A stretch of DNA of 64,000 bases from Candidatus Sneabacter namystus (lineage in GTDB: Bacteria > Pseudomonadota > Alphaproteobacteria > Rickettsiales > Rickettsiaceae), in contig NZ_CP043312.1 in assembly GCF_008189685.1 (NCBI RefSeq), forward strand, positions 248,001 to 312,000, read 5' to 3'. Shown piece after piece: positions 1-64,000 of this stretch. The first letter of the stretch is position 1; the number at the start of each line of letters is the position of its first letter. A program made the translations under genes and the position numbers. Below the pieces are notes generated by a model that saw only the letters and a program-made list of their open reading frames with translations, did not search any database and was not told the DNA's origin.

Positions 1-1034
1 ATATGATATTTATAGCAGCTGGTATGGGCGGTGGTACTGGTACTGGCGCTGCTCCCGTTATTGCTAAAATTGCAAAAGAGTTAGGTATTTTGACTGTCGG
101 TGTAGTAACCAAGCCGTTTGAATTTGAAGGTGCTTATCGTATGCAAATAGCTATGAAAGGACTAGCAGAATTGCAACAGTATGTTGATACTTTAATTGTG
201 ATACCAAATCAAAATCTGTTCCGCTTATCTAATGAAAGGACAACTTTTTTAGAGGCTTTTAAAATGTCTGATGATGTGTTAAGTGGAGGAGTGCGTAGCA
301 TAACAGATTTAATGAATATGCCAGGTCTTATTAATCTGGATTTTGCAGATATTAGAACAATTATGACCACTATGGGCACTGCGATAATGGGAACAGGAGA
401 ATCTGCAAACGAGGAAGAGCGCTCTATTACAGCGGCAGAGGCAGCTATTTCTAATCCTTTATTATCTCATTCTTCTATTAAAGGCGCTCAAAATATTCTT
501 ATCAATGTTACTGGTGGTATGGATATGACGTTGCATGAAGTTGATAACGCCGCAAATCATGTAAGAGAGGCTGTGGATAATGAAAATGCTAACATAATAT
601 TTGGTTCTACTTTTAATGCTAAGCTAGACGGCCGTGTACGAGTTTCTATAATTGCTACTGGAATAGCATCTGAAATTCAAGAAGAACCTCTTTGTGAAAG
701 GAGTGATAACAAGAGTAGTAATTATAGTTTTGCATCTTCGCGTAAAAAAGATAGTGGAGTTAAAAATGATTCAGATGTCAATTTCTCCTCTGACTTTAAC
801 GTAAAAGGGGTATACGATTCTGAAGGCAATTCTGATGGAGTGATAAAGTCGTACTCTAGTAATACTAATAAAGTAGAAGAAGATATAAACGTTGGTGATG
901 AAGGCGAGGTGGGAAAATTGAATTTTGGAATCTTTGATCATAACGTCAGTGATGATAGTGATACTGTACAAGAAGGAGAACAAAATTATGAAATTCCAGC
1001 CTTTTTAAGAAAAAAACGTCGTAAAAATGATTAA
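1..1034 (+). CDS. ftsZ: Cell division GTPase FtsZ (5' end missing)
   Basis: Tubulin-like GTPase that polymerises into the cytokinetic Z-ring under the inner membrane. The reading frame is open from the left edge, so the N-terminal part of the nucleotide-binding domain lies outside the window. Near the start is the tubulin signature GGGTGTG, followed by the conserved core ([20 protein letters not shown]). After about residue 230 comes a long variable, acidic and serine-rich linker, and the protein ends in [14 protein letters not shown], the C-terminal peptide that binds FtsA and other partners. tRNA-Asn follows about 75 bases downstream. Identification is essentially certain; only the start is unknown. 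Confidence 0.97.
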
Positions 1035-1110
1035 ATTGTAGTAAGAGTTCTTTTTTTGTAAAAAATATTTGGACAATTTAGGTAATTTTGTAGAGAATCT
1101 TATTATGCAT

Positions 1111-1185
1111 TCCTCGGTAGCTCACTGGCAGAGCAAGCGGCTGTTAACCGCTTGGTAGCTGGTTCGATTCCAGCCCGAGGAGCCA
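1111..1185 (+). tRNA. tRNA-Asn (anticodon GTT)
   Basis: Complete cloverleaf. The acceptor stem TCCTCGG pairs with CCGAGGA, the anticodon GTT is at 1143-1145 in a seven-base loop, and the T-loop is GGTTCGATTCC-like. The 3' CCA is encoded (1183-1185). Confidence 0.97.
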
Positions 1186-1227
1186 CTTTATCATGTCGTT
1201 GTTCAGCTTTCGCCTGTTTACTACTAG

Positions 1228-1689
1228 CTATAGTAGTGCTGTGATATTTATTTTTGATTGCCTTCCTAAAAATACCTCTGCTTCGATTTCACGCCTTCTT
1301 ATTAGCCCTGTTATTCTCTTTCCTCTTGCGAAAGTCCATTTGAGAAATTCTTCTTTCACATTGTCTTTGTTATCAGAATTTATTTTTTGCTTGAGTTGAG
1401 ATCTTTGTAATGCCGCTCCTCCGACGTTAAATGTGAATGACACTAAAGCATCCAATTGTTCTTGTGATAAATCGACTTTTATATTTCGTATTACCGAAGC
1501 TTCTGCTTTTGAGATATCTTTAATTAAAAGAGTCTCGGCCATTTTGTCGTCTATTGATGTATATTGATCTGGTCGAAGCATTTTATGTCCGTAGCCTATT
1601 GTGTAATATCCACCAGAGCATTTATATGGTTTTAATGATAATGATTCAAATATTTTTATCAGTTTTAAGCCGAAATTTGAAATAAGCAT
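1228..1689 (-). CDS. GH24 phage-type lysozyme (endolysin), probably GTA-associated
   Basis: Predicted muramidase cleaving the glycan strand of peptidoglycan. The GH24 catalytic triad has the spacing Glu-8aa-Asp/Cys-5aa-Thr, and here E15, C24 and T30 fit it exactly (FESLSLKPYKCSGGYYT), with Cys in the second position as in some phage lysozymes. IGYGH follows. I start at the methionine at 1689 because MLISNFGLKLIKIFE resembles the usual phage lysozyme N-terminus; a start 42 bases upstream (1731) is also open. No signal peptide or anchor segment is evident, so release would need a holin, and a GTA-type holin gene lies at 58.6 kb. It is the last gene of a leftward group beginning with bamA. Endolysin function is inferred from motifs. 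Confidence 0.85.
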   Translation of the reverse strand: MLISNFGLKLIKIFESLSLKPYKCSGGYYTIGYGHKMLRPDQYTSIDDKMAETLLIKDISKAEASVIRNIKVDLSQEQLDALVSFTFNVGGAALQRSQLKQKINSDNKDNVKEEFLKWTFARGKRITGLIRRREIEAEVFLGRQSKINITALL

Positions 1690-1763
1690 TAGGCATTGGT
1701 ATTTAACGTTAATTTTATTTATATATACCAAGGGGAGGTTGACGCTAATTACTTTTATAGATT

Positions 1764-2351
1764 TTATTTAACGATTATCTTTACTGACACTTGATTAATA
1801 TCTTGCACAGTACAGTTTAGTGTTGTTGAGTGATGTGAAGCTGTGTACGGCACAATCGATGTATTAATCAATCGAGATTCTATTATTGTACTTTTATCTT
1901 GTGTATTTGTGAGAATAATATCTACTTTTCTGATATTGACTAATTTATTGCCACTGTTATGGATTTGAAATCTGCATATAGTTTTGTTATCTCCAGTTTT
2001 ACTTAACTTTATTGTTTGAGCTGATATATATTTATCTACGTAATTGTAGGAATTGTATATCCATATACCAGATATCACAGTGCATACTGAAAGAAAGGCT
2101 ATTAACCATCTTACTATATAAAGTTTTGTTTTTTTTGTCTTTTGGACAGTCATTTTCTTTTCGCTTTCTGCCACAATTGCCTCAGTTTCTGAGAGAATAT
2201 CTTCAGTATGAGGCGTGTTGTTTGAATCTAATTCAGTGGTAGTAGCATCCCAAATGCAATAGCAGCGACTGCACTTGAAAACTAGTTCTTGAGTACTAGA
2301 ATTTTCAAAACTAAAGGATGTTTTGCAGCGAGGGCAAGAAATTGTTGGCAT
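1764..2351 (-). CDS. Membrane-anchored zinc-ribbon (MJ0042 type) protein
   Basis: The N-terminal 40 residues form a zinc ribbon of the MJ0042 type, with CPRC near residue 6 and CSRCYCIW near residue 28. An acidic linker follows, then one membrane segment at about 82-104, then a 90-residue C-terminal domain predicted to be periplasmic and resembling the DUF3426 tail found with this ribbon in proteobacteria. The layout implies that the ribbon is cytoplasmic and senses or binds something across the membrane, but no function is established for the family. It lies between the SH3 protein gene and the endolysin gene on the same strand. Confidence 0.7.
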   Translation of the reverse strand: MPTISCPRCKTSFSFENSSTQELVFKCSRCYCIWDATTTELDSNNTPHTEDILSETEAIVAESEKKMTVQKTKKTKLYIVRWLIAFLSVCTVISGIWIYNSYNYVDKYISAQTIKLSKTGDNKTICRFQIHNSGNKLVNIRKVDIILTNTQDKSTIIESRLINTSIVPYTASHHSTTLNCTVQDINQVSVKIIVK

Positions 2352-2392
2352 TATTAATCATGTATCAAAAATTTAGTTTACAGAAAATTGAT

Positions 2393-2842
2393 TTAAATTC
2401 CCCACAGTGAATCCGTTGCCACCCATCCGGTGTATTGTTTCACCGAAATTTTACACCAACTTTTTGTTTGTTTTATTAGCTGGCACCTTACATTAGATTT
2501 GATGTTTGCAATTATTGTAGCAGAAGAGGGGGTTTTATATAAGTTTGTTGTTTTTGTTGTAATCACAAATCTTTTTTTTGACAAGCAACTGAGATGCACC
2601 CATCCTGTATCTCCGTTTACATCTTGTATTTCTCTCCAATTTTCGAAAATTTGTAATATTTGCACTGGCTCATGTTTTTTTAAAAAGCACCATTTAGCAT
2701 AGCTTTGTGTATTGGGCGATGTTCTTACTGTCACTTGGCTAAATTTCGTAGAACCAAAACACTTGTTATTATTTTCTTCTGCATAAATATTGACTATTAC
2801 TGTCATTAGATATGTGAGAAAACATAGATACGATATTTTCAC
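2393..2842 (-). CDS. Periplasmic protein with two bacterial SH3-like repeats
   Basis: An N-terminal signal peptide (about residues 1-21, ending NIYAEE) is followed by two SH3b-like units. The first, about residues 33-88, has VTVRTSPNTQSYAKW and GWVHLSCL. The second, about 93-147, has TNLYKTPSSATIIA and GWVATDSLWGI. These repeats are typical of exported proteins that contact peptidoglycan, and small alphaproteobacterial proteins with this layout are common. It is encoded 15 bases after bamA on the same strand, so it is probably co-transcribed with the outer-membrane assembly gene. The molecular target is unknown. Confidence 0.75.
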   Translation of the reverse strand: MKISYLCFLTYLMTVIVNIYAEENNNKCFGSTKFSQVTVRTSPNTQSYAKWCFLKKHEPVQILQIFENWREIQDVNGDTGWVHLSCLSKKRFVITTKTTNLYKTPSSATIIANIKSNVRCQLIKQTKSWCKISVKQYTGWVATDSLWGI

Positions 2843-2857
2843 AATCTATAAGTACAT

Positions 2858-5242
2858 TTAATCTTCTGCTGTAAACTCTTTTTCTACGGATATGACAAGA
2901 TTACTTGTATCTTTTTTATCTTTGTGATGTCCTTTTGCTCCAAACACGTAGGACATTTTAATTGGGAAGAAAGGTGTGACAATTTTCAAACCAACACCAT
3001 AAGAGCTACGTAAGCTTCTGTTGCTTATTATTTCAGCTTCTTTATTTCCTTTATTATGACGCCATATATTACCACAATCAAAGAAACAGAAGCATGAAAC
3101 TGGAACAGTATTTTGTGATATTATCGCGCTTAACTCGCTAGAAAGTCTGTATAACCTATCTCCTCCACAGGCAATTCTACAACGACTTTCTTTTGTTTTT
3201 AACCTGTACGGGGAGCAGCCATGTTCAACAAATCCTCTTAAATTATCTCCCCCGAGAGAAAAGCAATCAATAGAACGAATTGTGCCATTGGAAAACAGCA
3301 TCTTACCCTCTAGTATGGTGTTTAACACTACTTTATTTGGTATTAATTGTACCGCGTGTTGTGCAGTGAAGGAGGCCATTCTATGATTTGGGTAATCACA
3401 TCCTATTGTTTTTGTATAAGTATGAGCTAACGTAGCTGTTAACCCTTTTTTATTATCTAGATGACCCATCATTGTATCATATATGCAAGATGTCTTGAAC
3501 GATATAGCTTTGTAACCACCAAAGTCATCATCTAGCATTATTTTAGAGGATCTAGCTCGTAGTTTTTGTTTTTCATCATCATTATCGTCATATTTTGTGT
3601 CTATGCTTTTTTCACTTGAAAAAGATATGGAATTTTTGAAGAAAACATTTTGAGCAATCCTATTACTAATTGCCGCAAAAAGTCTTACCTTTCTTTGGGA
3701 TGAGGTGTGGACTTCTTTACCCATAACATTATCTAAAATTGAATCTTCAGCGCTTTCTTTCGCACTTATATGTGAAAATTCTATACCAGAAGAAATTGAT
3801 ATATTCCTATTAATAGGGATACTAGACAGTACATCTATATCAGTAAAATTAGATGCTTTATTTATAGAAACTAATCCTACTATACCTTTTCCAAATAAAT
3901 TACTTTCTCTTAAGCTGATATTTCCACCTATTCCACTCCTATGTGCATATCTTATTCCAGCCGAACATTTCGTTCCAGGTCTTTCTGATAATTGCACTGA
4001 GATCAGTGCTTTACCGTCCTCATCTATATCTTCATCGATGTTTACTCCATCATGTTTGAAAAGTCCTGATGCTAGTAAATTGTTTTTGCTACGTTGTAGA
4101 TCATCGTTTTTGTATCTAGAACCCTCCTCTATTTCTAAATGTTCCCTGATTGTTTCTTCTCTAGTATTGGTGTTACCGCTTATCTCTATACTTTTTATCA
4201 CAGGTTGAGTATGGTAGCGAGTACAATGAAAAGTGACATTTGCAATGTTGCCGCTTGGATGGATACGGTGATGTACTCTAAAATCATGGAAATTAAGCGC
4301 CTTCAAAGCTTTTTCTATACTAGCAGAGGTTTTTTCTAATAGCGTGGTATCACAATAAGATTTTTTGGAAACTTTAATCAAATGTTTCAATTTATTTATT
4401 GGTATTTCTGTCGTTTTGCAAGAAATGTCTACTTTTCCTATGAAGTATCTTGTGCCTTCATCTAGTGCAAAATTTACCTCAAATCCATCTAAAGTATTCA
4501 GTATTCTAGAAGATATGGAAATTACTTTAAAGTCTAGAAACCCTTGTGATTTATAGAATTTTTCTAACAAAAATCTATCCAAAGAGAAGGAGTCTGGTTC
4601 ATAAGTGGTATTAAAAGATAAAAATCTCAGCAAAGGTGAACTTTTAGTGTGCAATATTTCTTTTATTGTTGAGTCACTAAATGTCTTATTACCAATTATA
4701 TTAATTCTCTTGATGAAAATTTTTGGACCTTCTAGAATGTTGAATTCTACTTCCACTAAATTGTTTTTGGTTTTTATAATATTAGGGGTTACTTTCACAT
4801 AAAACATACCAGTTGACTTGTATGCAGCGAGTATCTTTTGTACTGCAACGCTAATACCTGATGAATTGAGAGAGGAACCTTTAGCAATTAATAATAGTTT
4901 ATCTAGTGCAGAATCCGCAATTGAATTGTTACCTTTATAAGATATTTTTTCTATTACAGGACATTCACTTAAAGTGATTTTTATAGAATTATCTTGCACT
5001 GATGCATTAACATGTTCAAACCACCCGGTATTATACAGTATCTTAACCATCTCATTTAATTCATCTTGTGTGCAATTTCCGGAATTAAGTTTTATTTTAT
5101 TTATAATTGCCTCTTTGCATATTCTTTCATTTCCTTCAATGCTTATCGTGGAGTATGTGTATATTTGTGCTGTGGTATTAGCAAAACTGCATAAACATAA
5201 GAGGAAATAAACGGCAAAAGCGCTTCTTGTTATGTAGATCAT
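2858..5242 (-). CDS. bamA: Outer membrane protein assembly factor BamA
   Basis: Omp85-family barrel that folds and inserts outer-membrane proteins. At 794 residues it is normal length. A signal peptide (about 1-25) is followed by five POTRA domains to about residue 420; the last is marked by IEISGNTNTREETIREHLEI. The surface-antigen beta-barrel runs to the C-terminus and contains GGDNLRGFVEHG, the RGF motif of loop 6. The final residues (VEKEFTAED) do not end in the usual terminal aromatic. The gene is transcribed leftward and faces away from ntrY. The short downstream genes on the same strand may share its transcript. Confidence 0.95.
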   Translation of the reverse strand: MIYITRSAFAVYFLLCLCSFANTTAQIYTYSTISIEGNERICKEAIINKIKLNSGNCTQDELNEMVKILYNTGWFEHVNASVQDNSIKITLSECPVIEKISYKGNNSIADSALDKLLLIAKGSSLNSSGISVAVQKILAAYKSTGMFYVKVTPNIIKTKNNLVEVEFNILEGPKIFIKRINIIGNKTFSDSTIKEILHTKSSPLLRFLSFNTTYEPDSFSLDRFLLEKFYKSQGFLDFKVISISSRILNTLDGFEVNFALDEGTRYFIGKVDISCKTTEIPINKLKHLIKVSKKSYCDTTLLEKTSASIEKALKALNFHDFRVHHRIHPSGNIANVTFHCTRYHTQPVIKSIEISGNTNTREETIREHLEIEEGSRYKNDDLQRSKNNLLASGLFKHDGVNIDEDIDEDGKALISVQLSERPGTKCSAGIRYAHRSGIGGNISLRESNLFGKGIVGLVSINKASNFTDIDVLSSIPINRNISISSGIEFSHISAKESAEDSILDNVMGKEVHTSSQRKVRLFAAISNRIAQNVFFKNSISFSSEKSIDTKYDDNDDEKQKLRARSSKIMLDDDFGGYKAISFKTSCIYDTMMGHLDNKKGLTATLAHTYTKTIGCDYPNHRMASFTAQHAVQLIPNKVVLNTILEGKMLFSNGTIRSIDCFSLGGDNLRGFVEHGCSPYRLKTKESRCRIACGGDRLYRLSSELSAIISQNTVPVSCFCFFDCGNIWRHNKGNKEAEIISNRSLRSSYGVGLKIVTPFFPIKMSYVFGAKGHHKDKKDTSNLVISVEKEFTAED

Positions 5243-5466
5243 TTATGATGATGTAAAAATTTTAGTACTTGAAACTTGCTGCTTTGTACAAATTAACGCT
5301 TAAATCGTATAACATATTATGGCGTTTACAGCAACGTGTCACGTTTTTATATGCTATAAGTAGGCTTGTTACAGAGAATAAGAAGGTATAAGATCTTCTT
5401 TGATGATTGTATTTACTGTGTAGGTATACATTTTTTAATAAACTTCACTTTGCAGAAGGGTTTTCG

Positions 5467-7308
5467 ATGCGATTGTTACGGTTTAGCAGTGTTGAGTGGT
5501 TGCGTCGATACGGAGCTAGTGTGCTTGTGCTATTAGATTTTGTTGCGTTAGCTTGTGTTGCGTATGTAGGAGGAAGATTTGTATTAAAGCCGGATGTCAA
5601 GTTACTTATATTTGATAATCTTGGTGCTGGTGCGTTATCTTTATCTTCGATGCAGAACTTACTCCTGGTTGCTATATCTAGTTCTTTTTTGTTACATCGA
5701 CTACTTAACGCATTCATTAAGTATTACTATTATAGCGATAAGTTTACCCTATCTTTAAGAAAAAAAATAACCATTTTTCTTAATAGTGTTGCTATTATTC
5801 CAGCTATTACTACTTCAGTTTTTGCAATTTTTTTTCTTAATTCTAGTTTAAGAGCTTGGTTTGATGAGAAGATTACCTGCACAATAGATAATGCTGTAGA
5901 TATTTCAAAAACTTACGTTATTGAGCACAAAACTGGCTTATTTAACACCGCGAGGCAATTGGCTTGGGAAATTGAATCCCAGTACAAAAATGTCATGGAT
6001 AATAGAGAAGCCTTATGTGAATTATTGAATAGCAAAGTTGATATGGGAGTATGCTCTGAGGTGGTGGTATTCAGAGTAAAACCTACTAACATCCTAGCAA
6101 GAAGTACTCTTAGCTTTTTTTCTCCCAAAGAGATACCGTTTGGGGTATTAGCTAACGTAAAAAGGGGAGAGGCGATAGAAATGTTATACGATTCTGACAG
6201 AATACATGTACTGGCGAGTTTACCAAGCTACGAAGATATTTACATTGTAGTTAGTAGGGTGTTAGATCAGAGGATTGTGGATTACCTCGATTATACTCAT
6301 GGAGCTTTGGAGTCTTATAAGGCTTTACAAGAAAATTTGCGTTCTCTGCAAATTAGGTTTGCAATAATATTTGTTCTGATTGTTTTGATTTTTCTTTTCT
6401 CGGCAATATATACGGTATCAGTTTTTGCTGTGAGAATAGTGTTACCAATACGTACTTTAGCATCTGCAATATCAAAAGTACAACAAGGAGACCTGAGCGT
6501 TGGCGTACCAGTTTTAACAAGTAGAGATGAAATTGCCAGCTTAGGTAGGGCTTTCAATGACATGGTAGTACAATTGAAGCGTCAAAGAAGGGAATTGATA
6601 GTTGCGCAGAAATCTTTAGCTTGGTCAGACGTAGCAAGAAGAGTTGCTCATGAAATAAACAATCCTCTGACTCCTATAAAGCTTTCTGCTGAGTTGCTAC
6701 AATCAAAATTTTCTAAGGATGTGGAAGATAAAGCTAATTTTGAGAAATATACTAATAACATTAGTAAATATGTAGATGAGATTAAAAGTATTGTCTTGGC
6801 ATTTTCTCAATTTGTTAAGTTACCTCAACCAGAGTTAAGCGTGTGTGACTTGAAGGAAAGATTAAGCCAGGTAGTGCATACTAGAATTAGTACTGAATCT
6901 CTTATTAAGTATAGTTTGACGGTATCAAATGATGATTTTTCCAAAATTTTATGTGATGGCGGAAAAATTAGTCAGGTCGTAAATAATCTTATAACAAATT
7001 CAGAAGAAGCTATAAAAATGGATAGCAATTCAGGTAATATAGCGGTTGATATGCGTATTGACGGAGATTATGTATCGATTTCTGTACAAGATGATGGGTC
7101 TGGTTTTGAAGAAGAGGTGTTATCCAGAGCAGTAGAGCCTTATTTTTCTACTAAATCTAGAAGTACAGGTCTTGGATTGGCTATAGTGTCGAAAATAATA
7201 GAAGAACATTCTGGAATTTTGAAAATTAGTAATTTATCCCCAAAGGGAGCTGTAGTAACATTCAAGATACCTTTAAAGCAAGGCTCTATGCCTTTATCTT
7301 CTGATTGA
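5467..7308 (+). CDS. ntrY: NtrY-like sensor histidine kinase
   Basis: Inner-membrane sensor kinase of the NtrY/NtrX two-component pair. Membrane segments lie near residues 18-36, 65-80, 101-125 and 298-322, with a periplasmic sensor region between the third and fourth. HAMP, dimerisation and ATPase domains follow. The phospho-accepting histidine is H395 in VAHEINNPLTPIK, and the N box (NNLITNSEEA), the G1 box (DDGSGF) and GLGLAI are intact. I prefer the ATG at 5467, which has AGAAGGG just upstream, over a TTG 60 bases earlier. ntrX follows after 33 bases. The ligand is unknown; in alphaproteobacteria the pair has been linked to nitrogen, redox and envelope signals. Confidence 0.92.
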   Translation: MRLLRFSSVEWLRRYGASVLVLLDFVALACVAYVGGRFVLKPDVKLLIFDNLGAGALSLSSMQNLLLVAISSSFLLHRLLNAFIKYYYYSDKFTLSLRKKITIFLNSVAIIPAITTSVFAIFFLNSSLRAWFDEKITCTIDNAVDISKTYVIEHKTGLFNTARQLAWEIESQYKNVMDNREALCELLNSKVDMGVCSEVVVFRVKPTNILARSTLSFFSPKEIPFGVLANVKRGEAIEMLYDSDRIHVLASLPSYEDIYIVVSRVLDQRIVDYLDYTHGALESYKALQENLRSLQIRFAIIFVLIVLIFLFSAIYTVSVFAVRIVLPIRTLASAISKVQQGDLSVGVPVLTSRDEIASLGRAFNDMVVQLKRQRRELIVAQKSLAWSDVARRVAHEINNPLTPIKLSAELLQSKFSKDVEDKANFEKYTNNISKYVDEIKSIVLAFSQFVKLPQPELSVCDLKERLSQVVHTRISTESLIKYSLTVSNDDFSKILCDGGKISQVVNNLITNSEEAIKMDSNSGNIAVDMRIDGDYVSISVQDDGSGFEEEVLSRAVEPYFSTKSRSTGLGLAIVSKIIEEHSGILKISNLSPKGAVVTFKIPLKQGSMPLSSD

Positions 7309-7341
7309 TATTAGAATACACAAAATTGTAAGTAAAAATTT

Positions 7342-8724
7342 ATGGCTTTAGATGTTCTTATAGTAGAAGATGAGGAAAATATCGCTGATCTTATATCTGA
7401 AATTTTAAAAGAAGCGGGTTTTAGCACGCGCATGGCTATGAATAGCAAAGATACTTTCCTTGCTGTTCAAGACAAGGTGCCAAACGCAATCATATTAGAT
7501 GTTTGGTTAAAAGGAAGCGAATTAGATGGTTTGGGCATTTTAGAAAAGATAAAAGAGCGGTATAGTTTATTACCTGTCGTTGTCATAAGTGGGCACGGAA
7601 CTATAGATTCTGCTATTACTGCAATAAAATTAGGTGCGTATGATTACGTACCAAAGCCTTTAAGCAGAGATAAGCTTCTTATAACTCTTACAAGAGCTTG
7701 TGAAGCAGCAAGGTTAAGGAAAGAAAATATTAGCTTTAAATCTAGATTTAAAAAAGAGTCTGAAGTTTTAGGTTCATCTGCTGCTGTTAACAAACTCAGA
7801 TCTCTTATAGAAAAAGCTGCATCTAACTCAGGTAGAGTTTTAATAGATGGGGAGTTCGGATGTGAGCACGATACTGTAGCTCATTTAATACATTCTAAAT
7901 CATCCAGATCTTCTAGACCTATTATTACATTTGATCCGAGTGCTGTATCTGAGGATAACATTTTGTTAGAACTTTTTGGAGAAGGTGTGAAACAGCAAGA
8001 AGGTGAGCCGGTAAAGAAGAAAATGTGTTTGCTAGAGGTAGCACACGGAAGTTCTTTGTATATAAAAAATGTAAACCACCTTCCTTCGTATGTTCACTGT
8101 AGATTGCTGAATTTTTTTAACGGTAACAAGATACAGGGCGTTAAACAGAGTTTGGATGTAAGGATAATTGCTTCTGTTGCTTGTAAGTCAAGATATATTG
8201 TTGCTGATGACCCTATTTCTAGAGATTTTTACGAACGATTGAAGGTAATGGAGGTATCTATTCCATCTCTTGCTAACAGAAAAGATGATGTAGGTTTTTT
8301 GGTAGATCATTACGCTGAGCAATTTGCTAAAGCTAATGGATTAAAAAAGCCCATTTTTTCTCACGGCGCTATTACTACCATGATGCAGAATGACTGGCCA
8401 GGGAATCTTCTTCAATTGCGTAATTTTGTAGAAAAAATCATAATATCCTTGTCTGGTTCCGATGATAAAATTGTTCATGTCGGCATGTTATCCAATGATA
8501 TTTCTGTCCCTTCTAACAGTATTTTGGAAAAAGACGGAGTAGATATTTCTGTTATGAGTCTTAAAGTTGCAAGAGATTACTTTGAAAAATATTACCTTGA
8601 AATGCAAATGAATAAATTTGGTAAAAATATTTCTAAAACTGCTACTTTTATTGGTATGGAAAGATCTGCTTTACATAGAAAACTGAAGCGTTTTAAAGTT
8701 GGGATAAAAAATTGTAAAGAATGA
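7342..8724 (+). CDS. ntrX: NtrX-like response regulator with degenerate AAA+ domain
   Basis: Cognate regulator of NtrY. The receiver domain (1-120) is intact, with acidic pocket EDEE, phospho-acceptor D53 and the conserved lysine K105. The central domain (about 140-380) is recognisably the sigma-54 activator AAA+ domain but has lost its signatures. The Walker A position reads GEFGCEHD without the lysine, Walker B reads LYIKNV without acidic residues, and the GAFTGA sigma-54 contact loop is gone. The C-terminus (about 410-460) carries a Fis-type helix-turn-helix (ISKTATFIGMERSALHRKL). It therefore probably acts as a phosphorylation-controlled DNA binder with sigma-70 rather than as an ATP-driven activator. 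The ATG is chosen at MALDVLIVEDEE. Confidence 0.92.
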   Translation: MALDVLIVEDEENIADLISEILKEAGFSTRMAMNSKDTFLAVQDKVPNAIILDVWLKGSELDGLGILEKIKERYSLLPVVVISGHGTIDSAITAIKLGAYDYVPKPLSRDKLLITLTRACEAARLRKENISFKSRFKKESEVLGSSAAVNKLRSLIEKAASNSGRVLIDGEFGCEHDTVAHLIHSKSSRSSRPIITFDPSAVSEDNILLELFGEGVKQQEGEPVKKKMCLLEVAHGSSLYIKNVNHLPSYVHCRLLNFFNGNKIQGVKQSLDVRIIASVACKSRYIVADDPISRDFYERLKVMEVSIPSLANRKDDVGFLVDHYAEQFAKANGLKKPIFSHGAITTMMQNDWPGNLLQLRNFVEKIIISLSGSDDKIVHVGMLSNDISVPSNSILEKDGVDISVMSLKVARDYFEKYYLEMQMNKFGKNISKTATFIGMERSALHRKLKRFKVGIKNCKE

Positions 8725-8826
8725 TGTTTGATAAATATTTTTATGCCCTTTGTATAAAAGATGCTTAGCGAAGGTGCCGTACTAGTGTAAATGTGTTTAT
8801 GTTTTAGTAAACATATTTGTAAAAAC

Positions 8827-9990
8827 ATGATCAATTATCTTCGTTCTCTTATTAAAAAGCACTCTAAACCTAAAAGGGGAGGAGGTGTATTTTCTGTATA
8901 TGGCAGTTATTCCATGCCTTCTCATGCAAGTCCTGCTGACTACAATAGTAACCCTATAGTACATAGATGTGTCAGATTGATAGCTGAGCTATCAAGTCAT
9001 GTGCCATTTACTGTTTGTAGTAAAAGTGCTGGATGTTATGTAAAAAATAAAAAACATTTTTTGAATCAAGTATTAAAAAGGCCCAATCCCAAACAAAGTG
9101 GTGCCGAATTTTTTTCATCTATGATTACAAATCAGTTGTTGTTTGGAGAAGCTTATATTTTGCTTATTATGGCTGATAATTCTAATTGTGAATTGTATTT
9201 ATTAGATAATAAAAATGTTTCTATTATCTCCTCTGATGATGGTTATATGGCATATGTATACGATGTGAACAATGCTCCTCGTTATTACCCAATTGATTCT
9301 TTTACTCAACAAAGCAAAGTATTATCTATAAAAAACTATGATCCAAACAATCCTTCTCATGGTTTGTCCTGTATTGTGCCTGCAAGTACAGCTATTGCTG
9401 TACATAATATGTCAATGCAATGGAATTATTCTCTACTAAAAAATGGCGCTAGGCCAAGTGGTGCAATAGTCGTAAAGGATAGTAGTAGACATTTGAGAGA
9501 TGAACAATTTCAAAGATTAAAAAGTGAAATTGAAGAAAAGTATGGTAGCTCAATGAATGCTGGAAAGCCAATGTTATTAGAAGGTGGATTAGACTGGAAG
9601 GAAATGAGTATGTCACCTAAAGATATGGATTTTTCCGAATCAAAAGATTCTTCCGCAAGGGAAATAGCTTTGTCTTGTGGCGTTCCTCCTCAGCTATTAG
9701 GCATAAAGGGTGATAATACCTACAACAATATGCAAGAAGCTAGAATATCTTTATGGGAGGAAACTGTTATACCACTTTTGACAAGGGTGACAGATTCTTT
9801 AGGGCATTGGTTATCTTACTGGTTGAAAGAAGATATAAGTATCGTGTTTTGCAAAAATGATATCTCAGTCTTAAGTGAAAAAAGAGAGAATTTGTTAGCC
9901 AAAATTTCTAATATTAGTTTTATTAGCTTAAATGAAAAGAGGGCTATGGTGGGTTTACCGCCTGTGAAAGATGGCGATAAGTTGATGTGA
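8827..9990 (+). CDS. HK97-family portal protein, GTA type
   Basis: Portal ring subunit through which DNA enters the capsid, homologous to the GTA portal (gp3 in Rhodobacter). Supporting segments are NPIVHRCVRLIAELSSHVPF near the N-terminus, KRPNPKQSGAEFF, QWNYSLLKNGARPSGAI and IALSCGVPPQLLGI, all typical of HK97 portals. The length of 387 residues fits. I start at the ATG at 8827 (MINYLRSL); an ATG 36 bases upstream is also open. There is no Shine-Dalgarno sequence for either. It is followed by the small packaging protein after 7 bases and by the large terminase, forming one transcription unit. No protease or capsid gene follows. Confidence 0.92.
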   Translation: MINYLRSLIKKHSKPKRGGGVFSVYGSYSMPSHASPADYNSNPIVHRCVRLIAELSSHVPFTVCSKSAGCYVKNKKHFLNQVLKRPNPKQSGAEFFSSMITNQLLFGEAYILLIMADNSNCELYLLDNKNVSIISSDDGYMAYVYDVNNAPRYYPIDSFTQQSKVLSIKNYDPNNPSHGLSCIVPASTAIAVHNMSMQWNYSLLKNGARPSGAIVVKDSSRHLRDEQFQRLKSEIEEKYGSSMNAGKPMLLEGGLDWKEMSMSPKDMDFSESKDSSAREIALSCGVPPQLLGIKGDNTYNNMQEARISLWEETVIPLLTRVTDSLGHWLSYWLKEDISIVFCKNDISVLSEKRENLLAKISNISFISLNEKRAMVGLPPVKDGDKLM

Positions 9991-9997
9991 ATGGATT

Positions 9998-10267
9998 ATG
10001 GATAAAAAGTTGGAAATAGAACGTATTAACGCATGTGCAGTGAAAATTGTAGAGGATTTAGAAAATAGTATAATGGGTGATACATTGCAAGATTTTACAA
10101 AGAAGAAAGATGCAGTAGCCGTATTGCATAAATTAGCTCAATTGCTTATTCAAATTAATAAATTGCGACTTTTAATCGATGAAAAAGGACAAGAGGTAGA
10201 TTTAGAAGATGAGAAATTGATAGAAAATTTTTTAAGAAAAAAGAAGAATGCAATTAACAAGACATAA
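9998..10267 (+). CDS. Small charged helical protein, candidate small terminase subunit
   Basis: This 89-residue protein is almost entirely predicted helix, rich in Lys, Glu, Leu and Ile, with a likely coiled coil (about 36-66, LHKLAQLLIQINKLRLLIDE). It has no membrane segment or recognisable catalytic motif. It sits between portal and large terminase and overlaps the terminase start by 20 bases, so it is probably translationally coupled to it. Rhodobacter GTA has a small, mostly helical TerS (gp1) next to TerL, and this is the natural candidate for that role. The assignment rests on position, size and helical character only. Confidence 0.5.
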   Translation: MDKKLEIERINACAVKIVEDLENSIMGDTLQDFTKKKDAVAVLHKLAQLLIQINKLRLLIDEKGQEVDLEDEKLIENFLRKKKNAINKT

Positions 10268-11654
10268 GTCTTTACTTAAGGCAATTATAAAAAATGATTT
10301 ATCCTCTTTTATTCATAAAGTTTTTACTACGATTAATCCTGGTAGTGAATTTTTTCCTAATTGGCATATTTCTCTTCTTGCTGAATACCTAGAGCAGTTA
10401 TTTACCAGTACAAACAGGAGATTGATCGTAAACGTGCCTCCTAGAAGTTTGAAGTCTGTGTGTATAAGCGTTGCGTGGCCAGCTTGGTTATTAGGCCATG
10501 ATCCCTCTAAAAGGATTATTATTGCAAGTTATTGTGATGCATTGAGCGTTAAGCATTCATTAGATTGTAGAATTGTGATGTCATCTGCATGGTATAAAAA
10601 AGCATTTCCGGATACCGTACTTGGAGGTACAAATACCAAGCGTAAATTTACGACAACTCAAAACGGATTTCGTATGGCCACATCTACCGGAGGCTATTTA
10701 ACAGGTGAGGGGGCAGATGTATTAATAATTGATGATCCACATAATCCTACATATATTCATTCAGAACATGCTAGGGGGAAATTGATACAGTGGTATCGTA
10801 ATACGTTTGCTACAAGATTAAACAATCCTTCAAAAGGAGTCATTGTGCTTGTTATGCAGCGCCTTCATAAAGAAGATTTATCTGGATATCTTATGAAAAG
10901 TAATATGTGGGATTTGTTGAAAATTCCGTCTGTTGCGGATCAAGATTATATCTATCAACGTGGTAAAGTATCTTACGTTTTTAAAAAAAACGAGATTATT
11001 AACAAACACTATTGGTCTTATGATCATATACGTAAGATACAAAAAGATATTGGTAATGATGCTTTTTTTGCTCAATATATGCAATCTCCCGTAGAAGATA
11101 CTTTTAGATTGATTAATAAAACTGATATATTTTTTTATGATGAGGAAATTAAACAATATGATTTACTGCTTCAAAGTTGGGATACGGCCATAAAAGTTAA
11201 CGCTGATAGCGATTTTTCTGTCTGTAGTACATGGAAAATAAGAAATGGAATTATGTATCTTGTAGACATATATAGAGATAAGTTAGAATATCCAGAACTC
11301 AAGGAGGCTATTATTTCCTTACAAGAAGCTTTCTCTTCTGATGTTGTACTTATTGAAGATCATGGTAGCGGCCAATCTATTATTCAAGACTTAAAATCTT
11401 GTTGTCTAATGAATATAGAAGCTATCAGATGTAAAACAGATAAGGTTCATAGAATGATTACCACTCTTCCTCTATTTAGGTCGCAAAAGGTGTTATTGCC
11501 CAAAAACAAGACATTTGTTCATGATCTTGTACTTCCTGAATTACTTAATTTTCCTAAATCTAAGTACGACGATATAGTAGACTCTTTGAGTCAAGCTATT
11601 AACTATTTTAAGTCAACACGACGTGCCAATGAGATGAAAATAAGAGTACTGTAA
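10248..11654 (+). CDS. Phage/GTA large terminase subunit (TerL)
   Basis: DNA-packaging motor, 468 residues. The N-terminal ATPase has a Walker A-like NVPPRSLKS near residue 64 and Walker B plus catalytic acid in VLIIDDPH near 160, followed by the coupling segment IVLVMQRLHKEDL. The C-terminal RNase H-like nuclease retains acidic positions in LLQSWDTA, VLIEDHGSGQS and KYDDIVDSL. All hallmarks are present, so the motor looks intact rather than decaying. Its start overlaps the preceding small gene. It converges tail to tail with secG, whose stop codon is adjacent. It is close to gp2 of the Rhodobacter GTA. Confidence 0.93.
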   Translation: MQLTRHKSLLKAIIKNDLSSFIHKVFTTINPGSEFFPNWHISLLAEYLEQLFTSTNRRLIVNVPPRSLKSVCISVAWPAWLLGHDPSKRIIIASYCDALSVKHSLDCRIVMSSAWYKKAFPDTVLGGTNTKRKFTTTQNGFRMATSTGGYLTGEGADVLIIDDPHNPTYIHSEHARGKLIQWYRNTFATRLNNPSKGVIVLVMQRLHKEDLSGYLMKSNMWDLLKIPSVADQDYIYQRGKVSYVFKKNEIINKHYWSYDHIRKIQKDIGNDAFFAQYMQSPVEDTFRLINKTDIFFYDEEIKQYDLLLQSWDTAIKVNADSDFSVCSTWKIRNGIMYLVDIYRDKLEYPELKEAIISLQEAFSSDVVLIEDHGSGQSIIQDLKSCCLMNIEAIRCKTDKVHRMITTLPLFRSQKVLLPKNKTFVHDLVLPELLNFPKSKYDDIVDSLSQAINYFKSTRRANEMKIRVL

Positions 11655-11936
11655 CTACTTGTTTTTATTCGAAGATGTTACAACTTTTGATATAGTTAAT
11701 TTAGTATTTTCGCTGTTTCCTTTGTGGGATAGTTTCGCCAAAATTAGCGCATTTATGAAGAAAGCACTTACTAAAATTGCAGTTATGATGAGTAAAAATT
11801 TGTTGGTAAGATCTGATGTAGCAGATGGATCAGATACTAGGCCTCCAGTAGTGTCACTACTACTTTTTTGCAATATTACTGCCAATATAATTAATACGGA
11901 CAGTGTACACTGCACAATGAGAAACGAATTAAACAT
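11655..11936 (-). CDS. secG: Preprotein translocase subunit SecG
   Basis: Small inner-membrane partner of SecY and SecE that assists SecA-driven export. It has two membrane segments (about 4-22 and 49-68) separated by the conserved VILQKSSSDTTGGL loop, which is diagnostic for SecG. The length of 93 residues is normal, with a short charged tail. The gene is transcribed leftward, immediately abutting the end of the terminase gene on the other strand. Confidence 0.9.
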   Translation of the reverse strand: MFNSFLIVQCTLSVLIILAVILQKSSSDTTGGLVSDPSATSDLTNKFLLIITAILVSAFFINALILAKLSHKGNSENTKLTISKVVTSSNKNK

Positions 11937-12046
11937 GTACCGATACTTATTTGTTAGAGATGCATTCTATAAGAATATGATATATTTATCAATTGTGTTA
12001 TCCTGAAGCAGAGGTGCTTTTGTGAAGGTACGTTTCTTTATGTGTT

Positions 12047-12077
12047 TTGACATATGCAGTTGTATTTGTTGTATATT
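12047..12077 (+). promoter_or_regulatory. Candidate sigma-70 promoter for the PpiD-like gene
   Basis: TTGACA at 12047-12052 is followed after 17 bases by TGTATA, or after 19 bases by TATATT. It lies about 45 bases before the start codon of the next gene, in the only noncoding stretch here. Confidence 0.45.
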
Positions 12078-12119
12078 GCTTCTTATGCATGTGGCTATTT
12101 ATAGAAAAAGAAAGATGTC

Positions 12120-13496
12120 ATGTTAGGTAATAGGAAAAGGTATTTGTTTGTTGGTTTAGTATGTTTATTAGTACCAGCTTTTTTTATTTCAGATCTTGGA
12201 GGTATTTTACGTAAAACTAAGGATCCAGTTGTAGTTAAGTTTAAAAATTTTCCTCCTTTACGTAAGACAGCATTGCATAAAATTGCACAATCAGAGTATG
12301 CTTCGGATCTCAATTCTATAGATTCACCAGTGTTAGGGAAATTTATAAGAGGATATCTGCTAGAACAGTTTGTACTTCAACATCATGTTGATTGTAGCTT
12401 AGGTGCTATAGAGAAAACAATAAAAAAGCTGCCTGATTTTTGTGGTGGTGACGGTAAATTTTCCGAAGAAAAATTTTCTAGTTACATAGCTAATTTAGGT
12501 ATTACAGAAAAAGAGTATTTGAAAAAATATAAAGCTTGGTTGTTATCAGGGTGTGTTATAGATACTTTGCAAAATTCCTATGTTCCGGAAAAATTAATTG
12601 CAGCTTTAGATAAAAGATTAACTCTAGGTAGAGATGTTATATTTGCATATTTGGACTTGAATGCTTATATTCCTGTGCCAAAGGCTACAGACGAAGATAT
12701 GAAAAGAATTTATTATCGATATGAACAAAGTTTTGCAGTGCCAGAGAAACGTTCTGTTTCTTATTTTGTATTGGATAAAGATTTGCCTGGTAAAAATGGT
12801 TTTGATGTTCTCAAAGCTCTTTATGATAGGGTTGAAGGTATGCAGCCAAATGAAACCATCAAAGACGTAGCTAAAAGTTTTGGTGCGACCGTCAGAGTTG
12901 AAAAAAATGTCAGTTCTTCGTCTTTACTTAAACATCCTGTATTAAAACACGTTGCATCATCTGTTTTTTCTTCCAAAGCAGCTAATGTTAGCCTGCCTGT
13001 CTCTATCGGAAAGCAATTTTTAGTATGGGTTGTGTCTGATATCCGTAAAGGTAGCGTTATACCATTTTCTGAAGCAAAGAAAGAGGTATTGGATCGTTAC
13101 ATAGCTCTGGAAAGAAGAAAAGGAAATATGAAGAAATTTGAGTCAATGGTGCTGCGTTTGTCACAAGAAAAAGCGATTTCAGAAAATGCTTTTTTAAAGC
13201 ATGTTGTGAACACAGGTGCCCAATATGTCACCATCGAAGGTGTACATCCAAGGTGGGGAGCTGAAGAATTACCAGATGAAATTGTTGATTCTTTAGTTGA
13301 TATACCAAAGGGTTCTATCACTCCAGTTTTTTTTGACAAAAAAGAGGAAAAAATATGTGTTTGTTGGGTAAAGAAAGATGTATATATTGGAAGTTCTGGA
13401 GTTGAAAAGGATTCAATCAGGCAGACTTTGTCTAGAAAAATCTTTTCGGAGTTGATAGAAGGCATTTTTACGGAACAGGAGCCGAAATTCCACTAA
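12120..13496 (+). CDS. PpiD/SurA-like periplasmic folding factor
   Basis: 458-residue protein with a single N-terminal membrane anchor (about 8-28), followed by a helical SurA-type N domain (KFIRGYLLEQFVLQHH, KFSEEKFSSYIANLGITEKEYL). This is the layout of PpiD, a chaperone tethered at the Sec translocon exit. The C-terminal half is periplasmic and aligns loosely with the tail of PpiD, but I cannot find a clear parvulin domain. It is also shorter than the roughly 600 residues usual for PpiD. It may be a chaperone that has lost prolyl isomerase activity. secG lies just upstream on the other strand. Confidence 0.7.
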   Translation: MLGNRKRYLFVGLVCLLVPAFFISDLGGILRKTKDPVVVKFKNFPPLRKTALHKIAQSEYASDLNSIDSPVLGKFIRGYLLEQFVLQHHVDCSLGAIEKTIKKLPDFCGGDGKFSEEKFSSYIANLGITEKEYLKKYKAWLLSGCVIDTLQNSYVPEKLIAALDKRLTLGRDVIFAYLDLNAYIPVPKATDEDMKRIYYRYEQSFAVPEKRSVSYFVLDKDLPGKNGFDVLKALYDRVEGMQPNETIKDVAKSFGATVRVEKNVSSSSLLKHPVLKHVASSVFSSKAANVSLPVSIGKQFLVWVVSDIRKGSVIPFSEAKKEVLDRYIALERRKGNMKKFESMVLRLSQEKAISENAFLKHVVNTGAQYVTIEGVHPRWGAEELPDEIVDSLVDIPKGSITPVFFDKKEEKICVCWVKKDVYIGSSGVEKDSIRQTLSRKIFSELIEGIFTEQEPKFH

Positions 13497-13523
13497 ACGT
13501 ATAAGTCGTTAGTAATTGTTATG

Positions 13524-14507
13524 TTATCGCGCAATTAACTCGGCTACTTCAACAGCGTTTGATGCTGCCCCTCTTAATATATTGTTTGCTGTTATCCATA
13601 GTTCAACTGCTTTTTTATTTCTAGGGTGTTGTTTTATTCTGGATACGAACACCTTATCTGTATTTTCCACTTCTTTTGGTGTTGTAACGTCTGTTCTTAC
13701 AATGTATCGTTTTTTTTGATCTAAAAGATATGTTAATTCTTGAAGATTTATTTCATCTTCAAATTCTACGTGTGCTGCTATGCAGTGTCCGTATATAACT
13801 GGCACCCTTGTACATGTTGCTGAAATTAGAATGTTTTGGTTATCAAAGATTTTATTTATTTCTTGTTCTATTTTTATTTCTTCTTCTGTATAGCCATTTT
13901 CACATCTTTTACCAATGTTTGGTATCACATTAAATGCTAACGTATCTTGTTTTGTATAGTTATGCTTATCTCTGTTACGTATCTGTTCTTCAAATTGTTG
14001 TAGTGTTTCTCTTCCAGCTCCTGAGATAGATTGATACGTACAGATAATGGCCTTTACAACCGCTGATAAAGGTTGTATTGCATGTAAAACATGTGCAAGC
14101 GGTATAGTGCAGCAATTAGGAGTAGATATGATTGTACCTAGCATATTTTCTCTCTTATTTGTATTTACACCTGCTATGAGTAAAGGAGTATAATTTTTAA
14201 GCCTAAAATGAGAACTTTTATCTATTATGATAGTTTTATCGTTTAACAAGTTTGGTAATATGCTTGCAGCTAGATCGTCTTTAAGGGCGCTAAAAATTAT
14301 ATTTATCTTGCTGAAATCTGTTTCGTTAAAATCTAAAACTTTTAACTTATACGTTCCGTAAGTTAGAACTCTACCACTCGATTGAGATGATGCTATAGGG
14401 TATATATTGCTAGGCGATACTCCTTTGTTAATTAATAGATTAATTAAATTCGTACCAACAAGCCCTGTAGCTCCTAACACTGCTATTTTGTCTTCTGGTT
14501 GTATCAT
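13524..14507 (-). CDS. asd: Aspartate-semialdehyde dehydrogenase
   Basis: NADPH-dependent reduction of aspartyl phosphate to aspartate semialdehyde, the branch-point step to diaminopimelate, lysine and threonine. An N-terminal Rossmann motif (AVLGATGLVGTN) is followed by the catalytic cysteine in ISTPNCCTIPL near residue 131, QSISGAGRE, and the late CTRVPVIYGHC segment. At 327 residues the length is normal. lysC (62.4 kb) and dapA (42.9 kb) supply the flanking steps, so the diaminopimelate route to peptidoglycan appears to be in use. It is the last gene of a leftward group surA-rsmA-hit-asd, 7 bases after the HIT gene. Confidence 0.94.
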   Translation of the reverse strand: MIQPEDKIAVLGATGLVGTNLINLLINKGVSPSNIYPIASSQSSGRVLTYGTYKLKVLDFNETDFSKINIIFSALKDDLAASILPNLLNDKTIIIDKSSHFRLKNYTPLLIAGVNTNKRENMLGTIISTPNCCTIPLAHVLHAIQPLSAVVKAIICTYQSISGAGRETLQQFEEQIRNRDKHNYTKQDTLAFNVIPNIGKRCENGYTEEEIKIEQEINKIFDNQNILISATCTRVPVIYGHCIAAHVEFEDEINLQELTYLLDQKKRYIVRTDVTTPKEVENTDKVFVSRIKQHPRNKKAVELWITANNILRGAASNAVEVAELIAR

Positions 14508-14514
14508 AATATAG

Positions 14515-14895
14515 TTAAAGCTTTTTCAGCAATTGTGCTTTAGTTTTTTTAGACATAGCATCTATTTCTCCTCCTATTATGTGAACATGAAAATGAGGAA
14601 TAAGCTGATGTTTTCCAAAGTTTGATACTATTCTGTATCCATCATCAAGTTTTGATATTGTTGCTATTTTCTCTATAGTACTAAAAAAATATCTCAATTC
14701 TTCATTTGAAGATCTATGTATAAAATCTTGCATGTCAATGTATGGTTTTTTTGGTATGGCAAGTAAGTGTACCTCTGCTACTGGTTGTATATCTTTAAAT
14801 GCCAAAATAAAATCATCTTCATATATTTTATCAGATGGTAGGTCTCCTCTTAATATTTTTGCGAAAACATTATTGTCATCGTATTTATTAGTCAT
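14515..14895 (-). CDS. HIT-family nucleotide hydrolase (HinT-like)
   Basis: Histidine-triad protein of 126 residues. The active-site motif HFHVHIIGG (His-x-His-x-His) is present near the C-terminus, preceded by the usual nucleotide-binding segments FKDIQPVAEVHLLAIPK and NFGKHQ. HinT-type members hydrolyse adenosine phosphoramidates and aminoacyl-AMP. The gene overlaps rsmA by 4 bases on the same strand, indicating translational coupling. Confidence 0.93.
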   Translation of the reverse strand: MTNKYDDNNVFAKILRGDLPSDKIYEDDFILAFKDIQPVAEVHLLAIPKKPYIDMQDFIHRSSNEELRYFFSTIEKIATISKLDDGYRIVSNFGKHQLIPHFHVHIIGGEIDAMSKKTKAQLLKKL

Positions 14896-15713
14896 GCATC
14901 ACTGTATAAAAGCTCCTTACATCCGCATTCTATCCAATGTTTTGCTAATTGTACATACAGGTCTACTGATATGTTTTCTGCTCGTATGTTACCGTTTATG
15001 GATAAAGCATTAAAAATACAACTAGTGTTGTTCCAGACTCTGGAAAGGGAGGTTTTAATCATTTTTCTACGTTGTGTAAAGGCACTTTTAGTTATGTTTT
15101 CTAGTGCCGTTAGATGCGATGTAGGAATGGGATATTCTTTTTGTGTGAGCAAGATGGTACATGAATCTACCGAAGGCGTTGGATAAAAGAATTGCCTTGG
15201 AATATCCATTAATTTAGAGCAATGAAAAATGGACTGGCATAATACGCTTAGCCTTCCATATTTTTTCGTGTTATGGCTAGCACATACTCGTTCTGCTACT
15301 TCTTTTTGTAAAGTAATAGTCGCGGAACGGATTTTTTTTGCATTGCGTACTATGAAAAGGAGTATCGGAGAGGAAATGTTATAAGGTATGTTGGCAATAA
15401 TATTTGTCGGTTCTGATATCGATAGCAAAAATTTTGACGCAAGTATGTCTTCATAAATTACTTCTAATACTTTGCAACGGCTTTGTAGAGGGGTAAGATA
15501 CTGTTTCATGCGTGTATCTTTTTCTATAGCTATTAATTTTGAGGGGCCTAGCTTTATAATAGATTTTGTTAAATGTCCCGTTCCTGGGCCTATTTCTAGA
15601 ATGCAAGAATTTTTCACCTCAGGAGATGATAGTGCTATCTTGTCACACATAGCGTAACTTAACAGTAAATGTTGCCCTAGACTTTTTTTTAGGTAGGTGT
15701 GTTTTGTTTTCAC
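14892..15713 (-). CDS. rsmA: 16S rRNA adenine dimethyltransferase RsmA (KsgA)
   Basis: SAM-dependent enzyme that dimethylates two adjacent adenines in helix 45 of 16S rRNA, a late check on small-subunit assembly. The N-terminal KKSLGQHLL, the SAM-binding EIGPGTGHLTKSI and the catalytic NIPYNISSPIL motifs are all present. The C-terminal domain has the typical FYPTPSVDS and QRRKMIKTSL segments. The length of 273 residues is normal. It overlaps the surA-like gene upstream and the HIT gene downstream by 4 bases each, so the three are one translational unit; surA-ksgA linkage is widespread in proteobacteria. Confidence 0.96.
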   Translation of the reverse strand: MKTKHTYLKKSLGQHLLLSYAMCDKIALSSPEVKNSCILEIGPGTGHLTKSIIKLGPSKLIAIEKDTRMKQYLTPLQSRCKVLEVIYEDILASKFLLSISEPTNIIANIPYNISSPILLFIVRNAKKIRSATITLQKEVAERVCASHNTKKYGRLSVLCQSIFHCSKLMDIPRQFFYPTPSVDSCTILLTQKEYPIPTSHLTALENITKSAFTQRRKMIKTSLSRVWNNTSCIFNALSINGNIRAENISVDLYVQLAKHWIECGCKELLYSDA

Positions 15714-16678
15714 TTTGTGAGTGATGTTTTGTTGCCTGAAGATGGTTCTTTCATTTCGTAAATTTGCGACCGCTCTAATAAAAGATTATACAGCACCCTT
15801 CCTTCTATTACCTTTTGTAGACTTGAAATTGCTGTTTTTGTATCTTCTATATCTTTTTGATCTAATTCAAGCATCCTTTTTTTCTGTAAAAAAATCATTT
15901 TTTGATATCCCTGAGATTTCCATATTTTGCTATATTCCTGTTCTGGTAACGTATATATCGCTTTTTTTATTTCTGGTTCCATTTCTGATATCATTTTATC
16001 TTGATATATACTTGTTATTGCCTTCTTACTTGCAATATTTGCGACTTTTTTAAATTTTTTATTGTTTCTCAGGTTTTCTAACTGTTTTTTTGCTCCTATT
16101 GTTCCATCAAACTCAATATATTTTACTTGGATTGGATTATCTTTATTTGAAAATGAGAGAATTTTTCTTGCCTCTTGTTCTTTCACGTCCGTTATCCCTT
16201 CTAAAACGTACTCTGTCATCTTTGCTCTAGATATTTTTTTTGTTAGGTATTCTAGTATGTCTTTTTTTTGTAAATAGTTATCATTTAGTAGCGTACTAAA
16301 TTTTTCTTCGGATAGATTATTCATATCGACTATTTGATGCAGTAAGACTTCTGCCTCTAGAGTATGCGTTTTTGCGATTTTTTGAATATTCTTTGGTATC
16401 TTCTCTAGATACTTTTTTAAAATAATATCTTCTGATATGTCAGACAAAGCAAAATCTTCTAAGCTGACGTTGTACATATCCCCCGCTAAATTTACTGCAG
16501 AATGGTTATATGACATTTCTTTATAAAGAAAACGTATTATTTTTTTTCTTAAATCTAGGTCGTATGTTGTTATGGGAGAAGAGTTTACTACTCTGATAAT
16601 CTTTATTTCCTCTGCGTTTGCAGCAGCTAATGTATTACTGGCAGTAAGCAATACGAATAAGGTAGTAATTATTCTCAT
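15710..16678 (-). CDS. SurA-like periplasmic chaperone
   Basis: A cleavable signal peptide (MRIITTLFVLLTASNTLAAA) precedes a helical SurA N-terminal domain that opens with IRVVNSSPITTYDLDLRKK, the signature of this family. The rest is about 250 residues with a weak parvulin-like stretch (IQVKYIEFDGTIGAKKQLENL); key isomerase residues are not obvious. Its role would be to escort unfolded outer-membrane proteins to BamA. Position directly upstream of rsmA, with a 4-base overlap, supports the SurA assignment. I chose the ATG at 16678 for the clean signal peptide; in-frame ATGs at 16690 and 16708 exist. Confidence 0.72.
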   Translation of the reverse strand: MRIITTLFVLLTASNTLAAANAEEIKIIRVVNSSPITTYDLDLRKKIIRFLYKEMSYNHSAVNLAGDMYNVSLEDFALSDISEDIILKKYLEKIPKNIQKIAKTHTLEAEVLLHQIVDMNNLSEEKFSTLLNDNYLQKKDILEYLTKKISRAKMTEYVLEGITDVKEQEARKILSFSNKDNPIQVKYIEFDGTIGAKKQLENLRNNKKFKKVANIASKKAITSIYQDKMISEMEPEIKKAIYTLPEQEYSKIWKSQGYQKMIFLQKKRMLELDQKDIEDTKTAISSLQKVIEGRVLYNLLLERSQIYEMKEPSSGNKTSLTK

Positions 16679-16979
16679 AAAAGAATCCATATAAATAACT
16701 ATAAACAAGTATTATGTATCTAATTTATTAGTTGTAGATGCTACGCTGAGGTGCGTTAATTGGCAAGTTAAAATGTTGATTGTAGAAGCAAGAATATATT
16801 TAGAGAGTGTAGAAATTACATTGATATTGGCTTTTGTGTGTTGTTTAATTAAAGTACCGCTTTGCTCTTGCGGTGTTTTGCTGTTGATGGTAATATCGTC
16901 GCGTAGCTCTTTGGTGTTGGAGTCATTTCGTTTATAAATAAAAACTAAATAATAAATAGTAAGTTGTGTTGTGAAAAAT
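16679..16979. other. About 300-base noncoding stretch between surA-like gene and rpsF
   Basis: No credible gene is present; a leftward frame here mainly mirrors the start of rpsF. The only structure I see is a short hairpin at 16856-16874 (ACCGC, nine-base loop, GCGGT), about 100 bases ahead of rpsF. It could belong to the leader of the ribosomal protein operon. Confidence 0.4.
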
Positions 16980-17387
16980 ATGCCTGAGGAAAATCGTTCG
17001 AACTTTACTGACTTGGCTGACAGATTGTATGAGTTAGTGCTTGTTGTGAAAGGTTCTGTGAGTTCTGAAGATGCCGATAGGATAGCTTTGGATATTCTGA
17101 GCACTTCTTTAAATGTTGAAAAAGCAGTTATAAAAAGAGAGGTGTGGGGTTTTCGTAAGTTGGCGTATCCTATAAAAGACTTTAAACGTGGTCACTATTT
17201 ATTTTTTGGTTTGAAAGCTGACTCAGAGTCTATTCAAAAGTTGAAAAGAAAGTTGGTTAAGTCAAGTGATTTGCTAAGGTATATAGTGTTGCGAGTTAGT
17301 AATATGTCTAGTGAGCCTTCTGCTATTTTGTCTCAGGAGTCTACATCTGGGGCAACGACTAGTGGTAGGGCTGCTTCAAGAAGTTAG
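16980..17387 (+). CDS. rpsF: 30S ribosomal protein S6
   Basis: Small-subunit protein that pairs with S18 on the platform. The ferredoxin-like core is recognisable: LYELVLVVKG, then the signature VWGFRKLAYPIKDFKRGHYL, then LLRYIVLRV. A serine/threonine-rich tail follows. A GTG nine bases upstream of the chosen ATG could also start the protein. It is the first gene of rpsF-rpsR-rplI. Confidence 0.95.
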   Translation: MPEENRSNFTDLADRLYELVLVVKGSVSSEDADRIALDILSTSLNVEKAVIKREVWGFRKLAYPIKDFKRGHYLFFGLKADSESIQKLKRKLVKSSDLLRYIVLRVSNMSSEPSAILSQESTSGATTSGRAASRS

Positions 17388-17420
17388 CTGAAAATTTGAA
17401 CAAGTAAAGTTGTTAGTTTT

Positions 17421-17690
17421 ATGTTTAGTACAGAAAATTCTTCTTCTTCTAATAGCTCCGATCAGGAGGTGAAGATTGTTAAAAGGGCCTTGTTTAGAAA
17501 AAAACGAGGTTGTCCTTTGTTAGCAGCACGTGAAGACGTGAGTTACAAAAATCCTGATTTATTGAGCAAATTTACTTCTGATGGAGGGCGTATCCTGCCT
17601 AGAAGAATTACTGGTGTGTGTGCAAAGAACCAGAAGAAGTTGAAAGGAGCTGTGAAAATTGCTAGATTTTTATCTTTGTTACAGTTTTAG
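17421..17690 (+). CDS. rpsR: 30S ribosomal protein S18
   Basis: 89-residue small-subunit protein, binding partner of S6. It has the S18 signature YKNPDLLSKFTSDGGRILPRRITG followed by NQKKLKGAVKIARFLSLL in shortened view. The N-terminal 20 residues are an unusually serine-rich extension. It retains a CPLL cysteine near residue 31. It lies between rpsF and rplI. Confidence 0.95.
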   Translation: MFSTENSSSSNSSDQEVKIVKRALFRKKRGCPLLAAREDVSYKNPDLLSKFTSDGGRILPRRITGVCAKNQKKLKGAVKIARFLSLLQF

Positions 17691-17727
17691 ATGTGATCTA
17701 TTTTAATAGGAGAAGAGTGATATTTTT

Positions 17728-18288
17728 ATGAAGATGGATGTAGTGTTACTTTCGTCGGTCAGAAAGTTGGGGAATCCTGGAGATGTTGTTTCAGTTAAGG
17801 CTGGATATGGTAGGTATTTGGTTTTGTCTGGTATTGCATTGAGAGGTACAAAGGAGAATTTGGAAAGCATTAATAGTAAAAAGGAAGAAGTAGCTGCACG
17901 TAATGCTGAGGCAAAGAAGATTGCTGTAAAGGTTTTTGATTTGTTATCTGGAAAAGATGTTACATTTATACGAAATGCAGGTGATGATGGAAGGCTTTTT
18001 GGTTCTGTTACAAAGAGAAATATTACTGATGCTGTGAATGAGTACGTTTCTGCATCAGAGTGTGGTCTTACTTTTGTTCTTGATGTAAGGGATGTTGTTT
18101 TATCTATGCCTATAAGGCATTTGGGCGTTCATCCTGTTTTTGTATCATTGCATAGTGATTTAGATGATGTTGAGATTTTGGTAAATATTGCGAAATCTGA
18201 AGAGCTTGCTAAATCCGCCTTGTTGGATTTTAAGTCTTCTACTAGCGATGTGAAAGAAGATAAAAATTCAAGGAAAGTTGATGTATGA
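17728..18288 (+). CDS. rplI: 50S ribosomal protein L9
   Basis: Two-domain large-subunit protein. The N-terminal RNA-binding domain has VVLLSSVRKLGNPGDVVSVK and GYGRYLVLSGIAL, the L9 signature. A long connecting helix (about 48-75) and a C-terminal domain with DGRLFGSVTKRNI follow. The length of 186 residues includes an acidic C-terminal extension. The stop codon overlaps the flgB start in ATGA, so ribosomal and flagellar genes are translationally coupled. A second ATG two codons in is also possible. Confidence 0.95.
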   Translation: MKMDVVLLSSVRKLGNPGDVVSVKAGYGRYLVLSGIALRGTKENLESINSKKEEVAARNAEAKKIAVKVFDLLSGKDVTFIRNAGDDGRLFGSVTKRNITDAVNEYVSASECGLTFVLDVRDVVLSMPIRHLGVHPVFVSLHSDLDDVEILVNIAKSEELAKSALLDFKSSTSDVKEDKNSRKVDV

Positions 18289-18683
18289 TTTTTGGACCAA
18301 GTTTTTTACAATCGTTTCTAACTAAGGCTATTTCTCATTGTGAAGAGCAGCATGCTATTTTATCTCGTAATGTTGCTAATATTAATACCCCATGTTTTCG
18401 TGCTAAAACTTTGCAACCGTTTGCTTTGGATAAAACAAACAAAGCTTTTGGCGCTGTCTGTACGAAAACACATGATCGTCATATTTCCGTGTGCAGCGAA
18501 ATCGGTAATTCTGCTTCTGTTACGAATATGAATTCTGAGCAAAAGCCTAATGGCAACGATGTTAATCTTCTTGAGCAGAATTCTGCTATTTCTTCCAATT
18601 CTACCAAGCATGCTTTGTTACTATCATTATTAAACGGCATTTTTGATATCAGGAACTCTGTGTGTAAAGGTAATGATGCTTAA
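18285..18683 (+). CDS. flgB: Flagellar basal-body rod protein FlgB
   Basis: Proximal rod subunit of the flagellar drive shaft. The conserved N-terminal rod motif is clear: a short helix, then HAILSRNVANINTPCFRAKTL. The C-terminal helix (about 105-130) also fits. The length of 132 residues is normal. There is no signal peptide, as expected for a substrate of the flagellar type III export machine. It starts inside the rplI stop codon and overlaps flgC by 11 bases. Presence of rod genes in an otherwise Rickettsiales-like genome implies a retained or relict flagellum. Confidence 0.9.
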   Translation: MIFGPSFLQSFLTKAISHCEEQHAILSRNVANINTPCFRAKTLQPFALDKTNKAFGAVCTKTHDRHISVCSEIGNSASVTNMNSEQKPNGNDVNLLEQNSAISSNSTKHALLLSLLNGIFDIRNSVCKGNDA

Positions 18684-19143
18684 AAGAATTGTACCTTTTG
18701 TGGTTCTTTTTCTGTTTTTTAATAGTACCTTGGCGGATGAGTTGAAAAAGGCAGCTCGGCACTCAAGTAATGGGGCTGTGTTGCAGTCTAAAAGAATTAG
18801 AGCAGCTTCAGAAAATTTGGCTAATTCTACGATTCCGGCTACTAATAAGAAAAAGTTGTACGTTAGGAAAGTTGTAGTTGCTAAGAATACTTATAGTAAG
18901 AAGCGTAAAATGAATATGTTAACTGCCCGGTATACTTTAGATAAAAAGAGAAGCAAGTATAGGTATGTATATGATCCTGAGCATGTTTCCGCTAATTCAG
19001 ATGGTTATGTAGTGTTACCTAATATTGATTCTAATATTGAGAAAGCTGATATCTCTGAAGCTCAGATATACTACAACGCTAATCTTAAGGTGATGAAGAT
19101 ATCGTATGATATGCTAAACAATATTACTGGAATTTTAAAATGA
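18673..19143 (+). CDS. flgC: Flagellar basal-body rod protein FlgC with an N-terminal signal peptide
   Basis: Proximal rod protein. The family signature is clear: QSKRIRAASENLANST near residue 39, then YRYVYDPEHVSANSDGYVV and PNIDSNIEKADISEA, ending in a C-terminal rod helix. The oddity is the N-terminus: MMLKRIVPFVVLFLFFN is a basic plus hydrophobic stretch followed by a plausible signal peptidase site (TLA before DE), and the normal FlgC start aligns just after it. FlgC is usually exported by the flagellar type III apparatus without a cleaved signal. AAAGG lies just ahead of the double ATG at 18673. A longer start at 18643 would only add residues before the hydrophobic stretch. Confidence 0.9.
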   Translation: MMLKRIVPFVVLFLFFNSTLADELKKAARHSSNGAVLQSKRIRAASENLANSTIPATNKKKLYVRKVVVAKNTYSKKRKMNMLTARYTLDKKRSKYRYVYDPEHVSANSDGYVVLPNIDSNIEKADISEAQIYYNANLKVMKISYDMLNNITGILK

Positions 19144-19535
19144 CTGTGAATATTTCTAAAATCAGTCCTTTTGCATTGCTGCCTAGCAATGTTGTCGATA
19201 AAGAGGTGTATAACAATGCTGTTGGCGAATTTCAAAGAATCATGAAGGATTATAAACAAATAAGAGAATGCTTGGAAAGTAATTGTGATAATAAGGTTGC
19301 AACGTCTTACAGCAATGATATTCAGCGCAGCAGTAAAGGTAGCTGTATTGCTCCTTTAGAAAAGAAAGTTTTTAATTTTGAGAGTGTCGTTCGCGATGTT
19401 ACTGTTGATAAAGGGTCGAATTTAGATGCGGTATTAACATTGAAAGAACTGCAGACAACAGTTAATGTTGCGACTAAGATTAGAGATAGGATAATTCGTT
19501 TTTGTGATCAAGTAATATTTTCTTTTCACGCTTAA
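19140..19535 (+). CDS. fliE: Flagellar hook-basal body protein FliE
   Basis: FliE joins the MS-ring to the proximal rod. Its C-terminal half carries the family pattern (LDAVLTLKELQTTVNVATKI, then RDRIIRF). The N-terminal 60 residues are poorly conserved and longer than usual (131 residues in all). The start overlaps the flgC stop in ATGA, making flgB-flgC-fliE a tightly coupled set of exactly the proximal-rod proteins. No other flagellar gene is in the window. Confidence 0.85.
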   Translation: MTVNISKISPFALLPSNVVDKEVYNNAVGEFQRIMKDYKQIRECLESNCDNKVATSYSNDIQRSSKGSCIAPLEKKVFNFESVVRDVTVDKGSNLDAVLTLKELQTTVNVATKIRDRIIRFCDQVIFSFHA

Positions 19536-19556
19536 ATCCTCTATAAAAGAATGTAT

Positions 19557-20891
19557 CTAGGTTGAAAAAGCTAATTTTTCGTTTTTTACATCCCTTTTAA
19601 TTTCTTGTGTGACGTTTGTTGCTGTATCTTGGTTTGTATAGTGTACTTGCGCTCCACACTTTCTCAACTTTTCTACAATGTTGTAGTATCCTCTGTTAAC
19701 CAGGAAAGAATCATTTATAATTGTTTCTCCCTCCGCCATTAGCCCTGCTAGGATCATAGCTGCTCCGCTGCGTAAATCATATGCTTTCACATTTGCACCT
19801 TTTAAGCTTTTTGTGCCTTGTATAGTGCAAAATGTGTTACTGCTGTCTACAGAAATCTTTGCTCCCATTTTCTGTAATTCGTGCGTATACAAGAATCGAT
19901 TATCGTATATATTTTCTACTATGGTACTTTTGCCTGTAGCAACGCACATTAATATAGCAAGCAGTGGCTGTGCGTCGGTTGGAAAGCCAGGATAAGGATC
20001 AGTTTTTATGTGTATTGAGTTAAACTGTTGTGTAGCTCGTGATATAGAAATGCCTTCATCTGAGTTTATTACTTGAACACCGGCCTCTTCCATCTTATTA
20101 AAGACATTTTTTATAACATCATACTCGATATTTTTCAACACTATATTACCATTTGTAATTGCAGCTGCTATAGCGTACGTGCATGCCTCTATTCTATCCG
20201 CCATAACTCTATGCGATGTTCCATGAAGAGACTTTACCCCTTCTATGATGAATTCCCTTTCGTTTGTCATTGTTATTTTTGCTCCCATCTTCTTGAGCAT
20301 ATTGCACATATCTAAGATTTCTGGTTCTATTGCACAATTTACTAAATGAGTTGTACCTTGCGCTAATGTCGCTGCTAATATTGCGCTTATGGTTGCTCCC
20401 ACTGAGGGGATTCTGAATTTAAAGTATGTACCAATGAGTCCGTTTCTTGGTGCAATTGCTTTTATTGTTCTTGTATTTATGTGTATTTTTGCTCCCATTG
20501 CAGCTAAAACCGATAGGTGCATTTCGATTTTTCTTTCCCCTTTATTTAAATTACATCCACCGGGTATTGCTATTTCTGCTTTTTTATACTTGGCCAGTAA
20601 AGCTGCTATTAACCATATTGATCCACGTAATTTATCAGAATTGAACAATGGAGTATGTTGTAAATTGCTGCAGCGTATAGTGCCTACGTATTTTGAATTG
20701 CATATATTCACTTTCGCATTCATTTGTTCTAGCATGGAGATGAGTGCAAATACATCAGAGATATGCGGAAGGTTAGAAAGATGAATGGAATCGTCTGTTA
20801 GTATACTTGCAACTATTATTGGCAAGGCTGCATTTTTTGCTCCGCTAATGCTAACCGTTCCTATTAGAGGATTTTTGCCTAATATTTTCAT
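19557..20891 (-). CDS. murA: UDP-N-acetylglucosamine 1-carboxyvinyltransferase MurA
   Basis: First committed step of peptidoglycan synthesis: transfer of enolpyruvate to UDP-GlcNAc in the cytoplasm. It has the inside-out alpha/beta barrel motifs GAKNAALPII at the N-terminus, DKLRGSIWLIAALLA, and the catalytic cysteine in IPGGCNLNKG (C113), the loop position targeted by fosfomycin. Further motifs are PGFPTDAQPLLA and DLRSGAAMILAGL. I start at MKILGKNPLIGTV (20891), which matches the family; 11 codons upstream are open but unconserved. A 25-residue tail extends past the usual end. Confidence 0.95.
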   Translation of the reverse strand: MKILGKNPLIGTVSISGAKNAALPIIVASILTDDSIHLSNLPHISDVFALISMLEQMNAKVNICNSKYVGTIRCSNLQHTPLFNSDKLRGSIWLIAALLAKYKKAEIAIPGGCNLNKGERKIEMHLSVLAAMGAKIHINTRTIKAIAPRNGLIGTYFKFRIPSVGATISAILAATLAQGTTHLVNCAIEPEILDMCNMLKKMGAKITMTNEREFIIEGVKSLHGTSHRVMADRIEACTYAIAAAITNGNIVLKNIEYDVIKNVFNKMEEAGVQVINSDEGISISRATQQFNSIHIKTDPYPGFPTDAQPLLAILMCVATGKSTIVENIYDNRFLYTHELQKMGAKISVDSSNTFCTIQGTKSLKGANVKAYDLRSGAAMILAGLMAEGETIINDSFLVNRGYYNIVEKLRKCGAQVHYTNQDTATNVTQEIKRDVKNEKLAFST

Positions 20892-20996
20892 CTGGAAAAT
20901 GTTACTTTTAACTTTCAGGTACAATATTCATTTGAGTGTATACTCTAAATAGCTGTAATTCAACTCTACGGCAGCTATGAGTTTTTTTATTATCTA

Positions 20997-21821
20997 TCAA
21001 TCTTCTTTATAATTCCTTTTCTGTAGCCATTTTTGCCGTAATGAGGCGACAAATCCTTCATCTATCAACTTTGTCAAGACAGCGTCAAACTCTTTTTTTA
21101 TGAGAGAATTTTTAGCACAAGCTATAGCTATATTACACGATTCTGATGTTTCACTTTCTAGGCTACATGCAATTTCTGTCTCAGGCATCTCTGTTATTAT
21201 GTTGTTCGCTTGCTCTGATTCTATTATAACCGCATCTACAGAATCATTTTTTAAGTCTTTTTTTAGCATAGAGCAGTCTTTTACTGGCTTAATAATGACA
21301 CCAAAAATACTTGATGTTACAGCTTTGGCTACTTCTTCACCTATGGAAGAGGCTTGCACTGATATTATCTTACTAAACAAGTCGTCTACAGTTTTAATTT
21401 TTTTTGTTTTTCTTGCTACAACTACAATTTTAATATTTCTGTATGGTATGGAGTATTCGACATTTCTTATATCCTTTTCTGTTGTAGCCAAACATGCAAC
21501 TGCGCAACTTAATTTGTTTTTCTTTAGTTCTTCATATATTGATGGTACTGACAGTGGGCGTAATACTAACTTCTTATTCATGCGTTTAGCAATTTCTTTC
21601 ACTAGGTCTATTTCTAACCCTTCTATTTCTGCATCTTTATTTTTTTGATACGTGTATGGATAGTTGTCTGTTGTTACTCCGCATACAATCTCTTCGCTTT
21701 TCTTTTTAGAGCAACTACATAATGTAAATGCTATTGTAATGGTAAGCAATGCAAGTATTATCTTTAGGCAAGATGCGCGGAGTTTTTTCAATTGCACGCT
21801 AATCACTGATATGTTAAACAT
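20997..21821 (-). CDS. Amino-acid-type solute-binding lipoprotein (SBP family 3)
   Basis: Periplasmic binding protein of the polar amino acid ABC transporter class. A signal peptide ends in a lipobox-like LCSC near residue 36, so it is probably lipid-anchored. The mature part has the family motifs TTDNYPYTYQ, GLEIDLVKEIAKRM and YRNIKIVVVARK; the C-terminal lobe ends in VASLRQKWL. No permease or ATPase gene is adjacent, so the rest of the transporter must be elsewhere or the protein serves another purpose. The ligand cannot be told from sequence alone. Confidence 0.85.
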   Translation of the reverse strand: MFNISVISVQLKKLRASCLKIILALLTITIAFTLCSCSKKKSEEIVCGVTTDNYPYTYQKNKDAEIEGLEIDLVKEIAKRMNKKLVLRPLSVPSIYEELKKNKLSCAVACLATTEKDIRNVEYSIPYRNIKIVVVARKTKKIKTVDDLFSKIISVQASSIGEEVAKAVTSSIFGVIIKPVKDCSMLKKDLKNDSVDAVIIESEQANNIITEMPETEIACSLESETSESCNIAIACAKNSLIKKEFDAVLTKLIDEGFVASLRQKWLQKRNYKED

Positions 21822-21951
21822 TATTCAAAAAATTAATATAAATTCTACTGTCCAAAAAGTGCCAAGATTGTATCTCAATTGGTCTTTTAAGACAATAAGC
21901 TCCGTTTCTCGAGGTTAGATAGAGGGGGAAAATCGCAAGTTAGCTCATTTC

Positions 21952-24573
21952 TTAGATTATTTGCAGATGTTCTTTCCAATTATTACCATAGCTTATATTA
22001 ACTACCATGGGTACACTTAATTTCACTATATTTTCCATCTCGTTTTTCATAATTGGTACACACACTTCTAGCGTACTTTCATCACATTCAAAAATTAATT
22101 CATCGTGTACTTGTAGCAGAAGTTTGCAATTTAAGTTTTTGAGCTTCTTTGATACAGCTATTGTAGCAAGTTTCATTATATCTGCAGCAGTGGATTGAAT
22201 AGGGGCGTTAATAGCTGCTCTCTTGGCGAAATTTTTTACATGATGATTAGTGCTATTTATTTGTTCTACAGAGCATATTCTATTAAACATCGAAGTAACA
22301 AATTTGTTACGTTCTGCAAATGCTATAGTCTGTTCGTAATAAGTTGAAATTTCTGGATACTCTGTTAAATAACGATCGATATATTGTTTTGCCGCAGTAG
22401 TAGAAACTTCCAGTTGTTTAGCTAATCCAAAGCTTGTACTACCGTATATTATACTAAAATTTATTATTTTCCCTTTCCTCCTTAATTCTTCTGACACCTG
22501 ATTCTTTTGTACTTTAAAAATTTGACATGCTGTTTTTGTATGTATATCTACGTTGCTACTGAACGCTTCCTTCATTGCTTTTACATCTGCTATATGGCTT
22601 AATATTCTCAGCTCAATTTGTGAATAATCTGCCTTGACTAAGTATTGATTTTTATTGGATATGAATGCTTCCCTTATCTTCTTTCCTAGTTGCGTTTTGA
22701 TAGGTATATTTTGTAAATTGGGTTTAATTGAGTTTAGCCTTCCTGTGTTAGTGATAGTTTGGGAAAATGTTGTATGAACCCTACTTGTTTTTTGATCTAC
22801 TTGTTGTGGTATAGCATCTGTATAGGTGTTTTTCAGTTTTGTTAAATGTCTATGTTTTAGTATTAGATCCGCTATTACAAAACCATCTTTGCTAAGTGCT
22901 TGGAGTGTGTCGACGTTTGTACTTGTTATGTGTGATTTAGATAAAGTTTTACCTCTTGGTAGCTTTAATACATCAAACAATACATGAGATAATTGCTTTG
23001 GAGACGATATGTTGAAGTCTGCTCCTGATATGTCGTGTATACACTTTTCTAGCTTTAGAATTTCTGTTTTTAACTCTTCACTTAGTTTACGTAATTTCGC
23101 AACGTCTATTAATATACCACTTTGTTCCATTTCTCCCAATATTTTCACCATTGGTAAGTCTAATTCATGATATAAAAATAACGTGTTTAATGACAATAAT
23201 TGTTGTTCCAATATTTTATGTGCTTCTTTAAAAAGAGTAATCATGTGTGAATGGCTGTCTTGTAATTGTATGTTTACAGTTTGCCTTATTGCTTCTATTA
23301 CACTGATATTTGAAGTATTTTTTGTATTTATAGCGTACCTCATGAGCAATAAATCTTCTGCAGCGGCAACGTTATTGACCCAAGATGGATAAAGGGTAAA
23401 GAGATTTTTTAAGTCATATGTAATTTTTAATATACTGTCATCTTTTAAGAAATTAAATAACACATCTTCCATTTCTTGTGGTATTACTTTTCTTTCTATG
23501 TTTAGCACAGCGCAAGTTTGTTCTTCTGTGCTAAAAAATATTCTTTGAGGTGAAGTATCACTCACATATAGTGACAAGTAGCCGTTTTCTAAGCTTTTTT
23601 CAAGGTATTGTTTTAACTGCTTGGGGGTTTGTATTATAGTTGTTTTGTACTCTTTTATTTCTTTTTGTACTTCATTTTCTGCGAAGGTATATAAAGAACT
23701 CATGTTATATAGAGAGTTTATCCTTGGTACAAGAGATCTGAAATCATGTAAATCTACAAAAGTCATTACTTGCTGTCTGTCTGGTATGGTCCATGTTATA
23801 TCCTTTTCTTCTAGTTCTAATTGTATGTCATCTTTTAAGGTAGTAAGTTTTTGTGACATCCAGGCCTCATTTTGGCTTGTTTGTAATAACTGTTTTGTTT
23901 TTCCTTGAATTGAGTTGATATTGTCGAAGATATTGGCAAGAGAATGGAATTGCTGCAATAATTTTACTGCTCCTTTTGGACCTATACCCTTTACTCCTGG
24001 TATATTGTCCGCTGCATCGCCCACAATTGATAAGTAATCTCTTATTTGGTGTGGTGGAACTTTAAATTTCTCTTCTACATTTTTTGAAAAAATGTGCTGA
24101 TTTGTTGTAGGGTTAAACATTGACACATTATCATTTACCAATTGCATTAAATCTTTGTCAGACGACATTATTATTATCGAATTGTTTGTGCCAAATTTTT
24201 TTACCAAAGATGCTATTATGTCGTCTGCTTCGTATCCTTCTTTTTTGAAAGTTGTTATGTTGAGCGCTTTAGGTACCTGGTCTATATTTATCAATTGATT
24301 TTTAAGATCATCTGGCACCTCTGGTCTATGCATTTTATACTCGCTGTATATTTCATGCCTAAAGTTTTTACCTCCTCCGTCGAAAACAGAAATTACTTTA
24401 GAGGGATGGAACTTAATAAGCAATTTTAGCAGCATTGACATAAATCCGTATATTGCTCCCACTTCTTCACCTAAGGGATTAGAAAGTTTTGGATGAGAAT
24501 AATAAGCTCTAAAAATGAAACCGTAGCAATCTGTTATGATAATTGGGGATGTGTCTTTATCTGTGTTATTCAC
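21952..24573 (-). CDS. polA: DNA polymerase I
   Basis: Repair and Okazaki-fragment-processing polymerase, 873 residues. The N-terminal 5' nuclease (1-290) is intact, with YGFIFRAYYSHP, EADDIIASLVKK, SSDKDLMQLV and GDAADNIPGVKGIGPK. The polymerase domain is intact: SIKPNLQNIP, KADYSQIELRILSH, GKIINFSIIYG and LQVHDELIFEC. The middle 3'-5' exonuclease domain is degenerate. The position of the DxE motif reads LSLYVSDTSPQ, so proofreading is probably lost, as in several other PolA lineages. It is transcribed leftward, away from rpoZ. Confidence 0.96.
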   Translation of the reverse strand: MNNTDKDTSPIIITDCYGFIFRAYYSHPKLSNPLGEEVGAIYGFMSMLLKLLIKFHPSKVISVFDGGGKNFRHEIYSEYKMHRPEVPDDLKNQLINIDQVPKALNITTFKKEGYEADDIIASLVKKFGTNNSIIIMSSDKDLMQLVNDNVSMFNPTTNQHIFSKNVEEKFKVPPHQIRDYLSIVGDAADNIPGVKGIGPKGAVKLLQQFHSLANIFDNINSIQGKTKQLLQTSQNEAWMSQKLTTLKDDIQLELEEKDITWTIPDRQQVMTFVDLHDFRSLVPRINSLYNMSSLYTFAENEVQKEIKEYKTTIIQTPKQLKQYLEKSLENGYLSLYVSDTSPQRIFFSTEEQTCAVLNIERKVIPQEMEDVLFNFLKDDSILKITYDLKNLFTLYPSWVNNVAAAEDLLLMRYAINTKNTSNISVIEAIRQTVNIQLQDSHSHMITLFKEAHKILEQQLLSLNTLFLYHELDLPMVKILGEMEQSGILIDVAKLRKLSEELKTEILKLEKCIHDISGADFNISSPKQLSHVLFDVLKLPRGKTLSKSHITSTNVDTLQALSKDGFVIADLILKHRHLTKLKNTYTDAIPQQVDQKTSRVHTTFSQTITNTGRLNSIKPNLQNIPIKTQLGKKIREAFISNKNQYLVKADYSQIELRILSHIADVKAMKEAFSSNVDIHTKTACQIFKVQKNQVSEELRRKGKIINFSIIYGSTSFGLAKQLEVSTTAAKQYIDRYLTEYPEISTYYEQTIAFAERNKFVTSMFNRICSVEQINSTNHHVKNFAKRAAINAPIQSTAADIMKLATIAVSKKLKNLNCKLLLQVHDELIFECDESTLEVCVPIMKNEMENIVKLSVPMVVNISYGNNWKEHLQII

Positions 24574-24584
24574 TTATTCGTAAT

Positions 24585-24613
24585 TTGACTAGAGATTGTA
24601 TAAGGGATAGAAT
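24585..24613 (+). promoter_or_regulatory. Sigma-70 promoter for rpoZ-rsh-acpS-murC
   Basis: TTGACT at 24585-24590, a 17-base spacer, then TAGAAT at 24608-24613. It sits in the divergent gap between polA and rpoZ, about 130 bases before rpoZ, so the transcript would have a fairly long leader. Confidence 0.6.
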
Positions 24614-24745
24614 ACCTGGGACTGTTCTAACATCACATTAGTAGGTGTTAGGAGGGATTTTGGCATTTTTTTTTGGATATGTAAATGCCCGTGAGTTTGC
24701 TGTTGATAGGCTGTTTAATCGATTTATATTTCAGGTACAAAATTT

Positions 24746-25159
24746 ATGGCCAGGGTAACTGTTGAAGATTGTTTAAAAAATAAAGAGATAGACAACAAAT
24801 TTGATTTAGTTCTTGTAGCGGTGTACCGAGCTAGAGAGTTAGAATCTGGTGAAGAGACGGAACTGGACGATGTTGTCAGTTCGCCCACCGGTTCAATTGG
24901 TCTAGTTTCTAACGCTTTAGTAAGTAAAAGTCATGTAGTTGCCCTTAAAGAGATTGGCAAGGGTTTAGTGAATGTTGCGCAAATTAAGGCAAAGATGAGA
25001 CAGGTGAGTGATAACATTGATAAAGCGCGAGATGATAGGACTGTGTTACATGAGTATTGCAAAGATACATTATTTAATGATGACTCTAATGATGATAATT
25101 CTGCTTTTTATGTAAGTAGTGATCTTGAAGGGTTTTCTATATCATCTGATGATACGTAA
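24746..25159 (+). CDS. rpoZ: RNA polymerase omega subunit
   Basis: Small subunit that helps the beta' subunit fold into core RNA polymerase. The signature MARVTVEDCLKN, NKFDLVLVAVYRARELESGE and HVVALKEIGKGLV is clear. At 137 residues it has a long acidic, serine-rich C-terminal extension of a kind seen in alphaproteobacteria. It precedes rsh by 8 bases, the classic rpoZ-spoT pairing; in other bacteria omega also forms part of a ppGpp site on the polymerase. Confidence 0.95.
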   Translation: MARVTVEDCLKNKEIDNKFDLVLVAVYRARELESGEETELDDVVSSPTGSIGLVSNALVSKSHVVALKEIGKGLVNVAQIKAKMRQVSDNIDKARDDRTVLHEYCKDTLFNDDSNDDNSAFYVSSDLEGFSISSDDT

Positions 25160-25167
25160 GATTTTGT

Positions 25168-27300
25168 ATGTCACTCTCGTATCAATATGGGGGTACGCTT
25201 AATGGCATCTCATCTCTGGAGCAAAAAGTTGTACATCTAGTACAAGACAGGAAAAATGTAGATCTTTCTTGTTTGAATTTTGCGTTTGATCTAATTCGTA
25301 GCAAATGTTTTTCGCAAGAGCGTTATGAGGCTTATTTGCGTAGTCTTTATGTTGGTGTGTTTGCCGCAAAAAAGGGTTTTGACCTTGATCTTGTTTTATT
25401 ATCTATACTTTATTATCCAATTAAGGAAAAGGTACTAGCAAATCGTGATGTAAGCGGTTTGTTGAAAAAAGAATACTTGACTTGTATGTCTCGTATTATC
25501 GCTCCAGATGATCATAAAAAGCTTTTATCTGAGATTGTATATTCTGGTGATTTTGTTTTAGAAGGGATAATTGATAAGGCTGTTTTTATCGGTATAGCAA
25601 CTTATGTATGCAAGATGGATATGGAAGATAAGTTGGGGGAAAATGAAAAGATTGCTTTGGCATTAGATGGTCTTCGTATATATGCTCCTGTTGCATCTAG
25701 AGTTGGTATGTTTTGTATAAAAGATTCAATAGAAGATAAATCTTTTGGCATTCTATATCCTGATGCTCGGGATTCAATATCTAGTTTTTTGTCTCATTAT
25801 GGAGATATGTACGATGCTATTGGTAAGTCTGTATCTGATAGATTAAGTAATGCTATATCTAATGCTAAAATTCCTTATAAATTAGAATACAGAAAAAAAA
25901 CTCCGTATTCAATTTGGCAAAAAATATTAGCTAAGCATCAGTCAATAGACGAATTATGTGATGTGATAGCATTTAGAGTGATAGTAAATTCCATAGACGC
26001 TTGTTATAAAGTGCTAGGTATAGTGCACAAAGAATACATATCTGATTACAAATATTTTAAAGATTATATTAGCGCTCCTAAATATAATGGTTATAGATCA
26101 CTTCAGACTGTGGTAATAGAATCTTCTGGAAGAAGAGTTGAGGTTCAAATTCGTACTCAACAGATGCATATTTTTGCTGAATATGGTTTAGCAGCACACT
26201 GGATATATAAATCTTCAAAATCTAATATTTTAAACATATCTGAGAGAAATGCTTTTGGCGATATTTTGTATGTTAGCCACTCGTTTTATAAAGTGAAATG
26301 TTTTCTTTCTGATGGCACAACACTTATGGTTAACCATGGTTCTACTCTTTTAGACGTGGCATTTTTGTTATCTTATGACATTGGTATGCATTGTTATGGA
26401 GGTAAGATTAACGGTAAGTCAGCATCTGTGATGAAAGTAATATCTGATGGTGATTTAGTTGAAGTGTATAGTGAAAAAAATCATACAATAGATTTTATTT
26501 CTCAGTTTTATGTCAACGATTATGGAGTGAGAGAATATATAAAAGATTATTTTTTAAAAAAAGAAAAAAAGCATTATATAGAAGAAGGCAATCGTGTTAT
26601 GCATCGTGTGTTTGAGATTATAAGGGCAGATGATTACGAAGGCGTTATAAGTAAAATTATGCAGAGTTATGGTGCAAATGATAAAGAAGAGTTTCTCTTT
26701 TTAGTTGGTAAAGGGCAAATTAGTCCTAGGTTATTGATGTCATATATTGATAAAAATAATAAGGCATTTATTTACCATAATGGTCTGTATAATAAGTTAA
26801 AAATATTGCTTTCTCACATACCGTTTTTAAAAACTTTACTTAAAGGTAAATCTAAAAATTCTGCTGTTATCTCTGCTACGTGTTGTCACCCAGTTCCAGG
26901 TGATGTCATTTTAGGAGAAGAAGATGATTTAGGTCGTGTAACTATTCATCGTAGCAATTGTAGTACTTTATCTAACATGGCTTACGATTGTAATATAGTG
27001 TTTTTACAGTGGGCAAATATAAAAAGAAAATCGAATTATCTGGCTTTCTTAAAAGTATTAACTCTTAAAAATGTTGACAGTTTTGCTATTATTGAGCGAA
27101 TTCTTTGTAAATGTTGTGCTGTTGTACAAAATATAAGATCGTGTTTGGGTAAGATAGATAGCTTGGAAGTTATTGTTTCTATAAAAGTTAGTAATGTTAC
27201 TCAAATCAGGAATATTATTTCAAAATTAAATAGTCAAAGTTGCATTTGTTCCGTTAAAAGATTGTACAATGATAGTGAAGAATGGAGTGGACGTCGTTAA
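25168..27300 (+). CDS. RelA/SpoT homologue with inactivated hydrolase domain
   Basis: Long-form stringent-response enzyme, 710 residues. The N-terminal HD hydrolase domain is recognisable but its metal ligands are gone: the HD pair reads YY (residues 82-83 in ILYYPIKEK) and the first histidine is missing. The synthetase domain (about 235-350) looks intact, with RKKTPYSIW, D265 in CDVIAFRV, FKDYISAPKYNGYRSLQT and E325 in VEVQIRT. TGS (about 372-425), the cysteine motif TCCHPVPGD and an ACT-like tail follow. So it should make but not degrade (p)ppGpp, unlike SpoT. It overlaps acpS by 32 bases. Confidence 0.93.
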   Translation: MSLSYQYGGTLNGISSLEQKVVHLVQDRKNVDLSCLNFAFDLIRSKCFSQERYEAYLRSLYVGVFAAKKGFDLDLVLLSILYYPIKEKVLANRDVSGLLKKEYLTCMSRIIAPDDHKKLLSEIVYSGDFVLEGIIDKAVFIGIATYVCKMDMEDKLGENEKIALALDGLRIYAPVASRVGMFCIKDSIEDKSFGILYPDARDSISSFLSHYGDMYDAIGKSVSDRLSNAISNAKIPYKLEYRKKTPYSIWQKILAKHQSIDELCDVIAFRVIVNSIDACYKVLGIVHKEYISDYKYFKDYISAPKYNGYRSLQTVVIESSGRRVEVQIRTQQMHIFAEYGLAAHWIYKSSKSNILNISERNAFGDILYVSHSFYKVKCFLSDGTTLMVNHGSTLLDVAFLLSYDIGMHCYGGKINGKSASVMKVISDGDLVEVYSEKNHTIDFISQFYVNDYGVREYIKDYFLKKEKKHYIEEGNRVMHRVFEIIRADDYEGVISKIMQSYGANDKEEFLFLVGKGQISPRLLMSYIDKNNKAFIYHNGLYNKLKILLSHIPFLKTLLKGKSKNSAVISATCCHPVPGDVILGEEDDLGRVTIHRSNCSTLSNMAYDCNIVFLQWANIKRKSNYLAFLKVLTLKNVDSFAIIERILCKCCAVVQNIRSCLGKIDSLEVIVSIKVSNVTQIRNIISKLNSQSCICSVKRLYNDSEEWSGRR

Positions 27301-27655
27301 TGTGTCTAGAATAAAGGGAGTATTTGAGAGGTTCGGGGAGCGTTTCGTTCAAAAGATACTACATGAAGAAGAAATCAATTTGTTTCATGTGGTCAATAAT
27401 AAGCCAAGATACCTAGCTAAGCGATTTTCTGCTAAAGAATCTGTAGCTAAGGCTTTTGGTTTCGGTATTGGTAAGATATTATCATTTCATGATATAATTG
27501 TTCGGCATGATGAATTTGGCGCTCCTTTTGTTGTTGTGCCAGATTGCAAATGGCCTGCGTTGAAAGTTGGTCGTTATACTCGACATAGTATCAGCCTCTC
27601 TATATCAGATGATGAAGAATTGGTTGTATCTTCTGTTGTCATTGTGATGTTTTAG
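27269..27655 (+). CDS. acpS: Holo-acyl-carrier-protein synthase
   Basis: Transfers the 4'-phosphopantetheine arm from CoA to acyl carrier protein, activating fatty acid synthesis. Motifs are GVDVVNVSRI with the metal-binding aspartate, and RFSAKESVAKAFGFGI with the catalytic glutamate. At 128 residues it is normal length. It starts within the end of rsh in another frame, and murC follows 34 bases later. Confidence 0.95.
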   Translation: MIVKNGVDVVNVSRIKGVFERFGERFVQKILHEEEINLFHVVNNKPRYLAKRFSAKESVAKAFGFGIGKILSFHDIIVRHDEFGAPFVVVPDCKWPALKVGRYTRHSISLSISDDEELVVSSVVIVMF

Positions 27656-27689
27656 ACATTTTTATCAAGTATACATTTTAGGTGATCTT

Positions 27690-29207
27690 ATGACATTTTG
27701 CGTTGATAAAAGATTTTTTACTATTTTTTCTTCTTCTGTACATTTTGTTGGTATAGGTGGAGCAGGAATGAGTGGCATAGCTAAGGTATTAGTGGAGTCA
27801 AATGTTACTGTTACTGGTTCTGATATTGGTAATGGTAAATTTGTGCAGCAGTTAAAGGCTTTAGGAGTAAGGGTATTTTCACAACATGATGCAAGTAATG
27901 TAGAGCACGCTTCATGCGTTGTTTTTTCTTCTGCTATATCTAAAGATAATCCAGAGATTGTATATGCAAGAAAGATGGATATTCCAGTTTTGCATAGGTC
28001 AGAGATTTTATCTCTCATTGCTAGGTTGAATTTTTGTTTTGCAGTGTCTGGATCTCACGGTAAGACAATTACTACTACTATTCTTGCTCAAGCTTTAGAA
28101 TATAGTGGTATATCTCCTACTGTAATAAACGGTGGGGTAATGATGTCAGGGAACACAAATGCATATATTGGAAAAGATAATGTATGTGTGGTAGAGGGTG
28201 ATGAATCTGATGGTTCTTTTTTAAAACTAAAGCCTGATATCGCTATTATAACAAATATTGATAAAGATCATCTTAGTAATTATGACGGAAGTTTTTACAA
28301 TATACAGAAGGCTTTTTTTCAGTTTATGTCTAATATACCAAAATATGGGTTTGTAGTTGCATGTGGAGATGATATGTGCACTAGAAGTTTAATTAATATG
28401 TCTCTGGAAAATAATAATATGGTAATTAGTTATGGTATTAAGTCTTCCGACTTAGATGTTAAAGCTATTAACATAAGGTATAACGATGGATCTACTACTT
28501 TTGACGTTGCTATATCACAGGGGAGTAAATATGTAAATTTTAGTCCTGAGGAATTTGCGAGAAGTTATGTTAAATCACATTCACAGTCGCGTAATATGCA
28601 TAATCTTGAAGTTACAAGTGATTCTGGTTGTTACGTAATTAAGGATATTTCTTTTAATGCTTTTGGAGATTTCAATGTTCTTAACTGCTTAGCTGTTCTT
28701 TCTGTCTTTTTAGGTTTGAGAATACCTTTTGACAAAAATGTGTTTCAGAAATACGCAGGTGTTGCTAGAAGATGTAATATAGTAGGTAATTATCAAGGAT
28801 CGTTAGTCATAGATGACTATGCTCATCATCCTACAGAAATTGCCGCTGTTTTGCGTGCAATAAAGTCTGGTTTGGACGTAGATAGAGTGATAGTTGTGAT
28901 AGAACCACATAGAAAGACAAGGTTAAAGGCCTTGTTAAATGACTTTGTTGACGTGCTATCTGGTGTGTCTGCTGTGTACGTTACTTCTGTGTTTGATGCA
29001 TGGGAAGAAGTTGATGAAGATATTACTTCTATGCATTTGGTAGATAAGCTTGATAATTGCAAATATGTTCAATCTGTTGCACAGCTAAAAAAAGAACTAG
29101 ATATGAACTTTGCGGAAATACCTCATTCTGTTTCTCGATCTTCTATAGTGTTTATGGGGGCTGGTAATAGTTCTTCTTGGGCTCATTCTCTTGTTGATTT
29201 AAGTTGA
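27690..29207 (+). CDS. murC: UDP-N-acetylmuramate--L-alanine ligase MurC
   Basis: ATP-dependent ligase adding the first amino acid of the peptidoglycan stem. The N-terminal Rossmann domain (FVGIGGAGMSGIAKVL), the ATP loop GSHGKTITTT, VVEGDESDGSFL and the C-terminal DDYAHHPTEI identify MurC rather than MurD, E or F. It is 505 residues, slightly long, with an insertion near residues 250-310. AGGTGA lies 8 bases before the ATG. It converges with the following gene with a 9-base overlap. Confidence 0.96.
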   Translation: MTFCVDKRFFTIFSSSVHFVGIGGAGMSGIAKVLVESNVTVTGSDIGNGKFVQQLKALGVRVFSQHDASNVEHASCVVFSSAISKDNPEIVYARKMDIPVLHRSEILSLIARLNFCFAVSGSHGKTITTTILAQALEYSGISPTVINGGVMMSGNTNAYIGKDNVCVVEGDESDGSFLKLKPDIAIITNIDKDHLSNYDGSFYNIQKAFFQFMSNIPKYGFVVACGDDMCTRSLINMSLENNNMVISYGIKSSDLDVKAINIRYNDGSTTFDVAISQGSKYVNFSPEEFARSYVKSHSQSRNMHNLEVTSDSGCYVIKDISFNAFGDFNVLNCLAVLSVFLGLRIPFDKNVFQKYAGVARRCNIVGNYQGSLVIDDYAHHPTEIAAVLRAIKSGLDVDRVIVVIEPHRKTRLKALLNDFVDVLSGVSAVYVTSVFDAWEEVDEDITSMHLVDKLDNCKYVQSVAQLKKELDMNFAEIPHSVSRSSIVFMGAGNSSSWAHSLVDLS

Positions 29208-29789
29208 AGATTGATTCGTTGTTACTATTGTAGATGAAGCGTGTGATTGCATTTCTATATAGATCCTTATTATTTGTTTTATAGTTTTTGTGATAATTTC
29301 CCAATCTGTTCTTAGTAATTCTTGGTTTTTGGTTTCTGACATACACAAGATTAATTTCTTTTCTTTATGTGTTATAGGTACTATGTAAACCTTTGTTGCT
29401 TGTTCATCTATGATTGAGCTGTAGTAAGTGTCATTAATTGTAGATTTTTCTATAACTTCAAAGTTTTTTTCTAAATAGTGTTTTATGTGAGAATTTTTTA
29501 CGTCTTCTATAATTCGCGTTAGGTGTCCATTGTTTATCTGGTATAGAGAGATAGTTTTGAATTGAAAGAATTCTTTTATGTTATTGAGAATTGTTGGTAG
29601 AGCATCTGTGTCATGTAAAGTAGAGATTTTGGATAATAAAGTTGTAACAAAAGAGTTGGATAAGATTAGGTGTAAGACTCTAATGTTTTGAGATACATAT
29701 TTTTTTCTGTATAACAGAGTAACAAATAGCATTGCACATAGAGATATAAGCATCATTATGATTATAATGTTTGTTTTTACATCAGACAT
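29199..29789 (-). CDS. Membrane-anchored protein of unknown function, possibly GAF-like
   Basis: 196 residues with one N-terminal membrane segment (about 8-26) followed by a cytoplasmic domain. The stretch from about 55 to 175 alternates helices and strands in the order expected for a GAF domain (LPTILNNIKEFFQFKTISLY, then YIVPITHKEKKLILCMSE), but identity is too weak for me to be sure. No catalytic output domain follows. It is transcribed alone, convergent with murC. Best described as a hypothetical membrane protein, perhaps sensory. Confidence 0.5.
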   Translation of the reverse strand: MSDVKTNIIIIMMLISLCAMLFVTLLYRKKYVSQNIRVLHLILSNSFVTTLLSKISTLHDTDALPTILNNIKEFFQFKTISLYQINNGHLTRIIEDVKNSHIKHYLEKNFEVIEKSTINDTYYSSIIDEQATKVYIVPITHKEKKLILCMSETKNQELLRTDWEIITKTIKQIIRIYIEMQSHASSTIVTTNQSST

Positions 29790-30034
29790 ATTATTTAACT
29801 TTAAGTTTTTTATATCATCTACATAGCACTCTAAGGTGTATAATAAAATTATGCAACTTAAAAATTAAAAATCATAAAATATATTACTTATAGTTGATAC
29901 ATTTTTAACGTTTTCGTGATTCTTTTTGAATTAATATGTTGAATAGTTATGTTGTTTAAACTGTTTTTTAATGATGATTATTGTAGAATGTACTACGTGT
30001 TTATTTGCCATTTTATTGCATTAAATAGGTGTTT

Positions 30035-32098
30035 ATGAGTCAAAACTTTCCCATTGTGATGAAAAAATTAACAAGAACAGAATGTTTTGGTTATGAAATT
30101 CTTGATGAATATTGCTGGATGCGTGATAAAGCGTGGCCCAATAATATTGTTACTGAACCGGATATAATAGAACATCTGAATCGTGAAAACGAATACAGTG
30201 AAGCGTATTTGACGCAATGGCAAAAGCAGCGTAATTCAATCTTTTCTGAGCTTAAAGGTAGGATTGTGCAGGAGTATACTACCCCACCTGTACGAAAGGA
30301 TAATTACTATTATTTCACTAGATATGAACAAGGGCAAGATTATCAAATTTTTTTGCGTTCTCATATTGATTCGCCTACAAAGGAGGAAGTTCTATTGGAC
30401 GTAAATGTGTTGTCTGAAAACCATAACTTTATTTCAGTAGGTTGCATTACTGTATCTCCTGATCACAAGTACCTTGCATATTCTGTAGATTACAAAGGAG
30501 ATGAACATTATTCTATAGAAGTTATAGACTTAGATACGCAAGAGCATGTATCTTGCACTATAAATGATAGTGCTGGCAATATTGTTTGGAGTGCTGATAG
30601 CAAGGGGTTTTGTTATGATAAATTAAATGAACAGTCAAAAAGTGATAAGATTTACTATCATTTTTTGTTCAAAAATGAGGATGATTACCTGCTTCTTACT
30701 GAACTGGATGGCAGATTTTTCGTATATGTTACCCATTCATCAGACCGTAAATATATTTTTTTTGTTGTCTCTGGGGCAAATAGCAATGAATGGTACTTCA
30801 TTCCATCAGATGATGTAACTACTGCTCCTGTTCTTATAAGACAAAGGGAGCGGGATGTAGAATACTATGTAGATCATAGAAAAGGTAAATTTTATATACG
30901 TACCAATGATCAGGATAGAAATTTTCGACTTGCGCAGGTGTCTGTTGAAGATGTGTGTAATGTAGACATGTGGACCAATTACATCGAAGATACGTCTTTA
31001 TATATGGATGAATTTGATGTTACGGAAAGCTTCATTGTATTAAAATACCTGGATAAAGGCGTTCCTTTAATTAGGGTTGTTGCTTGTGATTCAGGTGCCG
31101 TTAACACTATAAACTTTCCGGATCCTGCTTATTATGCTTCTGCTTATTCAGTTAATTATTTCTTGAACGATATAAGGGTCTCATATAACTCTTTATCAAC
31201 TCCTGCTACGACATTTTCTTATGATTTCTCTAAAAATCAATTGACACTATTACAGGTGTTAAATCCTCCTTCTGGTTTTGACTCTAATAATTATGTTATA
31301 GAAAGGGTAGAGGTTAAGGTTAGAGATGGCACGCTTGTGCCTATGACAATATTTTTTAAAAAAGGCTTTGAAAAAGATGGATCATATCCTTTATATTTGA
31401 CCGCATATGGTTCTTACGGTATCGCTCGTGATCCTTCTTTTAGTAATACAGCGATCTCTATTGTAGATCGTGGCTTTGTGTATGCTATAGCTCATGTGAG
31501 AGGAGGGGGGGAATTAGGGTACGATTGGCATAATGAGGGACGATTTTTGCAGAAGCACAATACTTTTTATGACTTTATAGATTGTACTGAATATATGATA
31601 CGGAGTAGATATACCAGTATCGGGCGTATAGCAATAGAAGGTGGTAGTGCAGGTGGCATGTTAGTAGGTGCTGTCGTAAATATGAGGCCAGATTTGTATA
31701 AATGCGCTGTTGCAAATGTTCCTTTTGTTGATGTTTTAAATACTATGCTGGATCCCTCTTTGCCTTTGACGCAGATAGAGTATGAAGAATGGGGTAATCC
31801 ACAAGAGGAAAAATATTTTCACTATATTAAATCGTATTGTCCTGTTCAAAATGTTGTTCAACAAAGCTACCCTAGCATTTTTGCAATTACTTCTATGCAG
31901 GATTTAAGAGTTGGGTATTGGGAAGCTGCCAAATGGGTGGCAAAACTAAGACAGTATAACACTTCCGATAATATCATTATGCTCAAATGCAATATGGACG
32001 CTGGACATTTTGGATCATCTGGTAGGTTCAAAATTTGGCAGGAGGTATCGGACTCTTTAGTGTTTATATTTTCACATCTTTTACATAAATTTAGCTAG
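30035..32098 (+). CDS. Oligopeptidase B (prolyl oligopeptidase family S9A)
   Basis: Cytoplasmic serine peptidase that cleaves short peptides after basic residues. The N-terminus has EYCWMRD, the S9A signature. A beta-propeller gating domain spans about 70-400, and the alpha/beta-hydrolase domain follows. The catalytic serine is in EGGSAGGML, the aspartate in QDLRVGYWEA, and the histidine in DAGHFGSSGR. GGGELGYDWHNEGR is also typical of oligopeptidase B. The length of 688 residues is normal. I use the ATG at 30035 rather than the GTG two codons before. Confidence 0.93.
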   Translation: MSQNFPIVMKKLTRTECFGYEILDEYCWMRDKAWPNNIVTEPDIIEHLNRENEYSEAYLTQWQKQRNSIFSELKGRIVQEYTTPPVRKDNYYYFTRYEQGQDYQIFLRSHIDSPTKEEVLLDVNVLSENHNFISVGCITVSPDHKYLAYSVDYKGDEHYSIEVIDLDTQEHVSCTINDSAGNIVWSADSKGFCYDKLNEQSKSDKIYYHFLFKNEDDYLLLTELDGRFFVYVTHSSDRKYIFFVVSGANSNEWYFIPSDDVTTAPVLIRQRERDVEYYVDHRKGKFYIRTNDQDRNFRLAQVSVEDVCNVDMWTNYIEDTSLYMDEFDVTESFIVLKYLDKGVPLIRVVACDSGAVNTINFPDPAYYASAYSVNYFLNDIRVSYNSLSTPATTFSYDFSKNQLTLLQVLNPPSGFDSNNYVIERVEVKVRDGTLVPMTIFFKKGFEKDGSYPLYLTAYGSYGIARDPSFSNTAISIVDRGFVYAIAHVRGGGELGYDWHNEGRFLQKHNTFYDFIDCTEYMIRSRYTSIGRIAIEGGSAGGMLVGAVVNMRPDLYKCAVANVPFVDVLNTMLDPSLPLTQIEYEEWGNPQEEKYFHYIKSYCPVQNVVQQSYPSIFAITSMQDLRVGYWEAAKWVAKLRQYNTSDNIIMLKCNMDAGHFGSSGRFKIWQEVSDSLVFIFSHLLHKFS

Positions 32099-32122
32099 CT
32101 GTACGTTAAGGTAATTACAGGT

Positions 32123-32923
32123 ATGGGTCTTATTTCCGCATGTATTTTTTCTAGAAATCACGAATGGTCTATTCGAAGAGCAATCAGATGTCTTCCGTCT
32201 ATTGTAGATGAGATTTACGTGTTCGATTTTTGTAGTACTGATAATACTGTTGCACTTGCAAATGCTATGGGAGTTAAGGTTGTAGCACTGGATGTCTTTA
32301 AGTTAGAAGATAGAAGTTTAATAGAATGTCACTGTAAAAATGATTGGATTTTGCTTTTGCGTGCAAATGAAGAGATAAGTTTAGATTTACAAAATGAAGT
32401 AGGATATATCTTTAACGGTAATATACAGGATATGTATCAGGCCTATAGTTTTAAAATCATGACTATGGGAAGGTCGGATTTTTTAATAAGACGTTTAGCA
32501 TATTCATTTTGCTCTATTAGGCTGTATAATCGGTTGTTTACCAAAGGTAAGAGTAGTGTTGAAGTTAAAGATGGCAAGACTATCTTTGTTTCAGACAAGT
32601 GCTATGATGTAGAACACTCTGTATATCCATGTGAAGGAATTGTTACTTCTCGTTCTAGTATTAGCTTAGGCGCTCTTGTAGAACAGGCAAATCTTAGTTC
32701 TGGAATTAATGCCCATGGTACGTATTGGCGTAATGGTGATGGTTATCCTTCTATTTGTAGAATAATAATTGGTATGTTTTATAAGCTATTTATTATGTAT
32801 ATGGTAAGAAGGTATTTTATTTTTGGATTTTGTGGCTTTGTAGATTCTCTTGTTTATGCTTTTGAAGAATTTTTACGCTTAGTCAAAATTCGTGAAGAAG
32901 CAATGAAGAGAAGGGGTAGATAA
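32123..32923 (+). CDS. Family 2 glycosyltransferase (WaaE-like) with altered DxD motif
   Basis: 266-residue GT-A fold protein. It begins ISACIFSRNHEWSIRRAI and has EIYVFDFCSTDNTVALA, the nucleotide-sugar binding region typical of WaaE/KdtX-type lipopolysaccharide core transferases. The metal-binding DADE motif normally following WVLWL reads LLLRANEE here (residues 78-84), losing both aspartates. A hydrophobic C-terminal segment (about 210-240) may associate with the membrane. Activity is therefore uncertain. It stands alone between ptrB and tRNA-Ser. Confidence 0.8.
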   Translation: MGLISACIFSRNHEWSIRRAIRCLPSIVDEIYVFDFCSTDNTVALANAMGVKVVALDVFKLEDRSLIECHCKNDWILLLRANEEISLDLQNEVGYIFNGNIQDMYQAYSFKIMTMGRSDFLIRRLAYSFCSIRLYNRLFTKGKSSVEVKDGKTIFVSDKCYDVEHSVYPCEGIVTSRSSISLGALVEQANLSSGINAHGTYWRNGDGYPSICRIIIGMFYKLFIMYMVRRYFIFGFCGFVDSLVYAFEEFLRLVKIREEAMKRRGR

Positions 32924-32940
32924 TATGTTGCTAATAAAAT

Positions 32941-33031
32941 TGGCGGAAAGAGCGGGATTCGAACCCGCGGTACGGGAAAACCGTACACACGCTTTCCAAG
33001 CGTGCACTTTAAGCCTCTCAGTCATCTTTCC
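32941..33031 (-). tRNA. tRNA-Ser (anticodon GGA)
   Basis: Class II tRNA with a long variable arm. The acceptor stem GGAAAGA pairs with TCTTTCC, the anticodon GGA is encoded at 32995-32997, and the 3' CCA is encoded (32941-32943). It follows the leftward grpE group by about 24 bases. Confidence 0.96.
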
Positions 33032-33054
33032 TAGTATTTAGTATTATATATCTC

Positions 33055-34083
33055 TTAGTTACATCTTCGTACTATACTATACATATCTTTCTCTTTGTAA
33101 TAACTAAGTTTTCTTATAAACATTTCCTCTGCTAATTCGTTCTCATTTAACAACGTTTTCACTGTGATAAGTCTTGTGCCTTTAATATTTTGCATTTTTA
33201 CTATTGTGCCATATATCTTAGAGTATTGCAGTGCTAATTGTTCCGAAAATTCTTTATTATCGAAAGAGCAAGTTATAATTTTAGCTTTATTTTTATATCG
33301 AACAGTCACATTGGAAGGTTTTCTAGTACGTAAAGCATCTATGAATTCTGTTACAGCTTGTTGTAATGCTAGATATTCAGACGCAGCATTGTACGTTTTG
33401 GTAAATTCTTTTTTTGTATTTTGTGATAGAACTGTATATTGAACTTCAACTTTGAAAATACCCTCTGATATAAAAAATAACTCTTCTGTTGCAAGAGTTA
33501 TTGTATCCTTTATCATTGTAGGAAATAATTTTCTTAGATCTTCATAGCGTGCCTTTGTATGTCTAAGAGGTACTTGTACTACACTGACACCTAAAATTTT
33601 TAAATCCTTTTTACTGCGTTGCCAGGCACTGTGCCAATTTGTATTAGAAGAGTATAAGCGAGTATTTCTTTTCACTAATGGTATTAGTACCTCATAAGTT
33701 TGTGCAAGATGTTTATATTGAGGAAAATAACAAGATACTAAATTTAGTATCTTAGGCATGAAGCAGGAAAACGTTACATCTGCACAATAACTAACTGATG
33801 ACAATGATTCGTTGTTTATTTCTTTAATATTAATACAATCACGTAATTTGTGGTATGGTACTTGTGATACCTGTTTTTCTGATAAAACAATCTCTTTTGT
33901 TTTTAGTGCTAATTTCAGGGCGTTTTGTCTTCCGTAATGTAGAGCAGCTATTTTGGCTTCGTGTTCATTGTTTCCTGTTGCTGTAACATGCACCATGTCG
34001 AGTATTATCGTCGATGATTCTGATGCCGATGCTGAAAAATTGACTGTTAAAGCGTAAATAATTACAAAAAATACTCGTCGCAT
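33055..34083 (-). CDS. Exported DUF2066-like protein
   Basis: A signal peptide (about 1-20, ending SASASES) precedes a 320-residue periplasmic protein. The first part (DMVHVTATGNNEHEAKIAAL, then HYGRQNALKLAL) and YEVLIPLVKRNTRLYSSN resemble DUF2066, an uncharacterised proteobacterial family. Five mature cysteines lie before residue 120. The gene follows grpE by two bases on the same strand, so it is co-transcribed with it. Function is unknown. Confidence 0.6.
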   Translation of the reverse strand: MRRVFFVIIYALTVNFSASASESSTIILDMVHVTATGNNEHEAKIAALHYGRQNALKLALKTKEIVLSEKQVSQVPYHKLRDCINIKEINNESLSSVSYCADVTFSCFMPKILNLVSCYFPQYKHLAQTYEVLIPLVKRNTRLYSSNTNWHSAWQRSKKDLKILGVSVVQVPLRHTKARYEDLRKLFPTMIKDTITLATEELFFISEGIFKVEVQYTVLSQNTKKEFTKTYNAASEYLALQQAVTEFIDALRTRKPSNVTVRYKNKAKIITCSFDNKEFSEQLALQYSKIYGTIVKMQNIKGTRLITVKTLLNENELAEEMFIRKLSYYKEKDMYSIVRRCN

Positions 34084-34085
34084 TG

Positions 34086-34667
34086 CTATTCAACGACAGA
34101 TACTAACGCAGCCCTCAATAATCTATCTTTGAATTTGTAACCTACCTGCATAAGCGATGCTATTGAATTTTTGGGATAATTTTCATTTTTTACTTTAGAT
34201 ATAGCGTTGTGTAATTCGCAATCAAACGCGTCTCCAGGTTTTGGATCTATAACTTCGACACCAAATCTAGAAAAAATCTTAGACAATTCATCTTTTGTCA
34301 TTTGTACTCCTTGTACAATTTCTTTCATCAAATGCACATTTTCTTCTGTATTATTCAAAGCATTACTTAGGCCGTCCATAATAGGTAAAAGAGATTTAAA
34401 TATTTCTGTGGTAGCATACATTTTTATTTCAGCTACTTGTGCTTCGTGTCTACGACGCATATTTTGATTTTCAGCTAGAGCCGCTAACAAGCGTTCTTGC
34501 GTATTTACTAAGGCTGATTTTAATTCTTCTTCGCTTAATTTTTTGTCAAGATCTGGTTCATGATGTCTCTTTCCTACTAAATTCTCTTTTGGATCGGATT
34601 TTTCTTTTGTGTCAAATTTTTTCTTATTTTGTTCTGATTTTTCTTCTTTATCGTCTATATTTGGCAT
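34086..34667 (-). CDS. grpE: DnaK nucleotide exchange factor GrpE
   Basis: Releases ADP from DnaK, completing the chaperone cycle. The N-terminal 40 residues are highly charged; a long coiled coil (about 47-100) is followed by the conserved head domain with FGVEVIDPKPGDAFDCELHN and VGYKFKDRLLRAALV. The length of 193 residues is normal. It lies 40 bases after the alpha/beta hydrolase gene. dnaK and dnaJ are at 52-55 kb. Confidence 0.95.
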   Translation of the reverse strand: MPNIDDKEEKSEQNKKKFDTKEKSDPKENLVGKRHHEPDLDKKLSEEELKSALVNTQERLLAALAENQNMRRRHEAQVAEIKMYATTEIFKSLLPIMDGLSNALNNTEENVHLMKEIVQGVQMTKDELSKIFSRFGVEVIDPKPGDAFDCELHNAISKVKNENYPKNSIASLMQVGYKFKDRLLRAALVSVVE

Positions 34668-34707
34668 ACGCAGATTTAATAATTATTTATCAGATGTCTA
34701 TAATCAT

Positions 34708-35409
34708 TTAAGATTTAAGTATTTTGTGTAAATGCTTGTCCGAAGAATTTTTATCTCTAACAATTGAAGTGTGTATTTGTAAATTTTTTAAATGTTCAAA
34801 TATCAGATTTTTTAACTCAGGTAGCTTACCTCGCATAAAATGATCTCCATTTTCAACTGTTACATATTGCACATTTGAGTCTTCGTTTGATACGATTGGA
34901 TCGAAGAATTTTCGAACTTCTTCTTCTTCTGTTACACTATCCATTGTACCTTGTACAACCAATCCAGTTATTGGAAATCTAGGAAAGAAAGAGAAATCAT
35001 ATTTAGTGATTGGTGGAGAGATAGAGATAAAATGCGATACTTCTGGTCTTCTCATTGTCAATTGCATAGCTATAAAGCTTCCAAATGAAAAACCGCATAC
35101 ACAAATATTACTAGCAGAAGGATGATGGTTTTCTAGCCAATCCAGAGCCGCTGCGGCATCTGTTAATTCTCCTACTCCATCTTCAAATTGACCTTGTGAT
35201 TTTCCTACTCCTCTAGAGTTGATAGCAAGCACAGAGTAATCATTCTCTAATAAAGCATCTTTCATGGTTTGCACTACCGGATCGTTGAGTGATCCTCCAA
35301 ATAAGGGGTGAGAATGTAAAACAAGAGCAACTTTTTCTGTATTTGAGGAAGCCTTGTATAGCCTACCTTCTATTCTTCCTACAGGCCCATAAAAAAAAAG
35401 TTCAGACAT
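34708..35409 (-). CDS. Alpha/beta hydrolase
   Basis: Serine hydrolase of the small bacterial type (about 233 residues). The oxyanion segment HSHPLFGGSLNDPVV, the nucleophile elbow GFSFGSF (serine near 104), GTMDSV and the histidine in ENGDHFMRG match a family common in alphaproteobacteria, sometimes annotated as a dienelactone-hydrolase-like esterase. The substrate is unknown. The start at MSELFFYGP (35409) is favoured over an ATG three codons earlier. It heads the hydrolase-grpE-DUF2066 group. Confidence 0.85.
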   Translation of the reverse strand: MSELFFYGPVGRIEGRLYKASSNTEKVALVLHSHPLFGGSLNDPVVQTMKDALLENDYSVLAINSRGVGKSQGQFEDGVGELTDAAAALDWLENHHPSASNICVCGFSFGSFIAMQLTMRRPEVSHFISISPPITKYDFSFFPRFPITGLVVQGTMDSVTEEEEVRKFFDPIVSNEDSNVQYVTVENGDHFMRGKLPELKNLIFEHLKNLQIHTSIVRDKNSSDKHLHKILKS

Positions 35410-35638
35410 CTTATACAAGCACTTGAATTGACAAACAGATAATACTTACAAATTGGCTGACATTTACCAAATTGACGCGTAGAATTCTAACAGAATATTT
35501 ACTCACCCTCAACTCAAATTGCTTCGCTTTTTACCTTTATATTAAGGCGTAGCATTGTTATCATCTTGTCTATTATCAAATTAATGCTTTGTGATTTAGT
35601 GGGCAAATAGCGCAATCTGAGTAAATTAGTACAAGTTT
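35410..35638. promoter_or_regulatory. Divergent promoter region of the isc cluster
   Basis: A rightward promoter candidate consists of TTGACG at 35472-35477 and TATTTA at 35496-35501 (18-base spacer), about 140 bases before the first isc gene. The spacer contains a perfect ten-base palindrome TAGAATTCTA at 35480-35489, where a repressor could bind. No iscR gene is in the window. Confidence 0.35.
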
Positions 35639-36745
35639 ATGAAGAAAAAAGTTATATATTTGGATTACAATTCTACTTCTCCATGCATTGATTGGTATGA
35701 TAGCATGAAGGAAATCATGCTATTTCCTTTAAATCCCTCATCTATTCATTATTTTGGAAGGTTTGCCAAAGGGGTGTTGGAAAATGCTAGAAGGGAAATA
35801 TTACAAACATTGGGTTTGAATATACGAGAATATTCTTTAGTTTTTACAAGTTCTGGGACGGAAGCAAATAATATTGCTGTAAATAGTTGTAGTAACGCTT
35901 ACGCTCTTGCTACAGATCATGCTTCTACATTGCGATGTATTGAAGATACAAGTCGTATTATACCTGTGACATGTAAAGGTATCGTTGATCTCGATTTGTT
36001 AAAAATACTGCTAAAAGGAAGGGGTGATAAACCTCTAGTGTGTGTTTCGTTAGCAAATAGTGAAACCGGTGTTGTGCAACCAATAAGAGATATTGTAAGC
36101 GTTGCAAAGTCGCATGATGCACTTGTGCATGTTGATTGTGTTCAATGTGTAGGCAAGCTGAATGTACAATTTTCAGATTTAGATTGTGATAGCATGTCTA
36201 TTTCTTCTCATAAAATAGGCGGCATGGCAGGCATTGGTGCACTAATTTTTCGAAAGAATTTTTCTATAAAAACTTATACAAAGGGTGGTGGACAAGAATT
36301 TGGTATTAGATCCGGTACAGAAAGCGTTTTACATGCTGCAATTTTTTCTCAGGCCTTGAGTAAAGCTGTGAATAATGTACGCAATTACATGCAGCATGTA
36401 AGTAAATTGAGAGATATTATGGAAAATTTGATTTCTCAGGTGTGTGAAAATGTAAAATTTTGGTGTCAAGATATGGAAAGATTACCTAATACTTCTTGCA
36501 TTATGATGCCATATGTGGACGCTAAAATTCAAGTTATGAGATTTGATATGCTTGGTTTTGCGGTAAGCATGGGTTCTGCTTGTTCTTCTGGCAGTATGAC
36601 ATATTCACATGTATTGAAGGCTATGCAATTGAGCGAGGATGAAATCCGTAGTTCGATTAGAGTGAGTCTTGGATACGATACCACAGAAGAGCATATTGTT
36701 GAGTTTGTAAAAGCCTGGGAAGTCGTATACAATCAGCGTGGTTGA
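35639..36745 (+). CDS. Cysteine desulfurase paralogue (NifS/IscS-like)
   Basis: PLP-dependent class V aminotransferase, 368 residues. It has the cofactor lysine in SISSHKIGG, the catalytic cysteine in GSACSSGS, and the substrate-binding GIRSGTE. N-terminal DYNSTSP corresponds to the usual DxxAT(T)P. It is more divergent and shorter than the following IscS. A tandem pair of desulfurases before iscU is a recognised Rickettsiales arrangement. Whether it supplies sulfur for clusters, tRNA thiolation or another sink cannot be decided here. ATG at 35639. Confidence 0.9.
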   Translation: MKKKVIYLDYNSTSPCIDWYDSMKEIMLFPLNPSSIHYFGRFAKGVLENARREILQTLGLNIREYSLVFTSSGTEANNIAVNSCSNAYALATDHASTLRCIEDTSRIIPVTCKGIVDLDLLKILLKGRGDKPLVCVSLANSETGVVQPIRDIVSVAKSHDALVHVDCVQCVGKLNVQFSDLDCDSMSISSHKIGGMAGIGALIFRKNFSIKTYTKGGGQEFGIRSGTESVLHAAIFSQALSKAVNNVRNYMQHVSKLRDIMENLISQVCENVKFWCQDMERLPNTSCIMMPYVDAKIQVMRFDMLGFAVSMGSACSSGSMTYSHVLKAMQLSEDEIRSSIRVSLGYDTTEEHIVEFVKAWEVVYNQRG

Positions 36746-36769
36746 AGTCACCTATTTTAGGTTTATTTC

Positions 36770-38026
36770 GTGATTCTTGAAGAGTTGGAAGATCGTCTAA
36801 CAAGGGCTAATAGGTTGCCTATATATATGGATTATCAGTCTACTACTCCTTTAGCTCCAGGAGTACTGGATGTTATGATGCCTTTTTTTGTTGGTAAATT
36901 TGGTAATCCTCATTCTAAGACACATGTTTTTGGTCATGCAGCAGAAAATGTGATAGAACCTGCAAGAACAGCAGTGGCAGATGTTATAGGAGCAAGGTCA
37001 AAAGAAATAGTTTTTACTTCGGGCGCAACGGAGGCAAATAACATGGCAATAAAAGGTGTTGCTTATTTTTATCGTGGGAAAAAGAACCATATAGTTGTTT
37101 TGCAAACGGAGCACAAGTGCGTTATGGAAACTTGCAGATTTTTAGAACATGAAGGATGGGAGGTTAGTTATGTCCCAGTTCAAACAAACGGTCTAGTTGA
37201 TTTAAATGTTTTGGAATCTTCTATCAGGCAAGATACAGTAATCGTTTCTGTTATGGCTATTAATAACGAAACAGGAGTAATCCAACCGCTAGAGGAAATA
37301 GGGAAAATTTGTAGACGTAAAGGTACATTTTTTCATTCTGATATTGCTCAAGCTTTTGGAAAAATACCTATTGATGTCGAAAAATTGAACTTAGATTTGG
37401 CTAGCATTTCTTCTCATAAAATTTATGGACCAAAAGGTATAGGAGCTTTGTATGTTAGAAGAAGGGCTCCTAGAGTAAGGATTGTTCCAGTGATTCATGG
37501 TGGTGGTCAGGAGTATGGGATGCGATCAGGAACGTTGTCTCCTGCGCTTGTTGTAGGTTTTGGTGAAGCTGCAAGGATTGCTCTTGCTAATATGTACCAA
37601 GATTCAGAGCACGTAAAACTGCTATACAAGACATTCACCGACATTGTAACATCTAACATTCCTGAGGTTGTAATCAATGGTGACTTGCATTCGAGATATT
37701 ACGGAAATGCTAATGTGAGTTTTGCATACGTTGAAGGTGAGTCGCTTATACTTGCTATGAGAAATTGTGTGGCTGTCTCTTCTGGTTCTGCATGTACTTC
37801 AGGTTCTTTGGAGTCTTCTTATGTATTACGAGCTATGGGCGTGAGAGAAGATTTAGCTCACACATCTATACGTTTTGGATTTGGTAGATACACATCTTTG
37901 GAAGAGGTGGAATACGTAGCGAAAAAACTTATTCCAGAAGTGGAGAGACTTAGACAGATGAGTCCTTTATGGGAGATGGTGAAAGAAGGTGTGGATTTGA
38001 ACACAGTTCAGTGGTCTTCTCATTAA
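36770..38026 (+). CDS. iscS: Cysteine desulfurase IscS
   Basis: Removes sulfur from cysteine for iron-sulfur cluster assembly. Motifs are [27 protein letters not shown], the PLP lysine in [23 protein letters not shown] and the mobile-loop cysteine in [16 protein letters not shown]. The length (418 residues) and the C-terminus match housekeeping IscS closely. The start is a GTG at 36770. iscU follows 77 bases downstream. Confidence 0.96.
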
Positions 38027-38103
38027 TTAGTGCGCTGTATTTTTTGCTAATGTGTATATGTGGTGATATAATCTCCCATATTAACTCGTTTCCGTGTAGC
38101 ATT

Positions 38104-38499
38104 ATGGCATATAGCAAGAATATTTTGGAGCACTACGATAATCCGAAAAATGTTGGTTCTTTGGATAAAAGTCTCAAAGATGTTGGTACAGGATTAGTTG
38201 GAGCTCCCGTGTGTGGTGATGTTTTACAGTTACAGATAAAGGTGAAAGAAGGTATCATCGTTGATGCTAAATTTAAAACTTTTGGTTGTGGATCAGCAAT
38301 AGCTGCTAGTTCTTTGGTAACAGAATGGTTGATTGGCGCTACTGTAGATGATGCAAATGCGATAAAAAATACTCAAATAGCTCAAGATCTTTCTCTTCCG
38401 CCTGTGAAATTACACTGTTCTTTATTAGCTGAGGAAGCCATTAAAGCTGCTGTTGACGACTATATGTCAAAACAGAAAAATGAAGGAAGTGATAAGTAA
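38104..38499 (+). CDS. iscU: Iron-sulfur cluster scaffold IscU
   Basis: Scaffold on which [2Fe-2S] clusters are built. It is near-canonical: MAYSKNILEHYDNPKNVGS, the three ligand cysteines in GAPVCGDV, TFGCGSAIA and LHCSLLAEEA, and the LPPVK motif recognised by the HscA chaperone. The length of 131 residues is normal. I use the ATG at 38104 because homology begins there. It overlaps iscA by 20 bases. Confidence 0.97.
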   Translation: MAYSKNILEHYDNPKNVGSLDKSLKDVGTGLVGAPVCGDVLQLQIKVKEGIIVDAKFKTFGCGSAIAASSLVTEWLIGATVDDANAIKNTQIAQDLSLPPVKLHCSLLAEEAIKAAVDDYMSKQKNEGSDK

Positions 38500-38827
38500 A
38501 GGGCCAATATTGCACGTAAGTGAAAGGGCTGTTAATCGAATAAAAGAATTATTATTGCAAGATGATATGGCTTGTGGAGTAAGGGTTGGAGTACAGCGTG
38601 GTGGATGTTCAGGTTTTTCTTATTCTGTTGATTATGCTTATTCTAAAAGTGATTTTGATGAGGTTGTTTTGGCAGGTGATGTGAGTGTTTTTATTGATAA
38701 GAAGGCTATTTTTTTTCTTTTAGGTGCTGTTATGGACTATGTGCAGCATAAATTTAGCTCTAGCTTTATTTTTATGAATCCAAAAGAAAAGATAAAGTGT
38801 GGGTGTGGGAGGTCATTTTCAGTTTAA
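38480..38827 (+). CDS. iscA: Iron-sulfur cluster assembly protein IscA
   Basis: A-type carrier that passes clusters to target enzymes. The three cysteines lie in RGGCSGFSY and KCGCGRSF, as in all A-type proteins. The length of 115 residues from the ATG at 38480 is normal; a longer start within iscU is unlikely. It is encoded between iscU and hscB. Confidence 0.93.
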   Translation: MKEVISKGPILHVSERAVNRIKELLLQDDMACGVRVGVQRGGCSGFSYSVDYAYSKSDFDEVVLAGDVSVFIDKKAIFFLLGAVMDYVQHKFSSSFIFMNPKEKIKCGCGRSFSV

Positions 38828-38878
38828 AAATCGGTCAAATGGTGTGTGTTTGATGGACGTTTGGTAGGGTGTTTAAGT

Positions 38879-39391
38879 ATGAAAGATATGAATTACTTTG
38901 AAGTGCTTGGTTTTTCTATAAGGTTTGGTATTGATGATGATGAATTGGAAGAGCGTTACATGAAACTGCAAGAACAATTTCATCCAGATAAGGCTACTAC
39001 TGCGCAAGAGAGAAGAGCTTTTCTTAGCATGTCCTTAAGTGTCAATACTGCGTATCGTAATCTTAAGGATATATTTTCAAGAGCACGGCATATATTACAA
39101 TTAAAAGGTGTAGATATGGCACATTATAGCTCTAGCCGTATGTGTAATTTGTTGGAAGACATGCTAAATGATAATCTGGAAATGGAAAAAATACACGACA
39201 TAGATTCGTTGAAAATTTTTATAAAAGAGAAAAAGGAAGAGAAAATCAATGTGTTAAGTTGCATGGCGCGTGCATTTGAAGAGGATGATATAGACTTATT
39301 TGCTGTTTATACAGCGCACTTTAATTATTTAACGAATATTTTATCATTGTCTGATAAAAAGCAATCTCTTCTCTCAATTTCTTCTGATTAG
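38879..39391 (+). CDS. hscB: J-domain co-chaperone HscB
   Basis: Delivers IscU to its Hsp70 partner. The J domain occupies residues 1-75 with the HPD motif in QEQFHPDKATT; a three-helix C-terminal domain for IscU binding follows (LEDMLNDNLEMEKI). At 170 residues from the ATG at 38879 it is normal. hscA and ferredoxin genes, which usually follow, are absent here; the next gene (rnd) is on the other strand and overlaps by 4 bases. Confidence 0.88.
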   Translation: MKDMNYFEVLGFSIRFGIDDDELEERYMKLQEQFHPDKATTAQERRAFLSMSLSVNTAYRNLKDIFSRARHILQLKGVDMAHYSSSRMCNLLEDMLNDNLEMEKIHDIDSLKIFIKEKKEEKINVLSCMARAFEEDDIDLFAVYTAHFNYLTNILSLSDKKQSLLSISSD

Positions 39392-40047
39392 ATTTGTTTA
39401 TTTTTTTCTGAGTAAGCAAAGATGTCGTTATTATGCCACCCCATCAAATCTAACTTTATTCTCCATTTTAGAGATTGAAAGATATCGTGCGTAAGGTCAG
39501 TTCTATTTTCTCTTATCAGCATTTCAGATAATATCTTTCGAATTTCATGCAAATAGAGAACATCATTTGCAGCATAGGCTATTTGTTCTTTTGAAAGATT
39601 ATCTTTACCCCAATCAGATGTCTGTTGCTGTTTTGAAATTTGTATTCCCAGTAATTCTCTACATAATTCTCTTAGTGAATGAGATTCCGTGTACGTTCTT
39701 GCCATTCTAGATGCTATTTTAGTGCAGAAAACTTGTTTAATATTTATTCCAAGATAGTGCTGTATAATTGCTAAATCAAATCTTGCGAAGTGGAATATCA
39801 TCGTTCTGTTGGTATCGCATAAAAGTTTCTTTAAATTTGGTGCTTCATAGTTTTGATCTTTGTCAAATTGTATGAGGCATATCTGCCTATTTTCATCGCA
39901 GAGTTGCACAACACATAGTCTATCTCGTGCAAAAGATAAACCCATTGCCTCTGTATCTATTGCTATATCCCCTGTCATTTGCAAATCTTCTGGGATATCA
40001 TTTTTTACTAATAGGATTGAATGACCTTTATGTCTTATGTAATTCAT
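39388..40047 (-). CDS. Ribonuclease D-like 3'-5' exonuclease
   Basis: DEDDy exonuclease. The metal ligands appear in AIDTEAMGL, FHFARFDLAI and the tyrosine motif YAANDVLYL. At 219 residues it lacks the C-terminal HRDC domains of full-length RNase D, the short form common in alphaproteobacteria. Its likely role is trimming the 3' ends of tRNA or other stable RNA. It overlaps ftsB by 4 bases and is the last gene of the uppS-cdsA-ftsB-rnd group. Confidence 0.9.
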   Translation of the reverse strand: MNYIRHKGHSILLVKNDIPEDLQMTGDIAIDTEAMGLSFARDRLCVVQLCDENRQICLIQFDKDQNYEAPNLKKLLCDTNRTMIFHFARFDLAIIQHYLGINIKQVFCTKIASRMARTYTESHSLRELCRELLGIQISKQQQTSDWGKDNLSKEQIAYAANDVLYLHEIRKILSEMLIRENRTDLTHDIFQSLKWRIKLDLMGWHNNDIFAYSEKNKQI

Positions 40048-40385
40048 TGTACATTTTTCAAGTTCTTACTTACTTTGCCATTGATAGTTTTACTAGGGAT
40101 GACAATGACTTCATCATTTTTGGACATGTCAAGAATTTTCCTTGCTTGTTCTTCCAAAAAATCTAAATCTAGGGATGATGTTTGCAGTAGCTCAATTTTA
40201 TTCTCTAGAGATATGCGTTTCATTTTCAGCATTTCTAAATACTCAGAATTTTTATCTATTTCTTTGTGTAATTGCACATAAGATACTAATCCTCTTTTAC
40301 AATACATAAGATGAAAAAATATAAGAAAAAAAGACATAGCAATTGTTATTATTACTGCTAATTTTGTCTTGGTAGTATTTTTCAT
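40044..40385 (-). CDS. Septum formation protein FtsB/DivIC
   Basis: Bitopic division protein of 113 residues. One N-terminal membrane segment (about 8-27) is followed by a periplasmic coiled coil (LHKEIDKNSEYLEMLKMKRI) and the conserved LDLDFLEEQARKIL. It links FtsQ and FtsL in the divisome. It overlaps cdsA and rnd by 4 bases on each side. Confidence 0.82.
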   Translation of the reverse strand: MKNTTKTKLAVIITIAMSFFLIFFHLMYCKRGLVSYVQLHKEIDKNSEYLEMLKMKRISLENKIELLQTSSLDLDFLEEQARKILDMSKNDEVIVIPSKTINGKVSKNLKNVQ

Positions 40386-41053
40386 GTTTTTATGTATTGA
40401 GAAAGTGTTTGAAAATCAAAAGACCCAATTATGTAGCAGCATAGTAGAACAAACGGTGCAGATAAAATAGAGCTATCAAATCTATCTAAGAATCCTCCAT
40501 GTCCTGGTATAAAATCGCCACTATCTTTTACTCCAAACTTTCTTTTAAATGCCGACATAGCTAAATCTCCTATTTGTGCTATCACAGCAAAAGAGGCAAA
40601 TATAGATAATGCTATAGCACAATTTCTTACATTCATCCTAACTATAGGAACATTATAACTGAATACGTAAAGTAAAATTACGCAACATGTTACAATTCCT
40701 ACGCAAAAACCTGACCATGTTTTCTTGGGCGTTATACGTACTGCAAGTTTTGGTCCTTTAAAATACATACCTCCCAGCATTGCTGAAGTATCTACTGACC
40801 ACAGTGTTACAAAGTACAGTATAGACAAAGGAAGTGAATAAAATCTTAAAATGCCAAGAGAAATTGTAGGCAATAAGCATGTAGCAACACCCAAATGAAG
40901 AAGCTTTTTTTTTGTGATATTTTGCCATTCAGTTATCATTCCCGTAAAAATAAATGCTAATAATAGGCAATACAAAATTTTTGAAAATATCAAAGACAGA
41001 ATAGTTACCACGATAACGGCAGCTGAAACAGATCTTAAAATTAGTTGTTGCAT
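40382..41053 (-). CDS. cdsA: Phosphatidate cytidylyltransferase CdsA
   Basis: Multi-pass inner-membrane enzyme that makes CDP-diacylglycerol for phospholipid synthesis. About six membrane segments are visible. The C-terminal signature is intact: GDLAMSAFKRKFGVKDSGDF, then PGHGGFLDRFDS. ITPKKTWSGF is also typical. At 223 residues it is on the short side, missing part of the variable N-terminus. It overlaps uppS by 13 bases. Confidence 0.94.
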   Translation of the reverse strand: MQQLILRSVSAAVIVVTILSLIFSKILYCLLLAFIFTGMITEWQNITKKKLLHLGVATCLLPTISLGILRFYSLPLSILYFVTLWSVDTSAMLGGMYFKGPKLAVRITPKKTWSGFCVGIVTCCVILLYVFSYNVPIVRMNVRNCAIALSIFASFAVIAQIGDLAMSAFKRKFGVKDSGDFIPGHGGFLDRFDSSILSAPFVLLCCYIIGSFDFQTLSQYIKT

Positions 41054-41790
41054 GCTATTGTTTTACTTATATATCTTCCAAATGTTCTTTCTCTTGAAAA
41101 GAAATGCTTCATTGCTGCGTGAAAATGCTCCAATGTAAATTCCGGCCATAACATATCAGAAAAAAATAACTCAGCATATGCAATTTTCCACAGCAAAAAA
41201 TTGCTAATTCTCATATCTCCTCCTGTACGGATGACAAAATCTAGGTTAGGCATTTCCGGAGCGTACAAGTGTTTGTTAAAGTAGTCTACACTTATTTGCG
41301 AAGATAGTGTTTCAAAGCTTACTTTATTTAAGTGCGCATTACTTAACATTGTTTTGAAGCAGTTTAATATTTCTTGTTGCCCTCCGTAATTAAATGCTAC
41401 GTACAGATTAAATTTGGTATTCAGTTTAGTTTCATCTTCTGCTTTTTGTATACTTTTTTGTAGCGAGTTTGGCAATGTGCATAAATCTCCTATAAATTTT
41501 ATTTTTACCCCTTGCCTCAATGACTTTTGTATTTTTCTTTCAATGTATGACTGTACTAAAGAGAACAGAAAATTTATTTGTGAAGTTGGCCTATGGAGAT
41601 TTTCTGAAGAAAGTAGATATATAGACACGTTACGAATTCCATTCTTAAAAGCCTCTTCTAATATCGTTTCTGCTACAATTGCTCCTTTAGAGTAGCCTTT
41701 TTCTATCGACAGACCATTTTTTTTCGCCCATCTTCTGTTTCCGTCCATTATTATTCCTAAGTGATTTAGGGGATTTTTTTCTTCGGACAT
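41041..41790 (-). CDS. uppS: Undecaprenyl diphosphate synthase UppS
   Basis: Cis-prenyltransferase producing the C55 lipid carrier for peptidoglycan and other envelope glycans. The signature GIIMDGNRRWAKKNG with catalytic Asp, the YLLSSENLHRP segment, NYGGQQEIL, DFVIRTGGDMRISNFLLW and ELFFSDMLWPEF are all present. The length of 249 residues is normal. First gene of a leftward unit with cdsA, as in most proteobacteria. Confidence 0.96.
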   Translation of the reverse strand: MSEEKNPLNHLGIIMDGNRRWAKKNGLSIEKGYSKGAIVAETILEEAFKNGIRNVSIYLLSSENLHRPTSQINFLFSLVQSYIERKIQKSLRQGVKIKFIGDLCTLPNSLQKSIQKAEDETKLNTKFNLYVAFNYGGQQEILNCFKTMLSNAHLNKVSFETLSSQISVDYFNKHLYAPEMPNLDFVIRTGGDMRISNFLLWKIAYAELFFSDMLWPEFTLEHFHAAMKHFFSRERTFGRYISKTIACNN

Positions 41791-41797
41791 AACTGTT

Positions 41798-41826
41798 TTG
41801 ACAGAACCAAGTGTGTTATCAGTAAT
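41798..41826 (+). promoter_or_regulatory. Candidate promoter for the aminotransferase gene
   Basis: TTGACA at 41798-41803, a 17-base spacer, then AGTAAT at 41821-41826. A second candidate, TTGTAT at 41891 with TGATAT at 41914, lies closer to the gene. Both are sequence matches only. Confidence 0.3.
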
Positions 41827-41983
41827 CTACTTAATAATCAGTGTAGAGAAGGTCATTATACATTTTGCTTTTCTGCTATGCAAACTTCTCTTGTATTTAA
41901 GAGTATTATTTTATGATATCATCTTTTTTCACAGTATTAAGTAGGTCGGCTTTGATTTGCTTAAATAATTTTACAATTACAAG

Positions 41984-42871
41984 ATGGTATTCATGGGCAG
42001 TGCGATACTTCCATTTATTTGGTTAAATGGTTCAATTATGAGACAGGAAGAGGTTGATATTTCTTGTATGTTTCATCATAGCTTGCATTATGGTAGTGGT
42101 GTTTTTGAAGGAGAGATTTCTTACAATGGTAAGGTTTTTAAGATAGATGATCATACAGATAGATTATTTTCTTCAGCTTCTACATTATTAATGAATATCC
42201 CATTTACAAAGCAACAGATAAAAGATGCCACATATTCCTTAATAGAAAGAAATGGTTACATGGAAAAGAATTGCTATGTAAGGCCGTTTGTGTGGCGTTC
42301 TGACAATTCTTTGAAAGTCAATAGTAGTAATGATGATATGTGTAGTTGTGCTATTGTTCTTAAGGAGCATACTCCTTCTGGGGTACAATCTTCAGTCAAA
42401 TTGACTGTAAGTTCTTGGCAGCGTCCTCATGCAAACTTCACATTGTATCAATGTAAAAGTGCTGGTGGGTATAATGTATCTTTTTTAAGTGCTAGAGAGG
42501 CGGTATTATCTGGATTTGACGATGCTGTTTTACTAGATAGTCTTGGATATGTTAGCGAGGCAAGTACTTCCAACATTTTCTTCATACGAGATGGGGCTAT
42601 TTTCACCCCTAATGCTAACTGCTGTCTTAATGGTATTACGAGGCAAACTGTGTTAGAGATAGCGCTAAATGAAAAGATATCAGCCACACAGTTAAACATA
42701 AAGGAAGAAGAAATAGGTTCTTATGAAGCAGCATTTTTAACTGGGACTTCTCTTGCAATCAAGCCTATTTCTAGCATTTATTTGCCTAGTAGTGGGATTA
42801 ATATCGAATTAAATGCAAAACATGATCTCATAAAGAAGATCTATGACATTTACATATCTATGTTGATTTAA
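41984..42871 (+). CDS. Class IV (branched-chain type) aminotransferase
   Basis: Fold-type IV PLP enzyme, 295 residues, closest in pattern to alphaproteobacterial IlvE: FHHSLHYGSGVFEGE, YVRPFVWRS, the PLP lysine in YQCKSAGGYN, EASTSNIFF and LNGITRQTVLEIA. IlvE interconverts branched-chain amino acids and 2-oxo acids using glutamate. No other branched-chain biosynthesis gene is nearby. Fold-type IV also includes D-amino acid aminotransferases, so with dapA next door a role in supplying cell-wall amino acids should be considered. An ATG three codons in is an alternative start. Confidence 0.87.
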   Translation: MVFMGSAILPFIWLNGSIMRQEEVDISCMFHHSLHYGSGVFEGEISYNGKVFKIDDHTDRLFSSASTLLMNIPFTKQQIKDATYSLIERNGYMEKNCYVRPFVWRSDNSLKVNSSNDDMCSCAIVLKEHTPSGVQSSVKLTVSSWQRPHANFTLYQCKSAGGYNVSFLSAREAVLSGFDDAVLLDSLGYVSEASTSNIFFIRDGAIFTPNANCCLNGITRQTVLEIALNEKISATQLNIKEEEIGSYEAAFLTGTSLAIKPISSIYLPSSGINIELNAKHDLIKKIYDIYISMLI

Positions 42872-42894
42872 TTTCTATGTGATTTAATTTTTTC

Positions 42895-43815
42895 ATGGTT
42901 CAGGAAAATTTTTTTAAAGGCGTATTTACTGCTTTAGTAACTCCCTTTTGTAATGATGCTATAGATTATTTGTCTTTGGAAAAAATTTTAGTTTCTCAGA
43001 TAGAAGCTAAAGTCAATGGGGTTGTTATTGCAGGTTCTACCGGAGAGGGGTTATTGCTTTCGAAAGAGGAATACGATTCTTTGTTAGAGTTTGTAGTAAA
43101 TTTTACCAAAGGTAAGGCAAAAATTGTTGCTTCTTGTACATCTTTACATATCAAGGATACTGTTGCTATGGCTCAACTAAGTCAATGTAAGGGCTTAGAT
43201 GGTATTATGTGTGCCCCACCTCCATATTTACGACTATCGGAAAAGGGTATAATTGAATATTTTAATACTATAAGCAATAACGTAGATATTCCTGTCATGC
43301 TTTACTCTGTACCGCAGCGTGTTGGATATGATTTTTCAGATTTGTGTCTGACACAACTTTCAAAAAATGCTAAAATTCTTGCTATAAAATGTGGCAATGA
43401 ACCTGCCTCTGTTATCCAAAAACTAGGTTGTGAATTATCTGATAAGATTAACTTTTTATGTGGAGAAGATAGACTTACATTAGATTCTTTACTTAAAGGT
43501 GCGTCTGGTTGTGTTAGCGTTGTTTCCAATATGGTGCCACGCGCTGTTGTACATTTATACAATCTTGTTCAGACAGGGGCTATCAAAGAGGCTGATAGAT
43601 TAAACGAGGCATTATCTGATTTGTTTGATTTAGTTACTCTAGAGAATAATCCTGCTGCTATAAAATATTGTTTGTCCGTTTTAGGTATATGTAAAGAAGA
43701 GGTAAGAGAACCTCTCTGTCAGCTGTCGAATAAATCTAAAGAATTTATCCGACTTAATAATGATAAAATGTTCAGATTAGTAATGTCTAAGTATGAGAAA
43801 GGTTGCAGCTATTAA
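42895..43815 (+). CDS. dapA: 4-hydroxy-tetrahydrodipicolinate synthase DapA
   Basis: Condenses pyruvate with aspartate semialdehyde, the first step specific to diaminopimelate. The aldolase barrel has GVFTALVTPF, GSTGEGLLLS, the catalytic tyrosine in MLYSVPQRVG and the Schiff-base lysine in ILAIKCGNEP. The length of 306 residues is normal. It overlaps smpB by 23 bases; I recall dapA-smpB as a conserved pair in Rickettsiales relatives. Confidence 0.95.
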   Translation: MVQENFFKGVFTALVTPFCNDAIDYLSLEKILVSQIEAKVNGVVIAGSTGEGLLLSKEEYDSLLEFVVNFTKGKAKIVASCTSLHIKDTVAMAQLSQCKGLDGIMCAPPPYLRLSEKGIIEYFNTISNNVDIPVMLYSVPQRVGYDFSDLCLTQLSKNAKILAIKCGNEPASVIQKLGCELSDKINFLCGEDRLTLDSLLKGASGCVSVVSNMVPRAVVHLYNLVQTGAIKEADRLNEALSDLFDLVTLENNPAAIKYCLSVLGICKEEVREPLCQLSNKSKEFIRLNNDKMFRLVMSKYEKGCSY

Positions 43816-44242
43816 TAAAAGTGCCAAGTATCACTACCATATAGAAGAAAAATATGAATCTGGTATAATTCTGGAAGGTGCGGAAGTTAAATCTATAAGA
43901 TCCGGTAAGGTTAATATAGAAAAGTCGTATGTTTTTTTTAATAAGGGTGAGCCGTGTTTGACAGGGGCGTACATAGGTTCTTATAGTCATTCTAGTGCAT
44001 TTGCTCCTGATCCTTATCGTGTTAGGAAGTTGTTGCTTAACAAAAGGGAAATAAGAAAGCTGTTTGGTAAAGTAAAAACAAAGGGATATTCAGTCATTCC
44101 TTGTGTTATATATTTTAATGATCGTAACAAAGTAAAGGTTGAAATAGCATTGGTGCGTGGAAAAAAATCCCATGATAAAAGGGAAGCCATTAAGCAAAGA
44201 GAATGGAGTAGAGATAAGGCCAGAATATTAAAATGTAATTGA
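43793..44242 (+). CDS. smpB: SsrA-binding protein SmpB
   Basis: Binds tmRNA and brings it to stalled ribosomes for trans-translation. The signature is complete: KYHYHIEEKYESGIILEGAE, VKSIRSGKVN, and the basic tail ending KSHDKREAIKQREWSRDKAR. The length of 149 residues is normal. It begins within dapA. tmRNA itself is not in this window. Confidence 0.96.
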   Translation: MRKVAAINKSAKYHYHIEEKYESGIILEGAEVKSIRSGKVNIEKSYVFFNKGEPCLTGAYIGSYSHSSAFAPDPYRVRKLLLNKREIRKLFGKVKTKGYSVIPCVIYFNDRNKVKVEIALVRGKKSHDKREAIKQREWSRDKARILKCN

Positions 44243-44245
44243 ATA

Positions 44246-44893
44246 ATGCGTAAGGTTATATTTTCTTGTTTTATTTTCTTTTCTTGTGTAGTTTTGCTGT
44301 TTTGTGCAACTACTAAAAAAGAGTCTTGTGATAATGCGATTCCTGTAATAGAGCCAGATGCTACCCCATATAAAGTGATGTATAGTCATTGTCGACAATC
44401 TGAGGATATAGAAAATTGTGGGTATTCTTTATACAAATGTTTTACTGGTGGTGGTATTGATCACATAGAAGATGCACAGGTGTCCAATGCCAATGAAAAG
44501 CCTGTGGCTATACAAATCAACTGTAGTAGTGAAACTGATACTGATGTAAGCGAGACTTATACTGGGCACTTTGTTCCAATGAAGATTGTCAATTCCACGT
44601 GTGTTAACCAGTCTCATCTAGGTACTAATTTAACAAAAAGGTGCTATAGAGTGCGTATTAGTTGTATTCGTTCTCACGAGCATTCTCAGTTATTAAAAAG
44701 GCATATTGTTGCACAACAACCTTTACTTTTTTGCTATGATTCTTTTTTGATAGAGAAAGTCAATGTTGGATATGGTAAACATTTGTATTATTTATCAATG
44801 GGTGAATATAACACAAAGGCACGTGCTGTTAAAATGTCTAGGAAGTTAAGAGCCTGTAGTCATGACTGTAAAGTATGTTTTATAAAAGAGTAG
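44246..44893 (+). CDS. Exported cysteine-rich protein with SPOR-like C-terminus
   Basis: 215 residues starting with a hydrophobic signal segment (about 4-20, VIFSCFIFFSCVVLLF). The middle is low-complexity. The C-terminal 75 residues (CYRVRISCIRSHEHSQLLKR, then LYYLSMGEYNTKARAVKMS) resemble a SPOR domain, which binds denuded glycan strands at the septum. Fifteen cysteines occur in all, twelve of them after residue 20, so several disulfides are possible if exported. It follows smpB by 3 bases. SPOR assignment is moderate. Confidence 0.6.
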   Translation: MRKVIFSCFIFFSCVVLLFCATTKKESCDNAIPVIEPDATPYKVMYSHCRQSEDIENCGYSLYKCFTGGGIDHIEDAQVSNANEKPVAIQINCSSETDTDVSETYTGHFVPMKIVNSTCVNQSHLGTNLTKRCYRVRISCIRSHEHSQLLKRHIVAQQPLLFCYDSFLIEKVNVGYGKHLYYLSMGEYNTKARAVKMSRKLRACSHDCKVCFIKE

Positions 44894-44924
44894 AGTGTTT
44901 TTGTAATTTAGGTAGTTGGTTATT

Positions 44925-45236
44925 ATGTCTTTAAATATTAGTGACGTTAAAAAGCTGTGTCGTCTTTCTAAGATTGATATAGATGATGATTCTTTAGATG
45001 ATGTTCATAAAAGTATCTCAAACATTTTAGATTTGATAGATTGTACTTTAAATGTAGAGTGTAACACGGAAGATGCTTTGCACGTTGATACCAATGTAAC
45101 ACAGCATTTTAGGGAAGATGTTGCAGTAGACGGAGCATCTTATAATGAATTGTTTTGTAACCTTGCAGATAATGATCGCAAGAAATCTATGAAGACAGGA
45201 TATTATCATGTCCCAAAAGTAATAGATGTGGGATAA
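44925..45236 (+). CDS. gatC: Aspartyl/glutamyl-tRNA amidotransferase subunit C
   Basis: Small structural subunit of GatCAB, which converts Glu-tRNA(Gln) and/or Asp-tRNA(Asn) to the amide. LNISDVKKLCRLSKIDI near the N-terminus and FREDVAVDG near residue 67 match GatC. The length of 103 residues is normal. I use the ATG at 44925 rather than the TTG nine bases before. gatA and gatB follow, a compact gatCAB unit. Confidence 0.92.
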   Translation: MSLNISDVKKLCRLSKIDIDDDSLDDVHKSISNILDLIDCTLNVECNTEDALHVDTNVTQHFREDVAVDGASYNELFCNLADNDRKKSMKTGYYHVPKVIDVG

Positions 45237-45292
45237 GGTAGAAGTTGTGTCAAAAAGTTCATTTTTTTTAAACTATCAAGGTATTGGTTGGT

Positions 45293-46744
45293 ATGAGTTC
45301 TTTATGTAAGCTTTCTATAAGTGAAGCTTTACATGGGCTAAATAAAGGAAAATTTTCTTCCACAGAGCTCACAAAAAGCCATTTGGATAGCATAGAACGA
45401 AATAGACATTTATCAGCATATATTACAGAAACCAAAGAGATAGCTTTAAAGCATGCTCAAGAATCTGATGCACGACGCGCGAAAGGAGAAACGTTGGCAT
45501 TAGATGGTATACCTATGTCCATTAAGGACAATTTTTGCACGTCAGGTGTTCGTACAACCTGTGGCTCTAAAATGTTAGAGCATTTTGTGCCGAGTTATGA
45601 TTCCACTGTAACTACCAAGTTAACTCAAGCAGGATTTATATGTTTAGGTAAGGCAAACATGGATGAATTTGCTATGGGATCTAGTAACGTTACTAGTTAT
45701 TTTGGCAAAGTTATCAACCCCTGGTCTTCTGATAATGTGTTGGTACCTGGTGGTTCTTCTGGTGGTTCTGCAGTATCTGTAGCCGCCAATATGGCTATGG
45801 CATCTGTAGGTACAGATACTGGTGGTTCAGTGAGACAACCTGCTGCTTTTACTGGAATAGTGGGATTAAAACCTAGCTATGGGCGTGTTTCAAGATGGGG
45901 GATAATGCCTTTTGCTAGCTCATTAGATCAAGCGGGTGTGTTAGCTAGGTCTGTACGGGACGCTGCTCTTATACTTTCGTGCATCATGGGTTTTGATGAA
46001 AAAGATGCTACTAGTACTGATATTCCAGTACCTCATCTTTTAGATGAGGTCGATAAAAACGTAAAAGGTTTGAGAGTTGGTATTCCAAGAGAGCTAATGA
46101 AATTTGATTTACATTCATCTGTATCTCATGGCTGGCAGGTTGCTATGAAAGTGTTAGAAAAAGAAGGTGTGCATTTTCAAGATATATCTTTGCCTTATGC
46201 CCAAGAGGCATTAGCTGTTTATGCTATTGTATCTTTTGCGGAAGCTTCTTCGAATTTAGCTATGTATGACGGTGTACGTTATGGTTATAGGACAAAAGAA
46301 TACAAGTCTTTTAATGATATGGTTAGTAAAAGTAGATCTGAGGCTTTTGGTGACGAAGTAAAACGTAGAATTTTAATAGGAAATTATCTGTTATCTGCTG
46401 GATTTATGGATAAATATTATCTTAAGGCTCGAAAAATGCGTGATATAATTTGCAGAGCTTTTGAACAGATTTTCACAAACGTTGACGCCATTCTTTTTCC
46501 TACAGCTCCTACCCCTGCTTTTTCCGTTGATGACATTACAGATAATCCTACCGATATGTACAAGAACGATATATTTACCGTGTTTGCTAATCTTGCTGGT
46601 TTACCTAGTATATCTGTACCTCTTTTACCTGATGGAAAATTACCTATAGGTATGCAGTTGATGGGGAAAAAATATGATGAGAAGGTAATAATTCAGTTGG
46701 CACGTTCTATAGAGCGAAACGTCAGTGTTTGTTCACATAAATAA
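45293..46744 (+). CDS. gatA: Aspartyl/glutamyl-tRNA amidotransferase subunit A
   Basis: Glutaminase subunit releasing ammonia for transamidation. The Ser-Ser-Lys amidase triad is present: lysine in PMSIKDNFC, serines in PGGSSGGSA and GTDTGGSVRQPAAFTG. The length (483 residues) is normal. The ATG at 45293 is preferred to a TTG nine bases upstream. It lies between gatC and gatB. Confidence 0.96.
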   Translation: MSSLCKLSISEALHGLNKGKFSSTELTKSHLDSIERNRHLSAYITETKEIALKHAQESDARRAKGETLALDGIPMSIKDNFCTSGVRTTCGSKMLEHFVPSYDSTVTTKLTQAGFICLGKANMDEFAMGSSNVTSYFGKVINPWSSDNVLVPGGSSGGSAVSVAANMAMASVGTDTGGSVRQPAAFTGIVGLKPSYGRVSRWGIMPFASSLDQAGVLARSVRDAALILSCIMGFDEKDATSTDIPVPHLLDEVDKNVKGLRVGIPRELMKFDLHSSVSHGWQVAMKVLEKEGVHFQDISLPYAQEALAVYAIVSFAEASSNLAMYDGVRYGYRTKEYKSFNDMVSKSRSEAFGDEVKRRILIGNYLLSAGFMDKYYLKARKMRDIICRAFEQIFTNVDAILFPTAPTPAFSVDDITDNPTDMYKNDIFTVFANLAGLPSISVPLLPDGKLPIGMQLMGKKYDEKVIIQLARSIERNVSVCSHK

Positions 46745-46756
46745 GGTTGTAAGGTT

Positions 46757-48220
46757 GTGTATATAGAAGGAACATCAGGACTGTGGGAATATGTTATTGG
46801 TCTTGAAGTGCATGCTCAAATTGAGTCGAAAACAAAACTTTTCTCTTCTTCTGGTACAACGTTTGGTGCGGTGCCTAATAGTCAGGTATCTCTCATAGAT
46901 GCTGCTTTTCCTGGTACACTTCCTGTTTTGAATATGGTTTGTGTGGAGAAGGCTGTTAGAGCATGTTTTGGTATTAATGCTAATGTAAGTTTAGTATCGT
47001 CTTTTGATAGGAAGCACTATTTTTATCCAGATTTGCCAAGAGGGTACCAAATTTCTCAGTTTTATTATCCAATAGGAAGGGATGGCTGGATCGATATTAA
47101 ATCTCAAAAAGGTAATGTGCGACGCATTACAATAGATAGGCTGCATTTAGAACAAGATGCTGGAAAGAACGTTCATGATATGGAAGAATTTGATACTTGT
47201 ATAGATTTAAATCGTGCTGGTGTAGCATTAATGGAGATAGTATCTAACCATGACATAAGATCTCCTTTTGAAGCTGGAGAATATTTAAAAAAGCTACGAA
47301 GTATATTAAGATGCGTTGGTTCTTCTAGTGGTGATATGGAAAAAGGAGCGATGAGATGCGATGCAAATGTTTCAGTGAAACGTGTTGGAGATGAAACTCT
47401 TGGAGTAAAATGTGAGATAAAAAATCTTAATTCTATAAAGCATGTAGTAAAAGCACTTGAGTATGAAGGAAAGGCACAGGTGCGCTGTATTGAAGAAGGG
47501 CAAAAAGTTAGGCAGTCTACTATGTTATTTTTGCCCGATACATGTCAAACAAAGGTTATGAGGTATAAAGAAGATTCACAAGATTACAAGTATTTTCCGG
47601 ATCCTGACTTACCGCCTGTGTTATTGTCACTGGATTATATAGAAGGCGTGAAGGCATCTGTTCCAGAGCTGCCGCATGAAAAATCTAAAAGGTATATGAG
47701 CGATTTCGGTCTTTGCGAAACTGATGCTGAGATACTGTCTTCTGATATCTATGTTGCTAATTATTTTGAATCTGTTGTAAGGCAAAATGCCCCTCCAAAG
47801 ATAGCATCTAATTGGATAATTAGCTATTTGTTCAGCTTGTGTAATGAAGCTGATATAGAGATATCCAACAGTAAAGTTACCCCTTCTAGTTTAGCTGAAG
47901 TAATATCATTGTTACAACAGGAATATATATCTAGTAAATCTGCAAAAACAGTACTGGGGCATATTTTTGTTCATGGAGGAAATCCCAAAGATGTTGTTGA
48001 TAAACTGAACTTAGCTCAGGTGATTGATGTTGACCTTATACGCAAATGGGTCAAATGCGTGTTGATTAGAGAACACGATACAGCAGTTGCTTACAATAAC
48101 GGTAGGCATAAGGTATTTAATTTTCTTGTTTCTCAAGTTTTTAAAGAAAGCAAAGGGCGTGCTAGTCCTTCGCTAGTTCAATCTGTATTGCTAGAGGAGC
48201 TAAAAAATATAAAAATTTAG
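46757..48220 (+). CDS. gatB: Aspartyl/glutamyl-tRNA amidotransferase subunit B
   Basis: Kinase subunit that activates the misacylated tRNA. GLEVHAQIESKTKLFS, RKHYFYPDLPRGYQISQF, HLEQDAGK and YKYFPDPDLPPV are hallmark segments; the C-terminal YqeY-like tail is present. The length of 487 residues is normal. The start is a GTG at 46757, 12 bases after gatA. Completes gatCAB. Confidence 0.96.
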   Translation: MYIEGTSGLWEYVIGLEVHAQIESKTKLFSSSGTTFGAVPNSQVSLIDAAFPGTLPVLNMVCVEKAVRACFGINANVSLVSSFDRKHYFYPDLPRGYQISQFYYPIGRDGWIDIKSQKGNVRRITIDRLHLEQDAGKNVHDMEEFDTCIDLNRAGVALMEIVSNHDIRSPFEAGEYLKKLRSILRCVGSSSGDMEKGAMRCDANVSVKRVGDETLGVKCEIKNLNSIKHVVKALEYEGKAQVRCIEEGQKVRQSTMLFLPDTCQTKVMRYKEDSQDYKYFPDPDLPPVLLSLDYIEGVKASVPELPHEKSKRYMSDFGLCETDAEILSSDIYVANYFESVVRQNAPPKIASNWIISYLFSLCNEADIEISNSKVTPSSLAEVISLLQQEYISSKSAKTVLGHIFVHGGNPKDVVDKLNLAQVIDVDLIRKWVKCVLIREHDTAVAYNNGRHKVFNFLVSQVFKESKGRASPSLVQSVLLEELKNIKI

Positions 48221-48231
48221 TTTTTATTATT

Positions 48232-48259
48232 AGGTATTAATATTTGTAGTAAAATACCT
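48232..48259 (+). terminator. Weak hairpin after gatB
   Basis: AGGTATT at 48232-48238 pairs with AATACCT at 48253-48259 around a 14-base loop, followed by TGCTTTCTT. The stem is short and AT-rich, so termination after gatCAB is only a suggestion. Confidence 0.3.
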
Positions 48260-48329
48260 TGCTTTCTTAGTTATTACTCTATAGTGTTTCTTACCACGTA
48301 AGAGATATATCAAATTTCGGTCTAGATGT

Positions 48330-49688
48330 ATGAATATAGAAAAATACAATGCTGATGAGTCTATACGTAGAGTTTTTTTTCTACTAAAAAGCGGTAGATA
48401 TAACGAGGCAAGGGAAATTTTACTTACTTTGCATTATGCAGATATTGCTGCTGTGTTAGATCAAGTATGTGAGGAAGATGAAGTAGAAGAGTTTTTGCGA
48501 TCTGTTGTATACGGTCTTTCGCCTGATACAATAGCGTGTTTGGATCGTCACACTTTCACCATTTTTCTTGATTTAATTGGTCCTCATAAGGTTGCCAGTT
48601 TATTGGATAAATTGGATCTTGCTGATGCTATAGAGATAGTTAGTAGGTTTAATGATCCGAAGATGAGAGAAGAAATTATAGGGTATTGTAGTGGAGAGAG
48701 GCCAAAAGATATAGCATTAGGATTATCTTATTTAGATAAAACAGTCGGAAGAGTGATGGATAGAGCAGTGTTTGTTTTTGCAGACACGTCTATTAAAGAT
48801 ACTCTAGATGTTTTAGTAAAGCAAAAACTCAAAAAGAGGATGTATGCTGTGATAGTTGTAGATGCAAAATATAAGCCTGTAGCAAGCGTTAGTCTAATTA
48901 ACTTAATCCGTGCTTCTAATAAAAATAAAGCTGTTTCTGAGATAGCAGACACAGCAATACAGGTAGTCACTACTAATACTGATTTGGATAGACTATCATA
49001 TCTTTTTAAGCAATACGGCTTAGATGTTATACCTGTCGTGAACAAATTAGGGAAAGTTGTAGGTATGGTATCTATTGATGACATGATAAAGATAGTTGCT
49101 CAAGAGGTAGAAGAAGACGTCATGCATCTTGGTGGAGTTCACCAACTTGATAGATTTGCTGGTTTTGTTGATATTGTGAAAGGTAGGTTATTTTGGTTGA
49201 TATTGAATCTTGTAATTTCAGGTGTAGGGTACACTTTAGTGGTTGGCAGTTTTGTTGATACCATAGAGCGTACCGTGATTATTTCAGCTATTTTACCAGT
49301 TATAGCTTCAATGTCTGGTAATGCTGGCACTCAAGTGATGACTATTACTGTAAGAAGTTTAGCGTCAATAGGTAGTGTGAAGAAATATTTTTTTAGTAGA
49401 GTAATTAGCAAAGAGCTTAGCGTTGCTTTTTTTAATAGCATAGCTTTAGCTCCTATTGGTTCTCTCTTTCTTTGGTTGTTGTATCGCAAGGTAAAGCTTA
49501 GTTTGCTGTTTGGTTTATCTTTGGCTATTAGTTCTTTTTTAGCTGGTATTTTAGGTTTTTCTGTACCTATCATGTTCAAAATGTTTAAAATAGATCCTGC
49601 TGCTTCTTCTGGCGTTGTTGTAACGAATTTAACAGATTGGCTTAGTCATTTATCAATGTTACTTTTAGTATACTATTTCCTTTTTTAG
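48330..49688 (+). CDS. mgtE: Magnesium transporter MgtE
   Basis: Mg2+ channel. An N-terminal helical MgtE_N domain (about 10-120) precedes two CBS domains (about 130-250, with VGRVMDRAVFVF and GMVSIDDMIKIV) that sense cytoplasmic Mg2+. The five-helix pore domain has LWLILNLV-like and ASMSGNAGTQVMTITVRSLA, the selectivity region. The length of 452 residues is normal. No magnesium riboswitch is evident in the 109 bases upstream. tRNA-Lys follows 80 bases later. Confidence 0.93.
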   Translation: MNIEKYNADESIRRVFFLLKSGRYNEAREILLTLHYADIAAVLDQVCEEDEVEEFLRSVVYGLSPDTIACLDRHTFTIFLDLIGPHKVASLLDKLDLADAIEIVSRFNDPKMREEIIGYCSGERPKDIALGLSYLDKTVGRVMDRAVFVFADTSIKDTLDVLVKQKLKKRMYAVIVVDAKYKPVASVSLINLIRASNKNKAVSEIADTAIQVVTTNTDLDRLSYLFKQYGLDVIPVVNKLGKVVGMVSIDDMIKIVAQEVEEDVMHLGGVHQLDRFAGFVDIVKGRLFWLILNLVISGVGYTLVVGSFVDTIERTVIISAILPVIASMSGNAGTQVMTITVRSLASIGSVKKYFFSRVISKELSVAFFNSIALAPIGSLFLWLLYRKVKLSLLFGLSLAISSFLAGILGFSVPIMFKMFKIDPAASSGVVVTNLTDWLSHLSMLLLVYYFLF

Positions 49689-49716
49689 TTGTTTTGTTTG
49701 GGGTTTTTCATGACGC

Positions 49717-49743
49717 TTGACGCCTTGCTATCTATCATATAGT
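49717..49743 (+). promoter_or_regulatory. Candidate promoter for tRNA-Lys and der
   Basis: TTGACG at 49717-49722 and TATAGT at 49738-49743, with a short 15-base spacer, about 25 bases before the tRNA. A TAGTCT hexamer gives a 17-base spacer instead. Confidence 0.4.
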
Positions 49744-49768
49744 CTCTCTTAACTTATGTATTTGCAAA

Positions 49769-49840
49769 GGGCCCGTAGCTCAGAGGTAGAGCATCTGACT
49801 TTTAATCAGAGTGTCCTAGGTTCGATTCCTAGCGGGCTCA
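49769..49840 (+). tRNA. tRNA-Lys (anticodon TTT)
   Basis: Complete cloverleaf. GGGCCCG pairs with CGGGCTC (one G-U pair), the anticodon TTT is at 49801-49803 between TCTGA/TCAGA, and the T arm is CTAGG/CCTAG. The CCA end is not encoded: the discriminator A is followed by CTTTT. der begins 25 bases later. Confidence 0.95.
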
Positions 49841-49865
49841 CTTTTTTTTATTTTCATTTTTTCGT

Positions 49866-51164
49866 GTGCTTAAGGCTATTTTAATTGGACGTACTAATGT
49901 TGGTAAATCTACTCTCTTTAATTCTTTAAGGTTTAAAACTAAATCTCTTCCTTCAATTTCTTTTGATAGGCATGGCGTCACACGGGATTGTAATGTTGCA
50001 TTAGCTTTATTAAGTGATCTAAACTTTTTGTTGACTGATACACCTGGTATTTTGGAATGTGATAACCAAGACAATTATATAAGAAAACGTTGTGAAGAAT
50101 GCGATGTATTATTTATGGTTGTGGACGGTTCACAAGGTGTTACTCCAAAAGATCTTAAAGTTGCAGATTTTATAAGACCGTTGCATAAAACAACAGTGCT
50201 TGTAGTAAACAAGAGTGACAAAGGTGTTTGTGATTATGAAGAGTTATATGGGTTAGGTTTTGGAGATCCTATTTATGTTTCTTCTGTACAAAAACATGGT
50301 TTTGAAGATCTATATGGCTGTTTAAATATCGCAAAAGAGTCTAATGAGGTAGACTCTACTATAGATAATAATGACATTTTTTTATCTGTAATAGGAAGGC
50401 CCAATACGGGTAAGTCTACGCTTGTAAATTCTGTGGCGAGGCGACAAATCGTTACAGTAGATAATAAAGCCGGTACTACAAGAGATGCTATTAAAGTATC
50501 TATTAATTTTTGTGATAAAACGCTTTCTATAATAGATACAGCGGGCATAAAAAAAAGAGCATCTAGAGATAAATTAGATTATTTGTCTTTTAATAGCACA
50601 GTATATGCAATATCTATGAGTGACGTTGTCGTACTTGTAGTAGATGCTCAAGAAGAGTTAAGCAGGCAAGATATAAGAGTTCTTGATATTGCAGTGCAAA
50701 ACGATAAATCTATTGTAGTTGTTGTTAATAAGATAGATTTAGTTAAACGAGACTTGAATAAGGTCAAAAAGTATTTTGATCCTACTGTTGCAAAGATTAC
50801 TAAAGCAAGTGTTTTATACATTTCTGCTTTAAATTCTGTGGGAATAGCTCATTTATTAAAAACGTGCTGTGATTTATATGAGAAGTCTAGATCTTTTATT
50901 TCTACTAGTAAGTTAAATAATTGGCTTCGTTCTGCTGTGGAGAAAAACCTTCCTGGGATATATAACGGCAAATCAATAAAATTTAAGTATGGTGTATGTG
51001 TAAAAACTAACCCTTTAACTATAAGGCTATTTTGTAATTTCCCTCATTCTGTAGGTGAAAATTATAAAAGATATTTGCATAACAGTCTGAGTACCGCTTT
51101 TGCAATAAAGGGAATGCCGGTAAAATTTATCTTTTCTAAGTCAAATAATCCATACAAAGCATAA
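49866..51164 (+). CDS. der: Ribosome assembly GTPase Der (EngA)
   Basis: Tandem-GTPase required for 50S maturation. The first G domain has GRTNVGKSTLFNSL, TDTPGIL and VVNKSDKG. The second has GRPNTGKSTLVNSV, DTAGIKKRA and VVNKIDLV. A KH-like domain ends the protein (about 345-432, with IKFKYGVCVKTNPLTIRLF). The length of 432 residues is normal. The start is a GTG at 49866, immediately before the P-loop segment, leaving a very short N-terminus. It is probably co-transcribed with tRNA-Lys. Confidence 0.96.
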   Translation: MLKAILIGRTNVGKSTLFNSLRFKTKSLPSISFDRHGVTRDCNVALALLSDLNFLLTDTPGILECDNQDNYIRKRCEECDVLFMVVDGSQGVTPKDLKVADFIRPLHKTTVLVVNKSDKGVCDYEELYGLGFGDPIYVSSVQKHGFEDLYGCLNIAKESNEVDSTIDNNDIFLSVIGRPNTGKSTLVNSVARRQIVTVDNKAGTTRDAIKVSINFCDKTLSIIDTAGIKKRASRDKLDYLSFNSTVYAISMSDVVVLVVDAQEELSRQDIRVLDIAVQNDKSIVVVVNKIDLVKRDLNKVKKYFDPTVAKITKASVLYISALNSVGIAHLLKTCCDLYEKSRSFISTSKLNNWLRSAVEKNLPGIYNGKSIKFKYGVCVKTNPLTIRLFCNFPHSVGENYKRYLHNSLSTAFAIKGMPVKFIFSKSNNPYKA

Positions 51165-51180
51165 TTGATTTTACATTAAG

Positions 51181-52047
51181 TTATTTGAGAAAATTTTTTA
51201 TTTTTAACAGATCAAACCATGAATCTTTTTTTCTTGCCGGTTGCCTTAGCAAATAAGCAGGATGGAAGATTGCTGTCGTATCTATTGATTCTTTACAATA
51301 TTTGTTTATATATTTGAAATATTTTCCTCTTATTGTTGATATTGTTTTATCGTACCCTAGTATGCTAGATATTGCCGTGCTGCCCGCTAGCAACAGTAGT
51401 TTTGGTTTGATTAATGCTATGTGTTTTTCTAAGAAAGGTTTACATGATTCTATCTCCATATTTGTTGGTTTTCTGTTTGCAGGTGGTCTCCAAAAAACAG
51501 TGTTAGTGATATAGACATTTGATTTTCTAGACAAACCAATAGTGCTTAGCATAAGATCAAGCAATTTCCCACTATCTCCGCAAAAAGGTATTCCTTGAGC
51601 GTCTTCATTTGTTCCGGGAGCTTCGCCAATAATCATTACCGTTGCCGGTATTACTCCATCACAAATAACAGTATTTGTAGCAAATTTTTTTAGTTGACAG
51701 TCTTCGAAATCTTTTATCGCTATGTATAACTCCTCTAGAGAATGTACTGCATCTGCGGCTTTATATGCCTTGCTTATCGTTTTATCTTTTGTAGGATCTA
51801 CTACATTTGTCTTTATCGTGAACTTTTCTTCACTTTTTTTTGCAGATATTTTTATGTACTTTCTATTATTTCTCTCTGAAGATTCAAGGGCAGTGTCATT
51901 TTTATCTATTAAATTCACACTTTTGCCACACGATAAAGTGTCTGTGAATTGGGGTGTATTTATTTTACTAGTGAGATTGTTTACATACTTATAGATCTTT
52001 GTATCAATGCCCATAATCTTAAGCCACAATCTATTATTGTTACTCAT
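51181..52047 (-). CDS. Family 4/5-type uracil-DNA glycosylase
   Basis: Removes uracil from DNA to start base-excision repair. Conserved segments are VMIIGEAPGTNEDAQGIPFC, GDSGKLLDLMLS, YITNTVFWRPPANRKPT and IFHPAYLLRQPARK, matching the alphaproteobacterial form of the type-4 enzyme. An N-terminal extension of roughly 100 residues is poorly conserved. Cysteines at DCQLKKFATNTVIC and SCKPFL may be iron-sulfur ligands but not all four are obvious. It lies 4 bases after dnaJ, apparently in its operon. Confidence 0.88.
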   Translation of the reverse strand: MSNNNRLWLKIMGIDTKIYKYVNNLTSKINTPQFTDTLSCGKSVNLIDKNDTALESSERNNRKYIKISAKKSEEKFTIKTNVVDPTKDKTISKAYKAADAVHSLEELYIAIKDFEDCQLKKFATNTVICDGVIPATVMIIGEAPGTNEDAQGIPFCGDSGKLLDLMLSTIGLSRKSNVYITNTVFWRPPANRKPTNMEIESCKPFLEKHIALIKPKLLLLAGSTAISSILGYDKTISTIRGKYFKYINKYCKESIDTTAIFHPAYLLRQPARKKDSWFDLLKIKNFLK

Positions 52048-52051
52048 GAGG

Positions 52052-53164
52052 CTACCAAAGATTTTTTACCTTTTCAAAGAAACTTTCTTTATCTGCGCCC
52101 TTCTCGGACTGTTCATTTTGTAGCTGTTCTATGATTTTTTGTTCTTTAGAAGATAAATTCTTTGGTACCTCTACACAAATTTTTGCTATTATATTACCTC
52201 TAACAGAGGAGTTAATATGGGGCATTCCCATCCCTTTTATCAGAATGTCTCGCTCACTTTGTGTCCCTTTTGGTATTTTTACTTCTATATCATGATTGTC
52301 TATACCTGGCAGTATGACTTTTCCTCCTAAGGCCGCTGTAGGAAATGGCACAGGTAGCCTGCAGTACAGATCATGTCCTTTAACTTTAAAAATAGGATGA
52401 GTTTTTATACTTATTGCTATAAATAAGTCTCCATTAGGGGCTCCTCTTATTCCGGCTTCTCCTTTGCTAGAAAATTTAATATGGTGTCCATCTTGTATAC
52501 CCCGTGGAATGGTAACACTTACTGTACATGTACCATTTTTTCTGCCGCTGCCAGAACAGGAGGTGCACATATCTTTTATTATTGTTCCTTGTCCTGCACA
52601 GTGAGGACATGTCTGTTTCATGTGCAAAAAACCCTGTTGAAGGGTTATTGTACCTTTACCTCTACAATGTGGGCATTCCTTCATGCTACTTGATTTGCTA
52701 CCCGTAGCATTACAATCTGTGCATCTTACTAAGGACGAAAAAGAAACTTCAGTTGTTATTCCTGTAAAAGCATCTTCAAGAGATATCTGCATATTGTATT
52801 TTATGTCAGCTCCTCTAGATGGTTTATTGTTGGGAGTTTTTCCCATGCCCATAAGGTCATCAAACATATCAAATATGTCAAAATCAAACGAGCTGCTACC
52901 ACCTGTACTTCCGAATCCAAAATCTCCTTTTGGATTTCCAGTAGCACCTCCTTGATATGACCCATACCTATCGTACTGAGCTCTTTTAGTGTCATCTTTC
53001 AAAATCTCATAGGCTTCATTTATCTCTTTCATTTTCTCCTTGCCTGCGGTTTTATCGCTACAGACATCTGGATGATGTTTTCTTGCTAACTTTCTGTAGG
53101 CTTCTGTAATGTCTTTCTTGCTAGCAGTTTTAGAGACTCCTAATATTGAGTAGTAGTCTTTCAT
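52052..53164 (-). CDS. dnaJ: Chaperone DnaJ
   Basis: Hsp40 co-chaperone of DnaK. The J domain (1-70) has KLARKHHPDVC with the HPD triad; a Gly/Phe-rich region (about 72-105) follows. Four zinc-binding CxxCxGxG-type repeats occur at about 141-210 (CTDCNATG, CPHCRGKG, CPHCAGQG, CTSCSGSG), then the substrate-binding C-terminal domains. The length of 370 residues is normal. Encoded after dnaK. Confidence 0.97.
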   Translation of the reverse strand: MKDYYSILGVSKTASKKDITEAYRKLARKHHPDVCSDKTAGKEKMKEINEAYEILKDDTKRAQYDRYGSYQGGATGNPKGDFGFGSTGGSSSFDFDIFDMFDDLMGMGKTPNNKPSRGADIKYNMQISLEDAFTGITTEVSFSSLVRCTDCNATGSKSSSMKECPHCRGKGTITLQQGFLHMKQTCPHCAGQGTIIKDMCTSCSGSGRKNGTCTVSVTIPRGIQDGHHIKFSSKGEAGIRGAPNGDLFIAISIKTHPIFKVKGHDLYCRLPVPFPTAALGGKVILPGIDNHDIEVKIPKGTQSERDILIKGMGMPHINSSVRGNIIAKICVEVPKNLSSKEQKIIEQLQNEQSEKGADKESFFEKVKNLW

Positions 53165-53211
53165 TTAACACATATTATGAGGGTAATTGACTATAAAGGT
53201 TGTACCAGGAA

Positions 53212-53262
53212 AAATACTATAATTCCACATGTGGTTTTCATATCCATGGAATTATAGTATTT
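53212..53262 (-). terminator. Perfect 16-bp stem-loop between dnaK and dnaJ
   Basis: AAATACTATAATTCCA at 53212-53227 is exactly complementary to 53247-53262, with a 19-base loop that itself begins with part of a CCACATGTGG palindrome. In the dnaK reading direction the stem ends in TATTTTT, so it could terminate most dnaK transcripts or protect their 3' ends, lowering dnaJ relative to dnaK. It could work on both strands. Confidence 0.55.
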
Positions 53263-53297
53263 ATAACAAGCGCATAAAAGGCTTTTGGGGGCTTTTT

Positions 53298-55181
53298 CTA
53301 CGTATCTTTGTTTTCCTGTTCAGGTTTTTCTTCTGCTTCTGTCTTATTATCTTGTTTTGTCTCTTCTTGTTGAGATTGCGCATGTTTATTAAGCGCCTCA
53401 CCGATTTTCATCATGTTATTTCTTAAACTATTTACAGAATCTTTCATAGTGCTTACATCACCTTTTTCTAATTCTGCCTTTAAATTCTTTATATCATTTT
53501 GTATCGTTTCCTTTTCATTATCGGGAATTTTATCTCCATGTTCAGAAAGTTCTTTTTCTGCTCTGTGGATTAAACTATTTGCTTCATTTTGCGTTTCAAC
53601 TTTTTCTTTATATTTTTTATCTTCCTCTGCATGTAATTCTGCATCTTTTAGCATTTTTTCAATCTCTTCTTTGCTTAGACCTCCTGCTCCGGTGATTGTT
53701 ATACTTTGTCGTTTAGATGTTGCCTTATCCAAAGCAGATACATGTACTATACCATTGGAGTCTATATCAAATTTTACTTCTATTTGTGGTACTCCTCGTG
53801 GAGCTGGTGTAATCCCTTCTAGGTTAAATTCTCCTAATAACTTGTTCAAAGAGGCCTGTTCTCTTTCTCCTTGAAATACTCTTATTGTGACAGATGGTTG
53901 ATTATCTTCTGCTGTGGAAAATATTTGGCTTTTTTCTGTTGGTACTGTGGTATTTTTTTCTATAAGTTTAGTAAACACTCCTCCTAAAGTTTCTATACCT
54001 AGGGACATAGGTGTTACATCTAATAATACTAGGTCTTTTACATTTCCTCCTAAAATACCTCCCTGTACAGCCGCACCAAGTGCTACAACTTCGTCTGGAT
54101 TAACCCCTTTATGTGGCTCTTTGCCAAAAAACTCTTTAACTTTTTGTATAATTTTTGGCATTCTTGTCATTCCCCCTACGAGTATGACCTCATCTACATC
54201 TTTGGTTGTAATTTGTGCGTCTTTAAGAGCGTTTTTACAAGGTGTAATAGTTTTGTCTATCAGATCATCTACTAAAGATTCTAATTTTGACCTAGTAATT
54301 TTTTGGTACAGATGTTTTGGGCCTGAATTATCTGCTGTTATGTACGGCAAGTTGATTTCTGTTTCTTGCATGGTAGATAATTCTTTTTTTGTTTTTTCTA
54401 CCGCTTCTTTCAATCTTTGTAAGGCTAATTGATCATTTCTAAGATCCATGCCAGATGATGTCTTAAATTCGTCTATTACAAAGTCTAATAATCTAGTATC
54501 AAAATCTTCTCCCCCTAAAAATGTATCTCCATTTGTTGATTTGACTTCAAAAACACCATCTCCTATTTCTAATACTGAAACATCAAATGTTCCTCCTCCA
54601 AGATCGTATACTACTATTGTTTTAGCTCCTGTTTTGTCAAATCCGTAAGATAGTGCTGCCGCAGTGGGCTCGTTAATAATTCTTAAAACTTCCAACCCTG
54701 CGATTTTTCCTGCATCTTTGGTTGCTTGTCTTTGAGCATCATTAAAGTAAGCAGGTACCGTGATTACAGCTTTATCTACTTTTTCGTGTAGTTTAGCTTC
54801 TGCGGTTTCTTTCATTTTTCTCAGTATGTGTGCACTGATTTCAGAAGGGGATTTTTTTTCTCCTGCTATTTCTACCCAGGCATCTCCATTTGGTGCTTTT
54901 ACAATGTTGTACGGCAGTAATTCTTGATCTTTTTTTATAGTTGGATCATCGAATCTTCTACCAATCAATCTTTTTATAGCATAGATAGTATTTTTAGGGT
55001 TGGTGACAGCCTGACGCTTTGCACTACTCCCAACAAGCATTTTCTTATTTTCTGTGCATGCTACTACAGATGGTGTGGTACGTTCTCCTTCAATATTTTC
55101 TAATACTGTAGGGCTGCTTCCATCTAGCACAGCTACACAAGAGTTGGTAGTTCCTAAATCAATTCCTATAATTTTTCCCAT
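53298..55181 (-). CDS. dnaK: Chaperone DnaK (Hsp70)
   Basis: ATP-driven chaperone, 627 residues. [29 protein letters not shown] and [13 protein letters not shown] mark the actin-like ATPase domain; the linker [17 protein letters not shown], the substrate domain, and an acidic lid with a Gln/Glu/Asp/Lys-rich tail follow. No hscA is seen in the isc cluster, so this DnaK might also serve HscB if no hscA exists elsewhere. A heat-shock-type promoter lies upstream. Confidence 0.98.
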
Positions 55182-55255
55182 AGAGCGCTTTTTTACATTA
55201 ATAAGTTTGTATATGTCAGATTTGTTAAAGTGAGCATTCTGACTTCACCGGTTAC

Positions 55256-55283
55256 ATATAGTGATGAGGTTATATTTTTCAAG
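55256..55283 (-). promoter_or_regulatory. Heat-shock (sigma-32 / RpoH-type) promoter of dnaK
   Basis: Reading leftward, CTTGAAA (complement of 55277-55283) is followed by CTATAT (complement of 55256-55261), with 18 bases between CTTG and CTATAT. This fits the alphaproteobacterial heat-shock pattern CTTG-N17/18-CYTAT-like. The dnaK start is about 75 bases downstream. The assignment is by consensus only. Confidence 0.6.
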
Positions 55284-55322
55284 ATTCGTTTGAAAAATTC
55301 ATTTTAAGAAACATGTATCTTG

Positions 55323-55862
55323 TTAGCATAATTTATAGAATGTGATTTTGGTTTTTCTAAGTATAGTTGATTTAATTTCGTTTAAGGATGGGTAATTCTG
55401 CTCTTTTAGATCTGTTTTGCAAACTATTATAGATGATTCATTTATCCAATTGTTTCTAATCAGGGATGTTATAGCTGCCTTTATAGCATTTGAAGCATGA
55501 TATGGAGGATCGAGAAACACAATATCATATACTAATCTTGCTTTAGGTAATGCTAAGGCGTTTAGCTGAATAAATGATGCATTTATACAATTTTCCTTTA
55601 TAAAAATTTTTCCGTATTTCACACATTTAACGTTGAGGTCTATTAATGTTGCGTGTTTTGCTCCTCTTGACAGTGCTTCAAAGGCGAAACTTCCGCTACC
55701 TGCAAATAAATCAAGTATATTTGCGTTGTAAAAATGCAGTTCAGAATTATGTTCCATAGTATTGAAAATTGCTTCTCTTATAACGCTGGTCATAGGTCTG
55801 TATAAGTGCCCTTTTACATATGGTAAAGATTTATTTTTTAAATATCCTTTTAATATTTTCAT
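55323..55862 (-). CDS. rsmD: 16S rRNA guanine-N2 methyltransferase RsmD
   Basis: Methylates G966 of 16S rRNA. MKILKGYLKNKSL at the start, RPMTSVIREAIFNTM, the SAM site ILDLFAGSGSFAFEALSRGA and catalytic FLDPPYH identify RsmD. The length of 179 residues is normal. It stands alone between the dnaK promoter and the GTA tail gene. Confidence 0.94.
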   Translation of the reverse strand: MKILKGYLKNKSLPYVKGHLYRPMTSVIREAIFNTMEHNSELHFYNANILDLFAGSGSFAFEALSRGAKHATLIDLNVKCVKYGKIFIKENCINASFIQLNALALPKARLVYDIVFLDPPYHASNAIKAAITSLIRNNWINESSIIVCKTDLKEQNYPSLNEIKSTILRKTKITFYKLC

Positions 55863-55978
55863 TTTCGGCTCTATAGATCAGATAGTTTTTCATTGTAGCA
55901 TTTTGTTAAAGTATTAGTGCCGACATAATGATGTGTTATACGATCTTTATTCTTTCTAATTAGATAGTAAATTTGGTC

Positions 55979-58492
55979 GTGAGTAAAAATCGAAAATGTC
56001 TTGCTCAGCTCGAGCAGAAGTTTGAATTTTCTGTTACTTCTTCATCAGATTATATTACTCATATGCCTTTTGTTTTGGGTATAGGTTTAATTGATGGAAT
56101 TTATTTATATTTAGATGAGCATGTGTTTGTTATAGGTATATGTGAAGGTCCTGTAGATGATATAAAATCATTCTTTATAAATCATCAAACAATCCCTCTT
56201 GATACTTATAAGTACATGTTATTTTATGATCAAGATGTATTGAAGGAATCTCCGCATCTTAGTTTTGAAGAAAGGGCACACCTTATAAAATACAGGAACT
56301 TTATTCGTCTTTGGGTATATATAGTATTTATGAGGTCTGATTTTATGCATTTAAAAGACGGTTTATCTACTTTCTCGTTTTTAGTGCAAAATGGTTCACA
56401 TGGTCATAAGGAGCGCATAGAAAAAATCAGGGGGATAAATATCATTCCTGGATCTGGAGAGTTTGTGTGCGATACAATGCGTGTTGATTTGCGTAAAGAT
56501 TATGAAATAGAAAAGCCTGTAAATTATTCTTTGTCTGACTCTCGTACCACTGAAGTAACTACGTATGCTGTAGAAAATTTACAATATCTAAAAAATGAGT
56601 TGAAACGAGTTGAATGGGTATCTGTAGTGGTGTGTTGGTATGGTGATGATATGTGTATCACGAAGTGTAATATTGCACCTCGAGTGGAAAATAGTGTTGA
56701 GGATCTGGATGGCGGATCCTACAGCATAGAATGGAAAGTTGCTAATTGGGATCGTAAAACGTGTAAAAAAGTTGGCGTAGATAAAGACGTGTTGCGTTAC
56801 GGTGGAACAATGAATGATGATAGTTTATTGCGGTATATCATCGAGTTAAAAAAACGAGGATATCAAGTGATGTTATATCCTATGATTATGATGGATGTTG
56901 AAGGGAAAAAGTGGAGAGGGCAAGTAAAGCTCATTAGTCAAGTAGACAGCATAACAGACAGCGTGAACAATTTTTTCAAAAAACAAGGTTATTTTGATTT
57001 TATTATACATTACGCCAAGATGTGTGCTGAGCATATTGATGCTTTTATCATAGGTTCCGAGATGGTTGAAGTAACTTCAATACGTGATCGTGTTGCAGGT
57101 AAAAATATTTTTCCTGCTGTGAATAATCTAAAAGAATTAGCGAAGGAAGTAAAAAGCATTTTTTCTGCTCGAAAAAAAGAAGGAAATGTAGTGGTTACTT
57201 ATGCAGCGGACTGGTCAGAATACTATCATTTAGACCGCTCTATGCATCATCTAGACTCTTTGTGGTCCGATGAAAATATAGATGTAGTGGGTATTGATGC
57301 TTATTTTCCTTTAACCGATTGTGTTGAAGGTAATATTACTTATCAAGATATAGTACGAGGATGGCAATGTGGTAATCAATTTGACTATTTTGTTGATGAT
57401 AAAGGAGTCAGACATGCGTATAAATCCGATAAATATGCTTTGAAAAATATTGAGTATTGGTGGGAAAATGATCATTTTGATGAAGAGGGGGTAAAAACAT
57501 CCTGGGTGCCTCGTAGTAAAAAAATATGGTTTACTGAGTATGGATTTGCATCTATTGATAAAACTACAAATCAGCCAAACGTTTTTTTTGACATAAGTGG
57601 GTTGTGCGAAACTTCTAATATCCCGCAACATTCTAAAAAATTTGTAGATTTTGCAATACAAGAAGATGCTATTAGGGCGACTTTAGATTTTTGGCATAAA
57701 AGGCCATTTGTAGAAAATTTATTTCTATGGTGTTGGGATATGAGATATCCAGTTTGGCCAAAGAGTACCATATGGAAAGATGGTGCAAATTGGAAACTTG
57801 GTCATTGGGTTAATGGTAAACTGTCTGGAGTATGCGTTGGTGACATTATAGCGGAATTATTTCTACGTTGCGGTGTGAAGAATTTTGAAATACATGATGA
57901 TGTAAAGATGATCGTGCCTGGCATTGTTCTTGATTATAATCTGTCTTGTGAGCAGTTGCTTGATCGTGTTAGTAAGCTTTACTCTCTTACTATTTGCATA
58001 AACGAAAAAGGAGTTATCGAGGTGAGAAGGCTACATAGTATAGGTGAAGATAAAAAGGTAATCAAAGGTGAAGATTTGATACCGATAGATGGTGAATTAA
58101 TCAAAACCGATACAACTTCTATACTTGGATTGACAGGTAATTTTGCTTTGCAATACTATGAATTTCCATCATTTTCTGCAAATAAAATTCCTGTAAAAAA
58201 ATTAAGGCGTGATGTCGAATATAAATATTTGCATACGCATGGCCATTTTGATGTTATTTTCTTACCATTTTGCTTTGATAGACAAAAAGTACCATACATC
58301 ATCGAAGATTTTATAGATGCCAGGCAAGCTTCTAATGCTGTTATACAATTTAGGGTGCCAGCATTTTTTGGAATTAGATCTGGTGATGTGGTTCGTGTAG
58401 TTGAAGGTGATATGGATATACTAGCTAAGGTACTAAAATGTGTGACAAGCGATCAAGTATCTAAAATATCAGCACTAATTGTTTATAGTTGA
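55979..58492 (+). CDS. GTA host-specificity protein with TIM-barrel domain (gp15-like)
   Basis: Tail-tip protein related to Rhodobacter GTA gp15. VIGICEGPVDDIKSFFINHQ is the typical N-domain segment. From about 200 to 590 lies the GTA TIM-barrel (YGDDMCI, FIIGSEMVEV, ADWSEYYHLD, IDAYFPLTD, KIWFTEYGFASIDKTTNQPN, FLWCWDMRYPVWP). A phage-tail-3-like region follows to the end. The length of 837 residues is well below the roughly 1300 I recall for gp15: the hydrophobic glycine-rich N-terminus and part of the C-terminus are missing. The start is uncertain (GTG at 55979 or TTG at 55973). A GTA holin follows. Confidence 0.88.
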   Translation: MSKNRKCLAQLEQKFEFSVTSSSDYITHMPFVLGIGLIDGIYLYLDEHVFVIGICEGPVDDIKSFFINHQTIPLDTYKYMLFYDQDVLKESPHLSFEERAHLIKYRNFIRLWVYIVFMRSDFMHLKDGLSTFSFLVQNGSHGHKERIEKIRGINIIPGSGEFVCDTMRVDLRKDYEIEKPVNYSLSDSRTTEVTTYAVENLQYLKNELKRVEWVSVVVCWYGDDMCITKCNIAPRVENSVEDLDGGSYSIEWKVANWDRKTCKKVGVDKDVLRYGGTMNDDSLLRYIIELKKRGYQVMLYPMIMMDVEGKKWRGQVKLISQVDSITDSVNNFFKKQGYFDFIIHYAKMCAEHIDAFIIGSEMVEVTSIRDRVAGKNIFPAVNNLKELAKEVKSIFSARKKEGNVVVTYAADWSEYYHLDRSMHHLDSLWSDENIDVVGIDAYFPLTDCVEGNITYQDIVRGWQCGNQFDYFVDDKGVRHAYKSDKYALKNIEYWWENDHFDEEGVKTSWVPRSKKIWFTEYGFASIDKTTNQPNVFFDISGLCETSNIPQHSKKFVDFAIQEDAIRATLDFWHKRPFVENLFLWCWDMRYPVWPKSTIWKDGANWKLGHWVNGKLSGVCVGDIIAELFLRCGVKNFEIHDDVKMIVPGIVLDYNLSCEQLLDRVSKLYSLTICINEKGVIEVRRLHSIGEDKKVIKGEDLIPIDGELIKTDTTSILGLTGNFALQYYEFPSFSANKIPVKKLRRDVEYKYLHTHGHFDVIFLPFCFDRQKVPYIIEDFIDARQASNAVIQFRVPAFFGIRSGDVVRVVEGDMDILAKVLKCVTSDQVSKISALIVYS

Positions 58493-58578
58493 AAGATTTG
58501 TAACTAGAAGCTATTAGTGCAAGAAGCCAATTGTTGTAGTCTGCTTATACATAATTGCTAAACAATAAAGGTATTTTT

Positions 58579-59016
58579 ATGTTAACGTTATTTGCTTCTC
58601 TTATAGGTTTTTTTGGATCTATCTTTCCAGAAATAATAAAACTTTTTCGCGAAAAGTCAGACAAAGCGCATGAGTTGAAAATTTTAGAGAAGCAAATGGA
58701 ATATAATAATATGTCCATTGCTCATTTGGCAGAGATAGAAAGTGATATTGCGAGCAACAATATTTTGTACAAGACGTACAAAACAAATATATTGTGGATA
58801 GATGCTTTGAATGGAACAGTAAGACCAGTACTTGCTTACGGTTTTTTTATTATCTATGCGTGGATGAAGATACGACAAAGTGTAATAGCATCACATCTTT
58901 CCCTCTTAGGGCAAGTTGGTCTTTTGTGGACTGAGAACGATCAAGCTATCTTTGCAGGTATTATAAGCTTTTATTTTGGACAAAGGACCTTCAGCAAGCT
59001 TCGTAAATCTTTTTAA
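58579..59016 (+). CDS. GTA-type three-transmembrane holin
   Basis: 145-residue membrane protein. Segments lie at about 2-17, 84-101 and 119-133. The first is followed by a charged, probably coiled region (KSDKAHELKILEKQMEYNNM). The pattern, including LNGTVRPVLAYGFFIIYAW and AIISFYFGQRTFSK-like end, fits the GTA 3TM holin family, which releases endolysin for particle exit. The ATG at 58579 has AAAGG upstream and is preferred over a TTG 24 bases before. It converges with rmuC, overlapping by 4 bases. Confidence 0.8.
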   Translation: MLTLFASLIGFFGSIFPEIIKLFREKSDKAHELKILEKQMEYNNMSIAHLAEIESDIASNNILYKTYKTNILWIDALNGTVRPVLAYGFFIIYAWMKIRQSVIASHLSLLGQVGLLWTENDQAIFAGIISFYFGQRTFSKLRKSF

Positions 59017-60269
59017 CTGTGCAAATTGTTTATATTAACAGGAAGGTAGCGCGTTGGCGTGGTTTTTGTTATAGCGCTTGGTTTTTTAGACTGTATTCCA
59101 AATTGTGCGAGTCTTTCTACAGACTTGGATAAGTTTTTGTTAAAGATGGAAGATAGTCTATCGTAATTATTGCATAAATTGCTAATGTTACTTCCTATTT
59201 TGTTTCCCTGTTCAGCTACATCAGAGATGGAATTGAGCATTGTGCTAACTTCATTCAGTATCGCGTTATAGCTCAAGATTTGTTTATTTTCTGCTATTTG
59301 GCGTTTTACTATGTACAACATATTCATCAGTCCGGTGGGGCCAACCGGAAAGATATTTGCATTCCAAGCACGTGGTAAAAAGCTGTTATCTAAAGAATTT
59401 ATTCTTTCCACAAGAGATTCTGTGTGTAAAAACATTAGCGTTATTACGTTTTTGCAAGATATTTTGTCGTCTGTCATATTGTTACGCAATGCTTTGTCGT
59501 ACCCTTTTCCAGACAATGATTTTAGGTGTCTATTTAATGATTTAACCAATAGTTCGTCTTTATTATCTGTTTCATTATCTTGTTTATTTAAGTTAAGTAA
59601 CTTTGAGGCTTTTGCGTCTACTATCATAAAATTGTTATTTGGCAAAAATATTACAACGTCTGGTCTATAGATTTTATCAGCATCTTTTAGAGTATATTGA
59701 GTTTTGAAATCTATATCAGGATTCAGTCCAGAAGATGATAATATGTTTAATAATGTTATTTCTGTTAGATTGCAGGAATATGTGGGAGATAATAAGGAAA
59801 GTTTCAAATCTTCTATAAAGGTTCCTGATTTTTCTACTTCTTTTTCAAGAGTTGAGATATGCCCTAGAAGTTTTTGGACTTCATTTTTTAGCTCTTGTGT
59901 CGTTTTGGAGATTTTTTGATCATACTGTATTTGAGAAGTTTTTGTTTCGTGTTGATGTGCGCTTAATAATTTCGTTGTCAGTTTTGTGCATAACTCTGCT
60001 AATGTATTTTCTGTGGATTGTAATAAAGCTTTGCTTACTTCAGCTTCGGAGGAAAATTTCTCTTTATAAAGTTGTAATGTTGTGGAAAGATGCTGAATTT
60101 TTTCTAGATTTTCTAATTTTTCTGTATTCAAAATTTCAATCCTTTCTTGATATTTTGACGTGTCCGAAGAAAGTGATTTGATAGAAGCTCTCGAGTATAA
60201 CAACGCAATTATCAATGCCACTGTTGTAATTGATAATAAAAATAAAGAAGGGGATAATATGTATGTCAT
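59013..60269 (-). CDS. rmuC: DNA recombination protein RmuC
   Basis: Membrane-tethered putative nuclease that limits inversions at short repeats. One N-terminal membrane segment (about 5-24), a long coiled coil (about 32-165), and then the PD-(D/E)XK-like core with YRPDVVIFLPNNNFMIVDAK and LPRAWNANIFPVGPTGLMN. The length of 418 residues is normal. It is encoded 28 bases after rnhA. Confidence 0.93.
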   Translation of the reverse strand: MTYILSPSLFLLSITTVALIIALLYSRASIKSLSSDTSKYQERIEILNTEKLENLEKIQHLSTTLQLYKEKFSSEAEVSKALLQSTENTLAELCTKLTTKLLSAHQHETKTSQIQYDQKISKTTQELKNEVQKLLGHISTLEKEVEKSGTFIEDLKLSLLSPTYSCNLTEITLLNILSSSGLNPDIDFKTQYTLKDADKIYRPDVVIFLPNNNFMIVDAKASKLLNLNKQDNETDNKDELLVKSLNRHLKSLSGKGYDKALRNNMTDDKISCKNVITLMFLHTESLVERINSLDNSFLPRAWNANIFPVGPTGLMNMLYIVKRQIAENKQILSYNAILNEVSTMLNSISDVAEQGNKIGSNISNLCNNYDRLSSIFNKNLSKSVERLAQFGIQSKKPSAITKTTPTRYLPVNINNLHS

Positions 60270-60297
60270 CAGGAAAATATGTAACTAATCTGGAGGT

Positions 60298-60726
60298 TTA
60301 AATTCGTTTTGCCAATGTTGCTAGCGAATCTGCTATTTCGTTTCCTACATTGCCTGCATGCGCTTTAACGAGCTTCCAGGTTATTTTATGTATTTTTATG
60401 TACTCATAAATTTCCTTCCACATATCTAAATTTTTTATAATAGCCTTGTTACTAGTTTTCCAGTTAGATTTTTCCCATTTGTAAATCCATTGTGAGGCAC
60501 CAAGCTGCAAATATTGACTGTCTGTATAAATTGTTATGGTAGATGGTGTTTTTAGCAATCTCAGTGTCTTTATTGCTGCCATCATTTCCATTTGATTGTT
60601 TGTTGTATGAGGGTGAGAGCCTTTTAGGAATTTGCCTATTGTTCCAAATAAGATAAAAACCCCCCATCCTCCTGGCCCAGGATTATGAGAACAAGCTCCG
60701 TCTGTATAAGCTATTATTTCATCCAT
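60298..60726 (-). CDS. rnhA: Ribonuclease HI
   Basis: Cuts RNA in RNA/DNA hybrids. The four acidic active-site residues are in YTDGACSHNPGPGGWG, NNQMEMMAAI, YTDSQYLQLG and NEIADSLATLA. The length of 142 residues is normal. rmuC follows it on the same strand. Confidence 0.97.
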   Translation of the reverse strand: MDEIIAYTDGACSHNPGPGGWGVFILFGTIGKFLKGSHPHTTNNQMEMMAAIKTLRLLKTPSTITIYTDSQYLQLGASQWIYKWEKSNWKTSNKAIIKNLDMWKEIYEYIKIHKITWKLVKAHAGNVGNEIADSLATLAKRI

Positions 60727-60938
60727 TCTTATTACATTTTCTATTTCTGAATTTTTCTAATGATAATACGATATCTTTGTACGGAATTATATTTTTTGTA
60801 TTATTTACTTTTTCTTTACTGAAATGAGTATTGTTTCTTCAATCCTAGGTTGGGATAATATGTTTCTATGGCATCAACGTTTTGTAAGAAAAAGTGAAGC
60901 TCACCATATTGATTTCTTATTGTTGAATTTTTGCATCA

Positions 60939-60963
60939 AAAAAGCCTATTGTACAGGTTTTTT
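60939..60963 (+). terminator. Terminator-like hairpin in the rnhA-desaturase gap
   Basis: AAAAAGCCT at 60939-60947 pairs with AGGTTTTTT at 60955-60963 (one G-T pair) around a seven-base loop, leaving a run of T at the end. It resembles an intrinsic terminator reading rightward. Confidence 0.45.
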
Positions 60964-61058
60964 AGATAAAAATTTTGGTAAAACTAATTTTGTATCTTTA
61001 CTGTTTTGTTTGTATATTTATATACAATTTTTATTCTTATAGACGTATAATCTGGTAG

Positions 61059-61087
61059 TTGTAGAGAGTGTTGTGTTATGCTAGAAT
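61059..61087 (+). promoter_or_regulatory. Sigma-70 promoter for the desaturase
   Basis: TTGTAG at 61059-61064, a 17-base spacer, then TAGAAT at 61082-61087, about 31 bases before the start codon. Confidence 0.5.
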
Positions 61088-61118
61088 GAGGGGCTAATAA
61101 CCAAGAAAATAGACGGTA

Positions 61119-62318
61119 ATGTTAAACATTTATTCCAGAATTAAAGCGTACATAAAGGATTTGTATATTCCTGCTGTGTTTATATTGCTCGTGTATCCAG
61201 TTTTGCTTTTTTTTGCCGCTTTTTTTTATATCAAGTCTTTTGGTTTTGGACTGTTTGAGTGTCTGCTCGCTATTTGCAGTTATTATGTTATCAATATTAC
61301 TGTTGGAATTGGTTTGCATAGACTGTGGGCTCATAATACTTATACTGTCAACAAAGTAGTAGAATACATTCTGGCTTTTTTTGCTTCAGCAACCCTACAA
61401 GGCCCTATATTGAAATGGTCTTCTGATCACGCTAAACATCATGCCTATACTGACACAGACAAAGATCCTCATTCTCCTAGTAACTTTGGTGGAGGTGTTA
61501 GAGGGTTTTTATGGTCTCATATAGGCTGGATGCTTGTGAAAGATAGTGTGAATGCAAGTTTTGATAAAGGAGTCTTGAAAAGATTAGGGCGTAATAAAAT
61601 TGTCGTTTTTCAGTTTAAGCACTATCTTAGTTTAGCAGTGTTCACGAATAGCGTTTTTCCTGCTATGTTAGGTTTTTTAAGTGATATGTCGATAAAAGGC
61701 GTACTTGCTGGTTTCATATTTTGTGGTATAGGTAGAGCTTTACAGCAGCATGCTACTTTTTGTGTAAATTCTGCCTTGCATTACTTTGGGGATAAAACGT
61801 ATGACGACAGTACTGCCGGAGATATGCCATTCATGGCTATCTTTCTTTTAGGTGAGAATTGGCATAATTTTCATCATGCCTTCCCTTCAGATTATCGAAA
61901 TGGAGTAAAGTGGTATCATTTTGATGTTCATAAGTGGATTATTTGGTCCTTATGTAAGATTGGTTTGGCTAGAAATTTGAGTAGAGCTTCGGATGTGCGT
62001 ATTTTCGCCAAAAGAAAAGCTATTATGTCATCTTATCTTGAGAATAAATTGAAAGATTGGAAATCTTTGCAAGATGCAGTGGAGTCTTGGAAGAATGTAG
62101 CCTCAGATAAGGCTAGGAAAAAGGTTTTTGAAAGTTACGATTTTTACAATTCACGCTTAGCTTCGTTGTCTTTTAAGATAAAAAATATGATGGAATCTCA
62201 AGAATTATCCAAGAAGGTTGTTCAAGAAATGAGTCATCTTTTAGACATTTTTGAAAAAGAGTTTGAAATTTTAAGAAGGAATGTGAGTACAATTTGCGTT
62301 ACAGATACGCTTATTTAA
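61119..62318 (+). CDS. Acyl-CoA/acyl-lipid delta-9-type fatty acid desaturase with C-terminal extension
   Basis: Di-iron membrane desaturase that would place a double bond in acyl chains using oxygen. All three histidine boxes are intact: HRLWAH (67-72), HAKHH (104-108) and NWHNFHH (247-253), as is SALHYFGDKTY. Four hydrophobic stretches flank them (about 18-37, 45-65, 170-190, 192-207). From about residue 300 a roughly 100-residue charged helical extension follows, which I do not recognise. In my experience such enzymes are not typical of Rickettsiales, which otherwise make unsaturated chains anaerobically. It is a single-gene unit with its own promoter. Confidence 0.92.
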   Translation: MLNIYSRIKAYIKDLYIPAVFILLVYPVLLFFAAFFYIKSFGFGLFECLLAICSYYVINITVGIGLHRLWAHNTYTVNKVVEYILAFFASATLQGPILKWSSDHAKHHAYTDTDKDPHSPSNFGGGVRGFLWSHIGWMLVKDSVNASFDKGVLKRLGRNKIVVFQFKHYLSLAVFTNSVFPAMLGFLSDMSIKGVLAGFIFCGIGRALQQHATFCVNSALHYFGDKTYDDSTAGDMPFMAIFLLGENWHNFHHAFPSDYRNGVKWYHFDVHKWIIWSLCKIGLARNLSRASDVRIFAKRKAIMSSYLENKLKDWKSLQDAVESWKNVASDKARKKVFESYDFYNSRLASLSFKIKNMMESQELSKKVVQEMSHLLDIFEKEFEILRRNVSTICVTDTLI

Positions 62319-62355
62319 TCAATAGGGTGTTGTATTTGTGACTTTAATGTATCCT

Positions 62356-63573
62356 TCACGTATCAATTTTTTTGTTTCCCTTTTCTATAAGTTCTTGGTG
62401 TAATTTTTTTGTTACAGAGTTGGCTTTTGCCAATGGTACTGTGATACGGATTTTCCTTGTCTCTATAGTGAACTTTTGGGGTGTAATTTGTAAATTTTTT
62501 AGTATTACTATAACTTTATTGCAGAAGGTGTGGTTATCTAAGTACCATCCTATTATGGTAATCTGAGCAAAATCTGAGATGGATTCGTACTTTTTTGCAA
62601 AGGTTTTTATCGATCTGTCGATCTGTGTTTTTGAGGTTATGGGAGCATCAAATTTACATATAAAGCACTGTGCGTCTATTTCTAAATTTGTTAAAGCAAT
62701 GCTTTTTAGTTTGACAAAGAGTTTTGTTACTACATCAAAGTTATCTAAGTGGACAGAGTAGGACACAATATCATTTTTTAATATTACACATAGTGCTTCT
62801 GGATTTTCCATTCTCTTATTTTTTGTTTTTGTTTCTATTATGTTTGTCCATTGCTCCGCATTTTTATGTGAGTGTAAAATTCTTAGCGGTACTTTATATT
62901 TTTCAGATATTTTAATAGACTTGCTATCTAATACCTTTGCCCCTGATTGAGCTATATCTAGCATCATTTCATGTGTTATTACATCGATATGTTGAGCAGA
63001 TTTTACCAATCTTGGGTCTGCGGAAAACACACCTTGTACGTCTGTATATATTTCACATACATTGGCTTGTAAGGCTGCTGCTATTGCTACTGCTGTCGTG
63101 TCTGATCCTCCTCTTCCTAAGGTTGTAACTATGTTGTTATTAGTGATACCTTGAAATCCTGTCACAATTGGGACGATACCTTGTTGTAATAGACTGATCA
63201 GTTTATTTGTGTCTACTGCTATAATTTTGGCGTTATTGTAATCTTCTGTAGTTTTTATAGCTACTTGCCATCCTTGTAGTGTAATTGCTTTTTTTTGTTG
63301 CTGATTTAAGGCCATAGCCAGCATTGCAGCAGACAAAGTTTCACAACTGCTAAGTGCTACATCATATGCTTGCATTTGCAAGTTGTTTGAAACAGTTCCA
63401 AAGGCATTGCACTTTAAAATTGTGTCATTTGTTGAGCCTCCCATTGCAGATACTACAACTACTACATTGCTGTTTTGGAGACTTGTTGCTATTTTTTTTG
63501 CTACTCGTTTAATTCTAGTCAATGTAGATAGTGACGTTCCTCCAAACTTTTGTATTATTAAAGTCTTTTTCAT
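62356..63573 (-). CDS. lysC: Aspartate kinase
   Basis: Phosphorylates aspartate, the entry step to diaminopimelate, lysine and threonine. IQKFGGTSLSTLTRIKRVA, GRGGSDTTAVAIAAAL, YTDVQGVFSADPRLV and the ACT-domain region (about 265-400) are present. The length of 405 residues is normal for a monofunctional kinase. It works with asd and dapA elsewhere in the window. It converges with the desaturase. Confidence 0.95.
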   Translation of the reverse strand: MKKTLIIQKFGGTSLSTLTRIKRVAKKIATSLQNSNVVVVVSAMGGSTNDTILKCNAFGTVSNNLQMQAYDVALSSCETLSAAMLAMALNQQQKKAITLQGWQVAIKTTEDYNNAKIIAVDTNKLISLLQQGIVPIVTGFQGITNNNIVTTLGRGGSDTTAVAIAAALQANVCEIYTDVQGVFSADPRLVKSAQHIDVITHEMMLDIAQSGAKVLDSKSIKISEKYKVPLRILHSHKNAEQWTNIIETKTKNKRMENPEALCVILKNDIVSYSVHLDNFDVVTKLFVKLKSIALTNLEIDAQCFICKFDAPITSKTQIDRSIKTFAKKYESISDFAQITIIGWYLDNHTFCNKVIVILKNLQITPQKFTIETRKIRITVPLAKANSVTKKLHQELIEKGNKKIDT

Positions 63574-63755
63574 CTACTCGTATCGATACATTTATTTTGC
63601 GAATTTACGACGAAAGACATGAATAAACAGCCGTTAGATCATAGCAGTTTTTTATATTATGGTCAGGTGTTTTTTACATTTACTTATAAGTGGTGACTAA
63701 AAAAATAAATTATGATATCTTTCCATTGTTTTGACTTATAAGGTTTTTATTGTTC
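63574..63755. other. Divergent gap between lysC and ffh
   Basis: About 180 AT-rich bases. I see no RNA gene, riboswitch or strong promoter. TTGACT at 63730 is too close to the ffh start to be its -35 box. Confidence 0.4.
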
Positions 63756-64000
63756 GTGTTTAAATTTCTCACTACACAATTAGTCAGCTCAATAGCTAGT
63801 TTTATCAAGCGCGGCAAAGTTTCTCAAGGTGATTTAGATGTCTTATTACTCGATATTGAAAATATCTTACTCGAATGTGATGTTGCCTTAGATGTTGCCG
63901 AATATCTTATTGCACAAATAAAAAATAAATGTCTTGAGAGCAATTTATTGAAAAAGAGTGATATTGCTACCGAATTAAGAAAAATTTTTCGTGAAGAATT
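63756..64000 (+). CDS. ffh: Signal recognition particle protein Ffh, N domain (3' end outside window)
   Basis: Reading from the GTG at 63756 gives MFKFLTTQLVSSIASFIKRG, then SQGDLDVLLLDIENILLECD and VALDVAEYLIAQIKNKCLES. This is the helical N domain of the SRP GTPases, and the wording (ALLEADVALxVV...FI) is closer to Ffh than to FtsY. 81 codons are visible and open to the right edge. Ffh with 4.5S RNA targets membrane proteins to the Sec translocon. FtsY is the alternative. Confidence 0.75.
   Translation, partial: MFKFLTTQLVSSIASFIKRGKVSQGDLDVLLLDIENILLECDVALDVAEYLIAQIKNKCLESNLLKKSDIATELRKIFREE

Follow-up and report, generated by a model that had tools for sequence, protein, structure and literature searches.

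The rod subunits of the flagellum are textbook substrates of type III export, and standard accounts have the flagellum build its axle via a channel of its own. Canonical FlgC, as known from Salmonella and E. coli, from family TIGR01395 and from solved structures (PDB 7bin and 7cgo), is leaderless and is exported uncleaved by the type III apparatus, whereas the FlgC of Candidatus Sneabacter namystus described here carries a 21-residue Sec-type leader. The two share the gene order flgB-flgC-fliE, the mature N-terminus and a conserved core (Q..R......N.AN, PYxRK, YDPxHP.A...GYV..PN and EA...YEAN). Several flagellar parts (FlgI, FlgH, FlgA, FliP and FlhE) are delivered by Sec via N-terminal signal peptides like the leader found here, but these are ring, chaperone or gate proteins and none is axial, while FlgC belongs to the rod. 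FlgG of Liberibacter asiaticus is listed among predicted signal-peptide proteins (PMC5167687). This is a rod protein in a Sec-leader screen, but it belongs to the distal rod and is not FlgB, FlgC or FlgF, and the passage on it (PMC5167687) describes no extension. The reduced flagella of endosymbionts such as Buchnera and the placozoan Midichloriaceae keep the gate and basal body and have lost filament parts (PMC6879607), as is the case here; however, such part loss is not tied to leaders, and relatives that have hook and filament genes bear them too. In a targeted full-text search of the literature, Sec leaders were not reported for FlgB, FlgC or FlgF, which is not proof of novelty.

The window is the whole stretch of 64,000 nucleotides that was analysed, and it comes from a genome of 633 kb with two contigs and 35% GC. 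The genes flgB, flgC and fliE form one operon-like run, with flgC placed between the other two (Table 1). The first ATG of flgC is at 18673, a second ATG is at 18676 and an alternative TTG is at 18643. FlgC matches TIGR01395 with E=1.1e-20 and 74.2 bits; this is by far the best family match but is under the curated cut-off of 102.1 bits, in a genome that evolves fast. The family profile matches solved FlgC chains in the PDB with E=4e-30, and 16 invariant columns of canonical FlgC are shared by the protein here. FliE of this genome is highly diverged, and a FliE profile search gave no strong match and no Pfam FliE hit. An ORF adjoining ksgA in the window is like a SurA-type periplasmic protein only in its position and layout.

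Table 1. Features of the flgC locus and related genes; positions are those of the window unless a contig (C1) is named.
Feature	Position	Strand	Basis or remark
Predicted Sec (signal peptidase I) signal peptide of FlgC, MMLKRIVPFVVLFLFFNSTLA	18673..18735	+	conserved in relatives' FlgC
Mature FlgC (DELKKAARHSSNG...), stop 19141-19143	18736..19143	+	TIGR01395; profile vs solved FlgC chains
flgB, without signal peptide here	18285..18683	+	TIGR01396 2.9e-11
Diverged fliE, without signal peptide	19140..19535	+	position after flgC; top match among relatives' FliE, phmmer 2e-7 (fliE of L026)
FlgF with signal-peptide-like N-terminus MISKNTINIVLPITSLLIISIIHYSCKA/NNAGY	C1:384783-385589 (outside window)	-	rule, weak score 3.7
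Signal peptidase I	C1:111822-112601		E=1.7e-20 to E. coli LepB
ORF adjoining ksgA, signal-peptide-like start MRIITTLFVLLTASNTLAAANAEE	15710..16708	-	no significant Pfam family

The 21 extra residues of FlgC are followed by a predicted cut before DELKK. The n-region has a charge of +2, an 11-residue hydrophobic run occupies codons 6-16 (18688-18720), and the small residues at -3/-1 are part of T-L-A. The leader therefore has the basic n-region, hydrophobic core and small -3/-1 residues of a type-I Sec precursor. A Tat or lipoprotein leader is ruled out since there is no RR and no Cys at the site. Signal peptides were called by a simple rule that combines a hydrophobic 9-mer of at least 2.0, a von Heijne-type score of at least 3.5 and an n-charge of at least 0; the matrix is approximate, and 13 of its 15 column sums are 36 while two are 37. 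The FlgC leader passes with a score of 8.7, and the FlgI and FliP leaders of this genome pass as well. The rule gives at least one false positive, FliG of this genome, and is passed by 6.0% of the chance ATG ORFs found here and, among random peptides, by 4.5%. Because about 5% of chance sequences pass, the single flgC gene is weak evidence; the leader stands above chance because it is conserved in relatives. With a predicted leader, this FlgC would not be an uncleaved, leaderless type III substrate.

The first-pass annotation had described about 21 extra residues with a basic start and a TLA/DE site, and this extension is real and conserved. The hydrophobic core of 13 residues that it reported is also present, delimited here as a run of 11 residues. 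It was correct that FlgB and FliE of this genome have no such extension. In relatives the hydrophobic stretch aligns in frame and a start downstream of it is usually missing, and a cleavage site is predicted here with the simple matrix.

FlgC is present in 44 of 93 relatives and in 98 of 262 genomes of the order, and the upstream DNA of these genes was retrieved. By the rule, the leader is found in 41/42 FlgC of families f1, f7, f10, f17 and f27 (19/19 in f1 and 22/23 in the other four together); the remaining one (G105) was called by eye, which gives 42/42. Family f22 has the leader in 2/5 and f19 in 0/1, and the other Rickettsiales families have it in 0/22. Among other Alphaproteobacteria 1/26 passes, and this case (G376), an arginine-rich frame with a TTG start, is evidently spurious. 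None of 20 further Pseudomonadota, picked for a frame open 24-163 codons upstream of FlgC, has a leader; across all other Pseudomonadota FlgC tested it is absent in 45/46. The letters of the leader change fast while the signal-peptide anatomy is constant across the five families, as in MKRYFLLILVFMAALSGAMQSFA/DNLKQ (G042), MLRIIIAILFFAPMASWA/IEDSL (G010), MRKLYHLILLILFPNILFA/ADPLL (G063) and MIIRIILLLMILASASAKA/EDSLF (G205). A protein search of genome contigs with the FlgC of the window gave no match; the same search with the FlgC of a relative gave four records from Rickettsiaceae/Rickettsiales, matching family f1, to which this genome belongs. A plasmid DNA search gave no match.

On an FlhA tree whose deep branches are partly unresolved, the distribution of the FlgC leader requires 3 changes, against a mean of 15.4 for shuffled labels. 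A single origin was rejected on this count of 3 changes. The simplest reading would be that the common ancestor of f1, f7, f10, f17 and f27 gained the leader once, early on, that it was gained again inside f22 and that f19 lost it. The FlgC leaders of two f22 genomes (L187 and L189, in G128 and G151) resemble a second independent gain, and FlgB is leaderless there.

In 24 of the 43 leader-bearing FlgC the predicted cut leaves a mature protein that starts 7-9 residues ahead of the conserved core, and canonical FlgC start codons are mostly 7-8 residues ahead of it. Residue 2 of the solved FlgC chain aligns immediately after this cut. The linker is longer in some f10 proteins, with an offset of 10-26. 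Cleavage would usually leave a mature FlgC that begins at the canonical FlgC start. Most of the leaders end in AxA-type sites, and the -3/-1 site is poor in a few (G018, G021 and G105). These poor sites are consistent with an uncleaved hydrophobic segment that serves as a membrane anchor and holds FlgC, with FlgB and FlgF, at the inner membrane round the MS-ring, perhaps in the form of a collar; a hydrophobic N-terminus would be conserved under Sec targeting even if no cleavage took place. An anchor is nevertheless unlikely, since AxA-type sites are found in most leaders, cleavage gives the canonical start and the mature parts are ordinary FlgC. In canonical rods the N-terminal helix of FlgC packs in the rod core, which is a further point against an anchor.

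Leaders are also found on other axial proteins. For FlgB the rule that was used for FlgC finds a leader in 9/16 of f1, in 15/20 of f7, f10, f17 and f27, and in 0/50 elsewhere. FlgB is leaderless in this genome, in the sister genus (G011 and G031) and in G004, G026, G014 and G063. In one relative (L033, G040) flgB is split in two frames, which reflects a frameshift or an assembly error. FlgF in f1 has a leader in 13/17 by rule, and the remaining four were called by eye; this genome and G087 are included, and the leader is absent in G073, G089 and G063. After cleavage FlgF would have NNASYI-type ends that match the canonical (M)DNSxYI. No leader was found by the same rule on FliE (0/85) or on FlgG (0/15 in f1 and 0/18 elsewhere, counted after hand correction of FlgF/FlgG automatic labels that were partly swapped). 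The FlgE, FlgD and flagellin proteins of the full-flagellum genomes examined have canonical starts and no leader. Very long hook proteins, with FlgE ORFs of 844-1029 residues, occur in several Rickettsiales (L300-L308). The leader-bearing proteins are those of the proximal rod beyond FliE, and this part of the rod therefore appears to travel by Sec.

The export machinery of this genome is present. FlhA is intact, and FlhB, FliP, FliQ, FliR and FliI were found along with components of the base, rod, rings and motor (FliF, FliG, FliM, FliN, FlgG, FlgH, FlgI, MotA and MotB). No flagellin, FlgE, FlgD or FlgK is recognisable in this genome, and the retention of stators without a filament is odd. 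Since hook and filament genes were not found, the rod of this genome may be vestigial. Flagellin, FlgE and FlgD are retained alongside the leader in G004, G026, G063, G073, G087 and G089; therefore, the leader predates the loss of the hook and filament here. Swimming Rickettsiaceae have been observed (PMC3914857). Contig C2 (27.6 kb) carries a type VI secretion cluster (L080 and L081) with VipB, VasE, a ClpB-type ATPase and others; a plasmid-borne type VI system has been reported in only two Rickettsiaceae, of which Sneabacter is one (PMC10847448).

Several suggestions of the first-pass annotation do not agree with this inventory. It had placed a single rod subunit in the periplasm via Sec; the signal peptide of FlgC is supported and its arrival there is probable, but the N-terminus of FlgF in this genome is signal-peptide-like as well and FlgB has a leader in most relatives, so the restriction to one subunit does not hold. 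The absence of a full export gate, which it offered as an example, is contradicted by the genes listed above, and its rewired or repurposed basal body is at odds with the flagellin, FlgE and FlgD of leader-bearing relatives.

Given a complete gate, and since type III signals lie at the N-terminus and have a loose definition, the extension could be translated and FlgC still exit through the flagellar type III gate, with the hydrophobic stretch acting as a modified type III signal. This is quite unlikely since the obligate type III partners FliE, FlgG, FlgE and FlgD have no leader, and it would leave the gain of a basic-hydrophobic-AxA segment in FlgC, FlgB and FlgF alike without a reason. Segments so hydrophobic are typical SRP/SecA clients, which also argues against it.

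An ATG near the canonical start is missing in 35/43 leader-bearing flgC genes and found in 8/43; therefore, the extension must be translated. Most of the relatives' genes have no start codon of any kind at this position, and several have a TTG. In flgC here a TTG at codon 24 (18742) is close to the canonical start, and an additional FlgC product that lacks the extension could be made from it. A minor product from such a downstream start could enter the type III route while the long form enters Sec. Although the TTG here and in several relatives and the occasional nearby ATG would permit this dual use, it is very unlikely since most relatives have no start codon at all there. The pooled pN/pS among near relatives is 0.53 for the leader and 0.13 for mature FlgC; the leader is coding, constrained and fast-changing. 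Fast evolution under constraint is usual for signal peptides. A chance in-frame stretch that only resembles a signal peptide upstream of the true start, which the pass rate of about 5% among random peptides in this genome would allow for this gene alone, is extremely improbable and is ruled out for the group by conservation over five families, by the excess of synonymous over non-synonymous change per site in close pairs and by the lack of alternative starts in most relatives.

The preferred reading is that FlgC here is a canonical proximal-rod protein behind a functional, cleaved Sec signal peptide and that it joins the rod from the periplasm, to which we assign a probability of roughly 0.7. 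The extension, its conservation and distribution, its fit to the canonical N-terminus and the existence of signal peptidase I and the gate in this genome are established, and from these sequence features we infer Sec export, cleavage and periplasm-side assembly. FlgC would be translated from ATG 18673 or 18676 and sent through SecYEG, and signal peptidase I would cut it after ...TLA. The released periplasmic protein would have an ordinary FlgC N-terminus and would be built into the proximal rod around FliE and FlgB. In mutants that have no rod-hook, the periplasm receives what the flagellar exporter releases (PMC13344023); therefore, the rod polymerises in the compartment to which Sec delivers. 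The same shift to Sec may have affected FlgF in family f1 and FlgB in many relatives. The type III route would be kept by FliE, as the adaptor to the MS-ring and gate, and by the distal-rod protein FlgG, and FlgE, FlgD and flagellin of the relatives examined would stay on it.

For the wider group there is about an even chance that one large Rickettsiales clade has moved FlgB, FlgC and FlgF, the proximal rod beyond FliE, from type III to Sec with the same mature ends and periplasmic assembly, with type III still serving the gate, FliE, distal rod, hook and filament, as a split-route flagellum.

A natural lineage with Sec leaders on axial subunits would show that rod assembly is independent of delivery through the channel. 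The relatives provide natural experiments, since the leader is variable on FlgB, constant on FlgC and dependent on family on FlgF. It becomes testable whether a rod can grow by taking up periplasmic subunits, and for which of the axial proteins such a move is impossible. There is also an annotation trap, as gene callers could clip the leader and pipelines could mark the genes as unusual. The presence of a Sec tag on FlgC, and often on FlgB or FlgF, suggests that in a large branch of the Rickettsiales part of the axle may be delivered by the general export route.
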